A stretch of 64,000 nucleotides of DNA from Sphingobacterium rhinopitheci (lineage in GTDB: Bacteria > Bacteroidota > Bacteroidia > Sphingobacteriales > Sphingobacteriaceae). Shown here piece after piece: positions 1-64,000 of this stretch (its first letter is position 1; each line of letters opens with the position of its first letter). The DNA lies in NCBI RefSeq assembly GCF_022627575.1, contig NZ_JADEYQ010000011.1, positions 1 through 64,000 of the forward strand, read 5' to 3'. A program made the translations under genes and the position numbers. Below the pieces are notes generated by a model. It had not been told where the DNA came from and searched no databases. It was given only the letters and a program-made list of their open reading frames with translations.

Positions 1-345
1 TTAAAGTTAAATTGTAACTTTCGTTTCTCAACTACTCATTACGCTACATGATCATTTTCTTAAAGAACTTTCTTCGCATCCGCATCGCGCTTCTGCTTAT
101 ATTTCGAGCATTACTGCTGTACTTATCGTTTTTTGTTTTCCCTTCGTTTCCGTCGGGACTGCAAAGGTAGAAAATTTATTCTAATCTCCAAATTTTATTT
201 GAAGATTTTTTTGTTTTGTTTTTCGCATATTTCTATGCTTAAACATCTTCTACTCTACTTTTTCAAGGTTGTTACCAACCGTTCCTCCCTTGCGGAGTGG
301 TGCAAAGATAGCACAAAATATATCCTACTTCCAAGTGTTTTATTC
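1..345 (-). promoter_or_regulatory. Probable rRNA operon leader with tandem promoters
   Basis: Read on the minus strand, two promoters of the Bacteroidota type stand in tandem. The upstream one has TTG (332-334), 21 bp, then TATCTTTG (303-310). The downstream one has TTTG (189-192), 19 bp, then TACCTTTG (162-169). About 95 bp further on is GAAAGTTCTTTAAG (about 59-72), which resembles a boxA antitermination element. No protein-coding frame of interest follows before the window edge. Tandem promoters plus boxA are typical of ribosomal RNA leaders, so I infer that a 16S rRNA gene begins just left of position 1. The 16S gene itself is not in the window, so this is inference. Confidence 0.6.
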
Positions 346-360
346 CTTATTTTCTGAAAT

Positions 361-516
361 AGTAGCTAAGTTGTTGATACGATGACGGATAAAATGATTG
401 TATATGCAATTATCGCTACTCTTAATTATAGTAAGATATGATGGAATAACGTTTAAACAGTAGTTAATTATCATTTTTGCCTAACAATCACTATAATTGT
501 TTAGGAATAACATATT
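361..516 (+). other. 5' region of the TRIC-channel gene
   Basis: The spacer holds a weak promoter-like box CATTTTTG at 472-479, immediately followed by an imperfect inverted repeat (CCTAACAAT at 480-488 and ATTGTTTAGG at 496-505) in what would be the short 5' untranslated region. No gene is visible here. The short frame at 133-357 lies across the rRNA-type leader and is not treated as coding. Confidence 0.3.
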
Positions 517-1134
517 ATGAACTTTATTTACGCAATAGATTTATTAGGAACAGGAGTATTCGCGATTTCTGGAGCAATGGCCGGACATCGAAAAGGTATT
601 GATATCTTCGGTGCCACATTTATGGCCTTCGTTACTGCTATAGGTGGAGGTTCATTACGCGATGTATTCCTTAATATACGACCGCTATGGGTCGAGGATG
701 GCAATTATCTGATTGCTATTTTCGTTGGTGTTTTAATTTCTATAGTAGCCAACAAACAATTATATACATTAGCGAAGACATTAACTTTATTCGATGCGAT
801 AGGAATCGGATTTTTTACAGTAGTAGGAACATTAAAATCATTAGATTATGGGAGCAGTGATATTGCAGCCATTATGCTGGGGATGTTTTCTGCAGCAATG
901 GGTGGAGTAATACGCGATGTATTAGTCAATGAGACACCACTTATTCTACGCAAGGAGATATATGCATCAGCCTGTTTGGCGGGAGCCCTATTATTTGTAA
1001 TATTAAACTATTTCGAAGTGGACACAGGATTGAATGCTTTTATAAGCGCATCATTAGTTTTTATTATCCGGATAATATCAGTAAGGTTCAATTTATCATT
1101 ACCAAGTGTTGAAGAAAAAGAGGAGGTTGTATAA
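517..1134 (+). CDS. TRIC-type (UPF0126) cation channel family protein
   Basis: A 205-residue integral membrane protein of the UPF0126/TRIC family (relatives of E. coli YicG and YadS). The family forms trimeric cation channels; the physiological ion in bacteria is not settled. The two internally repeated halves are visible: the first carries GGGSLRD at residues 43-49 and the second GGVIRDV at 129-135, each within glycine-rich transmembrane helices. Length matches the family. It stands alone on the plus strand and converges on murF, sharing a hairpin terminator that includes its stop codon. The family call is secure; substrate is unknown. Confidence 0.9.
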   Translation: MNFIYAIDLLGTGVFAISGAMAGHRKGIDIFGATFMAFVTAIGGGSLRDVFLNIRPLWVEDGNYLIAIFVGVLISIVANKQLYTLAKTLTLFDAIGIGFFTVVGTLKSLDYGSSDIAAIMLGMFSAAMGGVIRDVLVNETPLILRKEIYASACLAGALLFVILNYFEVDTGLNAFISASLVFIIRIISVRFNLSLPSVEEKEEVV

Positions 1135-1146
1135 ATACAACCTCCT
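1121..1146. terminator. Bidirectional hairpin between TRIC gene and murF
   Basis: A perfect 12-bp inverted repeat (AGGAGGTTGTAT, 1121-1132; mirrored at 1135-1146) with only two bases between the arms. It contains the stop codon of the plus-strand gene and lies 21 bp past the end of the minus-strand murF, so it can serve both convergent genes. Confidence 0.75.
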
Positions 1147-1166
1147 TTATAATTTATATTGACAAT

Positions 1167-2462
1167 CTATAATAGAGCGATTAAATTTTCAAAAGCCATA
1201 CCTCTTGATGCCTTTAACAATACAAAACTATCTGACAAATCTATAACCGCAGCCTTAGCTTCTTCAGTAGTCTTATAAAATTCAGCTTTATCCGATTTTT
1301 GCTTATAAAACTCCTTGCCCACAAATATGAGTTTATTAAAGCCTAATTTTACAGCCTTCTGAATGATATTTTTGTGCTCTTCATACGCTTCTTCCCCCAT
1401 TTCGAACATATCACCTAAAATAACAACCTTATTATTTGCTGTCAAGACCTCCATATTGTCCAAGGCCGCCGCCATACTACTGGCATTAGCATTATAAAAA
1501 TCAGCAACTACAGTATTTCTTTCGGTTTTTGTGATCTGTGATCTATTATTTTGAGGAACATAACTAATGATACCATTATTGATCTCCTCTGCATTAAGAC
1601 CAAAATGTAAACCAACCGCAATTGCGGCTAAAAAATTCTCCGTATTATAAGAACCTGTTAGGTTTGTCGGAACTTCATAAGGAAGCTGCTGCCCCTTTTG
1701 CTGCCAAGCAATAGATAAATATGGGTTTGCAATTATTAACTTCCCTATTACATCATTAAAGTCACTAAATCCATAGCGAATAACAGTATCAATAGATCGT
1801 TGGGCTGCCATTTCTACTAGATGATTATTATCTCCTTGAAGAAATAATATTCCATTATGATCTTGCAGATAATCATACAACTCACCTTTGGTCTTCTTTA
1901 CGCCCTCAAAGGAGCCAAATCCTTCAAGATGCGCTTTACCGACATTCGTTATCAATCCATGTGTCGGTTGGGAGATATTAGAAAGAAAAGCTATTTCGCC
2001 AAAGTGATTTGCCCCCATCTCAATTATTGCTATTTCATAGCTACGATCTATAGCAAGTAAAGATAATGGAACCCCGATATGGTTATTCAGATTTCCTTTT
2101 GTAGCAAATGTTTTAAAATGTTGAGATAATACAGCATATAACAATTCCTTAGAAGTGGTCTTCCCGTTAGTGCCTGTTATACCAATAACTGGGATCTGCA
2201 ATTGCTTACGATGGTATTGTGCTAAGTCTTGCAAGGCAGTCAATACATCATCTACAAGAATATATTGATCTCCTTTTTTGAAGGCTACTTCATCAATAAC
2301 AACATACGCTGCACCATTGGCTAAAGCCTGATCAGCAAAATAATTACCATTGAAATTAGCTCCTTTTAAGGCGAAAAAAATACTATCTTTTATAATATTA
2401 CGTGTATCCGTAGATATGGAAGGATATTGTTTATAAATAGTGTACAATTCTTCGATGTGCAT
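1167..2462 (-). CDS. murF: UDP-N-acetylmuramoyl-tripeptide--D-alanyl-D-alanine ligase
   Basis: MurF adds the D-Ala-D-Ala dipeptide to UDP-MurNAc-tripeptide, the last cytoplasmic step of peptidoglycan precursor synthesis. The protein has 431 residues, usual for the family. The N-terminal UDP-binding domain covers about residues 1-90, with STDTRN near 17-22. The ATP-binding P-loop GTNGKTT lies at 97-103, followed by a central Mur ligase domain and a C-terminal domain ending near the last residues. The gene stands alone, with its own promoter (TTTG at 2512-2515, 21 bp, TACATTTG at 2483-2490) giving a leader of roughly 15 nt before the ATG. Confidence 0.97.
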   Translation of the reverse strand: MHIEELYTIYKQYPSISTDTRNIIKDSIFFALKGANFNGNYFADQALANGAAYVVIDEVAFKKGDQYILVDDVLTALQDLAQYHRKQLQIPVIGITGTNGKTTSKELLYAVLSQHFKTFATKGNLNNHIGVPLSLLAIDRSYEIAIIEMGANHFGEIAFLSNISQPTHGLITNVGKAHLEGFGSFEGVKKTKGELYDYLQDHNGILFLQGDNNHLVEMAAQRSIDTVIRYGFSDFNDVIGKLIIANPYLSIAWQQKGQQLPYEVPTNLTGSYNTENFLAAIAVGLHFGLNAEEINNGIISYVPQNNRSQITKTERNTVVADFYNANASSMAAALDNMEVLTANNKVVILGDMFEMGEEAYEEHKNIIQKAVKLGFNKLIFVGKEFYKQKSDKAEFYKTTEEAKAAVIDLSDSFVLLKASRGMAFENLIALL

Positions 2463-2482
2463 AAGACTAAAATTTTATAGAA

Positions 2483-2515
2483 CAAATGTACTAAACGTTC
2501 TATTTATAAAACAAA
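2483..2515 (-). promoter_or_regulatory. murF promoter
   Basis: On the minus strand TTTG (2512-2515) and TACATTTG (2483-2490) are separated by 21 bp, a full match to the Bacteroidota -33/-7 pattern. The ATG of murF follows about 20 bp downstream of the -7 box. Confidence 0.7.
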
Positions 2516-2540
2516 AAAAGGTGCCTAGGCACCTTTTTTT
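2513..2540 (-). terminator. Terminator of the SMP-30-like gene
   Basis: A perfect palindrome of GGTGCC/GGCACC flanked by A and T tracts. On the minus strand the hairpin is followed by a run of T, 4 bp past the stop of the upstream gene. Its A tract also supplies the -33 element of the murF promoter, so terminator and promoter are interlocked. Confidence 0.8.
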
Positions 2541-2543
2541 GTT

Positions 2544-3368
2544 TTATTTTAGTTGATAAGCAATCACGCTGTTATTACTAAAAGTAGGAATATACATTAT
2601 TTTAGTTTTAGGATTATAGCCCAAATCTGCGGTATTCATTACCCCTTGCACATCTTTCATTTTGACAATACTACCATCGGCATTAACATAATATACAATA
2701 CCAGGCCAACACGTAACCAAATAATCCCCATTACCAATTGGTTCTAGGCCATCGCCACCTTTTTCAAAACCTTTAGCGATTACTTTTATTTGTTTATTCG
2801 CATCTATAGCCCACAGTTCTGTTCCTACTAGTGCCAAAAGCTTCCCTTTATCAAATTTTAAACCATTCACATTTGGGGCATTCTCTAAGTACAATGAGGA
2901 GCTTCCATTCTGTACTTGATAAATCTTACCATCTCTTGTATCGGATACATACACAATTCCTCTATCATCTACGGTGACATCATTCAAAAATGTAGATCCA
3001 GGAATACTGATTTCATCGACAATATTTCCAGAAACAATATCTACTACTATGATAGATGATATATCTGCTATATATAATAGGTCATTAAAAATTGCTAATC
3101 CTTTAGGGGCATTTAAACCCGTAATCCAACTCGCATCTTTTGTAGAACCATCTGTATTTAGAATCGCAATTCCTCCTTTACCATCTTTATCACTCGCTCC
3201 ACCATCAATCAGAGAAACATATAGCATTCCATTTTTGGCATGAAAGAGCACAGACTCCGGTGTTGGAAGATTATCCTTCACTTCCCATAATCTCTCTATA
3301 GATTGTGCTTTCAAACTAGATGTTCCTAAACACGCTGCTATCGCAACCAAAAACATATATCTTTTCAT
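2544..3368 (-). CDS. Secreted SMP-30/NHL-like beta-propeller protein
   Basis: A 274-residue protein with a signal peptide (hydrophobic core, cleavage expected after the KAQ around residues 20-22). The mature part repeats short blade motifs such as PKGLAI, FLNDVTVDDRGIVYVSD and NGLKFDKGKLL, typical of SMP-30/gluconolactonase and NHL propellers. It is therefore probably a periplasmic six-bladed propeller; the known family members are lactonases or sugar/lactone-binding proteins, but no substrate can be read from the sequence. A TATTTTTG box lies about 35 bp upstream of the ATG. It is transcribed alone, with its own terminator. Confidence 0.75.
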   Translation of the reverse strand: MKRYMFLVAIAACLGTSSLKAQSIERLWEVKDNLPTPESVLFHAKNGMLYVSLIDGGASDKDGKGGIAILNTDGSTKDASWITGLNAPKGLAIFNDLLYIADISSIIVVDIVSGNIVDEISIPGSTFLNDVTVDDRGIVYVSDTRDGKIYQVQNGSSSLYLENAPNVNGLKFDKGKLLALVGTELWAIDANKQIKVIAKGFEKGGDGLEPIGNGDYLVTCWPGIVYYVNADGSIVKMKDVQGVMNTADLGYNPKTKIMYIPTFSNNSVIAYQLK

Positions 3369-3415
3369 ATTTTAGTGTTTTAGACTGTAAAATACAAAAA
3401 TATAATGACTTATCC

Positions 3416-4156
3416 CTAAGCTATTTCAAATTCACAAACAAAACAAACGACATCATCCTTAAGGATTTTAAAGAATATCCTATTTTCATCTATACCTTTA
3501 GCAATAATTATTTTGTCCTCTAATGCCAATTCTTTAATAAAATTTAAATCTATTGCTTTGATTCTATTATTTAGAATAAGATCTACATTTACATGATTGA
3601 GACACCACTCGAGGTATTTGACATTATTAGCATGCCTAACGATATCTAAATCTGAAAACTGCACGGTATAATCATAAGATTCCGTAACGACAAAATCTGA
3701 TGAAAGCTTGCGATTTGGAAAATTAGTGGCGTGTCTGTCGGGGTAACGTTCCACGTGGGAGGTGTCAATTTTAAGACTATCAGGTCTACGTGTTTTCATA
3801 TTAAATATAGCCCATAAGGAAGATACACCTATGTATTTTTTCCCTTGATGAATTACCTCAAAGTCACGGACAGATTTAACGCCTTTCAGTTCTTCTACCC
3901 AGGTATTAATTTCAATATTATTTGACCAAACAGGAAGTTTATCAATTTCAATACGCATTCTATTCATCACCCAAGACTGATCATAGTCTGCAAGATCGGC
4001 AAATCCCACACTGCCCATATCTGCATGAGCTGCTGCTGTCAATTGGAGTAAATTAGATAACTCCGGTATTTTGAGTGCTCCATTAGGATAACACTGCGAA
4101 AAATAAATCTCCCAATTAACTGTCAATTGAGAGCTAAAATTTGCTGCTATAGGCAT
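3416..4156 (-). CDS. Acyl-ACP thioesterase (FatA/FatB-like)
   Basis: A cytoplasmic 246-residue double hotdog-fold thioesterase that would release free fatty acids from acyl-carrier protein. The C-terminal hotdog shows the family signature: an aspartate-rich SDLD segment (168-171), then H175, the NN pair at 177-178, KY at 180-181 and W184, matching the catalytic region of plant and bacterial acyl-ACP thioesterases. The start ATG lies one base after the stop of the LOG gene (TAA-T-ATG), so the two are co-transcribed and probably translationally coupled. Chain-length preference cannot be read. Confidence 0.88.
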   Translation of the reverse strand: MPIAANFSSQLTVNWEIYFSQCYPNGALKIPELSNLLQLTAAAHADMGSVGFADLADYDQSWVMNRMRIEIDKLPVWSNNIEINTWVEELKGVKSVRDFEVIHQGKKYIGVSSLWAIFNMKTRRPDSLKIDTSHVERYPDRHATNFPNRKLSSDFVVTESYDYTVQFSDLDIVRHANNVKYLEWCLNHVNVDLILNNRIKAIDLNFIKELALEDKIIIAKGIDENRIFFKILKDDVVCFVCEFEIA

Positions 4157-4157
4157 A

Positions 4158-4745
4158 TTAACTATTTTCTATATTCAACCACTTAGGAACATTTGGAGCT
4201 TTATAATTCTCCATTTTTTCCAGCAACTCTTCAATTGTATTTGCAACCAACAACATATTTTTATTTTCTATTTTCAACAGCCCTGTATCCACCATCTGAA
4301 GAATAAATTTTAGGAGGTGATCATAAAAACCATTTGTATTTAGAATACCTACAGGTTTTTTATGTAATCCCAATTGCGCCCAAGTAATCATTTCAAAAAG
4401 CTCTTCCATCGTTCCAAAACCACCAGGCATAGCAATAATTCCTTCACACAATTCGCTCATCTTCAATTTGCGCTCATGCATTGTCTCTACAGTGATCAGC
4501 TCCGTGACTCCGGTATGTCCGACTTCTTTACTATTTAGAAAATGAGGAATCACACCTATCACCTGCCCTTTATTGTCAAGAGCACCATTAGCAACTTCCC
4601 CCATCAGACCTACACGACCACCACCATAGACAAGAGTAATGCCACGATTAGCTAAGTATGCACCCACTTGTCTAGCTTCTTTCCCCCAAATTGTATCAAA
4701 GCCTAAACTTGAAGCACAGAAAACTGATATACTTTTTATTTTCAT
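4158..4745 (-). CDS. LOG family protein (cytokinin-type phosphoribohydrolase)
   Basis: A 195-residue Rossmann-fold protein of the TIGR00730/LOG family, whose characterised members remove ribose 5-phosphate from cytokinin nucleotides or AMP-like substrates. The diagnostic motif PGGFGTMEE is at residues 107-115 and the partner arginine-lysine (MHERK) at 89-93; the glycine-rich VYGGGRVGLMG is at 39-49. A TAATTTTG promoter box (4750-4757) ends only 4 nt before the ATG, so the message is probably leaderless. It is the first gene of a two-gene operon with the acyl-ACP thioesterase. Confidence 0.9.
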   Translation of the reverse strand: MKIKSISVFCASSLGFDTIWGKEARQVGAYLANRGITLVYGGGRVGLMGEVANGALDNKGQVIGVIPHFLNSKEVGHTGVTELITVETMHERKLKMSELCEGIIAMPGGFGTMEELFEMITWAQLGLHKKPVGILNTNGFYDHLLKFILQMVDTGLLKIENKNMLLVANTIEELLEKMENYKAPNVPKWLNIENS

Positions 4746-4749
4746 AGGA

Positions 4750-4757
4750 CAAAATTA
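4750..4757 (-). promoter_or_regulatory. LOG operon -7 box, leaderless geometry
   Basis: TAATTTTG on the minus strand, followed by four bases and the ATG. With transcription starting about 3-4 nt after this box, the mRNA would begin at or beside the start codon. No clear TTG is seen 19-21 bp upstream. Confidence 0.5.
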
Positions 4758-4827
4758 AACAAAAAACCGCTAGCTAATTATAAGCTGGCGGTCATATAAA
4801 CTTCAACAAAAGGTTTTATAAAATATA

Positions 4828-7236
4828 TTATAATGCTCTTTGTTTTTCATCACTAGCATTATCTGAACGCTTTATCGTTTGTTTTAAGTTACCAAACTTA
4901 TAATTGAATGTTAGGCGTACAGATTGTGAATCATAGTATTGATAGATTCTAGAGTTAAATTGGTTAAAACTAGTAAACACATTATTGTGGTCAGAATGGA
5001 AAATATCCGTTACTGCTAATTTTAGGGAGCTACGTTGATCCTTGAAATTATAACTAGCCCCAAGATCTACATTTACACGTTGCTGAATTTCGTACACGTT
5101 GTAAATAAATTTAGAATTGTAACGAACAGACATTTCAGCATTCCATTGTTTTGTCAGCTTAAATGTACTATTAGAGTTACCTTGCACAAAAGCAGAACCT
5201 TGATTTACTACCGACCCCGCAATAGGACCTTTGAAATGCATATATACTCCTGTAATATTATTATACATGGACCATATTTTACCTATACGCACAGGTATAG
5301 TAAGGTTCAAATAACTGGTTGACTGTTCGCCCAAATTTTCTCTAATCACCCAAGTCGTTTTTAATTCATTGTCTTGACCTAAGCTTTCGACGATAGCATC
5401 TTTAGTAATATCATGTCCTAAGGCAATATTGAACATCTTGTATAGTGTATAGTTTAAAGAGAAGCCATCGGTATACTGCGGATTCAAATAAGGATTACCT
5501 TTGTTATAAGTTCTCTTATCGATATAATATTCAAAAGGATTCAAATAACGATAATTTGGTCTTGTAACCTTACGTGCATAAGAAAGTGATAACACATGAT
5601 TTTCATTCATATTATAACTTAATGCTGCTGAAGGAAATAAATCTAAATAATCTCTTTTTACTCTTTTACTTTCTGTTATAGAGTGGCCATCAGAAACAGT
5701 ATATTCCGCTCTAAGGCCGGCTTTTATTGCCCATTTATTGATATCCTTAGCATAATCTAAATATCCAGCAGCAATTTGTTCTACATAATTGAATGTATTG
5801 GAACGTTTAGCATCATTGACCCAATTATTGTTTATGAGTTCACTAAAATCTAATGCATTATCAGACTGTACATTGCTATACTTCAAACCTGCTTCCATTA
5901 TTCCTTTCCAAAGACTTTGTGTATAATCCAGCTTTGCGGCTAAAATGCGAATATCAACTGAAGTATAATTTTTTTCAAATTCAGGATCATATTTACTGCT
6001 TAGATCAGGCAATAAAGTATAGTAATCATAATTAGTATTTGCTTTAGTATTGAAAAAACTATAATCTAAGTCAGCTGTTAATTTTCGTCCTGTAGTATCG
6101 ATTTTAAATTCATTATTGGCATTAAACGAATAACGGTTGAAATGCTCCATGGTAGCCGTTTTAGCATCTAAAATAGAATCCACTTGACCAAAATTTGGCC
6201 CCATCAAAGTCCGCCCCGTAATGTAACTATCTTCCGGATTATTGATACCACTAAACTGAACCATAAATGTATTACGATCCGATGTTTTTTGCTCTATTCC
6301 TATTTTATAATTATGACTAACGTCAGAATATTTACTTACCGATGTTTGATCAAAAACAGTATTACCATCCACTCCTGGGATTGTACGCTCCAGTCTTAAA
6401 TCATTTTCTCGCGTATTGTTATTATACGAGTAATTTGTAAATAAGGTTGTATTATCTTTTCTATAGTTCAAATTTAAATAAGTATTCCCTCTTGTCTTTT
6501 TAGCGATTGCACCGGAAGCCATAAAAGTACCATTGAAGCCTTCTATTTTATTCTTCTTCATTACGATATTAATGACACCAGCCGCTCCTTCAGCATCATT
6601 TTTTGCAGAACGTGTAGTAGACAGTTCAATACTTTTAATCTGACTTCCATCCGTACTTTTCAATAGCGATGCTAACTGATCACCTGTCATATATGTCTGT
6701 CTACCATCAATCGTAACACTAACCCCCTGTTGCCCCATCAAGCTGATATTATCATCCTTGTCAACATTTACGCCAGGTGCTCTTTTCAATACTTCAAGTG
6801 CATTATTGCCCGCGCTTATAGTAGAATTCTCTACATTCATCACGAGCATACCATTTTTACTTTGTATGGTTGGTAATTGGCCTACTATAGATACAGCATC
6901 TATCTCTTGTTGTTTGGTATTTAAAACAACAGTTGGCAGCAAAATCGTGTTCCCTTTTCCTTCAAATTCTACGGACATATACTTGGCATAGCCTATTGCA
7001 CTAACCTCGACTACCATCGTACCTTCAGGGTAATCCAAGAATGAATATTCACCTACCTCATTAGTTACTGTTGTTTTTAATATCCCTTTAGCAGTAGCAG
7101 TCAGTAAATACACAGAGGCATTGCTTACGACTTCATTTTTTTCATTAACAACTTTTCCTCTGATTAAGTGTTGCTGATTGGCCATAGCTATCCCCGCACA
7201 ATATATTGCGCAAAGAATTAATAATATTCTTTTCAT
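4828..7236 (-). CDS. Outer membrane beta-barrel protein (TonB-receptor-like)
   Basis: An 802-residue outer-membrane protein. A signal peptide covers about residues 1-19. A carboxypeptidase-regulatory-like beta-sandwich follows (about 22-105, beginning HLIRGKVVNEKNE). A plug-like domain (about 125-230) contains LEVLKRAPGVNVD and the EGAAGVINIVMKK segment, and the rest is a long barrel of alternating aromatic strands. It resembles the OMP_b-brl_3 family rather than classical SusC receptors. It is third in the padR-pspC-barrel operon, 48 bp after the PspC gene. The cargo is unknown; similar proteins are often annotated as TonB-dependent receptors. Confidence 0.85.
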   Translation of the reverse strand: MKRILLILCAIYCAGIAMANQQHLIRGKVVNEKNEVVSNASVYLLTATAKGILKTTVTNEVGEYSFLDYPEGTMVVEVSAIGYAKYMSVEFEGKGNTILLPTVVLNTKQQEIDAVSIVGQLPTIQSKNGMLVMNVENSTISAGNNALEVLKRAPGVNVDKDDNISLMGQQGVSVTIDGRQTYMTGDQLASLLKSTDGSQIKSIELSTTRSAKNDAEGAAGVINIVMKKNKIEGFNGTFMASGAIAKKTRGNTYLNLNYRKDNTTLFTNYSYNNNTRENDLRLERTIPGVDGNTVFDQTSVSKYSDVSHNYKIGIEQKTSDRNTFMVQFSGINNPEDSYITGRTLMGPNFGQVDSILDAKTATMEHFNRYSFNANNEFKIDTTGRKLTADLDYSFFNTKANTNYDYYTLLPDLSSKYDPEFEKNYTSVDIRILAAKLDYTQSLWKGIMEAGLKYSNVQSDNALDFSELINNNWVNDAKRSNTFNYVEQIAAGYLDYAKDINKWAIKAGLRAEYTVSDGHSITESKRVKRDYLDLFPSAALSYNMNENHVLSLSYARKVTRPNYRYLNPFEYYIDKRTYNKGNPYLNPQYTDGFSLNYTLYKMFNIALGHDITKDAIVESLGQDNELKTTWVIRENLGEQSTSYLNLTIPVRIGKIWSMYNNITGVYMHFKGPIAGSVVNQGSAFVQGNSNSTFKLTKQWNAEMSVRYNSKFIYNVYEIQQRVNVDLGASYNFKDQRSSLKLAVTDIFHSDHNNVFTSFNQFNSRIYQYYDSQSVRLTFNYKFGNLKQTIKRSDNASDEKQRAL

Positions 7237-7284
7237 AAATATTTTAAGTAATGGTTGTTGTTATCTTCCTATTCTAATAGACAC

Positions 7285-9018
7285 TTAGTTAGAAGAATTG
7301 GTAGCTGTGGGGTCCAATTTCTCCGCCTTTCGCTCAATAGCTTCTGCAGCTCTTTCAATTTTTCGTTCCATTTCCTTTGCTTTGCGTTCAATTTCTTCCC
7401 CTGCTCTCTCCAGTTCACGCTCTGCGGTATCCATATCAAGACTACTATCTATGTCTGTTAACGGATAGAAATCAGGAGCACACGTAAGGCCAGTCTTCAT
7501 CATAACCCATTCCGTACTTTTTACGTTATCATTACTATAGGAATTTTGACAAGCATAATAATCAAACCCTCTGACTTTATAACGCAATGATTGATCAATC
7601 ACAATTATAGCACCAATAGGCAAATAAACTACTGCCGTCACCGACTGATCTCTAAAATCATTAGATTCACCTAAAGAGAAATGACTATCAAAGGTAATTT
7701 TCCCATTATCCTGTATAGCGATATAATTGATATCTGACGCTCTTTTGGTTGCGGCTTGATATGTTTTTCCTTTAGCATAATAATTATACTGAATATAAGG
7801 TGCTTCCCCTTCATTCAAATATTCGAATCTAATGTTGATATCACTTTTTAGATAAGCAGAAAGTTCTTCACCATCTACTTGAATTTTATATTTCTTCTGT
7901 CCATTGTCTAATGTTGAAGCTTCTATTACTCTAATATCCTTTTCGGAAAAATAATAAATATCCTGCTTAACTAAAGGCTTATCAATTTTAATGGTACTAT
8001 CTTCCTTAAATTCTCTTGCTCCTAATAAAGCGAAGAACACAACCAATAAAACAGAAGCAATCCAACCAGCCCATAAGCTTAGGGACAAATAATTATTCAT
8101 TGGCTTGGTCTTAAAAAGAATACGAATAAGTACATGAAAAAGCGCTAAAAATGGGATTGTAATAGCAAGTACGCCGGCAAATAAAGCTAAAAAAGCCTGT
8201 TCTTGTGGCAATACATCTAATCCTGGGAAAGCCATTTGATTTTGTAGACCAATAATGGCCGAACCAAACCCTATTAAAGTAATCAACATCCCAAAAATTG
8301 TCATTCCCGAGAAGATCAATAACATAAACACAAAACCTTTACCTATAATACTAAAAATTGTAGCAATTCCATTGCTTACAGATTGGCTACCTTTGGATTG
8401 CTGTCCATTTTCATTAGACAAATCTTCTTTATAATGTTCCAGCTCCTCTTCGTAATTCTTTTTAAAATTCTGCAGATTTGGCTCTTCACCACGCATCGCC
8501 ATTCTATCCGCTCTACTAGTAGCAATAGGCATTACAATCCATAAGACGATATATAATAAAACACCAGATCCTCCGAAAATAAAGAACAAAACAAATAATA
8601 TACGTACCCATTTGGTTTGTATGCCAAAATAATAACCTAAGCCACTACAAACGCCTCCTAATACTTTATCATCCCCATTACGCATCAGCTTCTTTTCATA
8701 AGCTAAACGAGAAGGTTCTTCTTTATTCTCGTTCACATAAGGTCCATCGGCTATATCTTCAAAATCGCTAACTCTACCCATCTGAGCAATTACGATTTCG
8801 ACATCTTGTGCAGCAATAACCTCTTTCTTTCCTTGCTGAATACGCTCAGTAAACATCTCTGCTACACGATTTTCAATATCCAATAATATCTCCCCACTAT
8901 CAGCAGATTGACTGAAATGTCTTTTTATTTCAATCATATAACTTCTTAGTGTTTCATAAGCATCTTCTTCAATATGAAATACGATACTATTAATATTTAT
9001 AATTATGGTCTTATTCAT
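7285..9018 (-). CDS. PspC-domain membrane protein
   Basis: A 577-residue inner-membrane protein. An N-terminal cytoplasmic region (1-107) of the type found in Bacteroidota PspC proteins precedes a PspC domain at about 108-166, with VLGGVCSGLGYYFG at 119-132 and a transmembrane helix at about 138-164. Several further membrane helices follow, then a soluble domain, and a final 50-residue tail of E/R/K-rich heptads (about 525-570) that reads as a long charged helix or coiled coil. PspC proteins elsewhere belong to phage-shock membrane-stress responses. It is co-transcribed with the padR gene upstream (20-bp gap) and the outer-membrane barrel downstream. Confidence 0.88.
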   Translation of the reverse strand: MNKTIIININSIVFHIEEDAYETLRSYMIEIKRHFSQSADSGEILLDIENRVAEMFTERIQQGKKEVIAAQDVEIVIAQMGRVSDFEDIADGPYVNENKEEPSRLAYEKKLMRNGDDKVLGGVCSGLGYYFGIQTKWVRILFVLFFIFGGSGVLLYIVLWIVMPIATSRADRMAMRGEEPNLQNFKKNYEEELEHYKEDLSNENGQQSKGSQSVSNGIATIFSIIGKGFVFMLLIFSGMTIFGMLITLIGFGSAIIGLQNQMAFPGLDVLPQEQAFLALFAGVLAITIPFLALFHVLIRILFKTKPMNNYLSLSLWAGWIASVLLVVFFALLGAREFKEDSTIKIDKPLVKQDIYYFSEKDIRVIEASTLDNGQKKYKIQVDGEELSAYLKSDINIRFEYLNEGEAPYIQYNYYAKGKTYQAATKRASDINYIAIQDNGKITFDSHFSLGESNDFRDQSVTAVVYLPIGAIIVIDQSLRYKVRGFDYYACQNSYSNDNVKSTEWVMMKTGLTCAPDFYPLTDIDSSLDMDTAERELERAGEEIERKAKEMERKIERAAEAIERKAEKLDPTATNSSN

Positions 9019-9038
9019 TATCTTTCGTTTTATAGTGC

Positions 9039-9377
9039 TTAATTATTAAATCTGCCAGCTATAGAAACCTCTACAGCATATAAAAGTTCCTTCCAAGTAA
9101 CATCCAGTCTACTTAATACCTCCTGCCCTTCAGCGGTAACTTCATAATACTTCCTAGGAGGGCCTGATGTAGATTCTTTCCAGCTATAACTCAATAGTCC
9201 ATTATTTTTCAGCCTCGTCAATAGAGGGTACAGCGTGCCCTCTACAATCAACAATTCAGCTTTTTTTAATTCAGCTATAATGTCCGAAGCATAAATTTCA
9301 CCCCTAGAAATAATAGAAAGTATACAGTATTCAAGTATACCTTTTCTCATTTGGGTTTGTGTATTTTCAGCTATCAT
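9039..9377 (-). CDS. PadR-family transcriptional regulator
   Basis: A 112-residue winged-helix regulator. The N-terminal half (about 8-85) carries the PadR pattern: LEYCILSIISRGEIYASDI, the recognition-helix region EGTLYPLLTRLKNNGLL, and the wing PPRKYYEVTAEGQEVL. PadR proteins are usually repressors that answer a ligand. It is first in an operon with the PspC protein and outer-membrane barrel. Its promoter (TTG at 9414-9416, 21 bp, TATCTTTG at 9385-9392) is flanked by two copies of TAGTACT(A), good candidates for its own operator; the 5' untranslated region is only a few bases. Confidence 0.92.
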   Translation of the reverse strand: MIAENTQTQMRKGILEYCILSIISRGEIYASDIIAELKKAELLIVEGTLYPLLTRLKNNGLLSYSWKESTSGPPRKYYEVTAEGQEVLSRLDVTWKELLYAVEVSIAGRFNN

Positions 9378-9384
9378 AATAATA

Positions 9385-9428
9385 CAAAGATATATCCTTT
9401 AGATAGTACTTTGCAATACATAGTACTA
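9385..9428 (-). promoter_or_regulatory. padR promoter with candidate autoregulatory operator
   Basis: The minus strand reads TTG (9414-9416), 21 bp, TATCTTTG (9385-9392), a full promoter match. Two near-identical palindromic octamers flank the -33 element: ATAGTACT at 9403-9410 and TAGTACTA at 9421-9428, 17-18 bp apart. A dimeric repressor bound there would block the polymerase. The promoter is seen directly; the operator role is inferred from position and symmetry. Confidence 0.6.
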
Positions 9429-9528
9429 AAATTCTTAAAAAAACACAGTAACTTTCTGATTATCAGCGAAATAATTTTCATTTCTTAAAACTTAGGATTT
9501 AATACATTGATAATTAATGAAATAATGC

Positions 9529-9536
9529 GACATTTG
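9529..9536 (+). promoter_or_regulatory. Possible vanZ -7 box, leaderless geometry
   Basis: TTG at 9507-9509, 19 bp, then GACATTTG (seven of eight bases of TAnnTTTG, counting n as free, with the first T replaced). The GTG start codon lies 4 nt after it, as in other leaderless candidates of this window. Confidence 0.35.
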
Positions 9537-9540
9537 AGAT

Positions 9541-9921
9541 GTGAATTACTTTATTAATTATATTTGGGCGATACTTTGGGGCGCTATTATTTGTTTATTC
9601 TTGTTATTACCTTCTAATAGTTATAATAGTATACCAATGTTCCCCGGAATAGACAAAATGGTACATTTAGGCATTTTCTTTGTGCAGGCTACATTGCTTT
9701 ATTGGGAAGCAAGCATGAAATCTAATCGTACAGCCAACAAATGGATCATCATCTTAAAAGTAATTCCTACAACAGCCGTATTTGCTGTAATGACTGAACT
9801 GGCTCAAATGTATCTTACTAATACAAGATCTGCTGATCCTTGGGATGTATTTGCTGATATCGTAGGCGTGGGTATGGCTACCTTTTCGTTCATATTGATA
9901 TATAAAAGAGTAAAGAAATGA
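9541..9921 (+). CDS. VanZ family membrane protein
   Basis: A 126-residue protein with four hydrophobic segments and the VanZ-like signature: an N-terminal helix, the conserved DKMVHLGIFF at about 38-47, and a late acidic pair in DPWDVFADIVG at about 100-110. VanZ relatives are linked to envelope or glycopeptide tolerance, but the function of stand-alone forms is unknown. The start is GTG; no upstream ATG fits, and a promoter-like box ends 4 nt before it. The stop codon overlaps the ATG of a tiny lipoprotein gene (ATGA). Confidence 0.85.
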   Translation: MNYFINYIWAILWGAIICLFLLLPSNSYNSIPMFPGIDKMVHLGIFFVQATLLYWEASMKSNRTANKWIIILKVIPTTAVFAVMTELAQMYLTNTRSADPWDVFADIVGVGMATFSFILIYKRVKK

Positions 9922-10046
9922 TAAAGAAAAAATATCTTATAGCTATAATGATTTGTCTTACTACGTGTTTGACATTAGAATCGTGCGGTGTCTTCAAAAA
10001 AGATTGTGGATGCCCAAGTCCAACTAAGGCATCGAAAAGAAGATAA
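9918..10046 (+). CDS. Small lipoprotein, 42 residues
   Basis: A short gene whose ATG overlaps the stop of vanZ (ATGA at 9918-9921), so it is probably translationally coupled. The 42-residue product starts MIKKKYLIAIMICL, a lysine-rich n-region plus hydrophobic helix, and has a lipobox-like LESC with the acceptor cysteine at residue 23. The remaining 20 residues are cysteine-, proline- and lysine-rich (CGVFKKDCGCPSPTKASKRR), which suggests a tiny outer-membrane or periplasmic lipoprotein. I recall similar short cysteine-rich lipoproteins in Bacteroidota but cannot name a family. The function is unknown. Confidence 0.65.
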   Translation: MIKKKYLIAIMICLTTCLTLESCGVFKKDCGCPSPTKASKRR

Positions 10047-10050
10047 TATC

Positions 10051-10743
10051 TTAAGCCCGAGCTAATGTAACTATACTTACCTTGGCACCTATATCCTTCA
10101 ATATATTGCCTGCCACGGACAATGTAGCTCCGGTAGTAAGTACATCATCTACCAACAAGATGTGTTTATCTTTTAAGGAAATTACATTTTTAGAAAGTCC
10201 AAACACCATTTCTACATTTTCATACCGTTCTACACGAGCTTTAGTGATTTGACTATCCGAATTGATCATTCGTATCAAATAATTATTCAACAAACGAACC
10301 TTCAATCCATTAGATAATCCATTAGCAAAACATTCTGATTGATTATAACCTCTTTTTCGTAATTTGGATGGATGTAAAGGTATCGGAATGATATAATCAA
10401 AAGGTAATTCTTGGTGTAAATCTATGAGTTGTTTACCATACATATTTCCTAAGTACACGCCAATTTCTGGAAATCCATTAAATTTTAATTTATGTAATAG
10501 CCGCTCCGCATGGGATGCTTTACTGAGGTAAAGCATAGAAGTAGCAAATTCGAAATCCAATTTCCCCCAAAGTTGCTGTGCGCTTTCATTCCGCTTATCG
10601 CGGTGAAAATCCGTCAGGGGAAGATGATATAAGCAGGCCAAACAAAGGACATCTTCGTTAGCAAACAAAGCTTTATCACAAGCACAACAGGTGTTGGGCA
10701 AAAACAGATGGATAAAACTTTGAAACGACGATTTTATGTGCAT
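10051..10743 (-). CDS. ComF family phosphoribosyltransferase-like protein
   Basis: A 230-residue cytoplasmic protein. The N-terminus has a small zinc-finger-like cysteine cluster (C19, C20, C22, C34, C37), and the C-terminal half is a type I phosphoribosyltransferase fold with the PRPP loop VDDVLTTGAT at 198-207. ComF proteins support natural DNA uptake and recombination in several bacteria, although the reaction is not established. It lies downstream of rlmN on the same strand, but an 18-bp hairpin spans the 35-bp gap, so co-transcription is doubtful. Confidence 0.92.
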   Translation of the reverse strand: MHIKSSFQSFIHLFLPNTCCACDKALFANEDVLCLACLYHLPLTDFHRDKRNESAQQLWGKLDFEFATSMLYLSKASHAERLLHKLKFNGFPEIGVYLGNMYGKQLIDLHQELPFDYIIPIPLHPSKLRKRGYNQSECFANGLSNGLKVRLLNNYLIRMINSDSQITKARVERYENVEMVFGLSKNVISLKDKHILLVDDVLTTGATLSVAGNILKDIGAKVSIVTLARA

Positions 10744-10784
10744 GCATAATAATTTGGTATATTAAATATACCAAATTATTATGC
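10744..10784. terminator. Perfect 18-bp inverted repeat at the rlmN/comF junction
   Basis: Arms of 18 bp (GCATAATAATTTGGTATA at 10744-10761 and its exact complement at 10767-10784) with a 5-base loop. The repeat takes in the stop codon and last codon of rlmN and abuts the ATG of comF. There is no T tract, so it may be a weak terminator, an RNA-processing site or a stem protecting the 3' end of rlmN mRNA. Confidence 0.5.
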
Positions 10785-11834
10785 AGACTCTTCTTTAATT
10801 GCTAATTGTCCACAGGCAGCATCAATATCTTTACCTCTACTGCGACGTACATTAGTAATGATACCTTGACTTTTCAAATAGTTGGCAAAAGCATCAATTT
10901 TATCCGCCTCAGCATTTACAAAATCAGCCAAAGAAATAGGATTATATTCAATAATATTTACTTTACATGGGACATGTTTACAAAATTGAGCTAATTCACG
11001 TGCGTCTTGAATTTCGTCATTTACATTATTAAAGACGATATATTCGTAGGTAACAGGGTTTTTTGTTTTGGAATAATAATAACGCAATGCTTCAGCTAAT
11101 GCTTGTAACGAATTTTGCTCATTGATAGGCATTATTTCATTACGTTTCTTGTCATTAGCGGCATGCAGTGATAGTGCCAAATTAAATCTCACCTCATCAT
11201 CACCCAATTTTTTAATCATTTTTGCAATACCTGCCGTAGACACTGTAATTCGCTTTGCAGCCATATTTAGACCATCGGGCGAGGTAATACGCTCAATAGA
11301 CTTCATCATATTGGCATAATTCAGCAATGGTTCACCCATGCCCATATATACAATATTGCTCAAAGGAATACCATATTTATCTTTAGCTTGCTTATCTATC
11401 AAGACTACTTGGTCATATATTTCATCGGCATTAAGATTACGCTTACGATCCATATATCCTGTAGCACAAAACTTACAGGTCAAACTACAGCCCACTTGCG
11501 AGCTTACACAAGCGGTCATACGCTCTGGCGTAGGAATTAATACACCTTCGATTATATTACCATCATACAAAACAAAGCTGCTCTTTATTGTTCTATCGGA
11601 ACTAATTTGAGATTGCTTTACTTGGACATAATTAATGGTAAAGAACTGCTTTAGCTTTTCACGAAGCTCTTTACTTAAATTACTCATTTGATCAAAATCG
11701 GTAGCCGATTTTTGCCAAAGCCATTCGTAAATTTGTTTAGCACGAAACCCCTGCTCACCCATTTCTACTAAATTTGCTTTCAACTGATCTAACGAAAGAC
11801 TTCTGATATCTATTATTTTTGTTTGTAATCCCAC
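10779..11834 (-). CDS. rlmN: 23S rRNA (adenine-2503-C2) methyltransferase
   Basis: A radical-SAM enzyme that methylates C2 of A2503 in 23S rRNA and A37 of some tRNAs. The iron-sulphur motif GCSLTCKFC has the CxxxCxxC spacing, followed by GYMDRKR; the second catalytic cysteine lies in the C-terminal ACGQL. The frame stays open up to a TTG at 11852, but a TATCTTTG promoter box (11839-11846) lies inside that extension. I therefore place the start at the GTG at 11832-11834, four bases after the box, giving 351 residues beginning (V/M)GLQTKIIDIRSLS. This start also fits the usual family N-terminus. The mRNA would be leaderless. Confidence 0.93.
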   Translation of the reverse strand: MGLQTKIIDIRSLSLDQLKANLVEMGEQGFRAKQIYEWLWQKSATDFDQMSNLSKELREKLKQFFTINYVQVKQSQISSDRTIKSSFVLYDGNIIEGVLIPTPERMTACVSSQVGCSLTCKFCATGYMDRKRNLNADEIYDQVVLIDKQAKDKYGIPLSNIVYMGMGEPLLNYANMMKSIERITSPDGLNMAAKRITVSTAGIAKMIKKLGDDEVRFNLALSLHAANDKKRNEIMPINEQNSLQALAEALRYYYSKTKNPVTYEYIVFNNVNDEIQDARELAQFCKHVPCKVNIIEYNPISLADFVNAEADKIDAFANYLKSQGIITNVRRSRGKDIDAACGQLAIKEESA

Positions 11835-11838
11835 GGCA

Positions 11839-11846
11839 CAAAGATA
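11839..11846 (-). promoter_or_regulatory. rlmN -7 promoter box
   Basis: TATCTTTG on the minus strand, four bases before a GTG codon. It lies within the reading frame if the distal TTG at 11850-11852 is taken as start, which argues against that start. No clear TTG is found 19-21 bp upstream. Confidence 0.55.
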
Positions 11847-11950
11847 CGGCAAATTTTCTTTCTTATAATAACTTAGCAGATTGATGCAATAGATTTACAC
11901 AGAAATTATAATTTATATGTTAATTTGCAGCAACATTTAGTTAAACAAAA

Positions 11951-12775
11951 ATGAAAAGAACTCTTTATATCCCCCTACTTATAGCCGTAGCACTATTTGC
12001 ATCTTGTAAATCAGGAAAATATGACGCTACAGAAAAAGTGTACAAAAAGAAAGCTACTGAATATGCAGACTTATACAAGGAGGCTCCTGTAGAAAGTCAA
12101 TTAGCAAAAATCAATAGCAACGACAAAGAGTGGATAGCATCTATCAATTTTGGGATACGCAAACCAAATTATGTGATGATCCACCATACAGCACAGGATT
12201 CTCTTGCGCAAACGGTAAAAACATTCCATTCGGCGAAAGCTGGAGTAAGCTCGCACTATGTTATCGGTAGAGATGGAAAAATCGTACAAATGGTAAATGA
12301 TTTATTTCGTGGTCATCATGCGGGTGCTGGAAAATGGGGAAATGATACCGATCTAAATTCCTCATCTATCGGTATAGAATTGGACAACAATGGTACAACA
12401 GATCCATGGAGCGATGCCCAAATAAATGCCTTAATAGCACTTTTGACGACTTTAAAAGATACTTACAAAATTCCTCAAGCAAACTTTATAGGACATATGG
12501 ATTATGCTCCTACGCGCAAAAATGATCCTTCCCGTTTCCCGTGGAAAAAACTTGCTCAATCTGGATTTGGTTATTGGTATGATGAATATTTAGAAACTCC
12601 TCCAGCAAATTTTGATGTTAAATTAGCGTTACGTATCATAGGATATGATGTAAAAAATCTAGACGCCGCTATCAAAGGATTTAAGCACCATTACATTCAA
12701 AACAATGCGAATAGTGCTAATCTTAATGATCAGGAATTAAAGATTCTATATTCGATCTTCAAGAAATATTTATAA
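11951..12775 (+). CDS. N-acetylmuramoyl-L-alanine amidase, lipoprotein
   Basis: A 274-residue periplasmic or outer-membrane lipoprotein that would cut the amide between MurNAc and L-Ala in peptidoglycan. The signal peptide ends in LFASC, with lipidated C19. The Amidase_2 fold (about residues 75-205) shows the zinc ligands in MIHHTAQDS, in FRGHHAGAG and in GHMDYAPTRKNDPSRFPW, as in AmpD/PGRP enzymes. It is a single gene; a TTAATTTG promoter-like box lies at 11921-11928, and a strong shared terminator follows. Confidence 0.93.
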   Translation: MKRTLYIPLLIAVALFASCKSGKYDATEKVYKKKATEYADLYKEAPVESQLAKINSNDKEWIASINFGIRKPNYVMIHHTAQDSLAQTVKTFHSAKAGVSSHYVIGRDGKIVQMVNDLFRGHHAGAGKWGNDTDLNSSSIGIELDNNGTTDPWSDAQINALIALLTTLKDTYKIPQANFIGHMDYAPTRKNDPSRFPWKKLAQSGFGYWYDEYLETPPANFDVKLALRIIGYDVKNLDAAIKGFKHHYIQNNANSANLNDQELKILYSIFKKYL

Positions 12776-12814
12776 CCAAAAAAGGGAGCTTTAAAGGCTC
12801 CCTTTTTTGGTTAT
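12772..12814. terminator. Bidirectional terminator, amidase and rimO
   Basis: A perfect 18-bp inverted repeat (12772-12789 with 12797-12814) built on GGGAGC/GCTCCC flanked by A6 and T6 tracts, with a 7-base loop. The A and T tracts give a U-run in either direction, suiting the convergent genes on both sides. Confidence 0.9.
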
Positions 12815-12826
12815 ATAAAATACAAT

Positions 12827-14161
12827 CTATTTTACAATAGATCCATATAAATCGAAATCTTCGGCACGGTCAATTTTTACTTTTACAAAATCACCAATAC
12901 GTGCATAATTATCTTTAGCATTCAATACGACTTCATTATCAACCTCTGGAGAATCGTACTCCGTACGGCCAATAAAATAATCCCCATCAACGCGATCCAC
13001 AAGAACTTTAAACTCCTGACCTACTTTCGTTTGATTGATATCGTATGATATCCCCTGCTGCACTTCCATAATAGCTTCTACACGTTCCTGTTTAACTTCT
13101 TCAGGTACATCATCTACAAGCGTATGTGCATGAGTTTTCTCTTCATGAGAATAGGTAAAACAGCCCAAACGGTCAAAGCGTGTTTCTTCAACCCAGTCAT
13201 ACATCTCTTGAAAATCTTGTTCTGTTTCTCCTGGATAGCCACAGATCAATGTGGTACGCAATGCAATATTTGGTACTTTATCACGAATTTTATTTACGAG
13301 ATCAATTTGTTTCTGCTTTGAAGTACCTCTACGCATAGACGTCAACATACTGTCCGTAATATGTTGCAAAGGCATATCTAGATAATTACAGATATTACTA
13401 CGCTCATTCATCACATCCAATATATCCATCGGAAAACCCGAAGGATAGGCATATTGAAGACGAATCCATTCAATACCATTGACATCAGAAAGGTGACGCA
13501 ATAAGTCTGAAAGGTTACGTTTACCATATATGTCTAATCCATAATATGTTAAATCTTGAGCTATTAGGATAAGTTCTTTGGTACCATTTGATGCTAAAAA
13601 CTTAGCTTCCTTTACTAGATCTTCAATAGATTTAGACACGTGATTTCCACGCATCAAAGGGATAGCACAGAAAGAACAAGGACGATTACATCCTTCAGCT
13701 ATTTTGAAATAAGAGAAATGCGATGGTGTCGTCAATAAACGCTCGCCTAATAATTCGTGGCGATAATTAGCCCCTATAGTTGACAATAATTCAGGCAAAT
13801 CATTTGTTCCAAAAAAAGCATCAACATTAGGAATTTCAGATTGCAATTCCGGTTTGTAACGCTCCGAAAGACATCCTGTGACAATAACTTTATTTACTTT
13901 ACCTTGATCCTTAAGCTCCGAAAACTGTAAAATTGTATCTATTGATTCTTGTTTCGCATTATCAATAAAACCACAGGTATTAATAACAACAATGTCATTG
14001 GCCTGTATATTATTAGATTCATGAACAACATCGAATTGATTCCCTTTCAATTGGCCCATCAAAACTTCCGAATCGTGAATATTTTTGGAACATCCTAAAG
14101 TCACCACATTTACACGGGGTTTACTTATAGGAGTTATGATTTTTGTTTGTTTTGTTTTCAT
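12827..14161 (-). CDS. rimO: Ribosomal protein uS12 methylthiotransferase
   Basis: A radical-SAM methylthiotransferase that adds a methylthio group to an aspartate of ribosomal protein S12. All three domains are visible in 444 residues: an N-terminal UPF0004 domain with cluster cysteines C24, C63 and C97, beginning VTLGCSKNIHDSE; a radical-SAM domain with C158, C162, C165 (CNRPCSFC); and a C-terminal TRAM domain. The SKN after the first cysteine and overall length favour RimO over MiaB. It is followed by a terminator shared with the amidase. The gene upstream on the same strand, ftsY, ends 133 bp before it. Confidence 0.96.
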   Translation of the reverse strand: MKTKQTKIITPISKPRVNVVTLGCSKNIHDSEVLMGQLKGNQFDVVHESNNIQANDIVVINTCGFIDNAKQESIDTILQFSELKDQGKVNKVIVTGCLSERYKPELQSEIPNVDAFFGTNDLPELLSTIGANYRHELLGERLLTTPSHFSYFKIAEGCNRPCSFCAIPLMRGNHVSKSIEDLVKEAKFLASNGTKELILIAQDLTYYGLDIYGKRNLSDLLRHLSDVNGIEWIRLQYAYPSGFPMDILDVMNERSNICNYLDMPLQHITDSMLTSMRRGTSKQKQIDLVNKIRDKVPNIALRTTLICGYPGETEQDFQEMYDWVEETRFDRLGCFTYSHEEKTHAHTLVDDVPEEVKQERVEAIMEVQQGISYDINQTKVGQEFKVLVDRVDGDYFIGRTEYDSPEVDNEVVLNAKDNYARIGDFVKVKIDRAEDFDLYGSIVK

Positions 14162-14294
14162 TATTGAAAATTGAGAATAACAGCAGTTAGTTTAAAGCAC
14201 TTAATACCCTATTCTGCTATTAAAAGATAAAGATGAAATTCTATTAGAATAAAATTCACCTTTAAAATATATATGAATTCATCCGAATTCGATT

Positions 14295-15257
14295 CTATTT
14301 AAATATACTATCTACAAAGTCCTTTTTGTTGAACAATTGTAAATCTCCTATTTTTTCACCAACACCTATATATTTTACTGGTATACGGAATTGATCAGAG
14401 ATACCGATCACAACACCACCTTTGGCCGTACCGTCTAATTTGGTAAGTGCTAACGCGTTAACATCTGTTGCTTGGGTAAATTGCGTACATTGTTCTATGG
14501 CATTTTGGCCTGTAGAAGCATCCAATACTAACAATACTTCGTGTGGAGCACCAGGAACGACTTTTTGCATGACATTTTTGATTTTGCCAAGCTCATTCAT
14601 CAAACCTACTTTATTATGTAAACGTCCTGCGGTGTCAATAATTACCACATCATCACCATTAGAAACGGCAGATTTTATCGTATCAAAAGCTACAGAAGCA
14701 GGATCAGAACCCATTGCTTGTGCTACCACACGCACACCGACTCTTTCTCCCCATAACTTTATTTGCTCTACAGCAGCAGCTCTAAAAGTATCGGCAGCTC
14801 CCAATACCACTTTATTGCCTGCAGCTTTGAGTTGGTGGGCTAGCTTACCAATTGTTGTGGTCTTACCGACGCCATTGACGCCGACGACCATGATAACATA
14901 TGGTTTATGATTGCCGTACTCGAAACTTTCAAAATCATTACTATTATTTTCAGATAATAATGCTTGAATCTCTTCTTTTAATAATCGATTAAGTTCATCA
15001 GTCCCTAAATACTTATCCTTAGCTACACGATCTTGAATACGTTCGACAATCTTCAAGGTCGTAGTTACACCTACATCCGAAGTAACTAACACCTCCTCCA
15101 AATTATCTAGCACATCATCATCAATAGTCGATTTCCCTACTACCGCCTTTGTTATCTTAGCGAGAAAACCTTCTTTGGTTTTCTCCAAGCCCTTGTCCAA
15201 CGCCTCTTGAGCCTCTGGTGTTTCTTGTTTCTTTTTGAAAAAATCGAATAAACCCAT
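14295..15257 (-). CDS. ftsY: Signal recognition particle receptor FtsY
   Basis: The membrane-associated SRP GTPase that docks ribosome-nascent-chain complexes at the translocon. It has 320 residues: a short basic N-terminus (MGLFDFFKKK) instead of the long acidic A domain of E. coli, an N domain to about 105, and the G domain with GVNGVGKTTT at 126-135, DTAGR and the TKLDG motif near the C-terminus. The short form is usual in Bacteroidota. It lies downstream of the bL28-bL33-DUF4295 cluster on the same strand but behind a hairpin, so it is probably transcribed from its own promoter. Confidence 0.97.
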   Translation of the reverse strand: MGLFDFFKKKQETPEAQEALDKGLEKTKEGFLAKITKAVVGKSTIDDDVLDNLEEVLVTSDVGVTTTLKIVERIQDRVAKDKYLGTDELNRLLKEEIQALLSENNSNDFESFEYGNHKPYVIMVVGVNGVGKTTTIGKLAHQLKAAGNKVVLGAADTFRAAAVEQIKLWGERVGVRVVAQAMGSDPASVAFDTIKSAVSNGDDVVIIDTAGRLHNKVGLMNELGKIKNVMQKVVPGAPHEVLLVLDASTGQNAIEQCTQFTQATDVNALALTKLDGTAKGGVVIGISDQFRIPVKYIGVGEKIGDLQLFNKKDFVDSIFK

Positions 15258-15348
15258 TTGAAATAAATAAAAAGCTATTAAAAAAAACTATTAAAATATA
15301 GGATTCTTTAATCTATTGCATTCAAATATACAGAAATACGCTATACTA

Positions 15349-15395
15349 AAAAAGCCCTTTCGGTTTCAATACCAAAACGGCTTATTAGCTTTTTT
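15349..15395 (-). terminator. Terminator of the bL28-bL33-DUF4295 cluster
   Basis: An imperfect stem (GCCCTTTCGGT with ACCAAAACGGC, two mismatches, 15354-15381) flanked by A and T tracts. On the minus strand it follows the DUF4295 stop by about 45 bp and ends in a T run. Confidence 0.6.
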
Positions 15396-15428
15396 TAAAA
15401 AATATTTAAAAAAAGGAATATCTTATAC

Positions 15429-15590
15429 TTATTTAGTACCTGCAGCAACAACATCTTTAACGTTGTCGTTGTGAATCATACTTTCTTTGAAAGTATAAGC
15501 TCCTGTTTTTTCAGATCTTTTAGTAATAATTACTTTAGTGTACTCTTTACCACCACCTTTTTGTAATGATGCTACCGCTTTCTTTGCCAT
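15429..15590 (-). CDS. DUF4295 family small basic protein, possible ribosomal protein
   Basis: A 53-residue, lysine-rich protein starting MAKKAVASLQKGGGKEYTKV and ending AAGTK, third in a run with bL28 and bL33. It matches my memory of DUF4295, a family restricted to Bacteroidota and nearly always found beside rpmG. From memory, the Flavobacterium johnsoniae ribosome structure revealed an extra 50S protein called bL38, and this family is a plausible candidate; I have not been able to verify that link. Size, charge and position all support a ribosome-associated role. Confidence 0.85.
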   Translation of the reverse strand: MAKKAVASLQKGGGKEYTKVIITKRSEKTGAYTFKESMIHNDNVKDVVAAGTK

Positions 15591-15636
15591 AGTATTATAT
15601 TTTTAAAATGGTAAGCTCACGCAAACCAAATATGAA

Positions 15637-15819
15637 TTATTTAATTTCTTTATGAACAGTAACTTTTCTCAATACTGGGTTGAATTTTTTCAACTCTAAA
15701 CGCTCAGTTGTGTTCTTTTTATTCTTCGTAGTAATGTAACGTGACATTCCTGGAAGACCGCTTTCTTTGTGTTCAGTACACTCTAAGATAACTTGTACTC
15801 TATTTCCTTTTTTAGCCAT
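15637..15819 (-). CDS. rpmG: 50S ribosomal protein bL33
   Basis: A 60-residue large-subunit ribosomal protein. The sequence [18 protein letters not shown], the [11 protein letters not shown] segment and the [10 protein letters not shown] ending match bL33. Only one cysteine (C14) is present, so this is the zinc-free (C-minus) type; ribosomes with such paralogues do not bind zinc there. It lies 71 bp after rpmB and 46 bp before the DUF4295 gene. Confidence 0.97.
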
Positions 15820-15890
15820 TGTTTTACTTTATTTTAATCACTAGGGACTAATAGTTTATGAATCTCTTTAATTAACAGGCGAATTATCTA

Positions 15891-16124
15891 TTAAACGTAA
15901 CCTTTTTTAATAAAAGTACTAATAACAGATGAAATTCCGTTTTTGTTAATTGTTCTAATTGCAGACGTAGATACTTTTAAAGTAATCCAACGGTCTTCTT
16001 CAGGAATGTAGAAACGTTTAGTTTGCAAATTTGGGTAAAACTTACGCTTAGTTTTAGCGTTCGAGTGAGAAACGTTATTACCTTTTAATGCCGTTTTGCC
16101 TGTTAAGTCACAAATTCTTGACAT
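15891..16124 (-). CDS. rpmB: 50S ribosomal protein bL28
   Basis: A 77-residue large-subunit protein; MSRICDLTGKTALKGNNVSHSN and the KRKFYPNLQTKRF segment are diagnostic for bL28. It is first of the rpmB-rpmG-DUF4295 cluster. Upstream (16164-16182) there is a 7-bp inverted repeat CTTTGCA-5-TGCAAAG that may belong to the leader, but no full promoter match is evident; the best -7 candidate is GATATTTG. Confidence 0.97.
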   Translation of the reverse strand: MSRICDLTGKTALKGNNVSHSNAKTKRKFYPNLQTKRFYIPEEDRWITLKVSTSAIRTINKNGISSVISTFIKKGYV

Positions 16125-16269
16125 GATATTTATTTTTAATGTTGTCTAATTACACAAATACTACTTTGCACTCTCTGCAAAGAGTTTGCAAATATCTATA
16201 TTTTTTTTTGGACTTACAAGAATCTGGGAGAATTATTTTTTCGCAAACAATTCAATAGGAGGGCTTAGC

Positions 16270-16344
16270 ATGCAAATGTATAAGTTTATAAATCGCGTTT
16301 TTAAGGAATTTGGCAAAATAGTTTTCAACAATTCACAATTGTAA
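16270..16344 (+). CDS. Possible 24-codon leader ORF with Shine-Dalgarno
   Basis: A short frame (MQMYKFINRVFKEFGKIV..., 24 residues) preceded by AGGAGGG at 16257-16263, six bases before the ATG. Such a strong Shine-Dalgarno match is rare in this phylum, where the ribosome largely ignores it. The peptide would be a basic amphipathic helix. It ends 79 bp before recO and upstream of the recO promoter box. It may be chance; there is no homology evidence. Confidence 0.2.
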   Translation: MQMYKFINRVFKEFGKIVFNNSQL

Positions 16345-16394
16345 GCGATATACAATTCATAATTATAGATCATGTTCGCTACAAATTAAGTTAT

Positions 16395-16402
16395 TACCTT
16401 TG
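16395..16402 (+). promoter_or_regulatory. recO -7 promoter box
   Basis: TACCTTTG, 20 bp before the ATG of recO, a match to TAnnTTTG. No clean TTG lies 19-21 bp upstream. Confidence 0.5.
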
Positions 16403-16422
16403 TAAAAAACAGCAAAAAAGAG

Positions 16423-17145
16423 ATGCTTCAGAGGACACGTGGTATAGCACTTAAAGTAACAAAATATTCCGAAAATAGTGTTGTAGCTCAGATATATACA
16501 GAATATCTAGGTTTACAATCCTATCTGATCCCTGGAGCCCGTAAGCCTAAAGCAAAAATACATGCGAATTTATTACAGCCCTTGCATTTATTAGATATGG
16601 TTGTTTATGTGAAAGAGAATGGCTCACTCCAACGCATCAAAGAGGCGCAAGCATCACCTTCGCTAAAGACCATCCCTTTAGACATCCAAAAGAGTGCCGT
16701 TAGTATGTTTTTAAACGAAGTATTATTTAAAGTATTAAAACATCAGGCAGCAGATCCACATCTTTATCACTTTATCCATCAATCTATCCTATGGCTAGAT
16801 GAGACAACAGGTTCCATCAGCAACTTTCATCTTTGTTTTTTAATGAAGCTAAGTCGATTTTTGGGATATACGCCAACGACAACAGCCGAAGTAAAGCCTT
16901 ATTTTGATTTAGTAGAGGGGATTTTTACGGCCTATGCCCCCGCACATACTTACGTATTACAAGAGCCACATACGTCGATATTTCATGGGATATTAACGGC
17001 AAACTATGACGAGAGTCAAGCACTAATTATAAATCATTCGGACCGCATATACCTACTTCAACAAATTATAAATTTTTATAAGTTACATACTGAAAACTTT
17101 GGTAAAATTAATTCATTGTTAATTTTAGAAGAAATATTTCATTAA
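16423..17145 (+). CDS. recO: DNA repair protein RecO
   Basis: RecO helps RecR load RecA onto SSB-coated single-stranded DNA in gap repair. The 240-residue protein has an N-terminal OB fold (about 1-80: MLQRTRGIALKVTKYSENS, then LQSYLIPGARKPKAK) and a helical C-terminal domain. The usual zinc-binding cysteines of many RecO proteins are not evident; only a single cysteine is present, as in many Bacteroidota homologues. It is a single gene. Confidence 0.94.
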   Translation: MLQRTRGIALKVTKYSENSVVAQIYTEYLGLQSYLIPGARKPKAKIHANLLQPLHLLDMVVYVKENGSLQRIKEAQASPSLKTIPLDIQKSAVSMFLNEVLFKVLKHQAADPHLYHFIHQSILWLDETTGSISNFHLCFLMKLSRFLGYTPTTTAEVKPYFDLVEGIFTAYAPAHTYVLQEPHTSIFHGILTANYDESQALIINHSDRIYLLQQIINFYKLHTENFGKINSLLILEEIFH

Positions 17146-17212
17146 TAAATAAAATTTAACAAAAATTTATTTACTTTAGATTAAAATTTATTATTACATA
17201 ATACTGTAATCT

Positions 17213-17629
17213 ATGAACTGGTATCTAAAGGTGATAACACAAAACTACGCTAATTTCAGAGGTAGAGCACGTCGAAAAGAATATTGGATATTTGTTATAT
17301 TCAATTTAAGTATTGGTTTTATTTTAGCTTATATTGATAAAACATTTGCGTTGTCATACGGTAATAACAACACCGGAATAATAGAAACTATCTATTCATT
17401 AATTGTAACAGTACCAACGATAGCAGTGATTGTACGAAGGTTACATGATACGGACCATTCAGGATGGAACTTTTTGTGGGTATTTACAATAATAGGGATA
17501 ATATATATCCTTTACTTATTGATCAAAAAAGGGGATTTTGGGGCCAATAAATATGGTGAAGATCCGAAAATAGACTATAATGATGGTTCAATTAAAAGAG
17601 AGCATATTGAGAAAAATCTATTTCTTTAG
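17213..17629 (+). CDS. DUF805 inner-membrane protein
   Basis: A 138-residue membrane protein of the DUF805 family (E. coli YhaH/YhaI type). The N-terminal signature NFRGRARRKEYWIFVIFNL at about 15-33 and VRRLHDTDHSGW at about 80-91 are typical, with three to four transmembrane helices. Function is unknown. It lies 67 bp after recO. Confidence 0.9.
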   Translation: MNWYLKVITQNYANFRGRARRKEYWIFVIFNLSIGFILAYIDKTFALSYGNNNTGIIETIYSLIVTVPTIAVIVRRLHDTDHSGWNFLWVFTIIGIIYILYLLIKKGDFGANKYGEDPKIDYNDGSIKREHIEKNLFL

Positions 17630-17670
17630 CTATGCAACTCATCTGTAAAAAAGATGAGGTAATTTAGCTA

Positions 17671-17704
17671 AAAAAAAAGCCCGAAATTCTTATAATTTCG
17701 GGCT
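17671..17704 (-). terminator. Terminator of the cold-shock gene
   Basis: An 11-bp perfect stem AGCCCGAAATT/AATTTCGGGCT (17678-17688 with 17694-17704) with a 5-base loop, followed on the minus strand by a run of eight T. Confidence 0.9.
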
Positions 17705-17732
17705 GTTCACAATAAATATATTGAGTATTATC

Positions 17733-17924
17733 TTAGATAACTTTTACATTCACTGCGTTAAGACCTTTACGGCCTTGCTCAACTTCGTAAGAAACATCGT
17801 CGCCTTCACGAATTTTGTCAATTAATCCTGAAACGTGAACGAACAATTCGCTCTCGCCTGAAGCTGGGATGATGAAACCGAAACCTTTAGTTTCATTAAA
17901 AAATTTTACTTTACCTTCTTGCAT
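17733..17924 (-). CDS. Cold-shock family protein
   Basis: A 63-residue single OB-fold nucleic-acid chaperone. The RNP motifs are clear: KGFGFI at about 13-18 and LFVHVSG at about 27-33. It would melt RNA secondary structure, at low temperature or constitutively. A promoter-like TTG, 20 bp, TATCTTTA lies upstream in the 127-bp divergent spacer, so the 5' leader is short. That makes the long thermosensor leader of E. coli cspA unlikely here. Confidence 0.96.
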   Translation of the reverse strand: MQEGKVKFFNETKGFGFIIPASGESELFVHVSGLIDKIREGDDVSYEVEQGRKGLNAVNVKVI

Positions 17925-18051
17925 TACTATATTGTATTAATTTCCTAAAGATAATATTTAATTATATAAAACTCAACAATTTTTTGAAAGTGAAGTTAAA
18001 CATTTATGTCTTCTTTGAGTCAAATAAAAAAGCAACATAAAATATATCTAT

Positions 18052-18768
18052 ATGAAAAAAATAAGTACATTATTAGTATTAATAATCTCTATAATAACGG
18101 TAAACGCACAAACCATAAACGTAGAGAATAGTAGAAAAGTAGCAACCAAAGGGTATGCCGAAAAAGAAGTAACACCAGATATAATATACCTATCGATCAA
18201 TATCAAGGAATTCTATAAGGATGGTAATCAAAAAAAGAAGGTGTCCATCGAAACACTTGAAAAGCAGCTATTTGATGCTGCTATAGCAGCAGGCGTAAAG
18301 AAAGAAGATTTTACGATTCAGAATATATTCAGCTATAATCAGCAAAACAAGAAAAAAAACAATGAATTGCTTCAATCAAGACAATATAGGATTAAAGTAA
18401 CCAACCTTAATGGCTTAAACGATATGATGGACAAGATCGACCCTCAAGGGTTACAGAGTACAGCTATCGAAGGATATGACCACAGCAAAAAGCGTGAGAT
18501 TGAGAAGGAATTAAAAACTACAGCTGTCAAAGATGCGCGCAATAATGCAGAGATATTAGCGGCTGCAGATGGCCAATCGATAGGTAATGTTTTAGTCATA
18601 AACGACAACAGCAATTTCAATTTTAATGACTTAATACCACAACCACGTTATATGCTTTCAAAAGTTGCAATGGCAGATAATACGGTGATGGAATCCAATG
18701 CTTTGAATCTTGATATTAAGCCAATAAAACTAAGCTGCTACATTGATTGCGTATTCGCATTAAAATAA
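18052..18768 (+). CDS. SIMPL/DUF541 domain periplasmic protein
   Basis: A 238-residue exported protein with a signal peptide (cleavage expected after VNAQ, about residue 20). The mature part is a SIMPL (DUF541, BP26/OMP28-like) domain: VATKGYAEKEVTPDIIYLSINI at the start, and the KDARNNAEILAAADGQSIGNVLVI segment late. Related proteins form oligomeric rings in the periplasm or outer membrane and have been tied to oxidative-stress tolerance, but their activity is unclear. A terminator follows directly. Confidence 0.9.
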   Translation: MKKISTLLVLIISIITVNAQTINVENSRKVATKGYAEKEVTPDIIYLSINIKEFYKDGNQKKKVSIETLEKQLFDAAIAAGVKKEDFTIQNIFSYNQQNKKKNNELLQSRQYRIKVTNLNGLNDMMDKIDPQGLQSTAIEGYDHSKKREIEKELKTTAVKDARNNAEILAAADGQSIGNVLVINDNSNFNFNDLIPQPRYMLSKVAMADNTVMESNALNLDIKPIKLSCYIDCVFALK

Positions 18769-18780
18769 AAACTATACACA

Positions 18781-18812
18781 AAAGGTTCAGCATCGTCTGA
18801 ACCTTTTGTTTT
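18781..18812 (+). terminator. Terminator of the SIMPL-domain gene
   Basis: A 10-bp perfect stem AAAGGTTCAG/CTGAACCTTT (18781-18790, 18797-18806) with a 6-base loop and a T-rich tail. Confidence 0.9.
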
Positions 18813-18844
18813 TCTAAATATAAAGCATTTCAAAAGTAAAGGCT

Positions 18845-18852
18845 TATTTTTG
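18845..18852 (+). promoter_or_regulatory. -7 box of the DUF4359 operon, leaderless geometry
   Basis: TATTTTTG ends four bases before the ATG at 18857, again implying transcription from or beside the start codon. Confidence 0.55.
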
Positions 18853-18856
18853 TACT

Positions 18857-19225
18857 ATGTCTAAAACAAGAGTATTTGCACTTCTTATGGTTGCATTCAT
18901 GTTGATTTGCATCCTTACAAACCCTTCAAAAGAGAAATTTGAAGACGCTATTAGCAATAAAGCGACAACCATCGTAAAGCAACAGCTGCACTATAAAGAT
19001 CAAGGTGCTGTAGATTTGGCGATGGCATTATTCGGCCATAAAACCGTAAACGAATTTGTCAACAATAATATTATCATTAAAAACTATTACCTATTTAGCG
19101 TTGCGACCCTAAAATGGGAAGGACAAGAGATGCCGATTGGTGGAGGAGCGCTCCAAACAATATGGTTAAGTCCAAAAATAGACGAAAAAGCAGATGAAAT
19201 TATAGGTGTTTTAAAATCTTTATAA
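18857..19225 (+). CDS. DUF4359-like single-pass protein
   Basis: A 122-residue protein with an N-terminal hydrophobic helix (about 5-22) followed by TNPSKEKFEDAISNKA, a pattern I associate with DUF4359. The rest is soluble and probably periplasmic, including YYLFSVATLKW. Function is unknown. Its stop overlaps the start of truC by one base (TAATG), so the two genes are coupled. Confidence 0.7.
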   Translation: MSKTRVFALLMVAFMLICILTNPSKEKFEDAISNKATTIVKQQLHYKDQGAVDLAMALFGHKTVNEFVNNNIIIKNYYLFSVATLKWEGQEMPIGGGALQTIWLSPKIDEKADEIIGVLKSL

Positions 19226-19941
19226 TGATATTAGATATCCTTTATCGAGATGAACACCTAATCGCGATCAACAAACCACATGGTTTATTGGTACACCGCT
19301 CTTCCATTGCGGCAGATACGTCCGAGTTTGCATTACAGATCTTACGTGACCAAATAGGTCAACCAGTATATCCAGCACATCGTTTAGACCGAAAAACAGG
19401 AGGAGTTTTATTATTTTCCTTAGATAAAACTACAGATCAATTGATCCAACCTTATTTTGCGGACAAAAAAATCAACAAAGAATACGTCGCTATCCTTCGC
19501 GGTTACTGCCCGGAAGAAGGTACGATAGATTACCCTTTAGCCAAAGAAAATGGAACCATCCAAGAAGCGATCACACATTATACGAGATTAGCCACTGCAG
19601 AGATAGATGTTCCACAAGGAAAATTTACTACCTCGCGTTATTCTTATGTAAAAGCAAATCCTGAAACCGGTCGGATGCACCAATTACGTCGTCATTTTGC
19701 ACATATTATGTACCCGATAATAGGGGATAGGCCACATGGTTGTAATAAGCAAAACAAACTGTGGAAGGAAAAATTCAACATGGACACCATGCTATTACAT
19801 GCTACGCACTTATCTTTCCAACACCCTCATAGTGAACAACAAATCAGTATAAATGCGCCCTTACAAGAGGAGTTTATCCGTGTATTAGATATCTTAAAAA
19901 TTAAGCCGTCGGAGGCTCCGAAACCGATTGCACAATATTAA
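19225..19941 (+). CDS. truC: tRNA pseudouridine(65) synthase TruC
   Basis: A 238-residue RluA-family pseudouridine synthase. The catalytic aspartate lies in AHRLDRKTGG (D122 in E. coli-like alignments; about residue 54 here), with the family motifs INKPHGLLVHRS and GRMHQLRRHFAH. The opening LDILYRDEHLIAINKPHG and the HRSSIAADTSEFALQILRDQIGQ stretch resemble E. coli TruC, which modifies U65 of some tRNAs, more than RluC or RluD, and there is no S4 domain. It shares one base with the upstream DUF4359-like gene. Confidence 0.88.
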   Translation: MILDILYRDEHLIAINKPHGLLVHRSSIAADTSEFALQILRDQIGQPVYPAHRLDRKTGGVLLFSLDKTTDQLIQPYFADKKINKEYVAILRGYCPEEGTIDYPLAKENGTIQEAITHYTRLATAEIDVPQGKFTTSRYSYVKANPETGRMHQLRRHFAHIMYPIIGDRPHGCNKQNKLWKEKFNMDTMLLHATHLSFQHPHSEQQISINAPLQEEFIRVLDILKIKPSEAPKPIAQY

Positions 19942-19982
19942 GAATATTGCAAATTAAAGCCTAATAATCCCGATATATTAAT

Positions 19983-19990
19983 TATTTTTG
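19983..19990 (+). promoter_or_regulatory. gcvT -7 promoter box
   Basis: TATTTTTG, 28 bp before the ATG of gcvT; the -33 element is not clear. Confidence 0.5.
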
Positions 19991-20018
19991 TAATAAAATA
20001 TACTTATAATACTAAAGA

Positions 20019-21098
20019 ATGAAAAATACTGCTTTAACTGATCTTCATATCTCATTAGGGGCCAAAATGGTGCCATTTGCTGGCTTCAATATGCCTGTTC
20101 AATATTCTGGCATTAATGTAGAGCACGAGACTGTCCGTACTGCTGTCGGTGTATTTGACGTGAGTCATATGGGTGAGTTTATCCTAAAAGGAGAAAAAGC
20201 TTTGGACTTAATCCAAAAAATATCATCAAATGATGCCTCAAAACTATATGATGGTAAAGTTCAATATGGTTATATTCCAAACGAAGAAGGCGGTATTGTT
20301 GATGATTTCTTAACGTACAAAATTGATGATCAAACCTACTTCTTAGTAGTTAATGCATCAAACATAGAAAAAGATTGGAACTGGATCAGCAAGTACAATA
20401 CATACGGTGTAGAGATGAAAAACATATCTGATCAAACCTCTTTATTAGCGATTCAAGGACCTAAAGCTGCAGAAGCTTTACAATCATTAACAGAAATCGA
20501 ATTAGCATCAATGGAGTACTACACGTTCTCTAAAGGGCAATTTGCGGGTGTTGACAACGTAATTGTATCTGCTACAGGATATACTGGCGCAGGCGGTTTT
20601 GAGATATATGTAGACAATAAAGATGCTAAGCAAGTATGGGATGCTATATTTGAAGCAGGAGCAGCATATGGTATAAAACCAATTGGCTTAGGCGCTCGTG
20701 ATACATTGCGTTTAGAAATGGGTTTTTGTCTATACGGTAATGATATTGATGATACAACCTCTCCATTAGCGGCAGGATTAGGCTGGGTTACAAAATTCAC
20801 TAAAGACTTTGTAAACTCGGATAACTTAAAAGCAGAAAAAGAACGCGGCTTAACACAAAAATTAATAGGTTTTGAAATGATTGATCGTGGTATTGCACGT
20901 CATGATTATCAAATCGTAGATATCGATGGTAACGTAATTGGCCGAGTTACTTCAGGAACACAATCCCCGACTTTAAAGAAATCAATAGGCTTAGGTTATG
21001 TTGACTTAGCATTTACTAAAGAAGGAACTGAAATATACATCAGTATCCGTGATCAAAAAGTAAAAGCGGTAGTTAAGAAAGCTCCTTTTGTAAAATAA
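20019..21098 (+). CDS. gcvT: Aminomethyltransferase (glycine cleavage T protein)
   Basis: GcvT transfers the methylene unit from aminomethyl-lipoyl H protein to tetrahydrofolate, releasing ammonia. The 359-residue length is normal. [18 protein letters not shown] near the start, DVSHMGEF, the [19 protein letters not shown] segment and the late [21 protein letters not shown] are all diagnostic. The H and P subunit genes are not in the window. It has its own promoter and terminator. Confidence 0.97.
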
Positions 21099-21113
21099 TA
21101 TCCCCTAAAATAT

Positions 21114-21143
21114 AAAAAAGGAAATCAATAGATTTCCTTTTTT
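21114..21143 (+). terminator. Terminator of gcvT
   Basis: A 13-bp perfect stem (AAAAAAGGAAATC and its complement) with an AATA loop and a T run on either strand; it also faces the convergent small gene downstream. Confidence 0.9.
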
Positions 21144-21188
21144 ATTACTATAATATAAAGCGCTAAAACAGTACAATCTCTTAAAAAA

Positions 21189-21431
21189 TTATTTCTTCGT
21201 TTTAGTCATTTTTTCATTCTTGATTTTTTCTTGGTGCTTATTTGCTAGATCCTTATTTACAAACTTTAGTAAGACCACTTTCAAATATATTAGAACCACA
21301 GCAATAGCAATTGATGCGCCTAAAATAAGCATATTACCACTTTGGTAAGCAGCGACACTACTCATTAACAAGAAAATAATCCCTAAGTTTAGGAGAAGAT
21401 TTAAAATAAAGTGTTTTTTCATAAGTTTCAA
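21189..21431 (-). CDS. Small two-helix membrane protein
   Basis: An 80-residue protein with two transmembrane helices (about 8-28 and 34-55) and a lysine-rich cytoplasmic tail (KHQEKIKNEKMTKTKK). It resembles small conserved proteins of Sphingobacteriaceae, possibly DUF6358, but I am not certain of the family. It overlaps the upstream small membrane-protein gene by 4 bp, so the two probably act or are expressed together. The MKK at residue 4 is an alternative start. Confidence 0.65.
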   Translation of the reverse strand: MKLMKKHFILNLLLNLGIIFLLMSSVAAYQSGNMLILGASIAIAVVLIYLKVVLLKFVNKDLANKHQEKIKNEKMTKTKK

Positions 21432-21721
21432 CTTTTTGTCCTTGTCACCCGATCTCTTAACAGAAAGAAATATGCTGTACCTCCAATAATATTGGTAAAT
21501 ATGATGAATAATAACAGAATTAATCTTTCTGCATTTCCGATCTTAGAAGAAAGCATTATTTCCCGCAGTACTAAGAATACCCAAATCAAAGAAATCAATA
21601 GGGCCACACTAAATAAAATAGGGCCATAACTAACTTTAAAAATCATTAGCACAACGGACACTAAATAGAAAGCCAAACTAAATAAGAAGGCTTGTTTAGT
21701 CTGGTGATAAAGACTCTTCAT
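21428..21721 (-). CDS. Small multi-helix membrane protein
   Basis: A 97-residue protein with three predicted hydrophobic helices (about 12-30, 35-52, 65-86) and a basic end. The last helix plus RDR resembles the phospholipase-D-nuclease N-terminal-like fold, though the match is weak. No function is assigned. It is first in a two-gene unit, with ATGA-type overlap with the next gene. Confidence 0.6.
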   Translation of the reverse strand: MKSLYHQTKQAFLFSLAFYLVSVVLMIFKVSYGPILFSVALLISLIWVFLVLREIMLSSKIGNAERLILLLFIIFTNIIGGTAYFFLLRDRVTRTKS

Positions 21722-21759
21722 ACCCCAAAAGTACGAAATTATTTTTTGAGAATATAAGA

Positions 21760-23178
21760 TTATGGAAATATCCCTAACTCTTCATAAGCTACTCCAATCT
21801 TATTTATAGCACATATAAATGCTGCTGTACGCATATCTTCGACGCCTGCTGTATTGATGTATATATCTCTTATTTCGTGATAGGATCCCATCATTGTATC
21901 TTCCAAACCAGAATGTATTAAATCAATCTCCTCAGGGCCTTTCAAGATATTACGTCTTTCGATAGCACCAACATTCTTATTGGTCAAAGCCTCCAAAGAA
22001 GACACAATATCGGAGTATCTATTTTCGGTAAAACGTTTCTCTAGTCTACCATAACGAACATGGCTCAAATTTTTTAACCATTCAAAATAGGAAACCGTTA
22101 CGCCACCGGCATTTAAATACATATCAGGAATTACTAAGACCCCTTTTTTATTTAGGATATCGTCCGCATCCGGGGTCAAAGGACCGTTGGCTGCCTCACC
22201 GATTATTTTGGCTTGAATAGCATGCGCATTATCTTTATGAATTACTGCTTCCAACGCTGCAGGAATAAGAATATCACAGGGCTGTTCAAGCCCTTTAGTT
22301 TCATCTTCGAAACTCGTTGCACCTGGAAAATTCAACAAAGAGCCATTTCGCTTACGATAAGCTTGTACCTCATCTATATCCAAACCAGATTCTTTATAGA
22401 TGGCTCCATTATATTCTATCAATCCAACAATAATAGCGCCTGCCTGCTGACAATATTTAGCGGCATGATAACCTACATTACCTAAACCTTGAATAATAAT
22501 CGCTTTACCTTTGATCCCTGTAGAAAGGCCCAATTTTGCCATATCTTCTTTTATAGAACAGGCTTCCCTAATCCCAAAAAATACCCCCATGCCCGTTGCT
22601 TCCACGCGACCTCTAACGCCACCTTGGGAAATAGGCTTACCCGTAACACAACCTAATGCATTCAAATCACTAGGATTCAAAGAGGAATATGTATCTACTA
22701 TCCAACTCATCTCGCGACTACTGGTACCATAATCCGGTGCTGGGACATCTAATCCGGGGCCTATAAAATTCTTCTTACACAACTCAAACGTATACCGTCT
22801 CGTAATACGTTCAAGATCTGCTACAGAATAAATAGAAGGATCTATTTTTATTCCTCCTTTTCCACCTCCAAAAGGAACATTAACAATAGCACATTTATAG
22901 GTCATCAATGCAGCTAATGCCATTACCTCATCTTGGTTAACAGATTTACTAAAACGAACACCTCCTTTGCAGGGCAATTTGTGGTGTGAATGCTGTACTC
23001 TATACGCTTCAAATACCTCTACCTTACCATTGATAAGTACAGGAAATTTAACTTGAAGCGTCGAATTACATTCTTTTATCTGATTCAAAATACCTTTGGG
23101 GAATCGTGTAAATTTAGCTGCTTTATCAAAACTCCGTTCTACACCTTTGAAAAAACTATACCTTGGATTTGTTGACAT
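21760..23178 (-). CDS. Glu/Leu/Phe/Val dehydrogenase
   Basis: A 472-residue amino-acid dehydrogenase that interconverts an amino acid (probably glutamate) and its 2-oxo acid with NAD(P). Substrate-binding KLPCKGGVRFS and the catalytic PFGGGKGGIKIDP lie in the N-terminal domain, PAPDYGTSSREMSW follows, and the Rossmann domain has IIQGLGNVGYHAAKYC. Length favours glutamate dehydrogenase over leucine or phenylalanine dehydrogenases, which are shorter. It is a single gene, with a plain AT-rich spacer of 252 bp upstream that holds the rhodanese terminator. Confidence 0.93.
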   Translation of the reverse strand: MSTNPRYSFFKGVERSFDKAAKFTRFPKGILNQIKECNSTLQVKFPVLINGKVEVFEAYRVQHSHHKLPCKGGVRFSKSVNQDEVMALAALMTYKCAIVNVPFGGGKGGIKIDPSIYSVADLERITRRYTFELCKKNFIGPGLDVPAPDYGTSSREMSWIVDTYSSLNPSDLNALGCVTGKPISQGGVRGRVEATGMGVFFGIREACSIKEDMAKLGLSTGIKGKAIIIQGLGNVGYHAAKYCQQAGAIIVGLIEYNGAIYKESGLDIDEVQAYRKRNGSLLNFPGATSFEDETKGLEQPCDILIPAALEAVIHKDNAHAIQAKIIGEAANGPLTPDADDILNKKGVLVIPDMYLNAGGVTVSYFEWLKNLSHVRYGRLEKRFTENRYSDIVSSLEALTNKNVGAIERRNILKGPEEIDLIHSGLEDTMMGSYHEIRDIYINTAGVEDMRTAAFICAINKIGVAYEELGIFP

Positions 23179-23352
23179 TTCTAGATAATTTGGTTATCCT
23201 AAATTACATAAAAGAAAATAATTAAACCTTTGTGATATTATTTTTATAAAAATAACATTTAACAGGAGTAAATATTAACAAACTACATCACAAAAGTGTT
23301 GATTATTAGATATTTACTATCAAAAAGAAACATATAATAAGATAATACTAAT

Positions 23353-23387
23353 AAAAAAGCCCCCAAAAGTATATAACTTTTGGGGGC
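23353..23387 (-). terminator. Terminator of the rhodanese gene
   Basis: A 12-bp perfect stem GCCCCCAAAAGT/ACTTTTGGGGGC (23359-23370, 23376-23387), loop ATATA, T run on the minus strand. Confidence 0.92.
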
Positions 23388-23430
23388 AGTATAATATGGG
23401 TCGCTTTTTTATTAGCTATGACTATAGCTA

Positions 23431-23745
23431 CTAATAAACGTCCAATTCAGGATCAATATCTTCTTTCCAAGCTAAGATACCGCCTTGAAGATTAGCTAAA
23501 TTCGTATAACCTTGTTGTTCTAATACCATCACGGCTTGGGCACTTCTTTTACCCGAACGACATTGAATAATTACAGGAATATCTTTAGAAACTTTATCCG
23601 CTTCAATTAAAATTCCTGAAAGTGGAATATTTAGGCCATTAAGATTTGACACCTCATATTCAAATGGTTCACGCACATCGATCAATTGAAACGCTACATT
23701 ATCATCAATCATCGACTTTAGTTCTTGTACTGTAACCTCTTTCAT
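23431..23745 (-). CDS. Single-domain rhodanese
   Basis: A 104-residue rhodanese (thiosulfate sulfurtransferase-like) domain. The active-site cysteine is in IIQCRSGKRSAQA, and DVREPFEYEVSNLNG is the usual N-terminal motif; the CRSGKR loop suggests sulfur-carrier activity of the GlpE/PspE kind. No signal peptide is present, so it is cytoplasmic. A TATATTTG box (23765-23772) lies about 19 bp before the ATG. It is a single gene. Confidence 0.92.
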   Translation of the reverse strand: MKEVTVQELKSMIDDNVAFQLIDVREPFEYEVSNLNGLNIPLSGILIEADKVSKDIPVIIQCRSGKRSAQAVMVLEQQGYTNLANLQGGILAWKEDIDPELDVY

Positions 23746-23852
23746 AGTTCTAAAATTTTATACTCAAATATATAAGAATTTATCTAGATATATAAACTAG
23801 TAAGTCATTGGTATGTTTTATTTTTTAGTAAATTGTACCAAAATAACGTAAT

Positions 23853-25154
23853 ATGAAAAAAGCTTTTATACTAAGCATAAGTTTGATCTTGGGATTTAAT
23901 AATAGTTATGCTCAAGACACTAATAATATTGTAGAAACGTCCTTTATAGAGCGCGTATTGGGTGAATTAGCCTCTGACGATATGAGAGGAAGGCATGCAT
24001 TTACAGCCGATGCAGAACGAGCTGCAGACTTCATCGCATCAGAATTCAGGGCAATAGGATTGGAGCCTTATGCAAAAGATAGCTACAAACAAAGCTTCGC
24101 CATGAATAAAGTAAGTAGGGAAGAGGCAGCAGTCGTATTGGATAGTAAACCGATCGCGAAAAATAAATTCCTTATCCTAGGCAATGAAAAAGAACTTACT
24201 TGGGATCAAAAATCAAACATACAAATAGGGCTAATAAAAAAGACGGATGATTTTGCAACTAAATTTAGGGCATATGCCAATGGCAATGAAAACATAATTG
24301 TATGGGTAGACCCCTCATTTGCATCTTATATTGAACGCTTCAATAAAATATATGGTAAGGATAATGTAAGCGCAGCATCAGCAAAAAGTACACCTACACG
24401 CGTATTTATAGTTGCTGAAGGATTGACCAAAGATTTCCAAATCAGCTATAAAAACAATATTCAGCCGATCACGATGAGTAATGTAGCAGGTATGATCCCA
24501 GGCAATGAAAAGCCCCATGAATATGTAATATTTTCTGGACATTATGATCATATAGGTATTTTACCTGCCGAAGGAGGACAAGATTCTATCGCTAATGGTG
24601 CTGACGATGATGCGTCCGGTATTACGGCGATGATCAGCTTAGCAAAATATTATAAGGAACAGGGGAATAATGCACGTACTTTGATATTTGTAGCTTTCAC
24701 AGGAGAAGAAGTAGGTATGTATGGTTCAAAATATTTTTCTAATAATATCAATGCAGATAGCGTAGTAGCCATGATCAATATAGAGATGATCGGTAAAGAT
24801 TCGAAATTTGGTCCGAATAGCTTATATATTACAGGCTATGATCGATCAAACTTAGGCATATTGATGCAGCAAAATCTCAAAGGTTCATCATTTACATTTC
24901 ACCCAGATCCATACACGGCACAAAACCTATTTTATAGAAGTGATAATGCTGTCTTAGCAGCTTTAGGAGTACCTGCACATACCTTTTCGACATCACAAAT
25001 AGATAAGGATGAATATTATCATACTGTAAAAGATGAGATAAGTACTTTGGATATTGGCAATATAAAATCAAGTATTGAGGCTATTGCTATCGGTGCTAAA
25101 GGTATTGTTGATGGTAGCCAAACACCAAATCGTGTAGAAAAATTGAAAGATTAA
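23853..25154 (+). CDS. Secreted M28-family zinc peptidase
   Basis: A 433-residue exported aminopeptidase-like protein. The signal peptide runs to about residue 20 (NSYAQ). The M28 catalytic core is clear: first zinc ligand in SGHYDHIG, bridging aspartate in NGADDDASG, catalytic and ligand glutamates in AFTGEEVGMYGS, and a late HTVKDE. It would cleave N-terminal residues from peptides in the periplasm. The 3' end overlaps the convergent GNAT gene by four bases (a shared TTAA holds both stop codons). Confidence 0.93.
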   Translation: MKKAFILSISLILGFNNSYAQDTNNIVETSFIERVLGELASDDMRGRHAFTADAERAADFIASEFRAIGLEPYAKDSYKQSFAMNKVSREEAAVVLDSKPIAKNKFLILGNEKELTWDQKSNIQIGLIKKTDDFATKFRAYANGNENIIVWVDPSFASYIERFNKIYGKDNVSAASAKSTPTRVFIVAEGLTKDFQISYKNNIQPITMSNVAGMIPGNEKPHEYVIFSGHYDHIGILPAEGGQDSIANGADDDASGITAMISLAKYYKEQGNNARTLIFVAFTGEEVGMYGSKYFSNNINADSVVAMINIEMIGKDSKFGPNSLYITGYDRSNLGILMQQNLKGSSFTFHPDPYTAQNLFYRSDNAVLAALGVPAHTFSTSQIDKDEYYHTVKDEISTLDIGNIKSSIEAIAIGAKGIVDGSQTPNRVEKLKD

Positions 25155-25636
25155 AAATCTTGCTGCATGACATAGTCATCTAAGATATAGCCATAGTATG
25201 GAATATCTATTTCTTGGATGACTTTGAACCCTTGTTTCAAATAAAAATTGTACGCTTTATTACCACGGTTTACATTCAGCTCTAATCTATGTTTACCTAC
25301 TGATAAGGCCATATCTTGGGCGTAATTGATCAACAACTTACCACAACCTTTTCCTTGCATCTCAGGCAGTAAATATAGCTTTTCTATACGTACTATAGTA
25401 TCTGTAGCTTGCTTTAAAGCCATGAAGCCGACGTATTCATCTTCTTCTTTCAAGAGATAAAAGTCTTGATCTGTAGCCATTGCGTGTTGTAGGGCCTCAA
25501 TCGTATAACTCTTATCCAGCATAAAATCTATTTGTTCCTTAGTAAGGATATCTTTGTAGGTAGGATAATAGATTTGATGTACCAAATCATGAATAATCTG
25601 AGCTTGATCCGCCGTCGCTTTAGTCACGTGAAACAT
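25151..25636 (-). CDS. GNAT-family N-acetyltransferase
   Basis: A 161-residue acetyl-CoA-dependent acyltransferase. The acetyl-CoA loop is the GKGCGKLLI stretch (in LLPEMQGKGCGKLLINYAQ), and RLELNVNRGNKAYNFYLKQGF is the usual C-terminal motif. The acceptor is unknown. It is last in the secA-to-GNAT run; its ATG shares a base with the stop of the upstream gene (TAATG). Confidence 0.92.
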   Translation of the reverse strand: MFHVTKATADQAQIIHDLVHQIYYPTYKDILTKEQIDFMLDKSYTIEALQHAMATDQDFYLLKEEDEYVGFMALKQATDTIVRIEKLYLLPEMQGKGCGKLLINYAQDMALSVGKHRLELNVNRGNKAYNFYLKQGFKVIQEIDIPYYGYILDDYVMQQDF

Positions 25637-26199
25637 TATATATCTTCTCCTATTAGTACAAATTCTTCCGTATTAAACTCCAATTGTATAAAACCATCAT
25701 TGGTCGTCACAAAAGTACCTTTACTGTTATGCGCTAAGCCCTGAAAGGACTTTACCAATGACTCATCAATATAAACAAACTCACCCTTGGGTTTCCATTT
25801 TTCATAAGTATGCCGTACAAATACAAAGCGCTTAGATTGAAAAAATAGGACGATATTAATATCTTTTGCCAATAGACCTATATTCGTTGGTATATAAGAA
25901 CTAAGGATATTTACAGCTTTATGATTATGGTCAATAAGATAACGTAAAGCGACCTCCAAAAAATCTCCTTCTTGAGGTACTACTTTAGTATGCTCCTGCA
26001 GGGGAGGAAGCACATGATCTGCAAATAATATATCTACTTTGATCCCTTCTGCTAGTAGAATGTCTACACTATCCTCATTGGTGACAACAGTAGGCGACCA
26101 TTCCAATAGTTGACCAAAAGATTCTAAGTCTAAAGCCGAAAAATCTTGAACCAATACTGCTGGTTCTTGATTTTCTCTTATTACATGATGCGAAGACAT
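25636..26199 (-). CDS. Thiamine pyrophosphokinase-like protein, probably inactive
   Basis: A 187-residue protein whose layout follows thiamine pyrophosphokinase: an N-terminal Rossmann-like part with GIKVDILFADHV (52-63), then EGDFLEVALRYLI (77-89), and a C-terminal beta domain ending in a Gly-Phe-Ile-Gln-Leu strand. In active enzymes the first region carries the metal-binding GDFDS, but here it reads FADHV, and the second conserved TD is replaced. I therefore think it is a divergent, probably inactive member, with related sequences annotated as thiamine pyrophosphokinase in Sphingobacteriales. It is four bases after the M20 gene and overlaps GNAT. Confidence 0.6.
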   Translation of the reverse strand: MSSHHVIRENQEPAVLVQDFSALDLESFGQLLEWSPTVVTNEDSVDILLAEGIKVDILFADHVLPPLQEHTKVVPQEGDFLEVALRYLIDHNHKAVNILSSYIPTNIGLLAKDINIVLFFQSKRFVFVRHTYEKWKPKGEFVYIDESLVKSFQGLAHNSKGTFVTTNDGFIQLEFNTEEFVLIGEDI

Positions 26200-26203
26200 A
26201 CTT

Positions 26204-27394
26204 TTATTCGCTTAATTGTTTTATAGTAATATAAGACATTAATCCAATACTTAATTCTAAAGCATTTTCATCAATATCAAAAGTTGGTGTATGCACGGCA
26301 GACAGAATACCTTTTTCTTTATTACCTGTACCCAAGCGATAGAAACAAGCATTAGCTTCTTGCGAGTAATAGGAGAAATCTTCTGCTGCAGGCCACAATT
26401 CAAGCTCTACTACATTATTATCCCCAAGGTATTCTTTAGCAAATGAACGGGCATTTTCAGTCAATTTAGGTTCATTTACGAGAAAAGGATATCCTTTACG
26501 GACCTCAAAATCACAGCTTGCACCCATACTTTCAGCAATACCTTGTGCCATTTTCACCATTTTTTGATGCGCATCGGCACGCCATTCTTCATTGAATGTA
26601 CGAAATGTACCTTCGAGATAAACTTCATCCGGGATAATATTTGTAGCACCATTGCCGATAATTTTTCCCCATGATAAAACCGTTGGTATGCGTGGATCCG
26701 CAAATCTACTTACTACTTGTTGCAAGCCCGTTATTATTTGTGCTGTAATAGCTATAGGGTCAATATTCTGATGTGGTTGAGCACCATGACCACCTCTGCC
26801 ACGTACCGTCATAAACAATTCGTCACATGAGGCCATGTATTGTCCAGATCTAAAGCCTACCTTACCGACTTCAATAAAAGGCATTACATGCTGTCCTATA
26901 ACAGCTGAGGGTTCAGGATTTCTGAGTACACCTTCCTTTATCATTAAAGAAGCACCACCAGGGAGCTTTTCTTCACCAGGCTGGAATATCAACTTTACGG
27001 TACCACCGAAAGAAGATTTCAAATGCTGTAATATTTTTGCAACCCCCAATAGGGAAGAAGTATGCACATCATGACCACAAGCATGCATAACTCCAGGGTT
27101 TTGAGAACCATAGCTTCGTCCTTTTACCTCCGTAATCGGCAAAGCATCCATATCAGCACGCAACGCTATTACCTTATCGGATGCTAATTCACCTTTAATA
27201 ATACCAACAACGCCTGTATTAGCCATCGTCTGATAGGGAATATTAAGCTCATCCAGTTTTTGCTTCACAAAAGCCGAAGTTTGGTATTCCTCGAAAGATA
27301 ATTCTGGATTTTGGTGTAAATGACGACGATTTTCTACGGTTTCAGTAAAAAAATCTTTCGCCAACTGTTGAATATTACTTTTTAAATTGGCCAT
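26204..27394 (-). CDS. M20-family amidohydrolase
   Basis: A 396-residue cytoplasmic metallo-amidohydrolase of the hippuricase/N-acyl-amino-acid type. Metal ligands are visible in MHACGHDVHTSSLLG, in IFQPGEEKLPGGA and in AEDFSYYSQ; the dimerisation domain lies between about 185 and 300. It could deacylate N-acyl amino acids or peptidoglycan-derived compounds, but the substrate cannot be read. It sits 20 bp after the SPOR gene and 4 bp before the TPK-like gene. Confidence 0.93.
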   Translation of the reverse strand: MANLKSNIQQLAKDFFTETVENRRHLHQNPELSFEEYQTSAFVKQKLDELNIPYQTMANTGVVGIIKGELASDKVIALRADMDALPITEVKGRSYGSQNPGVMHACGHDVHTSSLLGVAKILQHLKSSFGGTVKLIFQPGEEKLPGGASLMIKEGVLRNPEPSAVIGQHVMPFIEVGKVGFRSGQYMASCDELFMTVRGRGGHGAQPHQNIDPIAITAQIITGLQQVVSRFADPRIPTVLSWGKIIGNGATNIIPDEVYLEGTFRTFNEEWRADAHQKMVKMAQGIAESMGASCDFEVRKGYPFLVNEPKLTENARSFAKEYLGDNNVVELELWPAAEDFSYYSQEANACFYRLGTGNKEKGILSAVHTPTFDIDENALELSIGLMSYITIKQLSE

Positions 27395-27414
27395 AACACT
27401 AAAGTGAAGTTATT

Positions 27415-27873
27415 TTATTCCCAAGTCCATATATCTTCTTGGAGTACGAAGACATTATTGTACTGAGAACGCAGAATACGCATATAATTATTTGCTTCTG
27501 TACGACTGGTAAAATCACCTACCTTAACACGAAAATTGGGTTCATGATAAGCTATATAGGCGTCCATCTCTGGGTGTAAACTTTTAAACCGTGATTGTAT
27601 AGCTTGCGCTTCCGAACGATTTGCCCCGGAATATATTTGGACTCTAAAACCTTTACGTTTTACGCGCGTTGCTTTAGCTTTGTCCAGTATTTTGGGAGCC
27701 AAGCTTACGGTACGTGTTGTTGTAGGATTGATTTCATTCTCTGCTCTAAAATTCTGCAGGATGGTAATCAGCGTATCCTTAGATACATCTATTATTCCTG
27801 ACTCTTGTGCTTTAAGGGAAAAGCTACCAAGCATTAAAGTAAATCCTAAAATCAATCCTCTATTCAACATCAC
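27415..27873 (-). CDS. SPOR-domain exported protein
   Basis: A 152-residue protein with a signal peptide (about 1-22, ending LKAQ) and a C-terminal SPOR domain (about 75-150; FRVQIYSGANRSEAQAIQSRF, then FRVKVGDFTSRTEANNYMRIL). SPOR domains bind denuded glycan strands of peptidoglycan, usually at division sites. The gene lies 17 bp after secA. A second methionine at residue 2 is an equally possible start. Confidence 0.92.
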   Translation of the reverse strand: MMLNRGLILGFTLMLGSFSLKAQESGIIDVSKDTLITILQNFRAENEINPTTTRTVSLAPKILDKAKATRVKRKGFRVQIYSGANRSEAQAIQSRFKSLHPEMDAYIAYHEPNFRVKVGDFTSRTEANNYMRILRSQYNNVFVLQEDIWTWE

Positions 27874-27890
27874 TATTTATATTTTGTTAA

Positions 27891-30800
27891 TTATCCGTTC
27901 TTACCGTGACAATTTTTATATTTCAATCCTGATCCACATGGACATTCTTCATTTCTACCAATTACTTGATCATTGCGAATGGGTTGTGTTACGGCGATAT
28001 CTTCTTCAGAAACACCCGTTGGGGAATCTAAATCTTCCTTCGATGCAATCACATTTGCAGGTTGAGCGGGAATTGGTTTTGCTTCTTGTACATTTTCAGC
28101 TTGTTGTGAGCCTGGAATTTCGCCTTTGAATAAGAAACTTACAATCTCTTTATTCATCGCTGCTAACATGCTTTTGAACAAGTTGAAGGCTTCCATTTTA
28201 TAAATAATAATAGGATCCTTTTGCTCATAAACAGCATTTTGTACAGATTGTTTTAAATCATCCATCTCACGTAAATGCTCTTTCCACGCTTCGTCAATTA
28301 ATGCTAAAACAACACCTTTTTCAAATGATTTGAATACCTCTTGACCATTGGTCTCAATAGCTTTTTTCAAATTTGTAGCAACTTGAATACCACGAATACC
28401 ATCCGAGAATGGGACAATGATATTTTCAATCATTTCACCACGCTCCGCCATTACGTTAGTTAAAACTGGTAAGGTATGAGAAGCAATATGTTTAGCTTTT
28501 TGCTCATAATGAGCTATGATTTGACTAAATAATTTCTCTGTCAATGTGAATATACTACCTGAAGTATACTCTTCTGATGATAAATTAGGATCTACAGCAA
28601 ACAAACGGATGACTTCAATTTGTAGTTCTTCAAAAGAACCACCTTCTTTAGCTGAAGTAACCACATCTTCGACAACATCATAAATCGTATTATTCAAATC
28701 TACGTCTAGACGCTCACCAAATAGGGCATTCTTACGCTTAGTATAGATTACCGAACGTTGTGAATTCATAACGTCATCATATTCCAATAGACGTTTACGA
28801 ATACCGAAGTTATTTTCCTCTACTTTACGTTGTGCACGCTCAATAGATTTTGTCAACATACTATGTTGCATTACTTCACCATCTTCAACCCCCATCTTCA
28901 CCATGATATTAGAGATACGCTCCGAAGCGAACAAACGCATCAATGGATCTTCTAATGACACGAAAAATTGAGACGACCCTGGATCACCTTGACGACCCGC
29001 ACGACCTCTCAACTGACGGTCTACACGACGAGATTCGTGACGCTCAGTACCAATGATTGCTAAACCTCCAGAATTAATTACTTCTTCTGTCAATTTAATA
29101 TCGGTACCACGACCCGCCATATTTGTTGCGATAGTAACCTGTCCTGGTTGACCAGCTTCAGCCACAATCTCCGCTTCTCTTTGGTGCAACTTCGCATTTA
29201 AGACATTATGTTTGATCCCTCTAAGTTTCAACATACGGCTCAATAACTCGGAAATCTCTACCGAAGTAGTACCTACCAATACTGGACGGCCTAATTCTGT
29301 TAAAGTTTGAATCTCTTGCGCTACGGCATTATATTTTTCACGTGCAGTACGATAAATCAAATCCTGTCTATCGTCACGTTGAATCCCTCTATTTGTAGGT
29401 ATCTCTACTACGTCTAATTTATATATTTCCCAAAGCTCACCTGCTTCAGTAGATGCTGTACCTGTCATACCTGACAATTTGTGGTACATACGGAAGTAGT
29501 TTTGCAAAGTAATAGTTGCGTACGTTTGTGTCGCATCTTCTACTTTAACATTTTCTTTGGCCTCGATAGCTTGGTGTAAACCGTCCGAATAACGACGGCC
29601 ATCCATGATACGACCAGTTTGCTCATCTACAATCTTTACTTTGCCTTCATCAACGATATATTGATCATCAATTTCAAATAAAGTATATGCTTTTAACAAC
29701 TGATTGATCGAGTGAATACGCTCTGCTTTAATGGAGTAATCACGTAATAATTCCTCTTTACGCGTAGCTTTCTCCTCTAAAGGAGCAGAAGAATTTTCAA
29801 TCTCTGCGATTTCAGTACCTACATCAGGCAAAATAAAGAAACTAGGATCTTCACCTGAAGCAGTAATCAATTCGATACCTTTTTCGGTAAGCTCTACTTG
29901 ATTATTTTTCTCGTCAATAACAAAGAATAATTCTTTGTCCGCTTTAGGCATATGACGATTTTGCTCCTGCATGTAATAGTTTTCAATTTTTTGCAAGATT
30001 TGACGGTGATTACCTTCACTTAAGAATTTAATCAACGATTTGTTCTTAGGAAGACCACGGTACGAACGGAACAATGCTAAACCTCCTTTTTCAGGATCTG
30101 TATCACCAGCAGCAATCGCTTTCTTGGCTTCATTAAACACAGTATTGATATATGCTTTTTGTGCATTTACCAAACGCTCAATACGAGGTTTCAATTGATA
30201 AAACTCATGCTGATCGCCCATCGGAATAGGACCAGAGATAATCAATGGCGTTCGAGCGTCATCGATCAGTACTGAATCGACCTCATCAATCATCGCATAA
30301 TGCAATTTGCCCTGCACCATAGCATCAGGAGTTTGCGTCATATTGTCACGCAAATAATCAAAGCCAAATTCATTGTTAGTACCATAAACGATATCACTTT
30401 TGTAAGCGTTACGTCTTTGGGGAGAATTTGGTTGGTGCTTATCTATACAGTCAACAGACAATCCATGGAATTCGAACAATGGCGCATTCCACTCAGAGTC
30501 ACGTTTTGCTAAGTAATCATTTACGGTAATGATATGAACCCCTTTGCCTGACAATGCATTCAAATAAGTTGGTAATGTACCTACTAAAGTTTTACCCTCA
30601 CCTGTAGACATCTGCGCAATCTTACCTTCATGTAATACAATACCACCGATCAGCTGCACATCATAGTGTACCATATTCCAAGTAACCTCATTACCTGCAG
30701 CTAACCATTTATTGCTCCAGAAAGCTTTGTCCCCTTCGATACGTACATGAGGCTTGCGCGCCGCAAGTTCTCTATCATAAGCAGAAGCGGTAACTTCTAA

Positions 30801-31178
30801 AACACTGTTTTCAGAAAGGCGACGGGCCGTATCCTTAACAACAGCAAAAGCTTCAGGCAATATTTGTAATAATACTTCCTCAAGCTTTTTATCTCTATCT
30901 TTATTTAACTTATCTACTTTCTCATATAGCGCAGTTTTGTCTGCCATATCTGTAGCAGGATCATCTGCCTTTTCATTAAGTTGTCCAATTTCAGCATCTA
31001 TTTCTTTTAGATATTCTGCTATACGTCGTTTAAACTCAAATGTTTTAGCACGCAATTCATCATGTGATAAATTGGCTAGCTTGCTATATTCCTCTTTAAT
31101 TTGATTAACAAGAGGCATAACAGCTTTAATATCTCGCTCTGACTTGCTACCAAATAGTTTGCTTAAAAATTTTAACAT
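27891..31178 (-). CDS. secA: Preprotein translocase ATPase SecA
   Basis: The motor of Sec-dependent export. At 1095 residues it is about 190 longer than the E. coli protein, with extra segments in the first nucleotide-binding half, as usual in Bacteroidota. Visible motifs: Walker A MSTGEGKTLVGTLP, DEVDSVLIDDARTPLIISG, TNMAGRGTDI, QLRGRAGRQGDPG and the C-terminal zinc-binding CPCGSGLKYKNCHG that contacts SecB and phospholipids. It heads a run of five co-directional genes with gaps of 20 bp or less. Confidence 0.98.
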   Translation of the reverse strand: MLKFLSKLFGSKSERDIKAVMPLVNQIKEEYSKLANLSHDELRAKTFEFKRRIAEYLKEIDAEIGQLNEKADDPATDMADKTALYEKVDKLNKDRDKKLEEVLLQILPEAFAVVKDTARRLSENSVLEVTASAYDRELAARKPHVRIEGDKAFWSNKWLAAGNEVTWNMVHYDVQLIGGIVLHEGKIAQMSTGEGKTLVGTLPTYLNALSGKGVHIITVNDYLAKRDSEWNAPLFEFHGLSVDCIDKHQPNSPQRRNAYKSDIVYGTNNEFGFDYLRDNMTQTPDAMVQGKLHYAMIDEVDSVLIDDARTPLIISGPIPMGDQHEFYQLKPRIERLVNAQKAYINTVFNEAKKAIAAGDTDPEKGGLALFRSYRGLPKNKSLIKFLSEGNHRQILQKIENYYMQEQNRHMPKADKELFFVIDEKNNQVELTEKGIELITASGEDPSFFILPDVGTEIAEIENSSAPLEEKATRKEELLRDYSIKAERIHSINQLLKAYTLFEIDDQYIVDEGKVKIVDEQTGRIMDGRRYSDGLHQAIEAKENVKVEDATQTYATITLQNYFRMYHKLSGMTGTASTEAGELWEIYKLDVVEIPTNRGIQRDDRQDLIYRTAREKYNAVAQEIQTLTELGRPVLVGTTSVEISELLSRMLKLRGIKHNVLNAKLHQREAEIVAEAGQPGQVTIATNMAGRGTDIKLTEEVINSGGLAIIGTERHESRRVDRQLRGRAGRQGDPGSSQFFVSLEDPLMRLFASERISNIMVKMGVEDGEVMQHSMLTKSIERAQRKVEENNFGIRKRLLEYDDVMNSQRSVIYTKRKNALFGERLDVDLNNTIYDVVEDVVTSAKEGGSFEELQIEVIRLFAVDPNLSSEEYTSGSIFTLTEKLFSQIIAHYEQKAKHIASHTLPVLTNVMAERGEMIENIIVPFSDGIRGIQVATNLKKAIETNGQEVFKSFEKGVVLALIDEAWKEHLREMDDLKQSVQNAVYEQKDPIIIYKMEAFNLFKSMLAAMNKEIVSFLFKGEIPGSQQAENVQEAKPIPAQPANVIASKEDLDSPTGVSEEDIAVTQPIRNDQVIGRNEECPCGSGLKYKNCHGKNG

Positions 31179-31302
31179 AATTATATTTTATCTCTTTTCA
31201 TATGCACAAAATTAAATCCAAACTATTTTGCAGGACATTTTGGCACTAACCGAGCAAATTTACTTATTCGAACTGATAACTTACAGTATAATAAGGATTT
31301 TT

Positions 31303-32178
31303 TTACTTTTTTTCCTTTAAAAATATATTCTTTTCTGTTTCGGGAATTAATCCTAAATCTCGAGCTTTGTCGAACATCGATTGAATAGCTTTTCTGCCTA
31401 AAGGACCTAAGTCCGAAGAGTGCTGATTTACATACAGTTCTATATGCTTATACATCACATCTTCTTCCATTTCTTGAGCATGTGAGCGGATATAATCTAT
31501 TCCCGACTTGGGATTAGCAAAGGCAAATTCTACAGATTCATGAATCAATCTGTTTACAATATCTTTTATTTCTTGTGGCAAAGACCTCTTTATGACAATA
31601 CCTCCAAGGGGAATAGGACTATTTGTCGCTTTTTCCCAAAAGTCACCTAAATCGTGGATTTTATAAAGTCCTTTATTTTGATAGGTGAAACGATTTTCAT
31701 GTATGATCAATCCTACGTCAATGGTACCGTCCAATAAAGAGGCTTCAATTTCTGAAAAAACAAGCTCCACTTTATTTTGAAGCTCGGGATACGCTAAACC
31801 TAACAAAAAATTAGCTGTCGTGTATTTCCCTGGTACACCTACTTTCAATTTTTTATACTTGTCAGGTAAGTCTTTGCCCGCATATAAAGCCAAATCCTTA
31901 GCCAAAGATTCCTCTTTAGTAATCAACAATGGCCCTACACCGAATCCCAATGCAGAGCCAGAATCTAATAGCTCATACTGTTCAATAGCATATGCAAAAG
32001 CATGATAGCTAAGCTTGGTGATATCCAATTCTCCACGGAGGGCCTTGTGGTTCAATGTTTCAACATCATGGTATTCGACATCAAATTCCAAGCCTTCAGT
32101 ATTTATTTTATGATGAATCAAAGCATCAAAAATAAAGGTATCATTGGGACAAGGGGAAAACCCTAATGTTAATTTCAT
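31303..32178 (-). CDS. mqnD: 1,4-dihydroxy-6-naphthoate synthase
   Basis: MqnD acts in the futalosine pathway of menaquinone synthesis, converting cyclic de-hypoxanthine futalosine to 1,4-dihydroxy-6-naphthoate. The 291-residue protein is a periplasmic-binding-protein fold working in the cytoplasm; the opening LTLGFSPCPNDTFIFDALIH, the ITKLSYHAFA segment and LGFGVGPLLI are typical. No other mqn genes are in the window. It is last of a surE-small membrane protein-mqnD run. Confidence 0.96.
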   Translation of the reverse strand: MKLTLGFSPCPNDTFIFDALIHHKINTEGLEFDVEYHDVETLNHKALRGELDITKLSYHAFAYAIEQYELLDSGSALGFGVGPLLITKEESLAKDLALYAGKDLPDKYKKLKVGVPGKYTTANFLLGLAYPELQNKVELVFSEIEASLLDGTIDVGLIIHENRFTYQNKGLYKIHDLGDFWEKATNSPIPLGGIVIKRSLPQEIKDIVNRLIHESVEFAFANPKSGIDYIRSHAQEMEEDVMYKHIELYVNQHSSDLGPLGRKAIQSMFDKARDLGLIPETEKNIFLKEKK

Positions 32179-32201
32179 ACTATTATTTTTTATAAATGTT
32201 A

Positions 32202-32462
32202 CTACACTTTTAAGCCTGTTCCAAATACTAAAAATAGCATTGCTAGGAATGTTATCATTAGTATCCCTTTGGCGAAGACATCTTTACCTGCGCGATAAGA
32301 AAACCTAAAAATACCCAAATTAATAACCGCAGCCATAACATATATAGCGATCGGCTTCTCTACAAAGTAAGCTGCTTGTACCTCCGTATATACGGTTAAT
32401 AAATAAGCTACTAAAGGAAAAAATAAACCTATTAATACACCTAATGGTAAAGAGTTTTTCAT
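32202..32462 (-). CDS. Small three-helix membrane protein
   Basis: An 86-residue hydrophobic protein with three helices (about 5-24, 35-51, 63-82) and little else. The gene starts two bases after surE ends, so it is co-transcribed and probably coupled to it. In related genomes, from memory, a similar small protein separates surE from lpxB, but lpxB is not here. No function is assigned. Confidence 0.7.
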   Translation of the reverse strand: MKNSLPLGVLIGLFFPLVAYLLTVYTEVQAAYFVEKPIAIYVMAAVINLGIFRFSYRAGKDVFAKGILMITFLAMLFLVFGTGLKV

Positions 32463-32464
32463 GG

Positions 32465-33247
32465 TTAATCGTTTAAATCAAAACTCCAACTATTCAACTC
32501 TTGAATAGCATGGTGTGCTGTCATATCATACTGTGTAGGTACGATAGAAACATAACCATTATTTATGGCGAACACATCCGTATCTTCACCTCTATCCATC
32601 CACTCATAACGCCCTGTCATCCAATAGTACTCTCTATTGTAAGGATCTACACGGTGTTCAAATTCCTCTACCCAATTGCCATTCGCTTGACGACAGATTT
32701 TAATCCCTTTAATTTCCTTATCAATATGTGGGAAATTGACATTCAATAAGGTTCCTTTCGGCAAGCCATTAGCTAATACTTGTTGCGCTATTCCAGCCAA
32801 ATAAGGACGTACATGTGTAAAGTCAGCAGAATGCGAAAAATCATCTAATGAAAAACCTATCGATGGAATACCTTCAATAGCACCTTCAACAGCAGCAGAC
32901 ATGGTCCCCGAGTACAATACATTGATGGAATAATTCAATCCATGATTGACACCAGAAACACAAAGATCAGGTTTGTTATCTCTAAATATACGATCTACAG
33001 CTAGTTTGACACAATCTACAGGCGTACCTGAGCATTTGTACATTTCTATACCTTCGTATATCTCCACCTTATCCAAGCGTAATGGTTTACCGATACTAAT
33101 AGCATGTCCCATTCCAGACTGAGGTCCATCAGGAGCAACGACTACCACATTACCCAATTTCTTCATCTCTTCCAACAGCACTTTTATACCTGGTGCCGTT
33201 ATACCATCGTCGTTTACGACCAAAATAGTAGGCTTCTTCTTTGTCAT
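32465..33247 (-). CDS. surE: 5'-nucleotidase SurE
   Basis: A 260-residue survival protein and 5'/3'-nucleotidase. The N-terminal metal-binding LVVNDDGITAPG (with D13 and D14) and VSGVNHGLNYSINVLYSGTMSAAVEGAI are diagnostic. The upstream 350 bp lacks a clear promoter and carries a hydrophobic open stretch in the same frame as surE, closed by a stop 9 bp before its ATG. Confidence 0.96.
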   Translation of the reverse strand: MTKKKPTILVVNDDGITAPGIKVLLEEMKKLGNVVVVAPDGPQSGMGHAISIGKPLRLDKVEIYEGIEMYKCSGTPVDCVKLAVDRIFRDNKPDLCVSGVNHGLNYSINVLYSGTMSAAVEGAIEGIPSIGFSLDDFSHSADFTHVRPYLAGIAQQVLANGLPKGTLLNVNFPHIDKEIKGIKICRQANGNWVEEFEHRVDPYNREYYWMTGRYEWMDRGEDTDVFAINNGYVSIVPTQYDMTAHHAIQELNSWSFDLND

Positions 33248-33256
33248 ACTGCTAAG

Positions 33257-33565
33257 TTATGAAAATATCAGTAATGACATTATTAGCCTATTGTAAAAAC
33301 ATATAGTTATTTCAGCTAAAAGGTATAAACCTTGCAAAGCACAATACCTCAGTGGAGATCCTCTTACCACAAGTCGGTATAAATACATCTTAGCAAAGAG
33401 ACAAATTGTACCAATAAATAAGAATAGTCCTAAAATGCTACATTAGTATAATGGAGAGGTATATAATACGATTACTAAAGCATAGATCAATAATACCACA
33501 AAAGGATCATCGCTGGTTTTCCCTATCACAAGGTAAAATAATAAATAACAAAAAAGGGAGCTCAC
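33257..33565 (-). pseudogene. Possible remnant of a membrane-protein gene
   Basis: Reading the minus strand in the surE frame gives 102 amino-acid codons broken by only one internal TAA (33443-33445) before the final TAA at 33257. The first part reads FYLVIGKTSDDPFVVLLIYA and the second ILGLFLFIGTICLFAKMYLY, then RLVVRGSPLRYCALQGLYLL. Strong hydrophobic segments alternate with short charged loops (GKTSDD, RLVVRGSPLR, YNR), as in a multi-pass membrane protein. No good start codon begins it, and its first codons lie in the csbD terminator. It may be a decayed gene or chance in T-rich DNA. A 43-codon ATG frame exists inside (33388 down to 33257). Confidence 0.3.
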
Positions 33566-33581
33566 AAAAATGGCTCCCTTT
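33549..33581 (-). terminator. Terminator of csbD
   Basis: A 9-bp stem AAAGGGAGC/GCTCCCTTT (33553-33561 with 33573-33581) with an 11-base loop and a T run on the minus strand, 20 bp past the csbD stop. Confidence 0.85.
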
Positions 33582-33600
33582 CTTGTTACGATAAATACAG

Positions 33601-33789
33601 CTATCCTAAACTATTTAACCAATCAATAACTTGTTCTCTAGTTTTTCCTAATTTTTGTTGAATCCGCCCTAATAATTCGTCATCTTGACCTTCTTCATAG
33701 GTTAGATCATCATCGGTAAAGTCGGCATACTGTTGTTTAACTTTACCTTTTAGCTCGTTCCATTTTCCTTTCAAATCTAATGAGTCCAT
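33601..33789 (-). CDS. CsbD-family stress protein
   Basis: A 62-residue, highly charged protein. [24 protein letters not shown] is the CsbD signature; these small soluble proteins are induced by general stress in many bacteria, and their mechanism is unknown. It is a single gene with a hairpin terminator. The 288-bp spacer to susC upstream shows no recognised element. Confidence 0.93.
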
Positions 33790-34077
33790 AGTATAAATAT
33801 TTAAGTATTATATTATTAGTATTACTATATAAACAGACAATTGCGAAAACTTGTTTGTTAAGAATAGTTAAAACTTAATAATAAAGATTTACAGTAAAAT
33901 ATATCATAATGATATTTATTAATTATTAATCTATTCTTCATAGAAGAAAAACAAAAATGATAGGAATTGTAGGATTTTATAACAAAAAAAGAAAATAATT
34001 ACTATTTTTAAGCATCAATTATAAACTCAAGGGATATACATCCTCTCTTCGGTTTTAATATTTAAAATCATTTACAT

Positions 34078-37000
34078 ATGCCTAAAAAACCTATCCTAAA
34101 GCCTGGTTTGAAGACTTTTTTATGTATTGGTGGTACAGTGTTAGCATGTTCATATTCTCCAAATATGAGTGTATTTGCTAATCCATATTCTCCATTTACA
34201 AAAAATGTATTTCAACAAAACATTACTGTAAAAGGTATTGTTAGCGATCAAGAAACTAACAGCCCTATGGTTGGTGTTACCGTTACAATACAAGGGACAA
34301 GCATCACAACTACCACAAAAAACGACGGTTCTTATGAATTAAAGAATGTCCCCCAAAACGGTACAATTTTATTTTCCGTTGTTGGTAAATCCCCTGAGAC
34401 CCAAAAAATTAACAACAGAACGACGATTAACGTCACATTATCAAGCAGCAGTACAGATTTGGATGAAGTCGTAGTTGTTGGTTATGGTGTCCAAAAAAAG
34501 GAAACTGTAACCGGATCAATCGTCGCCGTAAAAGGTGAGGATTTAAAAAAATCACCCGCATTGAATGTTTCTAATGCTATTGCGGGACGTGTTCCGGGTG
34601 TTATAGCTACTAATTCTAGTTCTGAACCTGGATACGACGGATCAAGTATTAAAATACGTGGTTCTAACACACTGGGCGATAGTGGACCACTAATTGTTAT
34701 CGATGGTGTTCCTGCTCGCCAAGGCGGATTTGATCGATTAAATCCCGCTGATATAGAGAATATTTCTGTCCTTAAAGATGCATCTGCAGCTATCTATGGT
34801 GCGAGGGCAGCCAACGGTGTAATATTAGTGACAACAAAAAGAGGAAAATCAGGAAAACCTAGATTATCATATAACTTTAATGAAGGCTTTTCTCAACCTA
34901 CAGTTGTTCCAAAACTCGCTGATGCGGTAGAATATGCAGAGATGCGTAACGAATTAGAGATTTATAAACTCCCTGTTGGAGAATGGTCCAATGCACTGAC
35001 GGGTTTTAATTCAACAGGTAATTATATCAGACCTAATACCAATACCATCACGGCGCCATTCACGCCAAACGATATAAGCCTATTTAAAGACGGTAGCGAT
35101 CCATGGGGGCATCCAAATACAGATTGGTACGGTGCTACATTAAAAAAATGGTCCCCTCAACAAAGGCATAATTTACAAATTGATGGAGGAACAGATGACA
35201 TTAAATATTTAATTTCTTTGGGGTACCAAAACCAAGATGCCTATTATAAAAACTCAGCATCAGGATATAAACAATATGATTTCCGTATTAATCTAGATGC
35301 AAATATCAATCCTTATATAAAAACACAATTTGGGGTACTAGGACGTCAAGAAGACCGAAATTCTCCAACAAAAAGTGCAGGTACCATTTTTCGTATGCTC
35401 ATGCGTGGTAACCCCACGATGCCAGCATATTGGCCTAATGGTATGCCAGGCCCAGATATCGAACACGGCGAAAACCCTGTAGTAATAACTACCAATGAAA
35501 CAGGGTACAATAAAGACAAGCGTTATTATTTACAAACAAATGGTCAGGTAGATATAACAAACCCTTGGGTTGAAGGATTAAAATTAACTATCAATGCCTC
35601 AGTAGATAAATACTTCAGAAAAGGAAAAAACTGGCAAACACCCTGGTATTTGTACACATGGCAAGACCAATATGAAGCAGATGGTGTTACACCAAAATTA
35701 ATCGCTGGTAAACGAGGTCCAGCCGAACCTCGATTAACTCAATCAGATGAAGATCAACTAAATGTTCTACTGGGAGGTATATTAAGTTATGATAAAAAAA
35801 TTGGCGACCATAACTTCAGTATATTAGCAGGTGTCACTAGAGAAACGATTAGAAACGATTATTTTAGCGCATACCGTAGGTATTTCTTATCCGAAAATAT
35901 AGATTACCTATTTGCTGGAGGAGACACTGAAAAAGATAATAATGGTGGCGCATGGGAACGTGCCCGGTTAAATTACTTTGGCCGAGTTGGATACAATTAC
36001 AAAAGCAAATATATAGGTGAATTTTTGTGGCGATATGATGGTTCCTATATGTTTCCTGAAAACAAAAGATATGGCTTTTTCCCGGGGGTATTGTTAGGGT
36101 ATTTAGTGTCTGAAGAAACCTTTTGGAAAGATAATGTTTCCTTCATCAATTATTTCAAAATTAGGGCTTCCTATGGACAGATGGGTAATGATAACATATA
36201 TTATGATGGCGCATTGCAAGAATATCAATACTATTCTACCTATGCATTTGGTAGCTATATAGTTGGTAATGAAGTTGTAAAATCATTATATGAAAGTAGA
36301 GTACCTAATAATTTTATCACTTGGGAGGTTGCAAACAATTATAATTTAGGTCTTGATTTCCAATTCTTTAATGGAAAACTAAATGCGGAATTTGACGTGT
36401 TCAAAAATAGCAGAAATAGTATATTATGGCGTCGAAATGCGTCTATTCCACAAAGTACAGGCATGACATTACCGGCTGAAAATATTGGAAAAGTAGATAA
36501 TTCGGGATGGGAATTTAATGTTGGTTATAAGAACAAAATTGGGGAGTTAGGTTATAATGTGTCTGTAAATGGTGGTTATGCTAAAAATAAAATCATCTTT
36601 TGGGATGAAGCACCTGGTGCTCCTGAATGGCAACAAAGTACAGGAAGGGCGATAAATGCAGGCTTGTTTTATATCTATGATGGCGTCTTTAGAGATGCTG
36701 CAGACATCTCCTCAAACAGTATAGATTACAGCTCTATAACGGGCAATCTTAGACCTGGAGATATGAAATATGTAGATTATGATGGTGATGGTAAAATAAC
36801 TCCTGATGATAGAGTACGAAGGAATAAAAATACAGACCCTACATTCCAAGGAGGATTAAATTTAGGATTGACCTACAAGAATTTTGATTTAAGTATACTA
36901 TTTCAAGGGGCAACAGGAGGAGAACTTCGTGTAGGAACAGATGAATCAGGTGCCATTGGTAACTACCTACATACATTTTATGAAAATCGTTGGACAGTTG

Positions 37001-37302
37001 ACAACCCAAGTAGTGAACATCCTAGAATAACCGATAGAAGTGATCAATATTATTCATATAATAATACCTATTGGCTCCGCAGCACAAATTATATACGACT
37101 AAAGAATGTAGAATTAGGATATAATTTTTCACCTACGCTATTAGAAAAGATAAAAATGAATAATATAAGAATTTATGTAAGTGGCTTAAACTTACTCACA
37201 TGGAGCAAGATTAAGGTATACGACCCAGAATCAACAAATCAATTAGGCCAATATTATCCGCAAGCCAGATTGATTAATGCTGGGCTTATGGTTTCATTTT
37301 AA
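34078..37302 (+). CDS. SusC/RagA-family TonB-linked outer membrane protein
   Basis: A 1074-residue TonB-dependent transporter. After an N-terminal signal region come a carboxypeptidase-regulatory-like domain (about 50-120: ITVKGIVSDQETNSPMVGVTV) and the SusC TonB-box region DEVVVVGYGVQKKETVTGSI (about 133-152). The plug follows, with LNVSNAIAGRVPGVIATNSS and PLIVIDGVPARQGG, then a long beta barrel. There is no STN domain, so it is not the type that signals to an anti-sigma factor. It forms the outer-membrane pedestal-bin complex with the SusD partner 12 bp downstream. The substrate is unknown because no glycoside hydrolase or protease gene accompanies the pair. Confidence 0.97.
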   Translation: MPKKPILKPGLKTFLCIGGTVLACSYSPNMSVFANPYSPFTKNVFQQNITVKGIVSDQETNSPMVGVTVTIQGTSITTTTKNDGSYELKNVPQNGTILFSVVGKSPETQKINNRTTINVTLSSSSTDLDEVVVVGYGVQKKETVTGSIVAVKGEDLKKSPALNVSNAIAGRVPGVIATNSSSEPGYDGSSIKIRGSNTLGDSGPLIVIDGVPARQGGFDRLNPADIENISVLKDASAAIYGARAANGVILVTTKRGKSGKPRLSYNFNEGFSQPTVVPKLADAVEYAEMRNELEIYKLPVGEWSNALTGFNSTGNYIRPNTNTITAPFTPNDISLFKDGSDPWGHPNTDWYGATLKKWSPQQRHNLQIDGGTDDIKYLISLGYQNQDAYYKNSASGYKQYDFRINLDANINPYIKTQFGVLGRQEDRNSPTKSAGTIFRMLMRGNPTMPAYWPNGMPGPDIEHGENPVVITTNETGYNKDKRYYLQTNGQVDITNPWVEGLKLTINASVDKYFRKGKNWQTPWYLYTWQDQYEADGVTPKLIAGKRGPAEPRLTQSDEDQLNVLLGGILSYDKKIGDHNFSILAGVTRETIRNDYFSAYRRYFLSENIDYLFAGGDTEKDNNGGAWERARLNYFGRVGYNYKSKYIGEFLWRYDGSYMFPENKRYGFFPGVLLGYLVSEETFWKDNVSFINYFKIRASYGQMGNDNIYYDGALQEYQYYSTYAFGSYIVGNEVVKSLYESRVPNNFITWEVANNYNLGLDFQFFNGKLNAEFDVFKNSRNSILWRRNASIPQSTGMTLPAENIGKVDNSGWEFNVGYKNKIGELGYNVSVNGGYAKNKIIFWDEAPGAPEWQQSTGRAINAGLFYIYDGVFRDAADISSNSIDYSSITGNLRPGDMKYVDYDGDGKITPDDRVRRNKNTDPTFQGGLNLGLTYKNFDLSILFQGATGGELRVGTDESGAIGNYLHTFYENRWTVDNPSSEHPRITDRSDQYYSYNNTYWLRSTNYIRLKNVELGYNFSPTLLEKIKMNNIRIYVSGLNLLTWSKIKVYDPESTNQLGQYYPQARLINAGLMVSF

Positions 37303-37314
37303 AGATAGCACAAC

Positions 37315-39186
37315 ATGAAAAATCTAAAATATATTTTATTATCAGTATCAATATCCTGCATATCAGTATCTTGTAACGATAATTTTGTTAATACAAGCCC
37401 TCTAGGAGAGGTTTCAGAAACTGCAGTATGGCAAGATGCCTCATTAGCACAGGCTTTTGTATATGAAATTTATAACGGCTTTGGCGTAGGTGGTTTTTAT
37501 GAGCAACAGATGGCCTCCATGACAGATGAAGCCCTATTTACCCATCCAGGCAGAGGCATAAATACCGTTACTGAAGCTCGCTCGAACCCTGCAGATCAAG
37601 GCTATATAATGGATACCTATAACTATGGAAATATGTATAGTCGTATCCGTGCTACCAATATAGCCATTGAAAATCTTAAAGATCCAAAATTTACTAATCC
37701 CTTATTAGTAGATCAATTGTTAGGCGAGGCCTATTTTCTAAGAGCTTATTATTATCATAATTTAATTCGTATTTACGGCGCTGTTCCATTAATTGAAACC
37801 GTTTACAAATTAGGTGAAGCTGATTATACAAAAGAGCGCAATACATTTGAAGAGTGTATTAATTTTATTGTTAAAGATTGTGATCAAGCCGCTATATTAC
37901 TTGCCGGTAAAGCAACAACAGATGGAAGAGCGACAGACGTAGCTGCATTAGCATTAAAAGCAAGAATCCTCACTTACGCAGCTAGTGATCTACATGATAA
38001 TACCACAGCGAAATCCAAATCATCAATTATATCGGCCTATGCTAATCCTGAATTTTTAGGTTATAGCTCAAGCAATAGGGTAGAACGATGGCAAAAAGCT
38101 AAAGATGCTGCCAAGGCAGTGATAGAAAATAATAGTCATGCCTATAAATTAGATTTAGCGACAGCAGCCACAGCGGCAGAAGGACAGGCAAATTATAATG
38201 CTATTGCGATGGGCGGTGGTAGTAAAGTAGCTGACATCAATGCTAAGAAGGATTTGATATTGGGAAGATTTTTTACTGATATGAAGGATGAAAGAGGAGG
38301 CTATGTCGGACGAGACAATGGTCCAAATGGCTATCACAATTGGTCTGGGAATTCACCAACACAATTATTGGTGGATGATTATGAGTTGATAAGTGGCGTA
38401 AAATTTGACTGGAATAATAGTAACCATAAAGCATCACCTTATACCAATCGTGATCCTAGATTATATGCTACTATTTTACATGACGGCAGTACATGGAAAC
38501 CTCGTACCGATGATGTAAAGAGTAGAGATCCCCTTAACCAAATACAAACAGGGCAATATGAAATCAACAATAATACAGGTGCAAAAATTGTCAACTATGG
38601 CTTAGATACCAGAAATAGCCCTGTAGAAGATTGGAATGGCTCATATACTGGCTATTATTACCGAAAATTTGTAGACGCCAATCCTGCCATTGTAGATCAA
38701 AATACACGCCAAAGTATTCCATGGCCAATGTTAAGATATACAGAAGCTGTTTTAAATTATATTGAAGCTTGTATAGAATTAGGCGAAGAAAATGAAGCAA
38801 AAATATGGCTTAATAAAATACGTTTTAGAGCAGGGATGCCAGCAATTACTGATTCAGGACAAGCTTTAAAAGATAGATATAGGAATGAGCGTCGCATAGA
38901 ACTTGCATATGAAGAGCACCGCTATTTTGATGCTAGACGATGGATGATCGCAAACGAAACGCTAGGCAGAAAAGTAACTTATATAAGCATATTTGGTTCG
39001 TTGAAGGCTGGTAAAACCGTAAATATCTATTCCTATAATACCGACAATTATACGTATTCGTATACTGTAAATACGATTGATCCGGGTATTGAAAATAGAT
39101 CGTGGAATGACAAAATGTATTTTACATCCTTTCATAGAGATGAAATAAATAGAAATACAAAATTAGTTCAAAATCCAGGATATTAA
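37315..39186 (+). CDS. SusD/RagB-family nutrient-binding lipoprotein
   Basis: A 623-residue surface lipoprotein that caps the SusC barrel and binds the nutrient. The signal peptide ends SISCISVSC, with the lipid cysteine at about residue 20. The helical TPR-like core of the family is seen in LLGEAYFLRAYYYHNLIRIYG, and the C-terminal RNERRIELAYEEHRYFDARRW is diagnostic of RagB/SusD. It lies 12 bp after susC and is followed by a strong terminator, so the pair is a complete transcript. Confidence 0.97.
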   Translation: MKNLKYILLSVSISCISVSCNDNFVNTSPLGEVSETAVWQDASLAQAFVYEIYNGFGVGGFYEQQMASMTDEALFTHPGRGINTVTEARSNPADQGYIMDTYNYGNMYSRIRATNIAIENLKDPKFTNPLLVDQLLGEAYFLRAYYYHNLIRIYGAVPLIETVYKLGEADYTKERNTFEECINFIVKDCDQAAILLAGKATTDGRATDVAALALKARILTYAASDLHDNTTAKSKSSIISAYANPEFLGYSSSNRVERWQKAKDAAKAVIENNSHAYKLDLATAATAAEGQANYNAIAMGGGSKVADINAKKDLILGRFFTDMKDERGGYVGRDNGPNGYHNWSGNSPTQLLVDDYELISGVKFDWNNSNHKASPYTNRDPRLYATILHDGSTWKPRTDDVKSRDPLNQIQTGQYEINNNTGAKIVNYGLDTRNSPVEDWNGSYTGYYYRKFVDANPAIVDQNTRQSIPWPMLRYTEAVLNYIEACIELGEENEAKIWLNKIRFRAGMPAITDSGQALKDRYRNERRIELAYEEHRYFDARRWMIANETLGRKVTYISIFGSLKAGKTVNIYSYNTDNYTYSYTVNTIDPGIENRSWNDKMYFTSFHRDEINRNTKLVQNPGY

Positions 39187-39191
39187 TCCTA

Positions 39192-39235
39192 AAATGAAAG
39201 CAGTAAACGTAATAAGTTTACTGCTTTCATTTTTG
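39192..39235 (+). terminator. Terminator of the susC/susD pair
   Basis: A 17-bp perfect stem (39192-39208 with 39216-39232), loop of seven bases, followed by T's. Confidence 0.9.
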
Positions 39236-39314
39236 ATTTATTTACGCTCCAATAATTAGATACTAATAAAATGAAATAAGAAGAACTGCTATTCTTCCAT
39301 CATGATTTTTATTA

Positions 39315-39896
39315 TTACTGATAAAGACCCTTTTTATCGATAAAGTCAATCACACTATCCGGTGTAAAGAAAGCTATACTTTTTTTGTCTGCTATTGCTT
39401 GACGTATAAAAGTAGATGACAATTCCATCACAGGTGTATCGGTCATCGTCACAGCAGGGTGATTTCTTAATTCGCCGGCATCATACCCTGGACGTGGATA
39501 TACTACGATTTTATAATCACGCAGGATGATATCAGCATTTTTCCATTTTGGTAGACCTACCAAATTGTCTTCACCCATTATCAAGGAAAAATCCTTTGTA
39601 GGATATTTTTCCGCTAGATGAGCTAAGGTGTCTATGGTATAGGAGGGTTGCGGTAGCTTGAATTCTATATCACTGGCGCGCAGACTGTGGTGCCCCTCTA
39701 TAGCGAGGTTTACCATTTCTAAGCGATCATACATATTACCTAATGTTTTTTTCTCCTTAAAGGGGTTATGAGGAGAAACAACAAACCACACTTCTTCTAA
39801 ATCCGTAAAGTTGGCTATATAATTTGCTATGATCAAATGCCCTATGTGAATAGGGTTGAACGATCCAAAAAACAAACCAACTTTACTTTTATTCAT
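39315..39896 (-). CDS. nadD: Nicotinate-nucleotide adenylyltransferase
   Basis: NadD makes deamido-NAD from nicotinate mononucleotide and ATP. The 193-residue protein has the nucleotidyltransferase motif GSFNPIHIGH (11-20), and the late SSTFIRQAI corresponds to the family ISSTxIR motif. It is last in the operon yicC-gmk-nadD (5-bp gap to gmk). The partial quinolinate synthase gene at the right edge belongs to the same NAD pathway. Confidence 0.96.
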   Translation of the reverse strand: MNKSKVGLFFGSFNPIHIGHLIIANYIANFTDLEEVWFVVSPHNPFKEKKTLGNMYDRLEMVNLAIEGHHSLRASDIEFKLPQPSYTIDTLAHLAEKYPTKDFSLIMGEDNLVGLPKWKNADIILRDYKIVVYPRPGYDAGELRNHPAVTMTDTPVMELSSTFIRQAIADKKSIAFFTPDSVIDFIDKKGLYQ

Positions 39897-39901
39897 TATA
39901 T

Positions 39902-40471
39902 TTATGAATTGATAAAATCAAAAAACATTGTTTCTGCTTCAGCTTTCGCTGTCTCTAATTCAAAATTATTTAATATAACATCAAACTTATCCGCATAGCT
40001 CAATTCCAATTCTGCCTTTGCGAAACGCTCATTCAATTTCTCTTGGGAATCCGTTCCTCTACCTGACAATCTTTCCTTCAGCACTTCCAAAGAAGGCGGA
40101 TTTACAAAAATCGCTAATGCTTCGTCAGGAAACTTGGATTTTAAACGTAATCCTCCTATAACATCAATATCAAAGACAACATGCTTACCCAATGCCCATA
40201 TACGCTCTAACTCCGAACGTAGCGTACCATAAAACGTACCAGAATAAACCTCTTCAAACTCGATAAATTCATGCTTTGCAACCTTATGCAAAAAATCTTC
40301 TTTGGAAATAAAATAGTAGTCCTTACCATCTACTTCATCCCCACGCAGTTCGCGTGTTGTAGCAGAAATAGAGAATGCTAGTTTATCACCATATTTATTC
40401 AATAAGTGCTTTACTATAGTTGTTTTTCCTGCTCCTGATGGGGCAGAAAAGATTAATAATTTTCCCGACAT
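39902..40471 (-). CDS. gmk: Guanylate kinase
   Basis: Gmk phosphorylates GMP to GDP. The 189-residue protein has the P-loop SAPSGAGKTT (9-18), the GMP-binding SATTRELRGDEVDGKDYYF, and the lid region with LKERLSGRGTDSQEKLNERF. It lies four bases after yicC, an arrangement shared by many bacteria. Confidence 0.97.
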   Translation of the reverse strand: MSGKLLIFSAPSGAGKTTIVKHLLNKYGDKLAFSISATTRELRGDEVDGKDYYFISKEDFLHKVAKHEFIEFEEVYSGTFYGTLRSELERIWALGKHVVFDIDVIGGLRLKSKFPDEALAIFVNPPSLEVLKERLSGRGTDSQEKLNERFAKAELELSYADKFDVILNNFELETAKAEAETMFFDFINS

Positions 40472-40475
40472 ACTA

Positions 40476-41351
40476 TTATAATACGTTTAGCAGTTGTTCT
40501 TTAATTTTTTCTAATTCTTCTTTCATTCGCACTACAACCTGTTGAATTGCAGCATTGTTAGCTTTTGAACCTAACGTATTAATCTCTCGGCCCATTTCTT
40601 GCGAAATAAAGCCTAATTTTTTACCATTTGAATCTGGTGCATTTAGTGCTTGTAAAAAATAATTACAATGACTTCTCAAGCGTACTTTTTCTTCTGTTAC
40701 ATCCAATTTATCGATGTAAAAAATTATTTCTTGCTCGAAACGATTCTTATCAATATTTTCTTTGCCTACCGCAGCATCCATATATTGGCTTAATCGTTCT
40801 CTAATTAAGGGAATACGATCACCTTCTACAGCTTCTACTTCTGTCAATAAATCCAATATCATCTGAACACGCTTTTCCGCATCATTTTTTAATATTAGAC
40901 CTTCATCCTCACGAAATTTATTGAATTGTTGAACAGCTAACGCAAATGCATTTAATAAGACCTTTCCTTCTTCTTCATCCACCACATCGTCATTATTTGC
41001 TATTACCTCAGGCATATTGAGTGCCAAAGAGAAGATAGCAGCATCCTTGTCACCAAGCTCATCGGCTACCGTCTTTAATTGATTGTAATACTTTTTGAGT
41101 AATTCAGTATTTATGGAAGAAGCTTTTGCTGTTTGATCGGTATATTCTGATGAAATCATTACATTCACCTTACCACGTTCAATTAGTTTACTACATTCTC
41201 CGCGTAATGTTAATTCCTTATCCGAAACAGCTTTTGGAAGACGAATGCTTAACTCTAAAAATTTTGAGTTAAGAGACTTTATTTCTACAGTGTATTTTAC
41301 TTTCGCATTTTCATGCGAACCAACACCATAACCTGTCATTGACTTTATCAT
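40476..41351 (-). CDS. YicC-family endoribonuclease
   Basis: A 291-residue YicC protein, a recently recognised endoribonuclease family in E. coli. MTGYG near the start and ALNAPDSNGKKLGFISQEMGREINTLGSKANN near the end are diagnostic. The frame extends two codons further to a TTG (41355-41357), but that TTG is part of a TACCTTTG promoter box (41355-41362), so I take the ATG at 41349-41351, which lies three bases after the box. The mRNA of the yicC-gmk-nadD operon is then leaderless. Confidence 0.94.
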   Translation of the reverse strand: MIKSMTGYGVGSHENAKVKYTVEIKSLNSKFLELSIRLPKAVSDKELTLRGECSKLIERGKVNVMISSEYTDQTAKASSINTELLKKYYNQLKTVADELGDKDAAIFSLALNMPEVIANNDDVVDEEEGKVLLNAFALAVQQFNKFREDEGLILKNDAEKRVQMILDLLTEVEAVEGDRIPLIRERLSQYMDAAVGKENIDKNRFEQEIIFYIDKLDVTEEKVRLRSHCNYFLQALNAPDSNGKKLGFISQEMGREINTLGSKANNAAIQQVVVRMKEELEKIKEQLLNVL

Positions 41352-41354
41352 ATA

Positions 41355-41362
41355 CAAAGGTA
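41355..41362 (-). promoter_or_regulatory. yicC operon -7 box, leaderless geometry
   Basis: TACCTTTG on the minus strand, three bases before the ATG of yicC. No TTG is seen 19-21 bp upstream. Confidence 0.6.
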
Positions 41363-41551
41363 GGAAATCTCTGAATAAAAGTGAATTTTAGATTTATAAT
41401 CGATATAATAGTAAAATGAATTATTTCATTTAGGAAATTAGAAACCTAACATGCCAATGGTAAAAATAAAAATGTCGTTGGATCCACCCCTTTGTAGCAG
41501 ATATAGGTTTGAATTATTCATGAAAACAATACGCATGAATATCCAATATAT

Positions 41552-41583
41552 AAAAATTAAGGTACCCAATATGGGTACCTTAA
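41552..41583 (-). terminator. Terminator of the GH20 gene
   Basis: A 12-bp perfect inverted repeat TTAAGGTACCCA/TGGGTACCTTAA (41557-41568 with 41572-41583) with a 3-base loop, followed on the minus strand by T's. It lies 23 bp past the stop. Confidence 0.85.
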
Positions 41584-41605
41584 CAACTATTACAGTATGT
41601 AGTTA

Positions 41606-43909
41606 TTATTTCTTATTCACTCTAAATTCATCCGCTATCTCCGCACTATTCAACTTAACATTATAAACCTTCAAGTCAGCTATAGCACCATTTTTAAAGG
41701 TAACCTTCTCTAATGGGAATACCAATGTTTTTACTTTGGTAAAGGAGACCGCTTTACCAGTTTTATCCTTTGTTTCTAAAACGATAGTTTCTGGCTTATT
41801 ATCTGTTACTAATTTATCATTAAGATAGAACTGAGTGCCATTTTTATCTCCTGTAACCGTTAACAATGCCCATTGGTCTACAGGAAGCTTGATATCTACA
41901 TTATAGGTATAGCCATCCCTTTGATACATCAAACCTTGATTCTTTAGATAAGAAACAACAGCATTTTTAGATTCAAAAAGCTTTCCTTCAAAATTAGTGG
42001 TGGGTTTTACCCAGAATGATACGGTATAATTCTCTCCAATTTCTTTTATAGGCAATGTCTTATCTATACCTGTAGTTGCTGCTTCAGCAAAAGAGTCAGC
42101 AAAAATAACACCTTCCTTTTTATCCCCGAAGTAACCTCTCATATTTAATCCTGGAGCTTCGCCAATATATTTTCTATTAGCATTAAATTCAAATAGGGAA
42201 GGTTTTGTATCCTCTGCGGTCCACATTTTTTCGGATAAAATTTGCATAGCAGGGAACACACGATTATGGACATCTTTCTCGGAGATACCATTTCCAGCGA
42301 TATCATTCCATACCGCAAACATACCTCCACGGACAATAGGATCTCCTTTTTCAAATAACACATTACCTATCTGACGTGGAGACCAGCTATTATAAAGATA
42401 ATTGGTATTTAGATAATCATAATAATACCCTGCTGCAGGTACGATATATAAATAACCATCAGGTGTACTTATCTGGGGATATCCCAATTTTTTCATCTCT
42501 ATAGGATCCGCATAGCCATTATACCACATATTGAGGGTGACATCTTTTACACGAACAGGTGTCTTACCTTGTGCATGTGTCAACGCTCCCCACGCACGTA
42601 CAGATTTACCATTATCTTGAACCACCTTGAATATAAAGTTTGTAAAAGCTCTAAATTTTTCAGCTTCTTTCTTATCGTATTCATCCGTACCTACGTGTAC
42701 TTCTTGCCCAATAAAAACAGGATTATCACCTTTTGTATATTCATCGAATACATTCTTTACTACTTCATAAGATTTGGGATTGTTAAGGTCCAAATGATCC
42801 ATACCATATTCTTTACTCCCCAATTCTGGCATCATATGCGCAAATGCTAAGGAATGTGCCGGAACATCAATCTCTGGAATTATAGTGATACCATAGCGTG
42901 CAGCTTTCTTTTGAAGATCTATAAACTCTTGTTTGGTATAATGTCCATCTTTAGATGCTAAGCCCGGATAAGTGGTATTCTCTAGTCGAAATCCCGCATA
43001 TGTCTTATTCCAATCATTATCAAAATATTGCTTAAATCCATTGTCATTTAAGTGAATCTGAAAATTAGACATTTTATAGTAAGACATTAGCTCTACATAA
43101 TCATTAAGGAAATCTATCGTAAAGAATTTACGGCCAACATCCAACATAAAACCACGTACATCATACGTAGGGTAATCACGAACCTGCCCTTTAGGAATTG
43201 TAAGGTTATCCTTATCTTGTGCTAATAATTGTAGCAATGTTCGTGTCCCAAATACTTTACCGGCATATTGTGGTGCTGTAATTTCAAATCTATCACCTAT
43301 ATCTATTCTATATCCATCACGACCCAAAGCATTGTCATTGGAATAAGCTATGGTAATATCTCCTTTTTTCGCAGCCAATCTACGAGAAGCAACAACCGGT
43401 ATATCCAAATTCAATAGCTTCTTTATATCTTCTTGCAATAGTACAGCAGCCTCTTTGGAAGTCGCAGACGTATCACTATATACAATCTTTGAACGTGAAG
43501 ATAATTTATAATCACCTTCAGTACCTTTCCACTCCCGTAGCGTAGGGATAACAAAAGGCTGTGCATTGCCTGTAGCAGCACTATTTACACCTGTTACCAC
43601 AATATTCTTTGCTGGCACTTCTAGGACCTCTTGAGAACCAGTATCAGTAACTTTAAAAAGTAGATTTACAGATTTGTCTACCAACGGTTTATGAATATTA
43701 CCCTTCAAATCAATAACAGATTGATTGTCTGAACCTATTAGCATGATATTCTTATTTGGAATATTAGGCAATACAACCTTATTGTTGGAGATAATAACCT
43801 TATCAAAATAAGGATTTAACTTTTTTAATTCTACATTATCTTGAGCAAAGGACTGAGCGGCACAGGAAATAGCCAATACGGATAAAAAAAAGGGGTTTTT
43901 AATTTTCAT
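41606..43909 (-). CDS. GH20 family glycoside hydrolase with C-terminal LamG-like domain
   Basis: A 767-residue exported enzyme. The signal peptide ends about residue 22 (SFAQ). A GH20 N-terminal domain (about 115-245) leads to the TIM barrel (about 250-570), with YPTYDVRGFMLDVGR and the catalytic acid/base pair D409-E410 in HVGTDEYD. Classical exo-hexosaminidases read HxGGDE here; the GTDEY form is seen in a branch that, from memory, includes lacto-N-biosidase-like and other unusual GH20 enzymes. The last 150 residues look like a concanavalin/LamG sugar-binding domain. It is a single gene, not next to the SusC/D pair. Confidence 0.9.
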   Translation of the reverse strand: MKIKNPFFLSVLAISCAAQSFAQDNVELKKLNPYFDKVIISNNKVVLPNIPNKNIMLIGSDNQSVIDLKGNIHKPLVDKSVNLLFKVTDTGSQEVLEVPAKNIVVTGVNSAATGNAQPFVIPTLREWKGTEGDYKLSSRSKIVYSDTSATSKEAAVLLQEDIKKLLNLDIPVVASRRLAAKKGDITIAYSNDNALGRDGYRIDIGDRFEITAPQYAGKVFGTRTLLQLLAQDKDNLTIPKGQVRDYPTYDVRGFMLDVGRKFFTIDFLNDYVELMSYYKMSNFQIHLNDNGFKQYFDNDWNKTYAGFRLENTTYPGLASKDGHYTKQEFIDLQKKAARYGITIIPEIDVPAHSLAFAHMMPELGSKEYGMDHLDLNNPKSYEVVKNVFDEYTKGDNPVFIGQEVHVGTDEYDKKEAEKFRAFTNFIFKVVQDNGKSVRAWGALTHAQGKTPVRVKDVTLNMWYNGYADPIEMKKLGYPQISTPDGYLYIVPAAGYYYDYLNTNYLYNSWSPRQIGNVLFEKGDPIVRGGMFAVWNDIAGNGISEKDVHNRVFPAMQILSEKMWTAEDTKPSLFEFNANRKYIGEAPGLNMRGYFGDKKEGVIFADSFAEAATTGIDKTLPIKEIGENYTVSFWVKPTTNFEGKLFESKNAVVSYLKNQGLMYQRDGYTYNVDIKLPVDQWALLTVTGDKNGTQFYLNDKLVTDNKPETIVLETKDKTGKAVSFTKVKTLVFPLEKVTFKNGAIADLKVYNVKLNSAEIADEFRVNKK

Positions 43910-43994
43910 AACAAAATATTAGTCTTTCGGTAATTAGTAATGTTGTAAATATAATAACATTATGTAATACATATAGAAATATATTAAACTTACC

Positions 43995-44630
43995 TTATTT
44001 CTTACCAAAGAATAATTCGAACAAAAATGGTATTAAAGATAATGCGATAATAGCTAAGACAACTAAAGAGAAATGATCACGAATAAAAGCTATTTGACCA
44101 AATAAATATCCCGCACTTAAAAAAATAGAAACCCACAATACCCCTCCAATAACATTATATTTTACAAATTGAGGATATTTCATTTTACTGATTCCAGCAA
44201 AGAAGGGAGCGAAGGTTCGAATGATAGGAACAAATCGCGCATATATAATGGTTTTATTCCCATGCTTTGCATAGAATGCTTGTGTTTTATGTAAATAAGA
44301 AAGCTTAAAAATCATTGCATCCTTTTTAAACACCCGAATACCTAAATACTTGCCTACTTCATAATTTACAAAATCACCTATTACCGCAGCTATTATCAAC
44401 ACGAAGAACATCAGGAAGAAGTATATGTCTGTTTCTGGCTTGGCTATTAAAGCACCCATAGCAAAAAGAACAGAATCACCAGGTAAAAATGGGGTAACAA
44501 CTAAACCTGTCTCTGCAAAAATGATAAGAAATAATAGGAGGTAGGTCCAATAATGATATTCATTAACTATCTGTACGAGATGAATATCTATGTGAAGAAT
44601 AAAATCTATAAGCTGTGTTATCCATTCCAT
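43995..44630 (-). CDS. DedA-family membrane protein (second copy)
   Basis: A 211-residue inner-membrane protein of the DedA/SNARE-associated family; some members flip undecaprenyl phosphate or phosphatidylethanolamine. Family features: TGLVVTPFLPGDSVLFAMGAL, GDFVNYEVGKYLG, and the basic YARFVPIIRTFAPFFAGISKM. It is a clear paralogue of the gene 31 bp upstream, with the same domain order and similar N-terminus (MEWITQLIDFILHIDIHLV). Confidence 0.94.
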   Translation of the reverse strand: MEWITQLIDFILHIDIHLVQIVNEYHYWTYLLLFLIIFAETGLVVTPFLPGDSVLFAMGALIAKPETDIYFFLMFFVLIIAAVIGDFVNYEVGKYLGIRVFKKDAMIFKLSYLHKTQAFYAKHGNKTIIYARFVPIIRTFAPFFAGISKMKYPQFVKYNVIGGVLWVSIFLSAGYLFGQIAFIRDHFSLVVLAIIALSLIPFLFELFFGKK

Positions 44631-44645
44631 AAGGAATATATTAAA

Positions 44646-44679
44646 ATAAAAAAGGAAGCTTTTAATGAGCTTCCTTTTT
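44646..44679 (-). terminator. Hairpin between the two dedA-type genes
   Basis: A 12-bp stem AAAAAGGAAGCT/AGCTTCCTTTTT (44649-44660 with 44668-44679), loop of seven, with T run on the minus strand. The arm nearest the upstream gene lies within its last codons, so the stop codon sits in the loop. Confidence 0.85.
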
Positions 44680-45324
44680 AGAACTGAATTTTGCCTTTAG
44701 CACTTCATATATTATTGGTAATACCGATAAAACTATAATTAGCAGTACTACTTTAGAAAAATTATCTCTTATCAAAGGAATATTCCCTAAAAAATAACCT
44801 GCTAAAGATATACCTACTACCCATAATATAGCACCTAATATATTATAGGTAAAGAATGTAGTATAATTCATTCTACCAATACCTGCCACAAATGGCGCAA
44901 GCGTACGTACAATAGGGACAAATCGTGCTATAACAATAGTTTTACTACCATATTTCTCATAAAAAGAATGTGTTTTTTCAATTTGAGAATCCGTAACCAT
45001 TTGTTTTCCTAAGAGCCTAAACTTTGTAATACGAAGACCAAAATTTTTGCCTATTGAGTAATTTAAAGAATCACCTGTAATAGCAGCTATAAGCAGTAAA
45101 CCTATCATAATCCAGATATTCAATTCATTGGGTTGAGCAGCTAACATACCTGCAGCAAACAACAACGAATCCCCCGGAAGAAAAGGCATTACTACCAAGC
45201 CTGTTTCTACAAAAATAATTAAGAAAAGAATCAAATAAGTCCAATATTGATAGTCATTCACTATCTCAACTAAATGCTTATCTATATGAAGAACAAAATC
45301 TATTAAAACTGTAATATACTCCAC
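44662..45324 (-). CDS. DedA-family membrane protein (first copy)
   Basis: A 220-residue DedA-family protein with the same signature blocks as its neighbour: TGLVVMPFLPGDSLLFAAGML, GDSLNYSIGKNFG and IARFVPIVRTLAPFVAGIGRM. The proline-glycine-aspartate and the arginine-rich membrane-reentrant motifs, needed for activity in E. coli homologues, are kept. It lies 8 bp after dnaN and would be co-transcribed with it; the hairpin at its 3' end probably lowers expression of the second copy. Confidence 0.95.
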   Translation of the reverse strand: MEYITVLIDFVLHIDKHLVEIVNDYQYWTYLILFLIIFVETGLVVMPFLPGDSLLFAAGMLAAQPNELNIWIMIGLLLIAAITGDSLNYSIGKNFGLRITKFRLLGKQMVTDSQIEKTHSFYEKYGSKTIVIARFVPIVRTLAPFVAGIGRMNYTTFFTYNILGAILWVVGISLAGYFLGNIPLIRDNFSKVVLLIIVLSVLPIIYEVLKAKFSSKKEAH

Positions 45325-45332
45325 GTGATATA

Positions 45333-46457
45333 CTAATTATAGTTATTTAACATAACTGGCATCACCAACATCAAAATCTCTTCGCTATCCTCTTTAGTAG
45401 CCGGTAATAATAAACCAGCTCTATTTGGAGTACTCATTTCTAATAGAACTTCTTCGCTGCTCAAGTTATTTAACATCTCTACTAAAAATTTAGCATTGAA
45501 ACCTATTTCCATATCCTCACCTTCAAATTGACAACTCAATCTTTCATGTGCCTCATTTGCAAAGTCCAAATCCTCTGCCGAAATATGTAATTCAGAACCT
45601 GATATTTTTAAGCGCACTTGGTGTGTAGTTTTATTCGCAAAAATAACAACACGACGAAGCGTATTTAAAAACAACAAACGATCAACTGTCAATTTATTAG
45701 GATTTACCTGAGGAATAACAGCCTCATAATCTGGATAACGCTCATCTACCAAACGACAGATCAAATTAATCGCGCCAAATTGAAAAAAGGCATTCGTTGT
45801 ATTGTATTCTACAGATACAGCTGTATCATCTGAAGGCAATGAAGACTTTAATAAGGTCAAAGCTTTCTTAGGTAAGATAATAGAAGTTGCTTTATCTGTG
45901 CCTACATCAGTACGACGATATCTTACCAAACGATGTGCATCCGTAGCCACAAACGTAATGGTTTCTTCACTGAGTTGAACAAAGACACCAGACATCGCAG
46001 GACGTAACTCATCTGTACTAACAGCAAAAATAGTTTTGTTGATCGCTTCTGCTAATACCGAAGCTACCAAGCTCACTTTAGACACATTGTCTACAACAGG
46101 AATCTTCGGAAAATCATCGGCATTTTCACCGCTCAATTTATATTTACCATCACCCGCACTAATCTCAATAGCTAAAGTCTGTGTATCGACAGAAAATGCA
46201 ACAGGCTGATCTGGTAAAGTCTTTAATGTATCTATCAATATCTTTGACGGCATAGCTACTCTTCCATCTTCTTTAGCTTCGATAGGCAGAGACGTAACCA
46301 TACTTGTCTGTAAGTCAGTCGCTGAAATTGTAAGCGTATTATCTTTGATTTCGAATAAAAAGTTCTCCAAAATAGGAAGAACAGTACTACTACTCGATGC
46401 TCCGCTGATTGCTTGCAATTGCTTTAATAATACGGATGTTGATACTATAAACCTCAT
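45333..46457 (-). CDS. dnaN: DNA polymerase III sliding clamp (beta)
   Basis: A 374-residue beta clamp: MRFIVSTSVLLKQLQAISGA at the start, ATDAHRLVRYRR in the middle domain, and the hydrophobic-cleft end VMPVMLNNYN. It tethers polymerase to DNA. It is not beside dnaA as in many bacteria; dnaA is about 5 kb away in the window. It diverges from holB, so clamp and clamp-loader subunit genes face away from one 124-bp promoter region. Confidence 0.97.
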   Translation of the reverse strand: MRFIVSTSVLLKQLQAISGASSSSTVLPILENFLFEIKDNTLTISATDLQTSMVTSLPIEAKEDGRVAMPSKILIDTLKTLPDQPVAFSVDTQTLAIEISAGDGKYKLSGENADDFPKIPVVDNVSKVSLVASVLAEAINKTIFAVSTDELRPAMSGVFVQLSEETITFVATDAHRLVRYRRTDVGTDKATSIILPKKALTLLKSSLPSDDTAVSVEYNTTNAFFQFGAINLICRLVDERYPDYEAVIPQVNPNKLTVDRLLFLNTLRRVVIFANKTTHQVRLKISGSELHISAEDLDFANEAHERLSCQFEGEDMEIGFNAKFLVEMLNNLSSEEVLLEMSTPNRAGLLLPATKEDSEEILMLVMPVMLNNYN

Positions 46458-46560
46458 GTTTTATTTCGATAAGTTATTATATGCAATATTACAGAAAAGA
46501 ATTAAATTTTGCCAATATATAGTACAATAGCATTTTTAATTAACCAATCTCTAATTTTGT

Positions 46561-46568
46561 TATATTTG
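46561..46568 (+). promoter_or_regulatory. holB operon -7 box
   Basis: TATATTTG, 13 bp before the ATG of holB, within the dnaN/holB divergent spacer. Confidence 0.5.
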
Positions 46569-46581
46569 TATATATAAAGTT

Positions 46582-47727
46582 ATGCATTTCAAAGATATAT
46601 TTGGTCATAAAAGTGTTAAACAGCATTTAATCAGCTCTGTAAAAAATAACAGAGTGAGTCATGCCCAGCTGTTCCTAGGTCCCGAGGGCTCGGGTAGCTT
46701 AGCATTAGCTATCGCTTATGCTCAATATATTAACTGCCACAACAAACTAGTAGATGATTCTTGTGGAGAATGTAATTCGTGTCGTAAATATGACAAACTC
46801 ATACATCCGGATTTACATTTCTCGTATCCATTTTACGCTAAAAGTAAAGATGAAACAGCAAAAGATTATATCGGCGAATGGCGTAGTGCACTCCTAAAGA
46901 ACCCTTACTTAGGATTGAGCTATTGGCGAGATCAATTGGATGCCGGCAATAAGCAAGCAAATATCAACATCGCAGAAGCCCATGATATTATCAAGAAGCT
47001 AAGCCTTAAGTCATTTGAAGCGGAATACAAAGTGCTAATTATGTGGTTGCCCGAATATTTAGATACCCAGGGTAATGCTTTATTAAAACTTATAGAAGAA
47101 CCGCCGGCAAAGACTTTGTTCTTGCTGGTAGCCGAAAATCAAGATAAAATAATTAATACAATTATATCGCGCACACAACTTGTTAAAATCAATAAATTGA
47201 AGCATCAAGAGATGTGCGATTATTTGGTCAAAGACAAAGGAATAGAGGCAAATAAAGCCAATGAAATTTCTTTTATCGCTGATGGTAATATCCAAGAGGC
47301 ACTTAACCTTATAAATGAGCATAGCGAAAATGAAACTTTCTCACTGTTAGTACAATGGTTACGACTTATCGTTACCGATAATGGATCAGAATTAATTAAA
47401 CTTTCTGAGGACAAACTTTCTAAGTTAGGGCGAGAAAATCAAAAAAGTTTCTTACTTTATGCCATTAATATGATGAGACAAATCATATTAATGCAACAAG
47501 GATTAAGAAACTTAATATTTTTACAAAAGGAAAAACTATCTTTTATTGAAAAATTTAGTGAATTATTTCAATTTGAACAACTAGAAGAAGCTATTTCTGT
47601 AATAGAAAAAACACATTATGGAGTAGAAAGAAATGGTAATCCTAAAATATTATTTTTAGACTTATCTTTGCAATTAGTTTTATTGTTCAAATATCAAACG
47701 TTCCCGAAAGGGACTCAATATATATAA
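46582..47727 (+). CDS. holB: DNA polymerase III delta' subunit
   Basis: A clamp-loader subunit of 381 residues. The zinc-binding cysteines C52, C61, C64 and C67 and the AAA+ fold with NALLKLIEEPPAKTLFLLVAE are typical. The P-loop is degenerate (GPEGSGSL at 33-40, no lysine), as expected because delta' does not bind ATP. It heads the operon holB-ricT-gldH-lpxK. Confidence 0.93.
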   Translation: MHFKDIFGHKSVKQHLISSVKNNRVSHAQLFLGPEGSGSLALAIAYAQYINCHNKLVDDSCGECNSCRKYDKLIHPDLHFSYPFYAKSKDETAKDYIGEWRSALLKNPYLGLSYWRDQLDAGNKQANINIAEAHDIIKKLSLKSFEAEYKVLIMWLPEYLDTQGNALLKLIEEPPAKTLFLLVAENQDKIINTIISRTQLVKINKLKHQEMCDYLVKDKGIEANKANEISFIADGNIQEALNLINEHSENETFSLLVQWLRLIVTDNGSELIKLSEDKLSKLGRENQKSFLLYAINMMRQIILMQQGLRNLIFLQKEKLSFIEKFSELFQFEQLEEAISVIEKTHYGVERNGNPKILFLDLSLQLVLLFKYQTFPKGTQYI

Positions 47728-47736
47728 AAACATAAT

Positions 47737-49107
47737 ATGGGATGTGGCAGTTGCTCATCTGGCGGTTGTGGGAGTAGCAGTACAAAATTAGGTACTGTAC
47801 CAGGAGGTTGTAATAACAACGGTTCCTGCATGACTAGCGGATGTAATAAATTAGATGTATATGACTGGCTTTCCGATATGGATTTGCCCTCAAATTATAA
47901 ACCATTCGACATCGTAGAGGTTCGTTTTAAAGGGTCTAGAAAAGACTTTTATTTAAATACAGACAACCTATACCTCGAAATGGGAGAAATGGTAGCTGTA
48001 GAACCCTCTACGGGCGGCTACGATATTGGTCACGTTTCTTTGACAGGCGAATTAGTTCGTTTACAATTAAAGAAAAATAATGTTGATCCAGAAACTGTTT
48101 TAAAGAAAATCTATCGAAAAGCGAACGAAAATGATATCGCTAAATTTGAGGCAGCCAAAGAATTAGAATGGGAAACCATGCATAAAGCACGTAAACTAGC
48201 TTTAGATTTGGGATTGTCCATGAAAATATCTGATGTTGACTATCAAGGTGATAAAACAAAAGCTACATTTTTCTATACTGCAGAAGGCCGTGTTGACTTT
48301 AGAGAGTTAATCAAAAAGATGGCCGAATCATTCCGTATTCGCATTGAAATGCGTCAAATAGGGATGCGTCAAGAAGCAAGTCGTTTAGGTGGAATTGGTT
48401 CATGTGGTAGGGAATTGTGTTGTTCAACATGGCTTACGGATTTCAAAACCGTATCTACATCAGCAGCACGTTATCAAAATCTATCGCTAAACACGTTAAA
48501 ATTAGCAGGTCAATGTGGTAAGCTAAAGTGTTGTCTAAACTTCGAGTTGGATAGCTATATGGATGCCCTAAAAGACATTCCTAACGATGTAGATAGGATA
48601 GAAACACAAACGGGTGTTGCTTATCTTCAAAAAACAGATATTTTCAAAAAAACAATGTGGTTTTCTTTCCCTGGTGCGGAAAGTTGGATTCCCTTGAGCA
48701 TTCATAAAGTAAAAGAATTTGCGGAAATGAATAAATCGGGATCTAAACCATTGGGCTTGGATTATGTTCCAGAACAAAAAGAAGTTAAGAAGCCTATTGT
48801 ATTTGATTATGAAAATGTAGTTGGTCAAGACAGTTTAACACGTTTAGACGAAAAGAGCAAAAGACGTAAAAAGAAAAAACCAAGATTAAATCCAAATTCT
48901 ACTTTGGTAAAACAAGAGAATACGGCGACTTCTAGAGACATTAAAGAGCAAAAACAACCCGTACAGGCTCGTGTTGAAAAAACTGCTTTACAGCCAAGCG
49001 CAGCAAGCGCTAATCCACAAAAGACGGATCAAAAGAAGAAACGTAGATTTAATAATAACAGAAACAAAAACAGAAATAACGAAAACCCTAATAAAGGTGG
49101 CGAATAA
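47737..49107 (+). CDS. ricT: PSP1-domain iron-sulfur protein, RicT-like
   Basis: A 456-residue protein of the YaaT/RicT family. The N-terminus is very cysteine-rich (C3, C6, C11, C25, C31, C36), unlike the Bacillus protein. The PSP1 domain follows, with GSCGRELCCSTWL and CGKLKCCLNFELDSY, and the tail is a lysine/asparagine-rich low-complexity stretch. In Bacillus, RicT joins an iron-sulfur complex that promotes RNase Y processing and sporulation or competence; the role in this non-spore-former is unknown. It lies between holB and gldH (gaps of 9 and 20 bp). Confidence 0.9.
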   Translation: MGCGSCSSGGCGSSSTKLGTVPGGCNNNGSCMTSGCNKLDVYDWLSDMDLPSNYKPFDIVEVRFKGSRKDFYLNTDNLYLEMGEMVAVEPSTGGYDIGHVSLTGELVRLQLKKNNVDPETVLKKIYRKANENDIAKFEAAKELEWETMHKARKLALDLGLSMKISDVDYQGDKTKATFFYTAEGRVDFRELIKKMAESFRIRIEMRQIGMRQEASRLGGIGSCGRELCCSTWLTDFKTVSTSAARYQNLSLNTLKLAGQCGKLKCCLNFELDSYMDALKDIPNDVDRIETQTGVAYLQKTDIFKKTMWFSFPGAESWIPLSIHKVKEFAEMNKSGSKPLGLDYVPEQKEVKKPIVFDYENVVGQDSLTRLDEKSKRRKKKKPRLNPNSTLVKQENTATSRDIKEQKQPVQARVEKTALQPSAASANPQKTDQKKKRRFNNNRNKNRNNENPNKGGE

Positions 49108-49127
49108 TATCGCCACCATTTTTCAAT

Positions 49128-49589
49128 ATGGTAAAATATATTCTATATAGTTTTTTTATTGTAACCGGATTAAGCAGCTGTACCAATAATGCTATTTATG
49201 ATCAGAACTCCACTATTAAAGATAAAAGTTGGACATATGATCAAAAACCTGCATTTACCGTACATGTAGCGGACAATAAGCCTACATATAATATTTATAT
49301 CAACCTAAGACATACAAATACTTACGATTATTCAAACCTATATGTCTTATTGCACGAAAAAGGAAATAAACTAAAGGATACAGCGTATAGAAATGAAATA
49401 CAATTAGCTGCACTTGATGGAAGGTGGTTAGGAAAATCGGCAGCTTCACTGTATGAAGTACAATATTTAGCTAAAGAAAACTTTTCCTTTCCTGATACCG
49501 GCAAATATACATTTACAATAGAGCAAAATATGCGCGAAAACCCTTTGAAAGATATCGTTGATATTGGATTAAAGGTCGTTAAACAATGA
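49128..49589 (+). CDS. gldH: Gliding-motility lipoprotein GldH
   Basis: A 153-residue lipoprotein; the lipobox GLSSC gives lipidated C18. The mature part matches GldH (YNIYINLRHTNTYDYSNLYVLLHEKG and an ending with a membrane-distal DIVDIGLKVVKQ). GldH is required for gliding in Flavobacterium johnsoniae but occurs in many non-gliding Bacteroidota. Its stop overlaps lpxK by four bases (ATGA). Confidence 0.92.
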   Translation: MVKYILYSFFIVTGLSSCTNNAIYDQNSTIKDKSWTYDQKPAFTVHVADNKPTYNIYINLRHTNTYDYSNLYVLLHEKGNKLKDTAYRNEIQLAALDGRWLGKSAASLYEVQYLAKENFSFPDTGKYTFTIEQNMRENPLKDIVDIGLKVVKQ

Positions 49590-50623
49590 TTGCAATTTTA
49601 CGCTGGATATTATTACCTATTAGCCTTATCTATCAATTTATAGTATGGCTAAGAAATAAAATGTATGACCATAACATCCTAAAGAGTCAAACATTTGATA
49701 CCCCCACTATAGTTATTGGAAACCTCGCTGTAGGTGGCGCAGGAAAAAGCCCAATGACAGAATACCTTATCAGATTCCTCAAAGACAACTATACTATCGC
49801 TACATTAAGTAGGGGATATGGGCGACAAACTAAAGGATTTAGAATAGTTACTACAGCATCTACTGCCTTAGAAGTGGGAGATGAGCCATTACAATTCAAA
49901 AAAAAATTTCCCGACATTACGGTATCAGTTTGTGAAGATAGATGCACAGGCATTGAAACATTAGGCATAGCCAATGATATTATACTACTAGATGATGCGT
50001 ATCAACATCGAAAATTAAAAGCTGGATTTTATATTTTACTTTTTGATTTTCAGTCGCTATTTAAGCCCCTATTAACATTACCTACTGGCAATTTTAGAGA
50101 CAATCTTTCATCCATAAAAAGAGCAGATTTAATTGTTATTACAAAATCTCCTTCTACGATAAGGTCCCATCAAAAAAAACATATAGAAAAGCTAATCCGT
50201 ACCTATAGTGATTCGCCTATCTTCTATAGCGCTATACAATATCAGGCACCTGTAAGCTGTGCTAACCAACATCAAACGATAAAAGATCTTACGGGCTTAG
50301 ATATTGTTTTATTTTGTGGTATTGCCAATCCGACACCGCTAGTAGAATACCTAACAAACTTAGGAAATCGTATTCACCTGTTAGATTTTCCAGATCATTA
50401 CAACTATTCGAATAAAGATTTTCAAAAAGTCATAGCTAAATATCATCAAATAGCATCAGATAATAAAGTAATAATTACGACCGAAAAAGATATGCAACGG
50501 ATCGAAAAAAAAGACTTTTTAAACCTCCCTTTATATTATATCCCTATCCAATTAGGAATTAACAGGAATGATGATAATGCGTTTGAGTATTATATAGAAA
50601 AATATATATCAACAGTTATTTAG
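49586..50623 (+). CDS. lpxK: Tetraacyldisaccharide 4'-kinase
   Basis: LpxK phosphorylates the 4' position of the lipid A disaccharide at the inner membrane. The 345-residue protein has an N-terminal membrane-associated helix, the P-loop GGAGKSPM (50-57), the DDAYQHRKLKAG segment, and a late TTEKDMQRI. It ends the holB-ricT-gldH-lpxK operon. Confidence 0.96.
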   Translation: MIAILRWILLPISLIYQFIVWLRNKMYDHNILKSQTFDTPTIVIGNLAVGGAGKSPMTEYLIRFLKDNYTIATLSRGYGRQTKGFRIVTTASTALEVGDEPLQFKKKFPDITVSVCEDRCTGIETLGIANDIILLDDAYQHRKLKAGFYILLFDFQSLFKPLLTLPTGNFRDNLSSIKRADLIVITKSPSTIRSHQKKHIEKLIRTYSDSPIFYSAIQYQAPVSCANQHQTIKDLTGLDIVLFCGIANPTPLVEYLTNLGNRIHLLDFPDHYNYSNKDFQKVIAKYHQIASDNKVIITTEKDMQRIEKKDFLNLPLYYIPIQLGINRNDDNAFEYYIEKYISTVI

Positions 50624-50718
50624 TGTTAAGAAACCTTAATAAAGGTTAAACTTTGATAATCAGTTAGTTTTGTTATTTTTTTTCATAATATTTACATTAA
50701 AACATAAGTATAACAATT

Positions 50719-51093
50719 ATGAAAAAGATAATGACAATTGTAGTTGCAGGGCTATTAACTATTGGAATATCCTTTGCACAAGATAGCGGATCACGTCAAA
50801 AAAGAACTCCCGAAGAAATGGCCAAAGCTAAGATTGAACGGTTAACAGAGCAATTAGCATTGAGCCAAACTCAACAAGATTCCATTTACAAATATGCCCT
50901 ATTAGCGAGTAAAGAGCAGCGTGAATTAATGAAATCTGCAGGAGATAATAGGGAAGCTACATTTGAAAAAATGCGTGTATTAAGAGATAATAGTGACAAA
51001 AAGATAAAAACTTTCTTAACGGCAGAACAGCTTAAAAAATACGAAGACGAAGTAAAAAATAACCCTCAAGCTGGCCGACGAAGAGCTAACTAA
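50719..51093 (+). CDS. Small exported helical protein
   Basis: A 124-residue protein with a signal peptide (about 1-20, ending SFAQ) and an all-helical, charged mature part (RTPEEMAKAKIERLTEQLALSQTQQDSIYKYA...). The layout resembles DUF4890 or Spy/CpxP-type periplasmic proteins, with a LALSQTQQ segment like the LTxxQ motif, but I cannot fix the family. Length and exported nature are clear; function is unknown. A shared terminator follows. Confidence 0.7.
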   Translation: MKKIMTIVVAGLLTIGISFAQDSGSRQKRTPEEMAKAKIERLTEQLALSQTQQDSIYKYALLASKEQRELMKSAGDNREATFEKMRVLRDNSDKKIKTFLTAEQLKKYEDEVKNNPQAGRRRAN

Positions 51094-51119
51094 AGTTCCA
51101 CCGACTTACGGATACAAAA

Positions 51120-51153
51120 AAAGAGAGTTGATAATCTCAACTCTCTTTCTTTT
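51120..51153. terminator. Bidirectional terminator, small exported protein and dnaA
   Basis: A 12-bp perfect stem AAAGAGAGTTGA/TCAACTCTCTTT (51120-51131 with 51137-51148), loop of five, with T's on both sides, between convergent genes. Confidence 0.88.
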
Positions 51154-51170
51154 GTTATAATTCAGTAAAA

Positions 51171-52598
51171 TTAAACGCCTTTTAATTTTTTCTGAATGTC
51201 ATTGACATACGTTTTAAATTTTTTATCCGTTTCGATAAGATCTTCTACTGTTTGACAAGCATAAATAACAGTGGAGTGATCTCTACCACCAAAGAAACTA
51301 CCTATTGATTTCAATGAAGACTTTGTGTGGCTTTTTGCTAAATACATTGATATCTGACGCGCTTGAACGATTTCACGCTTACGTACTTTAGATTTTACCA
51401 TCTCTACAGGAACTTCAAAATATTCACATACTAATTTCTGGATATAATCCATAGAAATCTCTTTGTGCGTATTCTTAACAAAGTTCTTTAACATTGATTT
51501 CGCTAAGTTAAGATCAATCTCTTTCTTGTTAAGAGTAGATTGGGCTAATAAGGAAACCATTGCACCTTCTAACTCTCTTACGCTATTATCAATTTGAGTA
51601 GCTACATATTCAACTACATTTTCAGGTAACTCAATACCATCGGAATACATTTTCTTTTTCAAAATAGCCATTCTTGTTTCCAAGTCTGGGATTTGAATAT
51701 CAGCAGATAAGCCCCATTTAAATCGACTAAGAAGACGCTCTTCTAAACCTGATAAATCTTTAGGTGCTTTATCCGATGTAAGAATAATCTGTTTTCCAGA
51801 TTGATGTAAATGATTGAACACATGGAAGAAAATATCCTGTGTTTTCTCTTTACCAGCAAAATTGTGAACATCATCCATGATGATAACATCCATTGCTTGA
51901 TAAAAATTAACAAAATCATTAATGGTATTATTTTTTAAGGAGTCAACAAATTGTTGACAGAACTTCTCACAAGAAACATAAATAACCAACTTGTCTGGTA
52001 AGTTCTTTTTGATTTCATTACCTATAGCTTGTGCTAAGTGGGTTTTTCCCAAACCTACATCACCATAAAGCATCAAAGGATTGAAAGAAGTACCACCGGG
52101 CTTATTCGCTACAGCATAACCTGCTGATCGCGCTAAACGATTACATTCACCTTCAACAAAGTTATCAAAAGTATAATTTTGATTTAATTGAGGATCTACT
52201 TGTAATTTCTTAAGTCCAGGAATAACAAATGGATTCTTGATGTTTTTGTTCAAAGCAACAGGAACAGGAATAGACTGCTTTTTAGCTTCTGCTCCATTAC
52301 CATTAGAAGGAATATTTGTTGTATACGGTATATTAGCAGAAGATTTCTCTACTACAATATTATACTCCAGTCTTCCTTGCTCTCCCAAAAACTTTTTTAC
52401 TGTCTTACGAAGGATTCCCACATAGTGCTCTTCCAACCACTCGTAAAAAAATAAACTAGGTACCTGAATAGTTAAAACGTTTCCCTCCAAACGAACAGCT
52501 TTTACTGGCTCGAACCATGTCTTGAAACTCTGTGCGGGAATGTTGTCTTTTATTACTTGAAGACAATTATTCCATACACTTGTAAACGTTTTTTCCAT
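51171..52598 (-). CDS. dnaA: Chromosomal replication initiator DnaA
   Basis: A 475-residue initiator ATPase. Domain I (about 1-85), a linker, and an AAA+ domain with the P-loop GDVGLGKT (179-186) and Walker B VIIMDDVHNF are visible; the C-terminal DNA-binding domain has the helix-turn-helix signature GRDHSTVIYACQTV. The intergenic region upstream (52599-52971) contains near-consensus DnaA boxes, which may serve autoregulation or be part of an origin. Confidence 0.98.
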   Translation of the reverse strand: MEKTFTSVWNNCLQVIKDNIPAQSFKTWFEPVKAVRLEGNVLTIQVPSLFFYEWLEEHYVGILRKTVKKFLGEQGRLEYNIVVEKSSANIPYTTNIPSNGNGAEAKKQSIPVPVALNKNIKNPFVIPGLKKLQVDPQLNQNYTFDNFVEGECNRLARSAGYAVANKPGGTSFNPLMLYGDVGLGKTHLAQAIGNEIKKNLPDKLVIYVSCEKFCQQFVDSLKNNTINDFVNFYQAMDVIIMDDVHNFAGKEKTQDIFFHVFNHLHQSGKQIILTSDKAPKDLSGLEERLLSRFKWGLSADIQIPDLETRMAILKKKMYSDGIELPENVVEYVATQIDNSVRELEGAMVSLLAQSTLNKKEIDLNLAKSMLKNFVKNTHKEISMDYIQKLVCEYFEVPVEMVKSKVRKREIVQARQISMYLAKSHTKSSLKSIGSFFGGRDHSTVIYACQTVEDLIETDKKFKTYVNDIQKKLKGV

Positions 52599-52971
52599 TC
52601 TAAAATTGTTAATAACTTGATATCCAACAGTTGATACAAAAAGTGTTTATAACTTTTGCTCACAACGAAGATGACAAAAAAAAATGAGCTATAAAAGTTA
52701 AATTCTAAAAAAATCACAAAAGATTAAAAATCAAGATGTTAGGTTATTTTTTTAGGTGTTTAAGCAATTGATAAATGTGAATAACTTTGTTTTCCACATT
52801 GTAATTTCTTCTATAAATTTAACGTTATTTATTATCATAAACAACACAAATTTGTATTATATGTTGAAAACTTAGCGGAGGCTTAAAGGTTGATAATAAA
52901 CAGGTTATATAAAACACAAAAAAGCCACAAAGATTTGTGGCTTTTTTAGGATTATTATCTATCGTTTACAA
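52599..52971. promoter_or_regulatory. dnaA upstream region with DnaA-box-like sites, candidate oriC
   Basis: Two sites one mismatch from the DnaA-box consensus face each other: TGTGAATAA (52776-52784) and TTTTCCACA (52790-52798). A weaker TGTTTATAA lies near 52645. Between these sites and dnaA is a run of A/T-rich sequence, as expected of an unwinding element, and the dxs terminator is at the other end. Only one close pair of boxes is found, so autoregulation of dnaA explains it as well as an origin does. Confidence 0.4.
52918..52947 (-). terminator. Terminator of dxs
   Basis: A 14-bp perfect inverted repeat (AAAAAAGCCACAAA and complement, 52918-52931 and 52934-52947) with two bases between the arms and a T run on the minus strand, 25 bp past the dxs stop. 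Confidence 0.9.
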
Positions 52972-54900
52972 CTAGCTTACTAATACCTTAGTAGTAATAG
53001 ATTTAGCTAATTTTTGAACCTCTTCAACAACAGCTTTGGCATCATATCTACAAATGCTCCACAGTTCCTTTTGCTCTGCATGCTCAACGATTTCATCTGG
53101 AATACCTAAACGTATAACCTCAGCAGCATAATTGTTGTCCGCCATAAATTCAAGAACAGCAGATCCAAAACCGCCAGGCAATACACCATCTTCTATAGTT
53201 ATGACGTTATTAAATTTAGCAAACACTTCATGTAGCAAAGCTTCATCAATTGGTTTTACAAAACGTATATCATAATGTGCAGGATGAATTCCTTCTTGAT
53301 TCAATACTTGTAAAGCTTTAGAAACTTCATTACCAATATGGCCTATACTTAATATCGCTACTTGCTCACCGTCTACCAGTTTTCTACCTTTGCCTATTTC
53401 CAACTCTTTAAATGGTCTCTTCCAATCAGACATTACACCATTTCCTCTAGGATAGCGTATCACCACAGGCCCTTTATCTTCCAATTGAGCAGTATACATC
53501 ATATTACGAAGCTCTTCTTCATTCATAGGAGCTGCAACTACCAAATTAGGAATACAACGCATAAAAGCAATATCATATGCACCATGGTGCGTCGGTCCAT
53601 CAGCACCTACTAACCCGGCTCTATCCAAACAAAATACTACATTCAGTTTTTGTAAGGCCACATCATGTATCACCTGATCATAAGCACGCTGCATAAAAGA
53701 GGAATATATATTACAGAAAGGAACTAATCCTTGGCTAGCCAATCCCGCACTAAAAGTAACAGCATGTTGCTCGGCTATGCCTACATCAAAAGCACGATCA
53801 GGCATGGCTTCCATCATGATATTCATGGAAGATCCACTTGGCATAGCAGGAGTAATCCCCATGATCTTTTTATTATTTTCTGCTAATTCTACTAGCGTAT
53901 GTCCAAAGACATCTTGATATTTTGGTGGCTGAGGCTTATCATAAATAGGCTTTTTTATTTCTCCAGTTATTTTATCAAATAATCCTGGTGCATGCCATGT
54001 TGTTTGATCTTTTTCAGCCAAAGAATAACCTTTGCCTTTTACCGTCACTACATGTAACAATTTTGGGCCTGGAATATGCTTCAAATCTTCTATTGTCTTC
54101 GCTAATCTATTAACATCATGTCCATCTACAGGGCCAAAATACCTAAAATTTAACGCTTCAAATAAATTAGCATTTTTCAATAAAGAACCTTTAACACTAA
54201 GTTCTAATTTCTTAGCCCACTTATAAGCATCAGGACCATTTTTAGAAATTCTGGTAAGAATAGCAACGAGATCATCTCTAAATTTATTATATCCTTTGGA
54301 GGTCGTGATACTAGTCAAATATTCTTTCAAAGCGCCTACATTAGGATCTATAGACATACAATTGTCATTAAGAATGACTAATACATTAGATTTTTCTATT
54401 CCAGCATGATTAAGCGCTTCAAACGCCATCCCACCAGTCAAAGCTCCGTCACCAATAACAGCGACATGCTGTCTATCAGTTTCTCCCTTATAAGCAGAAG
54501 CTACTGCCATGCCTAAGGCCGCAGAAATAGATGTCGAGGAATGCCCTACACCGAAAGCATCGTATTCACTTTCACTACGTTTTGGAAAACCAGATAAACC
54601 ACCTTTAATTCTATTGGTATGGAATTGATCTCTTCTACCTGTTAAAATCTTATGACCATACGCTTGATGTCCTACATCAAAAATCACTTGATCATAAGGA
54701 GTATTCAAGACATAATGTAATGCAACTGTAAGTTCAACAACCCCTAAGCTAGCAGCAAAGTGTCCTCCATTTACAGATACTACATCTATTATATATTGTC
54801 TAAGCTCTTCACTAACCTGTTTTAAGTCAGATTCTTTCAATTTCCGTAGATCTGAAGGAAAGTGAATATCATTCAAAAGTGCCCCTGCTTCAATTTGCAT
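52972..54900 (-). CDS. dxs: 1-deoxy-D-xylulose-5-phosphate synthase
   Basis: Dxs condenses pyruvate and glyceraldehyde 3-phosphate in the first step of the MEP isoprenoid pathway. TPP-binding GDGALTGGMAFEALNHAG, DNCMSIDPNVGALKEYL, the transketolase core with GADGPTHHGAYD, and the C-terminal domain are complete. I prefer the ATG at 54898-54900 (642 residues) over a TTG two codons upstream (54904-54906), because that TTG lies in a TTTTTTG stretch that may be promoter sequence. It is a single gene with its own terminator. Confidence 0.96.
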   Translation of the reverse strand: MQIEAGALLNDIHFPSDLRKLKESDLKQVSEELRQYIIDVVSVNGGHFAASLGVVELTVALHYVLNTPYDQVIFDVGHQAYGHKILTGRRDQFHTNRIKGGLSGFPKRSESEYDAFGVGHSSTSISAALGMAVASAYKGETDRQHVAVIGDGALTGGMAFEALNHAGIEKSNVLVILNDNCMSIDPNVGALKEYLTSITTSKGYNKFRDDLVAILTRISKNGPDAYKWAKKLELSVKGSLLKNANLFEALNFRYFGPVDGHDVNRLAKTIEDLKHIPGPKLLHVVTVKGKGYSLAEKDQTTWHAPGLFDKITGEIKKPIYDKPQPPKYQDVFGHTLVELAENNKKIMGITPAMPSGSSMNIMMEAMPDRAFDVGIAEQHAVTFSAGLASQGLVPFCNIYSSFMQRAYDQVIHDVALQKLNVVFCLDRAGLVGADGPTHHGAYDIAFMRCIPNLVVAAPMNEEELRNMMYTAQLEDKGPVVIRYPRGNGVMSDWKRPFKELEIGKGRKLVDGEQVAILSIGHIGNEVSKALQVLNQEGIHPAHYDIRFVKPIDEALLHEVFAKFNNVITIEDGVLPGGFGSAVLEFMADNNYAAEVIRLGIPDEIVEHAEQKELWSICRYDAKAVVEEVQKLAKSITTKVLVS

Positions 54901-55030
54901 GCTCAAAAAAGTTTCAAAATAAGATACAAAGTAACAATTAATTCCTTAAAGAATAGGAATATTATATAAAAAACATATACTATTATTATACTTTAATTAG
55001 TTTATAAGTGGATATTAATATCCAATTGTT

Positions 55031-55038
55031 TATTTTTG
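55031..55038 (+). promoter_or_regulatory. scpA -7 promoter box
   Basis: TATTTTTG, 10 bp before the ATG of scpA; -33 element unclear. Confidence 0.5.
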
Positions 55039-55048
55039 GTAGCAGTAT

Positions 55049-55837
55049 ATGGAAAAAACAAATTACGAAATAAAATTAGAACAATTTGAAGGACCCTTTG
55101 ATTTATTATTATTCTTTATAGAACGAGATGAATTAAATATCCATGATATTCCTATTTCACGTATTACAGATGATTTTTTGGAATATATTCAAAAAATGCA
55201 ATCCCTAAATATAGAACTCGCTTCTGAATTTATTTTTGTTGCCTCTACGCTTATGCGTATTAAGGCCAAAATGTTGCTTCCTAGACCCGATTTGGATGAA
55301 AATGAGCAAGAAGTAGATTTAAAAGAGCAACTTGTTCAAAAATTAATTTTATATAAGCAATTCAAAGATATCTGTGAAGATTTAAAATCACTAGAAATCA
55401 ATAGAGAGAAATTGCATCATCGTGCAAATATTGCTTATGATCTGAAACATACCAAACGTCAAATAACAGAAGAAGAATTAGCTTCATTTGATTTATACAA
55501 GTTGATGATGGTTTATGAGAAGATGATGTATCATTTTACGCATCGTGTTCTTCCTGTAACACATACGGTTGTTAAGTTTCCGTATACCATAGAGCAACAG
55601 AAAGATGCTATTACAGCCTTATTAGATCTTAATAAGAAATTAGATTTTCAATCGATATTACGTAATTCCGAAAATAGAGTTCAATTTGTATATAATTTTC
55701 TAGCTATCTTAGAGATGCTTCAACAAAAGCTTCTTGAAATTGAAGTAGGATTGGGTTATAATAATTTTTCGGTCGAGAATAGAGATCCTAATAAACCCGA
55801 AGAAATTATAGAGGAAATAAAATATACATTATTCTAA
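55049..55837 (+). CDS. scpA: Segregation and condensation protein ScpA
   Basis: The kleisin of the SMC-ScpAB condensin. The 262-residue protein begins YEIKLEQFEGPFDLLLFFIERDELNIHDIPI, the typical N-terminal helix bundle, and ends in a winged-helix region. scpB and smc are not in the window. It stands alone, with a short leader. Confidence 0.95.
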   Translation: MEKTNYEIKLEQFEGPFDLLLFFIERDELNIHDIPISRITDDFLEYIQKMQSLNIELASEFIFVASTLMRIKAKMLLPRPDLDENEQEVDLKEQLVQKLILYKQFKDICEDLKSLEINREKLHHRANIAYDLKHTKRQITEEELASFDLYKLMMVYEKMMYHFTHRVLPVTHTVVKFPYTIEQQKDAITALLDLNKKLDFQSILRNSENRVQFVYNFLAILEMLQQKLLEIEVGLGYNNFSVENRDPNKPEEIIEEIKYTLF

Positions 55838-55840
55838 AAT

Positions 55841-56539
55841 TTACAAATTATCCAATATAGATTTTAAGTACGAAAATCTTTGCTGTGTTGGAATATGCTG
55901 TAAAGACCTTAATGTTTTTATACCTGCTTGGAGGGTTTCGGTTTTTACATCCTTAAAAGAGTTTATTAATACATCAATACGTTCTTCATGAAGGTATCCA
56001 TCTACGATGCCTAATTTTTTAGCTTTTACAGCATCAAAATATTCCGTTTCTAAGCATAACTGCAATACTTTCTTTTCGGGCATTACTTTTAGTAAAGAAG
56101 CCATTACTTGAAAAGGAAAAATTCCTAAAGCTAATTCTGGCAATCGAAATTGTATTTCAGGCTTACAAAAAACATAAGTACATCCTAGTAGAATCATAAA
56201 TCCCCCCGCTATTACATTGCCTTCCACCAGTGCAATAGAAGGTTTGTGCAACTTATCAAACACCTCACCCAAAGAAATATCTTGGGGAATAATAGCTGCA
56301 TTAAAATTATCTAAAGCAGGATTTTCAAAAGTCTTCAAATCCATACCAGCACAAAAAATAGGTCCATTGGCTTTTATAATTACAAGCTTAACCTCTTCGT
56401 CCATATTAGCTTCATTAAATGCGTCCTGAATTTCATTTACCATAGTTGGTGTAAAGGCATTTCTTTTTTCAGGGCGATCTAAAGTAAGGATCAATTTAAA
56501 ATCGTCCTTAATGACGTTTATGTAATTATACGTTATCAT
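55841..56539 (-). CDS. Enoyl-CoA hydratase/isomerase family protein
   Basis: A 232-residue crotonase, somewhat short for the family. The first oxyanion segment is GPIFCAGMDLKTF, the second VEGNVIAGGF, and a glutamate is kept in LPELALGIFPF. By context it is probably 3-methylglutaconyl-CoA hydratase of leucine degradation, since it overlaps the HMG-CoA lyase gene by 14 bp and that enzyme uses its product. Substrate is inferred from neighbours only. Confidence 0.85.
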   Translation of the reverse strand: MITYNYINVIKDDFKLILTLDRPEKRNAFTPTMVNEIQDAFNEANMDEEVKLVIIKANGPIFCAGMDLKTFENPALDNFNAAIIPQDISLGEVFDKLHKPSIALVEGNVIAGGFMILLGCTYVFCKPEIQFRLPELALGIFPFQVMASLLKVMPEKKVLQLCLETEYFDAVKAKKLGIVDGYLHEERIDVLINSFKDVKTETLQAGIKTLRSLQHIPTQQRFSYLKSILDNL

Positions 56540-57380
56540 GAAGAATCATATTTTGAAAACTAATCATCAATTTTGTCATTTCTAAAGAATCTGATTTATT
56601 AAATCTATCCAAGAGCAATTCCATAGGTACATTACCTACCAAATCATCCTGTGCAAAAGGACAACCTCCATACCCCAAAAATGCACCTTCAAAACGGCTA
56701 CAACCCGCTTGATAGGCGGCTTCAATTTTTAATAATGAGGATTCAATCCTGCTATGCAGATGGATACCAAAATCTAAGGTTGGAAACCTACGATTTAGAA
56801 TAATGAATAAATCGCTTATAGAAGAGGGACTGGCTTCAGAAGTAGTATCTGCAATAGAAAAACGTTTAATACCTAAATGGGAAATTCTATCTATCCATTC
56901 TATTACATTTTCCATTCTCCAGTGATCTCCGTATGGATTGCCAAATGCCATAGATATATAAATAACAATTTCTTGTCCAGAATTGGCTACAATAGTTACT
57001 ATATTTTCTATTCTACTAAAAGATTTAGCAATACTAGAATTGGTATTACGTTGCTGAAAAGTTTCTGAAATTGAAAATGGATAGCCTAAATAATCTATTT
57101 TATTGTAATTAACAGCTATTTCTGCTCCTCTTTCATTCGCAACAATAGCTAATAACTTGGTTTCATTGATCTTTCTTAATCCTTCCAAGACCGCTAAAGT
57201 ATCTTTCATCTGAGGAACAATCTTTGGCGATACAAAAGATCCAAAATCAATGTATTCGAATATATTACTCGCTATCAATTCATTTAAATATTCAATTTTC
57301 CTTTCTGTCGGAATAAAGTGCGTAATTCCTTGCATCGCATCTCTAGGACATTCTACAAGATTTATAGTATTAATATACAT
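56526..57380 (-). CDS. Hydroxymethylglutaryl-CoA lyase
   Basis: Cleaves HMG-CoA to acetoacetate and acetyl-CoA, ending leucine catabolism. The 284-residue TIM barrel shows the catalytic arginine and metal aspartate in VECPRDAMQG (R13, D14), the metal histidines HLH at 207-209, and the active-site cysteine loop GYGGCPFA (C240). It overlaps the dehydrogenase upstream by 11 bp and the hydratase downstream by 14 bp, a tight operon. Confidence 0.93.
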   Translation of the reverse strand: MYINTINLVECPRDAMQGITHFIPTERKIEYLNELIASNIFEYIDFGSFVSPKIVPQMKDTLAVLEGLRKINETKLLAIVANERGAEIAVNYNKIDYLGYPFSISETFQQRNTNSSIAKSFSRIENIVTIVANSGQEIVIYISMAFGNPYGDHWRMENVIEWIDRISHLGIKRFSIADTTSEASPSSISDLFIILNRRFPTLDFGIHLHSRIESSLLKIEAAYQAGCSRFEGAFLGYGGCPFAQDDLVGNVPMELLLDRFNKSDSLEMTKLMISFQNMILHDNV

Positions 57381-58521
57381 CTTTTTTTATTTCACGCGAT
57401 ATAACCATTTTCTGAATAGCACTTGTTCCTTCGCCAATTGTACAGAGCTTAGCATCTCTAAAGAACTTCTCCGCAGGATAATCCTTGGTAAATCCATAGC
57501 CACCGAGAATTTGTACCGCTTGATTAGAAGCTTCTACAGCAACTTCTGAAGCATACAATTTGGCCATTGCCCCTTCTTTGGTAACCTTAAGATTATTATC
57601 TTTCAAATAGCCTGCTTTGCGAATTAGTAACTCCGAAGCTTCAATCTTAGTAGCTATATCAGCAATCGTAAAACTTACATCTTGAAAATTATAAATCTTT
57701 TGATTGAATTGCTCCCTTTCATTAGCGTATTTCAAAGCACATTTATAAGCGCCACGTGCAATTCCTAAAGATAATGCAGCAATTGAAATCCTTCCACCAT
57801 CGAGTAATTTTAATGCTTGCACAAAGCCATTTCCTACTTTACCTATTACTTGATCTTTATGCACGCGACAATTGTCAAAAAATAAGGATGCTGTTTCTGA
57901 AGCACGCATTCCTAACTTGTCTAATTTTTTGCCGGAAGTAAAACCAGGAGTGCCTTTTTCAATAATAAACGCTGTCATACCATGTTTATCATTTTTATCC
58001 CCTGTACGAACCATTACTACAGCCACATCTCCACTAATAGCGTGTGTTATAAATGTTTTAGAACCATTTATAATCCAATAATCCCCATCTTGAATACCAG
58101 TGGTCATCATTCCTCCAGCATCAGAACCAGAGCTTGCTTCTGTCAATCCCCAAGCGCCTATCCAATCTGCTGTTGCCAATTTAGGAAGGTATTTGTGCTT
58201 TTGTTCTTCATTAGCGAAAGAAAGAATATGATTGGTACATAACGAATTATGAGCCGCTATAGATAATCCAATAGATCCACATACTTGTGATATTTCGTCC
58301 AGAATAGTGATATACTCTTGATAGGATAATCCAGCACCACCATATTCTGTAGGCACAACTATGCCCATAAAGCCATAATCTCCTAATTTTTTAAAAAGAT
58401 CTATAGGAAAAAACTGCGCCTCATCCCATTCCATTATATAGGGTTTTATATAAATCTTTGCAAATTCACGTGCACTATCACGTATCATGACCAGTTGCTC
58501 ACTTTCTACGGCATTGTACAT
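57370..58521 (-). CDS. Acyl-CoA dehydrogenase, probably branched-chain
   Basis: A 383-residue FAD acyl-CoA dehydrogenase. Typical motifs are GAWGLTEASSGSDAGG, the late QILGGYGFTKDYPAEKFFRDAK, and the IGEGTSAIQ loop. The catalytic base is E364 in GEGTS, the position of short-chain and 2-methyl-branched enzymes. Isovaleryl-CoA dehydrogenases instead carry the base in an LDLER-type helix; here that segment is LDGGR (glycine at 243). Its place beside HMG-CoA lyase and the carboxylase still suggests isovaleryl-CoA as substrate, so function is a mixed inference. First gene of the three-gene operon. Confidence 0.9.
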   Translation of the reverse strand: MYNAVESEQLVMIRDSAREFAKIYIKPYIMEWDEAQFFPIDLFKKLGDYGFMGIVVPTEYGGAGLSYQEYITILDEISQVCGSIGLSIAAHNSLCTNHILSFANEEQKHKYLPKLATADWIGAWGLTEASSGSDAGGMMTTGIQDGDYWIINGSKTFITHAISGDVAVVMVRTGDKNDKHGMTAFIIEKGTPGFTSGKKLDKLGMRASETASLFFDNCRVHKDQVIGKVGNGFVQALKLLDGGRISIAALSLGIARGAYKCALKYANEREQFNQKIYNFQDVSFTIADIATKIEASELLIRKAGYLKDNNLKVTKEGAMAKLYASEVAVEASNQAVQILGGYGFTKDYPAEKFFRDAKLCTIGEGTSAIQKMVISREIKKDVY

Positions 58522-58655
58522 AAATAAATTTTTACTTAAGTTTATAATTACTTTATAATCGCAATATAAATATCATAATTATAAATTTAATTTCATCTTA
58601 TTATAAATTAATTCAAAATATTTAACATATTAAAACACCATCAATTATATATTCT

Positions 58656-60263
58656 ATGGAAAAATTATTGAGTTTATTACAGCAAAAAAGAAGTAATCTA
58701 TACTTAGGTGGAGGAACTTCTAAGATAAAAAAACACAAAATAATGGGAAAGCTTACCGCTTGGGAGCGCATAGATTATATTTTAGATAAAAATAAACCTT
58801 ATGTAGAAATAGGTTCATTTGCTGGTGATAATATGTACAAAGAGGATGGAGGATGTAACAATGCCGGAGTTGCTATTGTATTGGGATACATAAAAAACAG
58901 ACTTTGTATAGTTGTTTCCAATGATGCTACTGTAAAGGCAGGCGCTTGGTTTCCTATTTCTGCGAAGAAAAACTTAAGGGCACAAGAAATTGCGATGGAA
59001 AACTATATTCCAATTATTTACTTAGTAGATTCAGCGGGAGTTTATCTTCCAATGCAAGAGGATATATTTCCTGATAAAGAACATTTTGGAAGGATATTTC
59101 GTAATAATGCAAAGCTATCGTCCATGGGAATACCCCAAATATCGGCTATAATGGGGGCTTGTGTAGCTGGGGGTGCTTACCTACCCATTATGTCAGACTA
59201 TGCGTTGATAGTAGAGGGAACCGGTTCGGTATTTTTAGCAGGATCATTTTTAGTAAAATCATCTATTGGCGAAACTATTGATAACGAATCTTTAGGAGGG
59301 GCATCTACACATTCAGAAATATCCGGCGTAACAGATAATAAATATCCTAATGATGAATCATGCTTAGAAGCAATTAGAAATATAGTAGATAAATTTGGCG
59401 ATACTACTAAAGCAGGATTTTCGAGAATTGATAGCGTTTTACCGGCATTGGATCCTGCAACCATCTATAAAAACCTGCCTGAAGATCGATTAAAACCTTA
59501 TGATATGCGTCTTATCTTGAATGCAATCGTGGACAAAGATTCTTTGGAAGAATATAAAAAGGATTATGGAAAAACGATAATATGTGCATTAGCACGAATA
59601 GATGGATGGGCAGTAGGAATAGTAGCGAATCAACGTAAAGTCGTAAAAGCGAAAAAACCTGGAAATTCGGAGGAAATGCAGATGGGAGGGGTTATATATT
59701 CCGATTCAGCCGATAAAGCAGCACGATTTATGATGAATTGTAATCAACAGAAGATTCCCTTAGTATTTTTTCAAGATGTAACAGGATTTATGGTAGGCTC
59801 ACGATCCGAACATGGAGGAATTATAAAGGACGGTGCAAAAATGGTTAATGCGATGGCAAATTCTGTCGTTCCAAAATTTACGTTTATAGTAGGTAATAGT
59901 TATGGAGCGGGCAATTATGCGATGTGTGGCAAAGCCTATGATCCGCGCCTAATATATGCATGGCCTACGGCCCAAATAGCTGTTATGAGTGGATCATCTG
60001 CAGGAAAGACATTGTTACAAATCAAAGAAGCTACATTAAAAGCTAAAGGAATAAGTTTGTCTGATGAAGATAAAAAAACATTATTAGATGAAATTGAAAA
60101 TCAATACAAAGAACAATTAAATCCTTATTATGCGGCTTCGAGATTGTGGGTTGATGGTGTTATAGATCCTATAGAAACACGACAAATAATCTCCATGGGA
60201 ATAGAAGCAGCAAATCAGAATCCTAATATCGCACGTTATAATGTAGGTGTTATCCAGACATAA
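58656..60263 (+). CDS. Acyl-CoA carboxylase beta subunit, probably methylcrotonyl-CoA
   Basis: A 535-residue carboxyltransferase. The acyl-CoA-binding and crotonase-type halves are complete: GGCNNAGVAIVLG, PIIYLVDSAGVYLPMQ, VAGGAYLPIMSDY, then FFQDVTGFMVGSRSEHGG and the late GNSYGAGNYAMCGKAY. Length and motifs fit methylcrotonyl-CoA carboxylase beta. It diverges from the acyl-CoA dehydrogenase operon and converges on acetoacetyl-CoA synthetase, overlapping it by 14 bp. The biotin carboxylase (alpha) subunit is not in the window. Confidence 0.92.
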   Translation: MEKLLSLLQQKRSNLYLGGGTSKIKKHKIMGKLTAWERIDYILDKNKPYVEIGSFAGDNMYKEDGGCNNAGVAIVLGYIKNRLCIVVSNDATVKAGAWFPISAKKNLRAQEIAMENYIPIIYLVDSAGVYLPMQEDIFPDKEHFGRIFRNNAKLSSMGIPQISAIMGACVAGGAYLPIMSDYALIVEGTGSVFLAGSFLVKSSIGETIDNESLGGASTHSEISGVTDNKYPNDESCLEAIRNIVDKFGDTTKAGFSRIDSVLPALDPATIYKNLPEDRLKPYDMRLILNAIVDKDSLEEYKKDYGKTIICALARIDGWAVGIVANQRKVVKAKKPGNSEEMQMGGVIYSDSADKAARFMMNCNQQKIPLVFFQDVTGFMVGSRSEHGGIIKDGAKMVNAMANSVVPKFTFIVGNSYGAGNYAMCGKAYDPRLIYAWPTAQIAVMSGSSAGKTLLQIKEATLKAKGISLSDEDKKTLLDEIENQYKEQLNPYYAASRLWVDGVIDPIETRQIISMGIEAANQNPNIARYNVGVIQT

Positions 60264-62160
60264 TTCTTTGGTATTCTTCTAGACATGCAGGATTGCGCAT
60301 AATATCTTTGGCAACAGCCTGTTCTAAAGAAATCCCTGAGAAGATCTTTTTTACTGGTAATTCCAACTTCTTACCACTTAATGTATAGGGAATATCCTGT
60401 ACTTGATAAATAATATCAGGAACATGACGGGGGCTATTTTGAGTACGCAATTTTGATTTTATTAAGCTAGAAAAATTTTCATCTAATATTTGATTATTAC
60501 GTAATTGGACAAATAAAATCATGACAGCAGAACCATCTTCTTTATCTACCGCAATCACTAAACTATCCGATACATTAGGAATAATATTAACGGTATTATA
60601 TAGCTCTGCAGTACCCATACGGATACCGCCACGATTCAAAGTAGCATCAGATCTACCGTATATTATTATGCCTTTGTGGGGTATTATCTTTATCCAATCA
60701 CCATGTGACCATAACTGCTTAAATTTAGTAAAATAGCTTTCTTTGTACTTGATATTATCCTTATCATTCCAAAAATAAATAGGCATAGAAGGCATCGGTT
60801 TCCGTATGATCAATTCACCCACCTCATCTTCTACGACTTCCCCATGTTCATTCATAGCAACGATATCCGCTCCTAATGCCACACATTGTAACAATCCAGC
60901 ATAGACAGGTAACCATTGTGATCCCGTGAGAAAGGCAGAGCATACATCGGTACCACCGCTCAAGGATATAATATGAACGTTTGGAAATTTTATTTGCAAC
61001 TCTTGAAACGTGGTTGCAGATAAAGGAGATCCCGTTGAACCAATTACATGAGGCACATAATCCGTCGACACTAAATCTGCAATGCTATTAAAATAGACAG
61101 CTCCGGCTCCCAAATGATCAACTTCAGCACGTCTAAGGAAATTCCAAAATGTTTGATGATTATCATGATTGATAATACCATCAAATAAGCATAAGGTAGC
61201 CCCGCATAATAAGGAGGAGAGCGCATAATTCCACATCATCCATCCAGTTGTCGAATACCACAAAAAATTGTCGCCCACTTTAACATTCTGATGCAGTGCT
61301 AACGCTTTATAATGTTCTATTAAATTACCGCCAGTTCGGTGCGTGATGGCTTTAGGATTACCTGTAGTACCAGAAGAGTACAAAATCCATATCGGATGAT
61401 CAAATTCTACTCGTTCAAAAGAAAGTGGTCTAGGGTCATAATCTTCAAATATTGATGTCCATTCGGAAGCATTTATATCCACTATATCTTGTAAAGATTC
61501 AATAGAATCCTTTAAAAAAATTGCTGATTCTTTCTTTGAAAAAATCTTACTGTTATATTGATAAGAGCTTTGATAAAAGAGTATTTTAGGATCTATTTGT
61601 AGGAATCTATCGACCATACTTTTATCGCCAAAATCAGGAGAACAGCAGGACCAAATAGCACCTAAACTATTCGCTGCTAGAAAGATAACTATTGTTTCAA
61701 TAGTATTATTTAATATTCCTACTATTCTATCACCTTTGACGATTCCTTTTTTTATCAAATATTGTTGTACACAACTCACCATCTCTTCCAATTCATGCCA
61801 ACTTATTTCGGTATACGTATGATTTTCATTGGCGTATTTTAAAGCTGGTCGAAGTTGAGATTTCTGCTTAAATATATGCTCGGAATAGCTTAAATAAATT
61901 CCCTCAAACCACTTTGCTGCGGTAAAATCAGGATCCGCATGATCCCATTGCAATACCTGCTTGCAAGTCCCGGAATAAGAAATTTTAAAGTAATTAATTA
62001 TGCTAGTCCAAAATTTATCTATATGCGCTATTGACCACAGCTGCATTTCATGATAATTATCAAAAGATAAATTATATGATTTTTCAATATACTCTTTATA
62101 ATTCCAGATGACGGAATTAATCTTAGACTGTTCTGTAGGTACCCACAATAATTCCGACAT
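60250..62160 (-). CDS. Acetoacetate--CoA ligase
   Basis: A 636-residue adenylate-forming enzyme that activates acetoacetate, the product of HMG-CoA lyase, for thiolysis. The N-terminal ACS extension (YHEMQLWSIAHIDKFWTSII) is followed by the AMP-binding motif WILYSSGTTGNPKAIT and the GRSDATLNRGGIRMGTAELY end motif that marks acetoacetyl-CoA synthetases. The length matches the family (about 650). It completes the leucine route and overlaps the carboxylase gene tail to tail. Confidence 0.93.
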   Translation of the reverse strand: MSELLWVPTEQSKINSVIWNYKEYIEKSYNLSFDNYHEMQLWSIAHIDKFWTSIINYFKISYSGTCKQVLQWDHADPDFTAAKWFEGIYLSYSEHIFKQKSQLRPALKYANENHTYTEISWHELEEMVSCVQQYLIKKGIVKGDRIVGILNNTIETIVIFLAANSLGAIWSCCSPDFGDKSMVDRFLQIDPKILFYQSSYQYNSKIFSKKESAIFLKDSIESLQDIVDINASEWTSIFEDYDPRPLSFERVEFDHPIWILYSSGTTGNPKAITHRTGGNLIEHYKALALHQNVKVGDNFLWYSTTGWMMWNYALSSLLCGATLCLFDGIINHDNHQTFWNFLRRAEVDHLGAGAVYFNSIADLVSTDYVPHVIGSTGSPLSATTFQELQIKFPNVHIISLSGGTDVCSAFLTGSQWLPVYAGLLQCVALGADIVAMNEHGEVVEDEVGELIIRKPMPSMPIYFWNDKDNIKYKESYFTKFKQLWSHGDWIKIIPHKGIIIYGRSDATLNRGGIRMGTAELYNTVNIIPNVSDSLVIAVDKEDGSAVMILFVQLRNNQILDENFSSLIKSKLRTQNSPRHVPDIIYQVQDIPYTLSGKKLELPVKKIFSGISLEQAVAKDIMRNPACLEEYQRIMSG

Positions 62161-62204
62161 AACTTATTACAGTTGGTTTCTTTAAAGTTAAGAAAGATTA
62201 TGGC

Positions 62205-62240
62205 AATAAAAAAGGCTAATATACTGCTATATTAACCTTT
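62205..62240 (-). terminator. Terminator of thiL
   Basis: An imperfect stem AAAGGCTAATATA with TATATTAACCTTT (62211-62223 with 62228-62240, one mismatch), loop CTGC, followed on the minus strand by T's. Confidence 0.7.
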
Positions 62241-62263
62241 AATTATTTTTATAAAACCTAGTA

Positions 62264-63304
62264 TTAACGCTTAAAAGCATTCCAACCTTGAGCTTTTATC
62301 TCATGTACATGACCAGATTTAGAAATCATCTCTTTACCCGCATTTTGTTCGGTTATATAACCTATTACAGAAATATCCAATTGACCTTTTATTTTATCAT
62401 AATCAGATTGTGGAACGGTAAATAACAATTCATAATCTTCACCACCACTCAACGCACAAACAGTAGGATCCAATCCAAAATCACGCGCTGTTTCATATGT
62501 CATAGGGTCAATAGGAATTTTCTCCTCATACAATTTACAACCTACATTAGAAGCATTACACAAGTGTAAAATCTCCGATGCTAAGCCATCAGAAACATCA
62601 ATCATAGCATTTGGCTTAATACCAAGATGTTCTAATAATTCCACTACATCTTTACGCGCTTCAGGCTTTAATTGACGTTCTACTATATAATCTTTACCTT
62701 CTAGATCAGGCTGAATATTAGGATTTTCTAAGAAAATATTTTTTTCTCTTTCTAGCAATTGTAAACCTACATAAGCACCACCCAAATCACCTGAAACGCA
62801 TAATAAATCACCTTCTTTAGCGCCAGAACGGTAAGCTACCTTATCTTCGTCTGCATAACCGATACTTGTAATAGATAAAACTAATCCCTGGGCAGAAGCA
62901 GAAGTATCACCACCAATTAGATCGACACCAAACTTTTTGCAAGCTATCAAAGCGCCTTCATAGATCTCTTCAACAGCTTCTAGTGGAAATTTTGAAGACA
63001 AACCTATAGAAAAAGTTATTTGCGAAGCAATACCGTTCATGGCATAGATATCCGATAAATTTACCTGTACTGCTTTGTATCCTAAATGCTTAAGAGGAAC
63101 ATAGCGCAAATCAAAATGTATACCTTCTAGCAGTAAATCAGTAGATATTAAAGTTTTCTTATTCGCAAAATCCAATACTGCGGCATCATCCCCAATTCCT
63201 TTAATTGTAGAAGATTGCGTTAACTCTACAGCTTGTGTTAAATGCTGGATTAACCCAAATTCACCTAACTCATTCAAAGATGTTTTATCTGTATTTTCAA
63301 ACAT
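62264..63304 (-). CDS. thiL: Thiamine-monophosphate kinase
   Basis: ThiL converts thiamine monophosphate to the diphosphate cofactor. The 346-residue protein opens ELGEFGLIQHL, with GIGDDAAVLDF, STDLLLEGIHFDL, the LIGGDTSAS loop and the VSGDLGGAYVGLQLL segment, all typical. It has a TAAATTTG box at 63353-63360 on the minus strand, about 50 bp before the ATG. No other thiamine-synthesis gene is next to it. Confidence 0.96.
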   Translation of the reverse strand: MFENTDKTSLNELGEFGLIQHLTQAVELTQSSTIKGIGDDAAVLDFANKKTLISTDLLLEGIHFDLRYVPLKHLGYKAVQVNLSDIYAMNGIASQITFSIGLSSKFPLEAVEEIYEGALIACKKFGVDLIGGDTSASAQGLVLSITSIGYADEDKVAYRSGAKEGDLLCVSGDLGGAYVGLQLLEREKNIFLENPNIQPDLEGKDYIVERQLKPEARKDVVELLEHLGIKPNAMIDVSDGLASEILHLCNASNVGCKLYEEKIPIDPMTYETARDFGLDPTVCALSGGEDYELLFTVPQSDYDKIKGQLDISVIGYITEQNAGKEMISKSGHVHEIKAQGWNAFKR

Positions 63305-63894
63305 ATTTATAATTTTTATCTATATAAAACTTGCAGATTACAATTTAATTTGCAAATTTAGGTAAAGCAAAATTGAGGCCTTAATAAACTTTGTATTTAA
63401 ATTGTAATAAACAATGATCAGCAAAATAGTAGATTACCTTCAATTTTGTAATTAAATTTAGAAAAGCATCGAACCTAATTACCATCAAAAAATAATAGTA
63501 TTTGAACGATTATTAGCTCTTTAATAGCTTTTCAATTTGAATTAATTATAAAAAGTGATTTTATCAATTATCCTTATAGTTAATTCCAAAAAGATATCAG
63601 ACTAGAATCACATTTTCTTGACCTACCTTAATTTTGCCTAAAAACAAGGTTACAAATTTCATTATTATATTGTTAATTTTACATTGACGAAAATAAAAGT
63701 TATATTATCAAAATTGTAAAATTATTATCAATATTGTTAATTTAATAATACCATTAACAATTAGTTAACACCTAAAAAAATCCAACCTAAAACCCTATTT
63801 AATTACTAGGTAATAGTATTAAAAAGGATAAATTTTGCACGTATGACATAACGTCATGCGTGCAAATATCGTTTTAACAATTAATTAAAAAATA
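63305..63894. other. 590-bp AT-rich spacer between nadA and thiL
   Basis: No coding frame is convincing. The thiL promoter box TAAATTTG lies at 63353-63360 (minus). A 13-bp direct repeat ATATTGTTAATTT occurs at 63667-63679 and 63731-63743. A hairpin is at 63834-63866. The rest is plain AT-rich sequence, with many short A and T runs. Confidence 0.5.
63834..63866. repeat. 14-bp inverted repeat 3' of nadA
   Basis: TTTGCACGTATGAC (63834-63847) pairs with GTCATGCGTGCAAA (63853-63866), with one G-T pair if transcribed from the plus strand and a C-A mismatch from the minus strand; loop of five. It follows nadA by about 29 bp and may end its transcript, though no T tract is adjacent. Confidence 0.5.
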
Positions 63895-64000
63895 TTATAA
63901 CCCTAATTTTGCTGAAATATCCAACATTCTTTCAATAGGTTTTTGCGCCCTAGCAATTACATCTTCAGGAAGCGTAATTTCGGGCAAATCATATTTCAAA
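63895..64000 (-). CDS. nadA: Quinolinate synthase, C-terminal fragment
   Basis: The last 34 codons of a minus-strand gene that runs off the right edge. The product ends LKYDLPEITLPEDVIARAQK and then PIERMLDISAKLGL, the C-terminus I recognise for Bacteroidota NadA, an iron-sulfur enzyme that makes quinolinate for NAD. The iron-sulfur cysteines lie outside the window, so the identification rests on this short end. With nadD in the window, it belongs to the NAD pathway. Confidence 0.7.
   Translation of the reverse strand, partial: LKYDLPEITLPEDVIARAQKPIERMLDISAKLGL

What the first reader, a model, noticed from the sequence alone, without database searches (positions are those of the whole stretch)
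4828..9428. Self-controlled PadR-PspC-outer-membrane-barrel operon
padR, a PspC protein and a TonB-receptor-like barrel are spaced 20 and 48 bp apart on one strand. The padR promoter is flanked by two TAGTACT-type palindromes across the -33 box, a layout for repression. An inner-membrane stress protein coupled to an outer-membrane barrel under one local regulator would form an envelope module. I know PadR-PspC pairs in Bacteroidota, but I am not aware of a described role for the barrel in them.
Basis: partly seen in the sequence, partly recalled or inferred. Interest (0 to 1): 0.5.

Follow-up and report, generated by a model that had tools for sequence, protein, structure and literature searches.

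The report
Autoregulated envelope-stress operon with outer-membrane barrel
In Sphingobacterium a small DNA-binding protein probably switches itself, a membrane stress sensor and an outer-membrane barrel on and off together, from a DNA site that is also found at the same pair of genes in distant relatives.

Summary
The genes and gaps (20, 48 bp) are as described. The two "palindromes" are arms of one 25-bp inverted repeat (9404-9428) over the -33 TTG of padR. The window genome has one such site (up to 3 mismatches), one PadR, one PspC and no PspA. In 120 loci that I chose around pspC, padR lies just upstream in all. The operator is within 300 bp of padR in 61/61 genus (window included), 40/40 family and 14/20 class sequences. 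Of 30 class loci fetched by the operator alone, 26 hold padR and pspC. The pair fits the described HAAS-PadR/PspC-Toastrack systems, though its HAAS domain is only weakly recognisable. The TonB-receptor-like barrel follows pspC in 59/60 genus, 18/40 family and 1/20 class loci. In related genera the operator also precedes other secreted genes, once another barrel. Best reading: an autorepressed envelope-stress switch whose surface output in this lineage is a barrel. PadR binding, co-transcription and the signal are inferred. New variant of a known kind.

The parts
9404..9428 (-). Predicted PadR operator: 25-bp inverted repeat that includes the -33 TTG (9414-9416)
9385..9392 (-). -7 box TATCTTTG of the padR promoter; it starts 11 nt after the repeat in 106 of 115 padR sites
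   Evidence: consensus recalled
9039..9377 (-). padR, 112 aa, the only PadR-family match in the genome
7285..9018 (-). pspC, 577 aa: HAAS-like N-terminal domain, PspC, LiaI-LiaF-TM and Toast-rack domains, C-terminal helix; the only PspC match in the genome
7237..7284 (-). 48-bp gap: no match to TAnnTTTG and no operator
   Evidence: sequence printed
4828..7236 (-). Barrel, 802 aa: CarboxypepD_reg domain, weak plug, OMP_b-brl_3 barrel with the fold of TonB-dependent receptors
4758..4793 (-). Hairpin followed by a run of T, a likely terminator after the barrel (the simple terminator scan did not list it)
   Evidence: -13.9 kcal/mol, z -4.04, 0 of 200 shuffles as stable

Best explanation
The three genes form one operon read from the padR promoter and ending at the hairpin after the barrel. 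PadR binds the 25-bp repeat over the -33 element and represses the operon, itself included. PspC is the inner-membrane sensor; its HAAS-like N-terminal domain passes an envelope-stress signal to PadR and lifts repression, so that PadR, PspC and the TonB-receptor-like barrel rise together. The padR-pspC-operator core is old in the class; the barrel is the output that this lineage keeps under it. Shown by sequence: order, domains, operator position and conservation, single copies in the genome. Inferred: PadR binding and repression, co-transcription, the PspC-PadR contact, the signal, the barrel's role.
For: padR upstream of pspC in 120 of 120 chosen loci. Operator near padR in 61/61, 40/40 and 14/20 sequences, 1.47 bits per column in class loci against 0.46 upstream. 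Class loci fetched by operator alone: PadR in 27 of 30, PadR and PspC in 26. One operator, PadR and PspC in the genome. Barrel next to pspC in 59 of 60 genus loci, gap at most 60 bp in 28 of 59 and at most 5 bp in 10. Hairpin after the barrel. An operator upstream of another OMP_b-brl_3 gene in L190. Listeria LltR, a PadR with a DUF1700 membrane protein and a DUF4097 exoprotein in its operon, represses all three (PMC6624303, passages).
Against: No binding or transcript data. The barrel is absent next to pspC in 20 family loci (2 more uninformative) and 19 of 20 class loci, lost in G030 and broken in L080. Linkage changed at least 7 times on a quick tree. 20 unlinked barrels have no operator. 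168 of 295 class genomes have no site with up to 3 mismatches. The window's N-terminal domain matches no Pfam HAAS model and lacks GxP. Two linked family loci have a promoter-like match in the gap.
Confidence: 0.6

Rival explanations
1. The regulated unit is padR-pspC only; the barrel is a neighbouring uptake receptor with its own expression, kept in place by shared history.
For: Barrel missing next to pspC in 20 of 40 family and 19 of 20 class loci; unlinked relatives without operator, 0 of 20; promoter-like matches in the gap of L103 and L112; gaps above 100 bp in some genus loci.
Against: 59 of 60 genus loci keep it, also where the barrel is down to 41% identity; gap of at most 5 bp in 10 of 59; hairpin after, not before, the barrel; a second barrel with its own operator in L190.
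Confidence: 0.25
2. PadR answers a small molecule that it binds itself, as PadR-2 proteins such as LftR may, and PspC is a product of the operon, not its sensor.
For: LftR has a dimer cavity and binds ethidium (PMC6457526, passages). The window PadR is a 112-aa protein with 41 PDB relatives at E up to 0.001.
Against: The constant partner in 120 chosen loci is a multi-domain PspC protein; the three genes include no efflux pump; the other targets that I could assign look secreted.
Confidence: 0.15

Closest known systems
[quoted passage not shown] 2024, PMC11237479; passages and sections 26 and 28 read)
   [quoted passage not shown] no pspA nearby.
   Different: HAAS only weakly recognisable, GxP not kept in the genus; outer-membrane barrel as third gene; a defined operator. 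The words TonB and beta-barrel do not occur in that paper's main text.
Listeria LltR operon, lltR-lmo0600-lmo0601 (Hauf et al. 2019, PMC6624303; passages and section 8 read)
   Same: PadR autorepressor, then a multi-spanning DUF1700 membrane protein, then a third envelope gene; repression of all three shown there by RNA-seq.
   Different: Third gene is a DUF4097 exoprotein, not a barrel; membrane protein lacks the PspC layout as described; other phylum.
PDB 5h20, PadR-family protein
   Same: Closest solved PadR, E 5.8e-38 over residues 3-102.
   Different: Its operator and partners were not seen. It may be BF2549 of B. fragilis (Lee et al. 2017, seen only in a reference list; not held); that identity is a guess.
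TonB-dependent outer-membrane receptors (PhuR, PfeA, FecA and others)
   Same: Predicted fold, Foldseek E down to 1.6e-20.
   Different: 9 to 14% identity in the rows shown; OMP_b-brl_3 family; Plug model just below its cut-off (22.4 against 23.9 bits); substrate unknown.

Membership tests
HAAS-PadR system | Stand-alone PadR-like gene coupled to the membrane protein gene | tested here: met
   120 of 120 chosen loci
HAAS-PadR system | HAAS domain, three helices with a kink at a GxP motif | tested here: inconclusive
   Pfam HAAS matches a class homologue (L138 fragment, 24.8 bits, cut-off 27) and not the window. Model: hairpin plus three helices, third interrupted. GxP in 0 of 60 genus, 2 of 40 family, 13 of 20 class proteins
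[quoted passage not shown]
HAAS-PadR system | Neighbourhood without pspA | tested here: met
   No PspA match in the genome
HAAS-PadR system | Membrane protein acts on PadR | not testable with these tools
   needs an interaction assay
LltR-type operon | DUF4097-type exoprotein as third gene | tested here: not met
   Third gene is an OMP_b-brl_3 barrel
PadR-2 subfamily | About 100 residues with the conserved wHTH tyrosines | tested here: met
   112 aa; both tyrosine motifs in 118 of 120 PadR proteins; motif placement by eye from PMC6457526 passages
TonB-dependent transporter | 22-stranded barrel with plug | tested here: inconclusive
   Fold matches such receptors; strands not counted exactly; Plug below cut-off; plug region modelled at lower confidence
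TonB-dependent transporter | TonB box and TonB-powered uptake | not tested
   a TonB-box-like stretch was noted only by eye

The most novel reading that the evidence does not exclude
Bacteroidia share an old envelope-stress switch, PadR plus HAAS-PspC on a strongly conserved 25-bp operator, and lineages place different surface proteins under it: a TonB-receptor-like barrel in Sphingobacterium, GIN/DUF2807 proteins or small lipoproteins elsewhere. An inner-membrane sensor would thus set the make-up of the outer surface.
Probability: 0.45. Interest if true: 0.65.

Novelty: new variant of a known kind. Interest (0 to 1): 0.47.

Why it matters
HAAS-PadR signalling was proposed from gene neighbourhoods. 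A conserved operator makes it testable with one shift assay and one deletion in a group whose envelope-stress response is little known (my judgement), and it names candidate outputs, among them an outer-membrane barrel.

Tried and rejected
Two separate palindromes: rejected, they are arms of one repeat. Lack of a promoter before the barrel as proof of co-transcription: dropped, since the pattern finds a full promoter before 0 of 59 barrels, 0 of 59 divergent vanZ genes and 1 of 25 LOG genes, against 105 of 120 padR genes. A second operator in the pspC-barrel gap: none above score 12 (that matrix was trained on the padR sites). Operator at unlinked barrels: 0 of 20. A variant site seen in 8 genus genomes: the one read (L192) has no match to the matrix, taken as chance. 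PDB sequence search with the PspC alignment: four matches, E 0.024 to 0.38, not believed. Foldseek of PspC: nothing at E 0.001 or better; best a Dot/Icm chain (E 0.0021), then Bacteroidota and clostridial adhesin-like proteins. Papers: ten searches combining PspC, PadR, Bacteroidetes or Bacteroidota, Toastrack, HAAS, DUF2807, B. fragilis and 5H20 listed no description of this operator or of a barrel in the operon; most subscription journals are not held. PMC9239133 (passages) suggests a beta-lactam role for Bacteroidota PspC and has no mention of PadR.

Full report
Observation. On the minus strand lie padR (9039-9377), pspC (7285-9018) and an OMP_b-brl_3 barrel (4828-7236), with gaps of 20 and 48 bp. 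Upstream is one 25-bp inverted repeat, 9404-9428, with the -33 TTG inside it and TATCTTTG 11 nt after it. The promoter reading uses the Bacteroidota consensus from recall. Named relatives of the barrel at 52-70% identity are Sphingobacterium records, so I take the window to be a Sphingobacterium.

Loci. I read 120 loci around pspC from other genomes: 60 of the genus (L032-L091), 40 of other genera of the family (L092-L131) and 20 of other families of the class (L132-L151). I chose them from the PspC matches, mostly the fuller ones; they are not a random sample. PspC itself was found in 89 of 99 relatives, that is 29 of 39 outside the genus, and in 148 of 151 family genomes (which counts short PspC-only matches).

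Core pair. padR lies upstream of pspC on the same strand in all 120 loci, -44 to 214 bp away, with median gaps of 25, 11.5 and 22 bp for genus, family and class. PspC carries PspC, LiaI-LiaF-TM and Toast-rack domains. Its N-terminus is modelled as a hairpin and three helices, the third interrupted. A class homologue matches Pfam HAAS below cut-off, and the window does not match. GxP is present in 13 of 20 class, 2 of 40 family and 0 of 60 genus proteins. This fits theme (i) of the HAAS-PadR systems of Ravi et al. 2024, with a HAAS domain that has drifted.

Operator. Within 300 bp of padR the best match to the 25-mer is at least 21 of 25 in 61 of 61 genus sequences (window included), at least 19 in 40 of 40 family loci and at least 18 in 14 of 20 class loci. 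Random 300-bp pieces of the same loci average 13.5; 24 of 600 reach 18, and pieces overlapping the operator were not removed. Of the six class loci below 18, four have a site further upstream, one of them weak (L136, L137, L141, L145). In 14 class loci the operator columns carry 1.47 bits against 0.46 upstream. The -7 box starts 11 nt after the repeat in 106 of 115 sites.

Genome searches. With up to 3 mismatches, sites were found in 76 of 99 relatives, 106 of 151 family genomes and 127 of 295 class genomes; these sets overlap. The reversed-pattern control hit 0, 2 (G138, G153) and 0 genomes in the rows listed. In the genus, 59 of 60 genomes have a site; the exception, G022, has its pspC 345 bp from a contig end. 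Thirty class loci were returned for the pattern alone: PadR is in 27, PadR with PspC in 26; three of the thirty are from genomes already read. In nine of them the site is 422 to 830 bp from padR. The window genome has one site, one PadR, one PspC and no PspA.

Barrel. It follows pspC in 59 of 60 genus loci (in L080 it is broken into two frames), 18 of 40 family loci (2 more uninformative) and 1 of 20 class loci. The gap is at most 60 bp in 28 of 59 genus loci and at most 5 bp in 10, one of these an overlap that depends on my start choice. In 58 of the 59 genus relatives the best match to the window barrel lies beside pspC by coordinates. The exception is G030, which has lost it and kept the operator. 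A quick tree of 97 barrels (77 linked, 20 unlinked; L080 and the open-ended L107 left out) groups the genus and g43 linked copies with support 89, needs at least 7 changes of linkage and has several long branches. The model resembles TonB-dependent receptors. A hairpin with a T run follows the gene, though the simple scan listed no terminator. None of 20 unlinked barrels has an operator within 400 bp; L190 does have one upstream of another OMP_b-brl_3 gene.

Other targets. In the family search I judged 24 sites not to belong to padR and read all of them (L173-L190, L193-L196, L198, L199). By my reading the first gene downstream is a small lipoprotein-like or signal-bearing protein in 17; the nine of these that I scanned have no family at its cut-off. 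It is a GIN/DUF2807 protein in 3 (L193 and L199 scanned; L194 by resemblance, with a weak site), and a barrel in 1. Two sites abut a large ORF that I did not get scanned (L183, L196) and one is cut off by a contig end (L198). Signal peptides were judged by eye. In L288 and L290 a secreted protein that looks GIN-like sits between operator and padR (by eye).

Mechanism and comparison. An operator over the -33 element of the regulator's own promoter is the layout of an autorepressor. The Listeria LltR operon shows the logic by experiment: lltR, lmo0600 and lmo0601 rise 107- to 151-fold in the lltR mutant (PMC6624303, passages). I infer that PspC lifts PadR repression under envelope stress and that the barrel is the output in this lineage. 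The core pair is of a known kind. I did not find the operator, its spread, or the barrel in the ten paper searches named under Tried and rejected. A 2017 paper on a B. fragilis PadR could not be read and may already report binding to a related site.

Noticed in passing
L173-L182, L184-L189, L195: In other genera of the family the same operator stands upstream of small secreted or lipoprotein-like genes of three sequence types; those scanned have no Pfam family at its cut-off. A possible PadR regulon in trans.
   Followed up: partly
L193, L194, L199; L288, L290: Operator upstream of tandem GIN/DUF2807 proteins (L193, L199 by Pfam; L194 by resemblance), and an operator, GIN-like gene, padR, pspC order in L288 and L290.
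   Followed up: partly
L296, L300, L301: A 117 to 133-aa secreted-looking protein that ends in NFKTL lies between operator and padR.
   Followed up: no
window 9378-9392: Only 7 nt separate the -7 box from the padR start codon, so the padR transcript may be nearly leaderless; most genus loci show the same spacing.
   Followed up: no
L080; L036; G134 contig C100: Barrel broken into two frames in one species, lost in another, and apparently in tandem beside pspC in a third.
   Followed up: no
window 9541-9921: A VanZ-like gene diverges from padR; it was found upstream of padR on the other strand in 59 of 60 genus loci.
   Followed up: no
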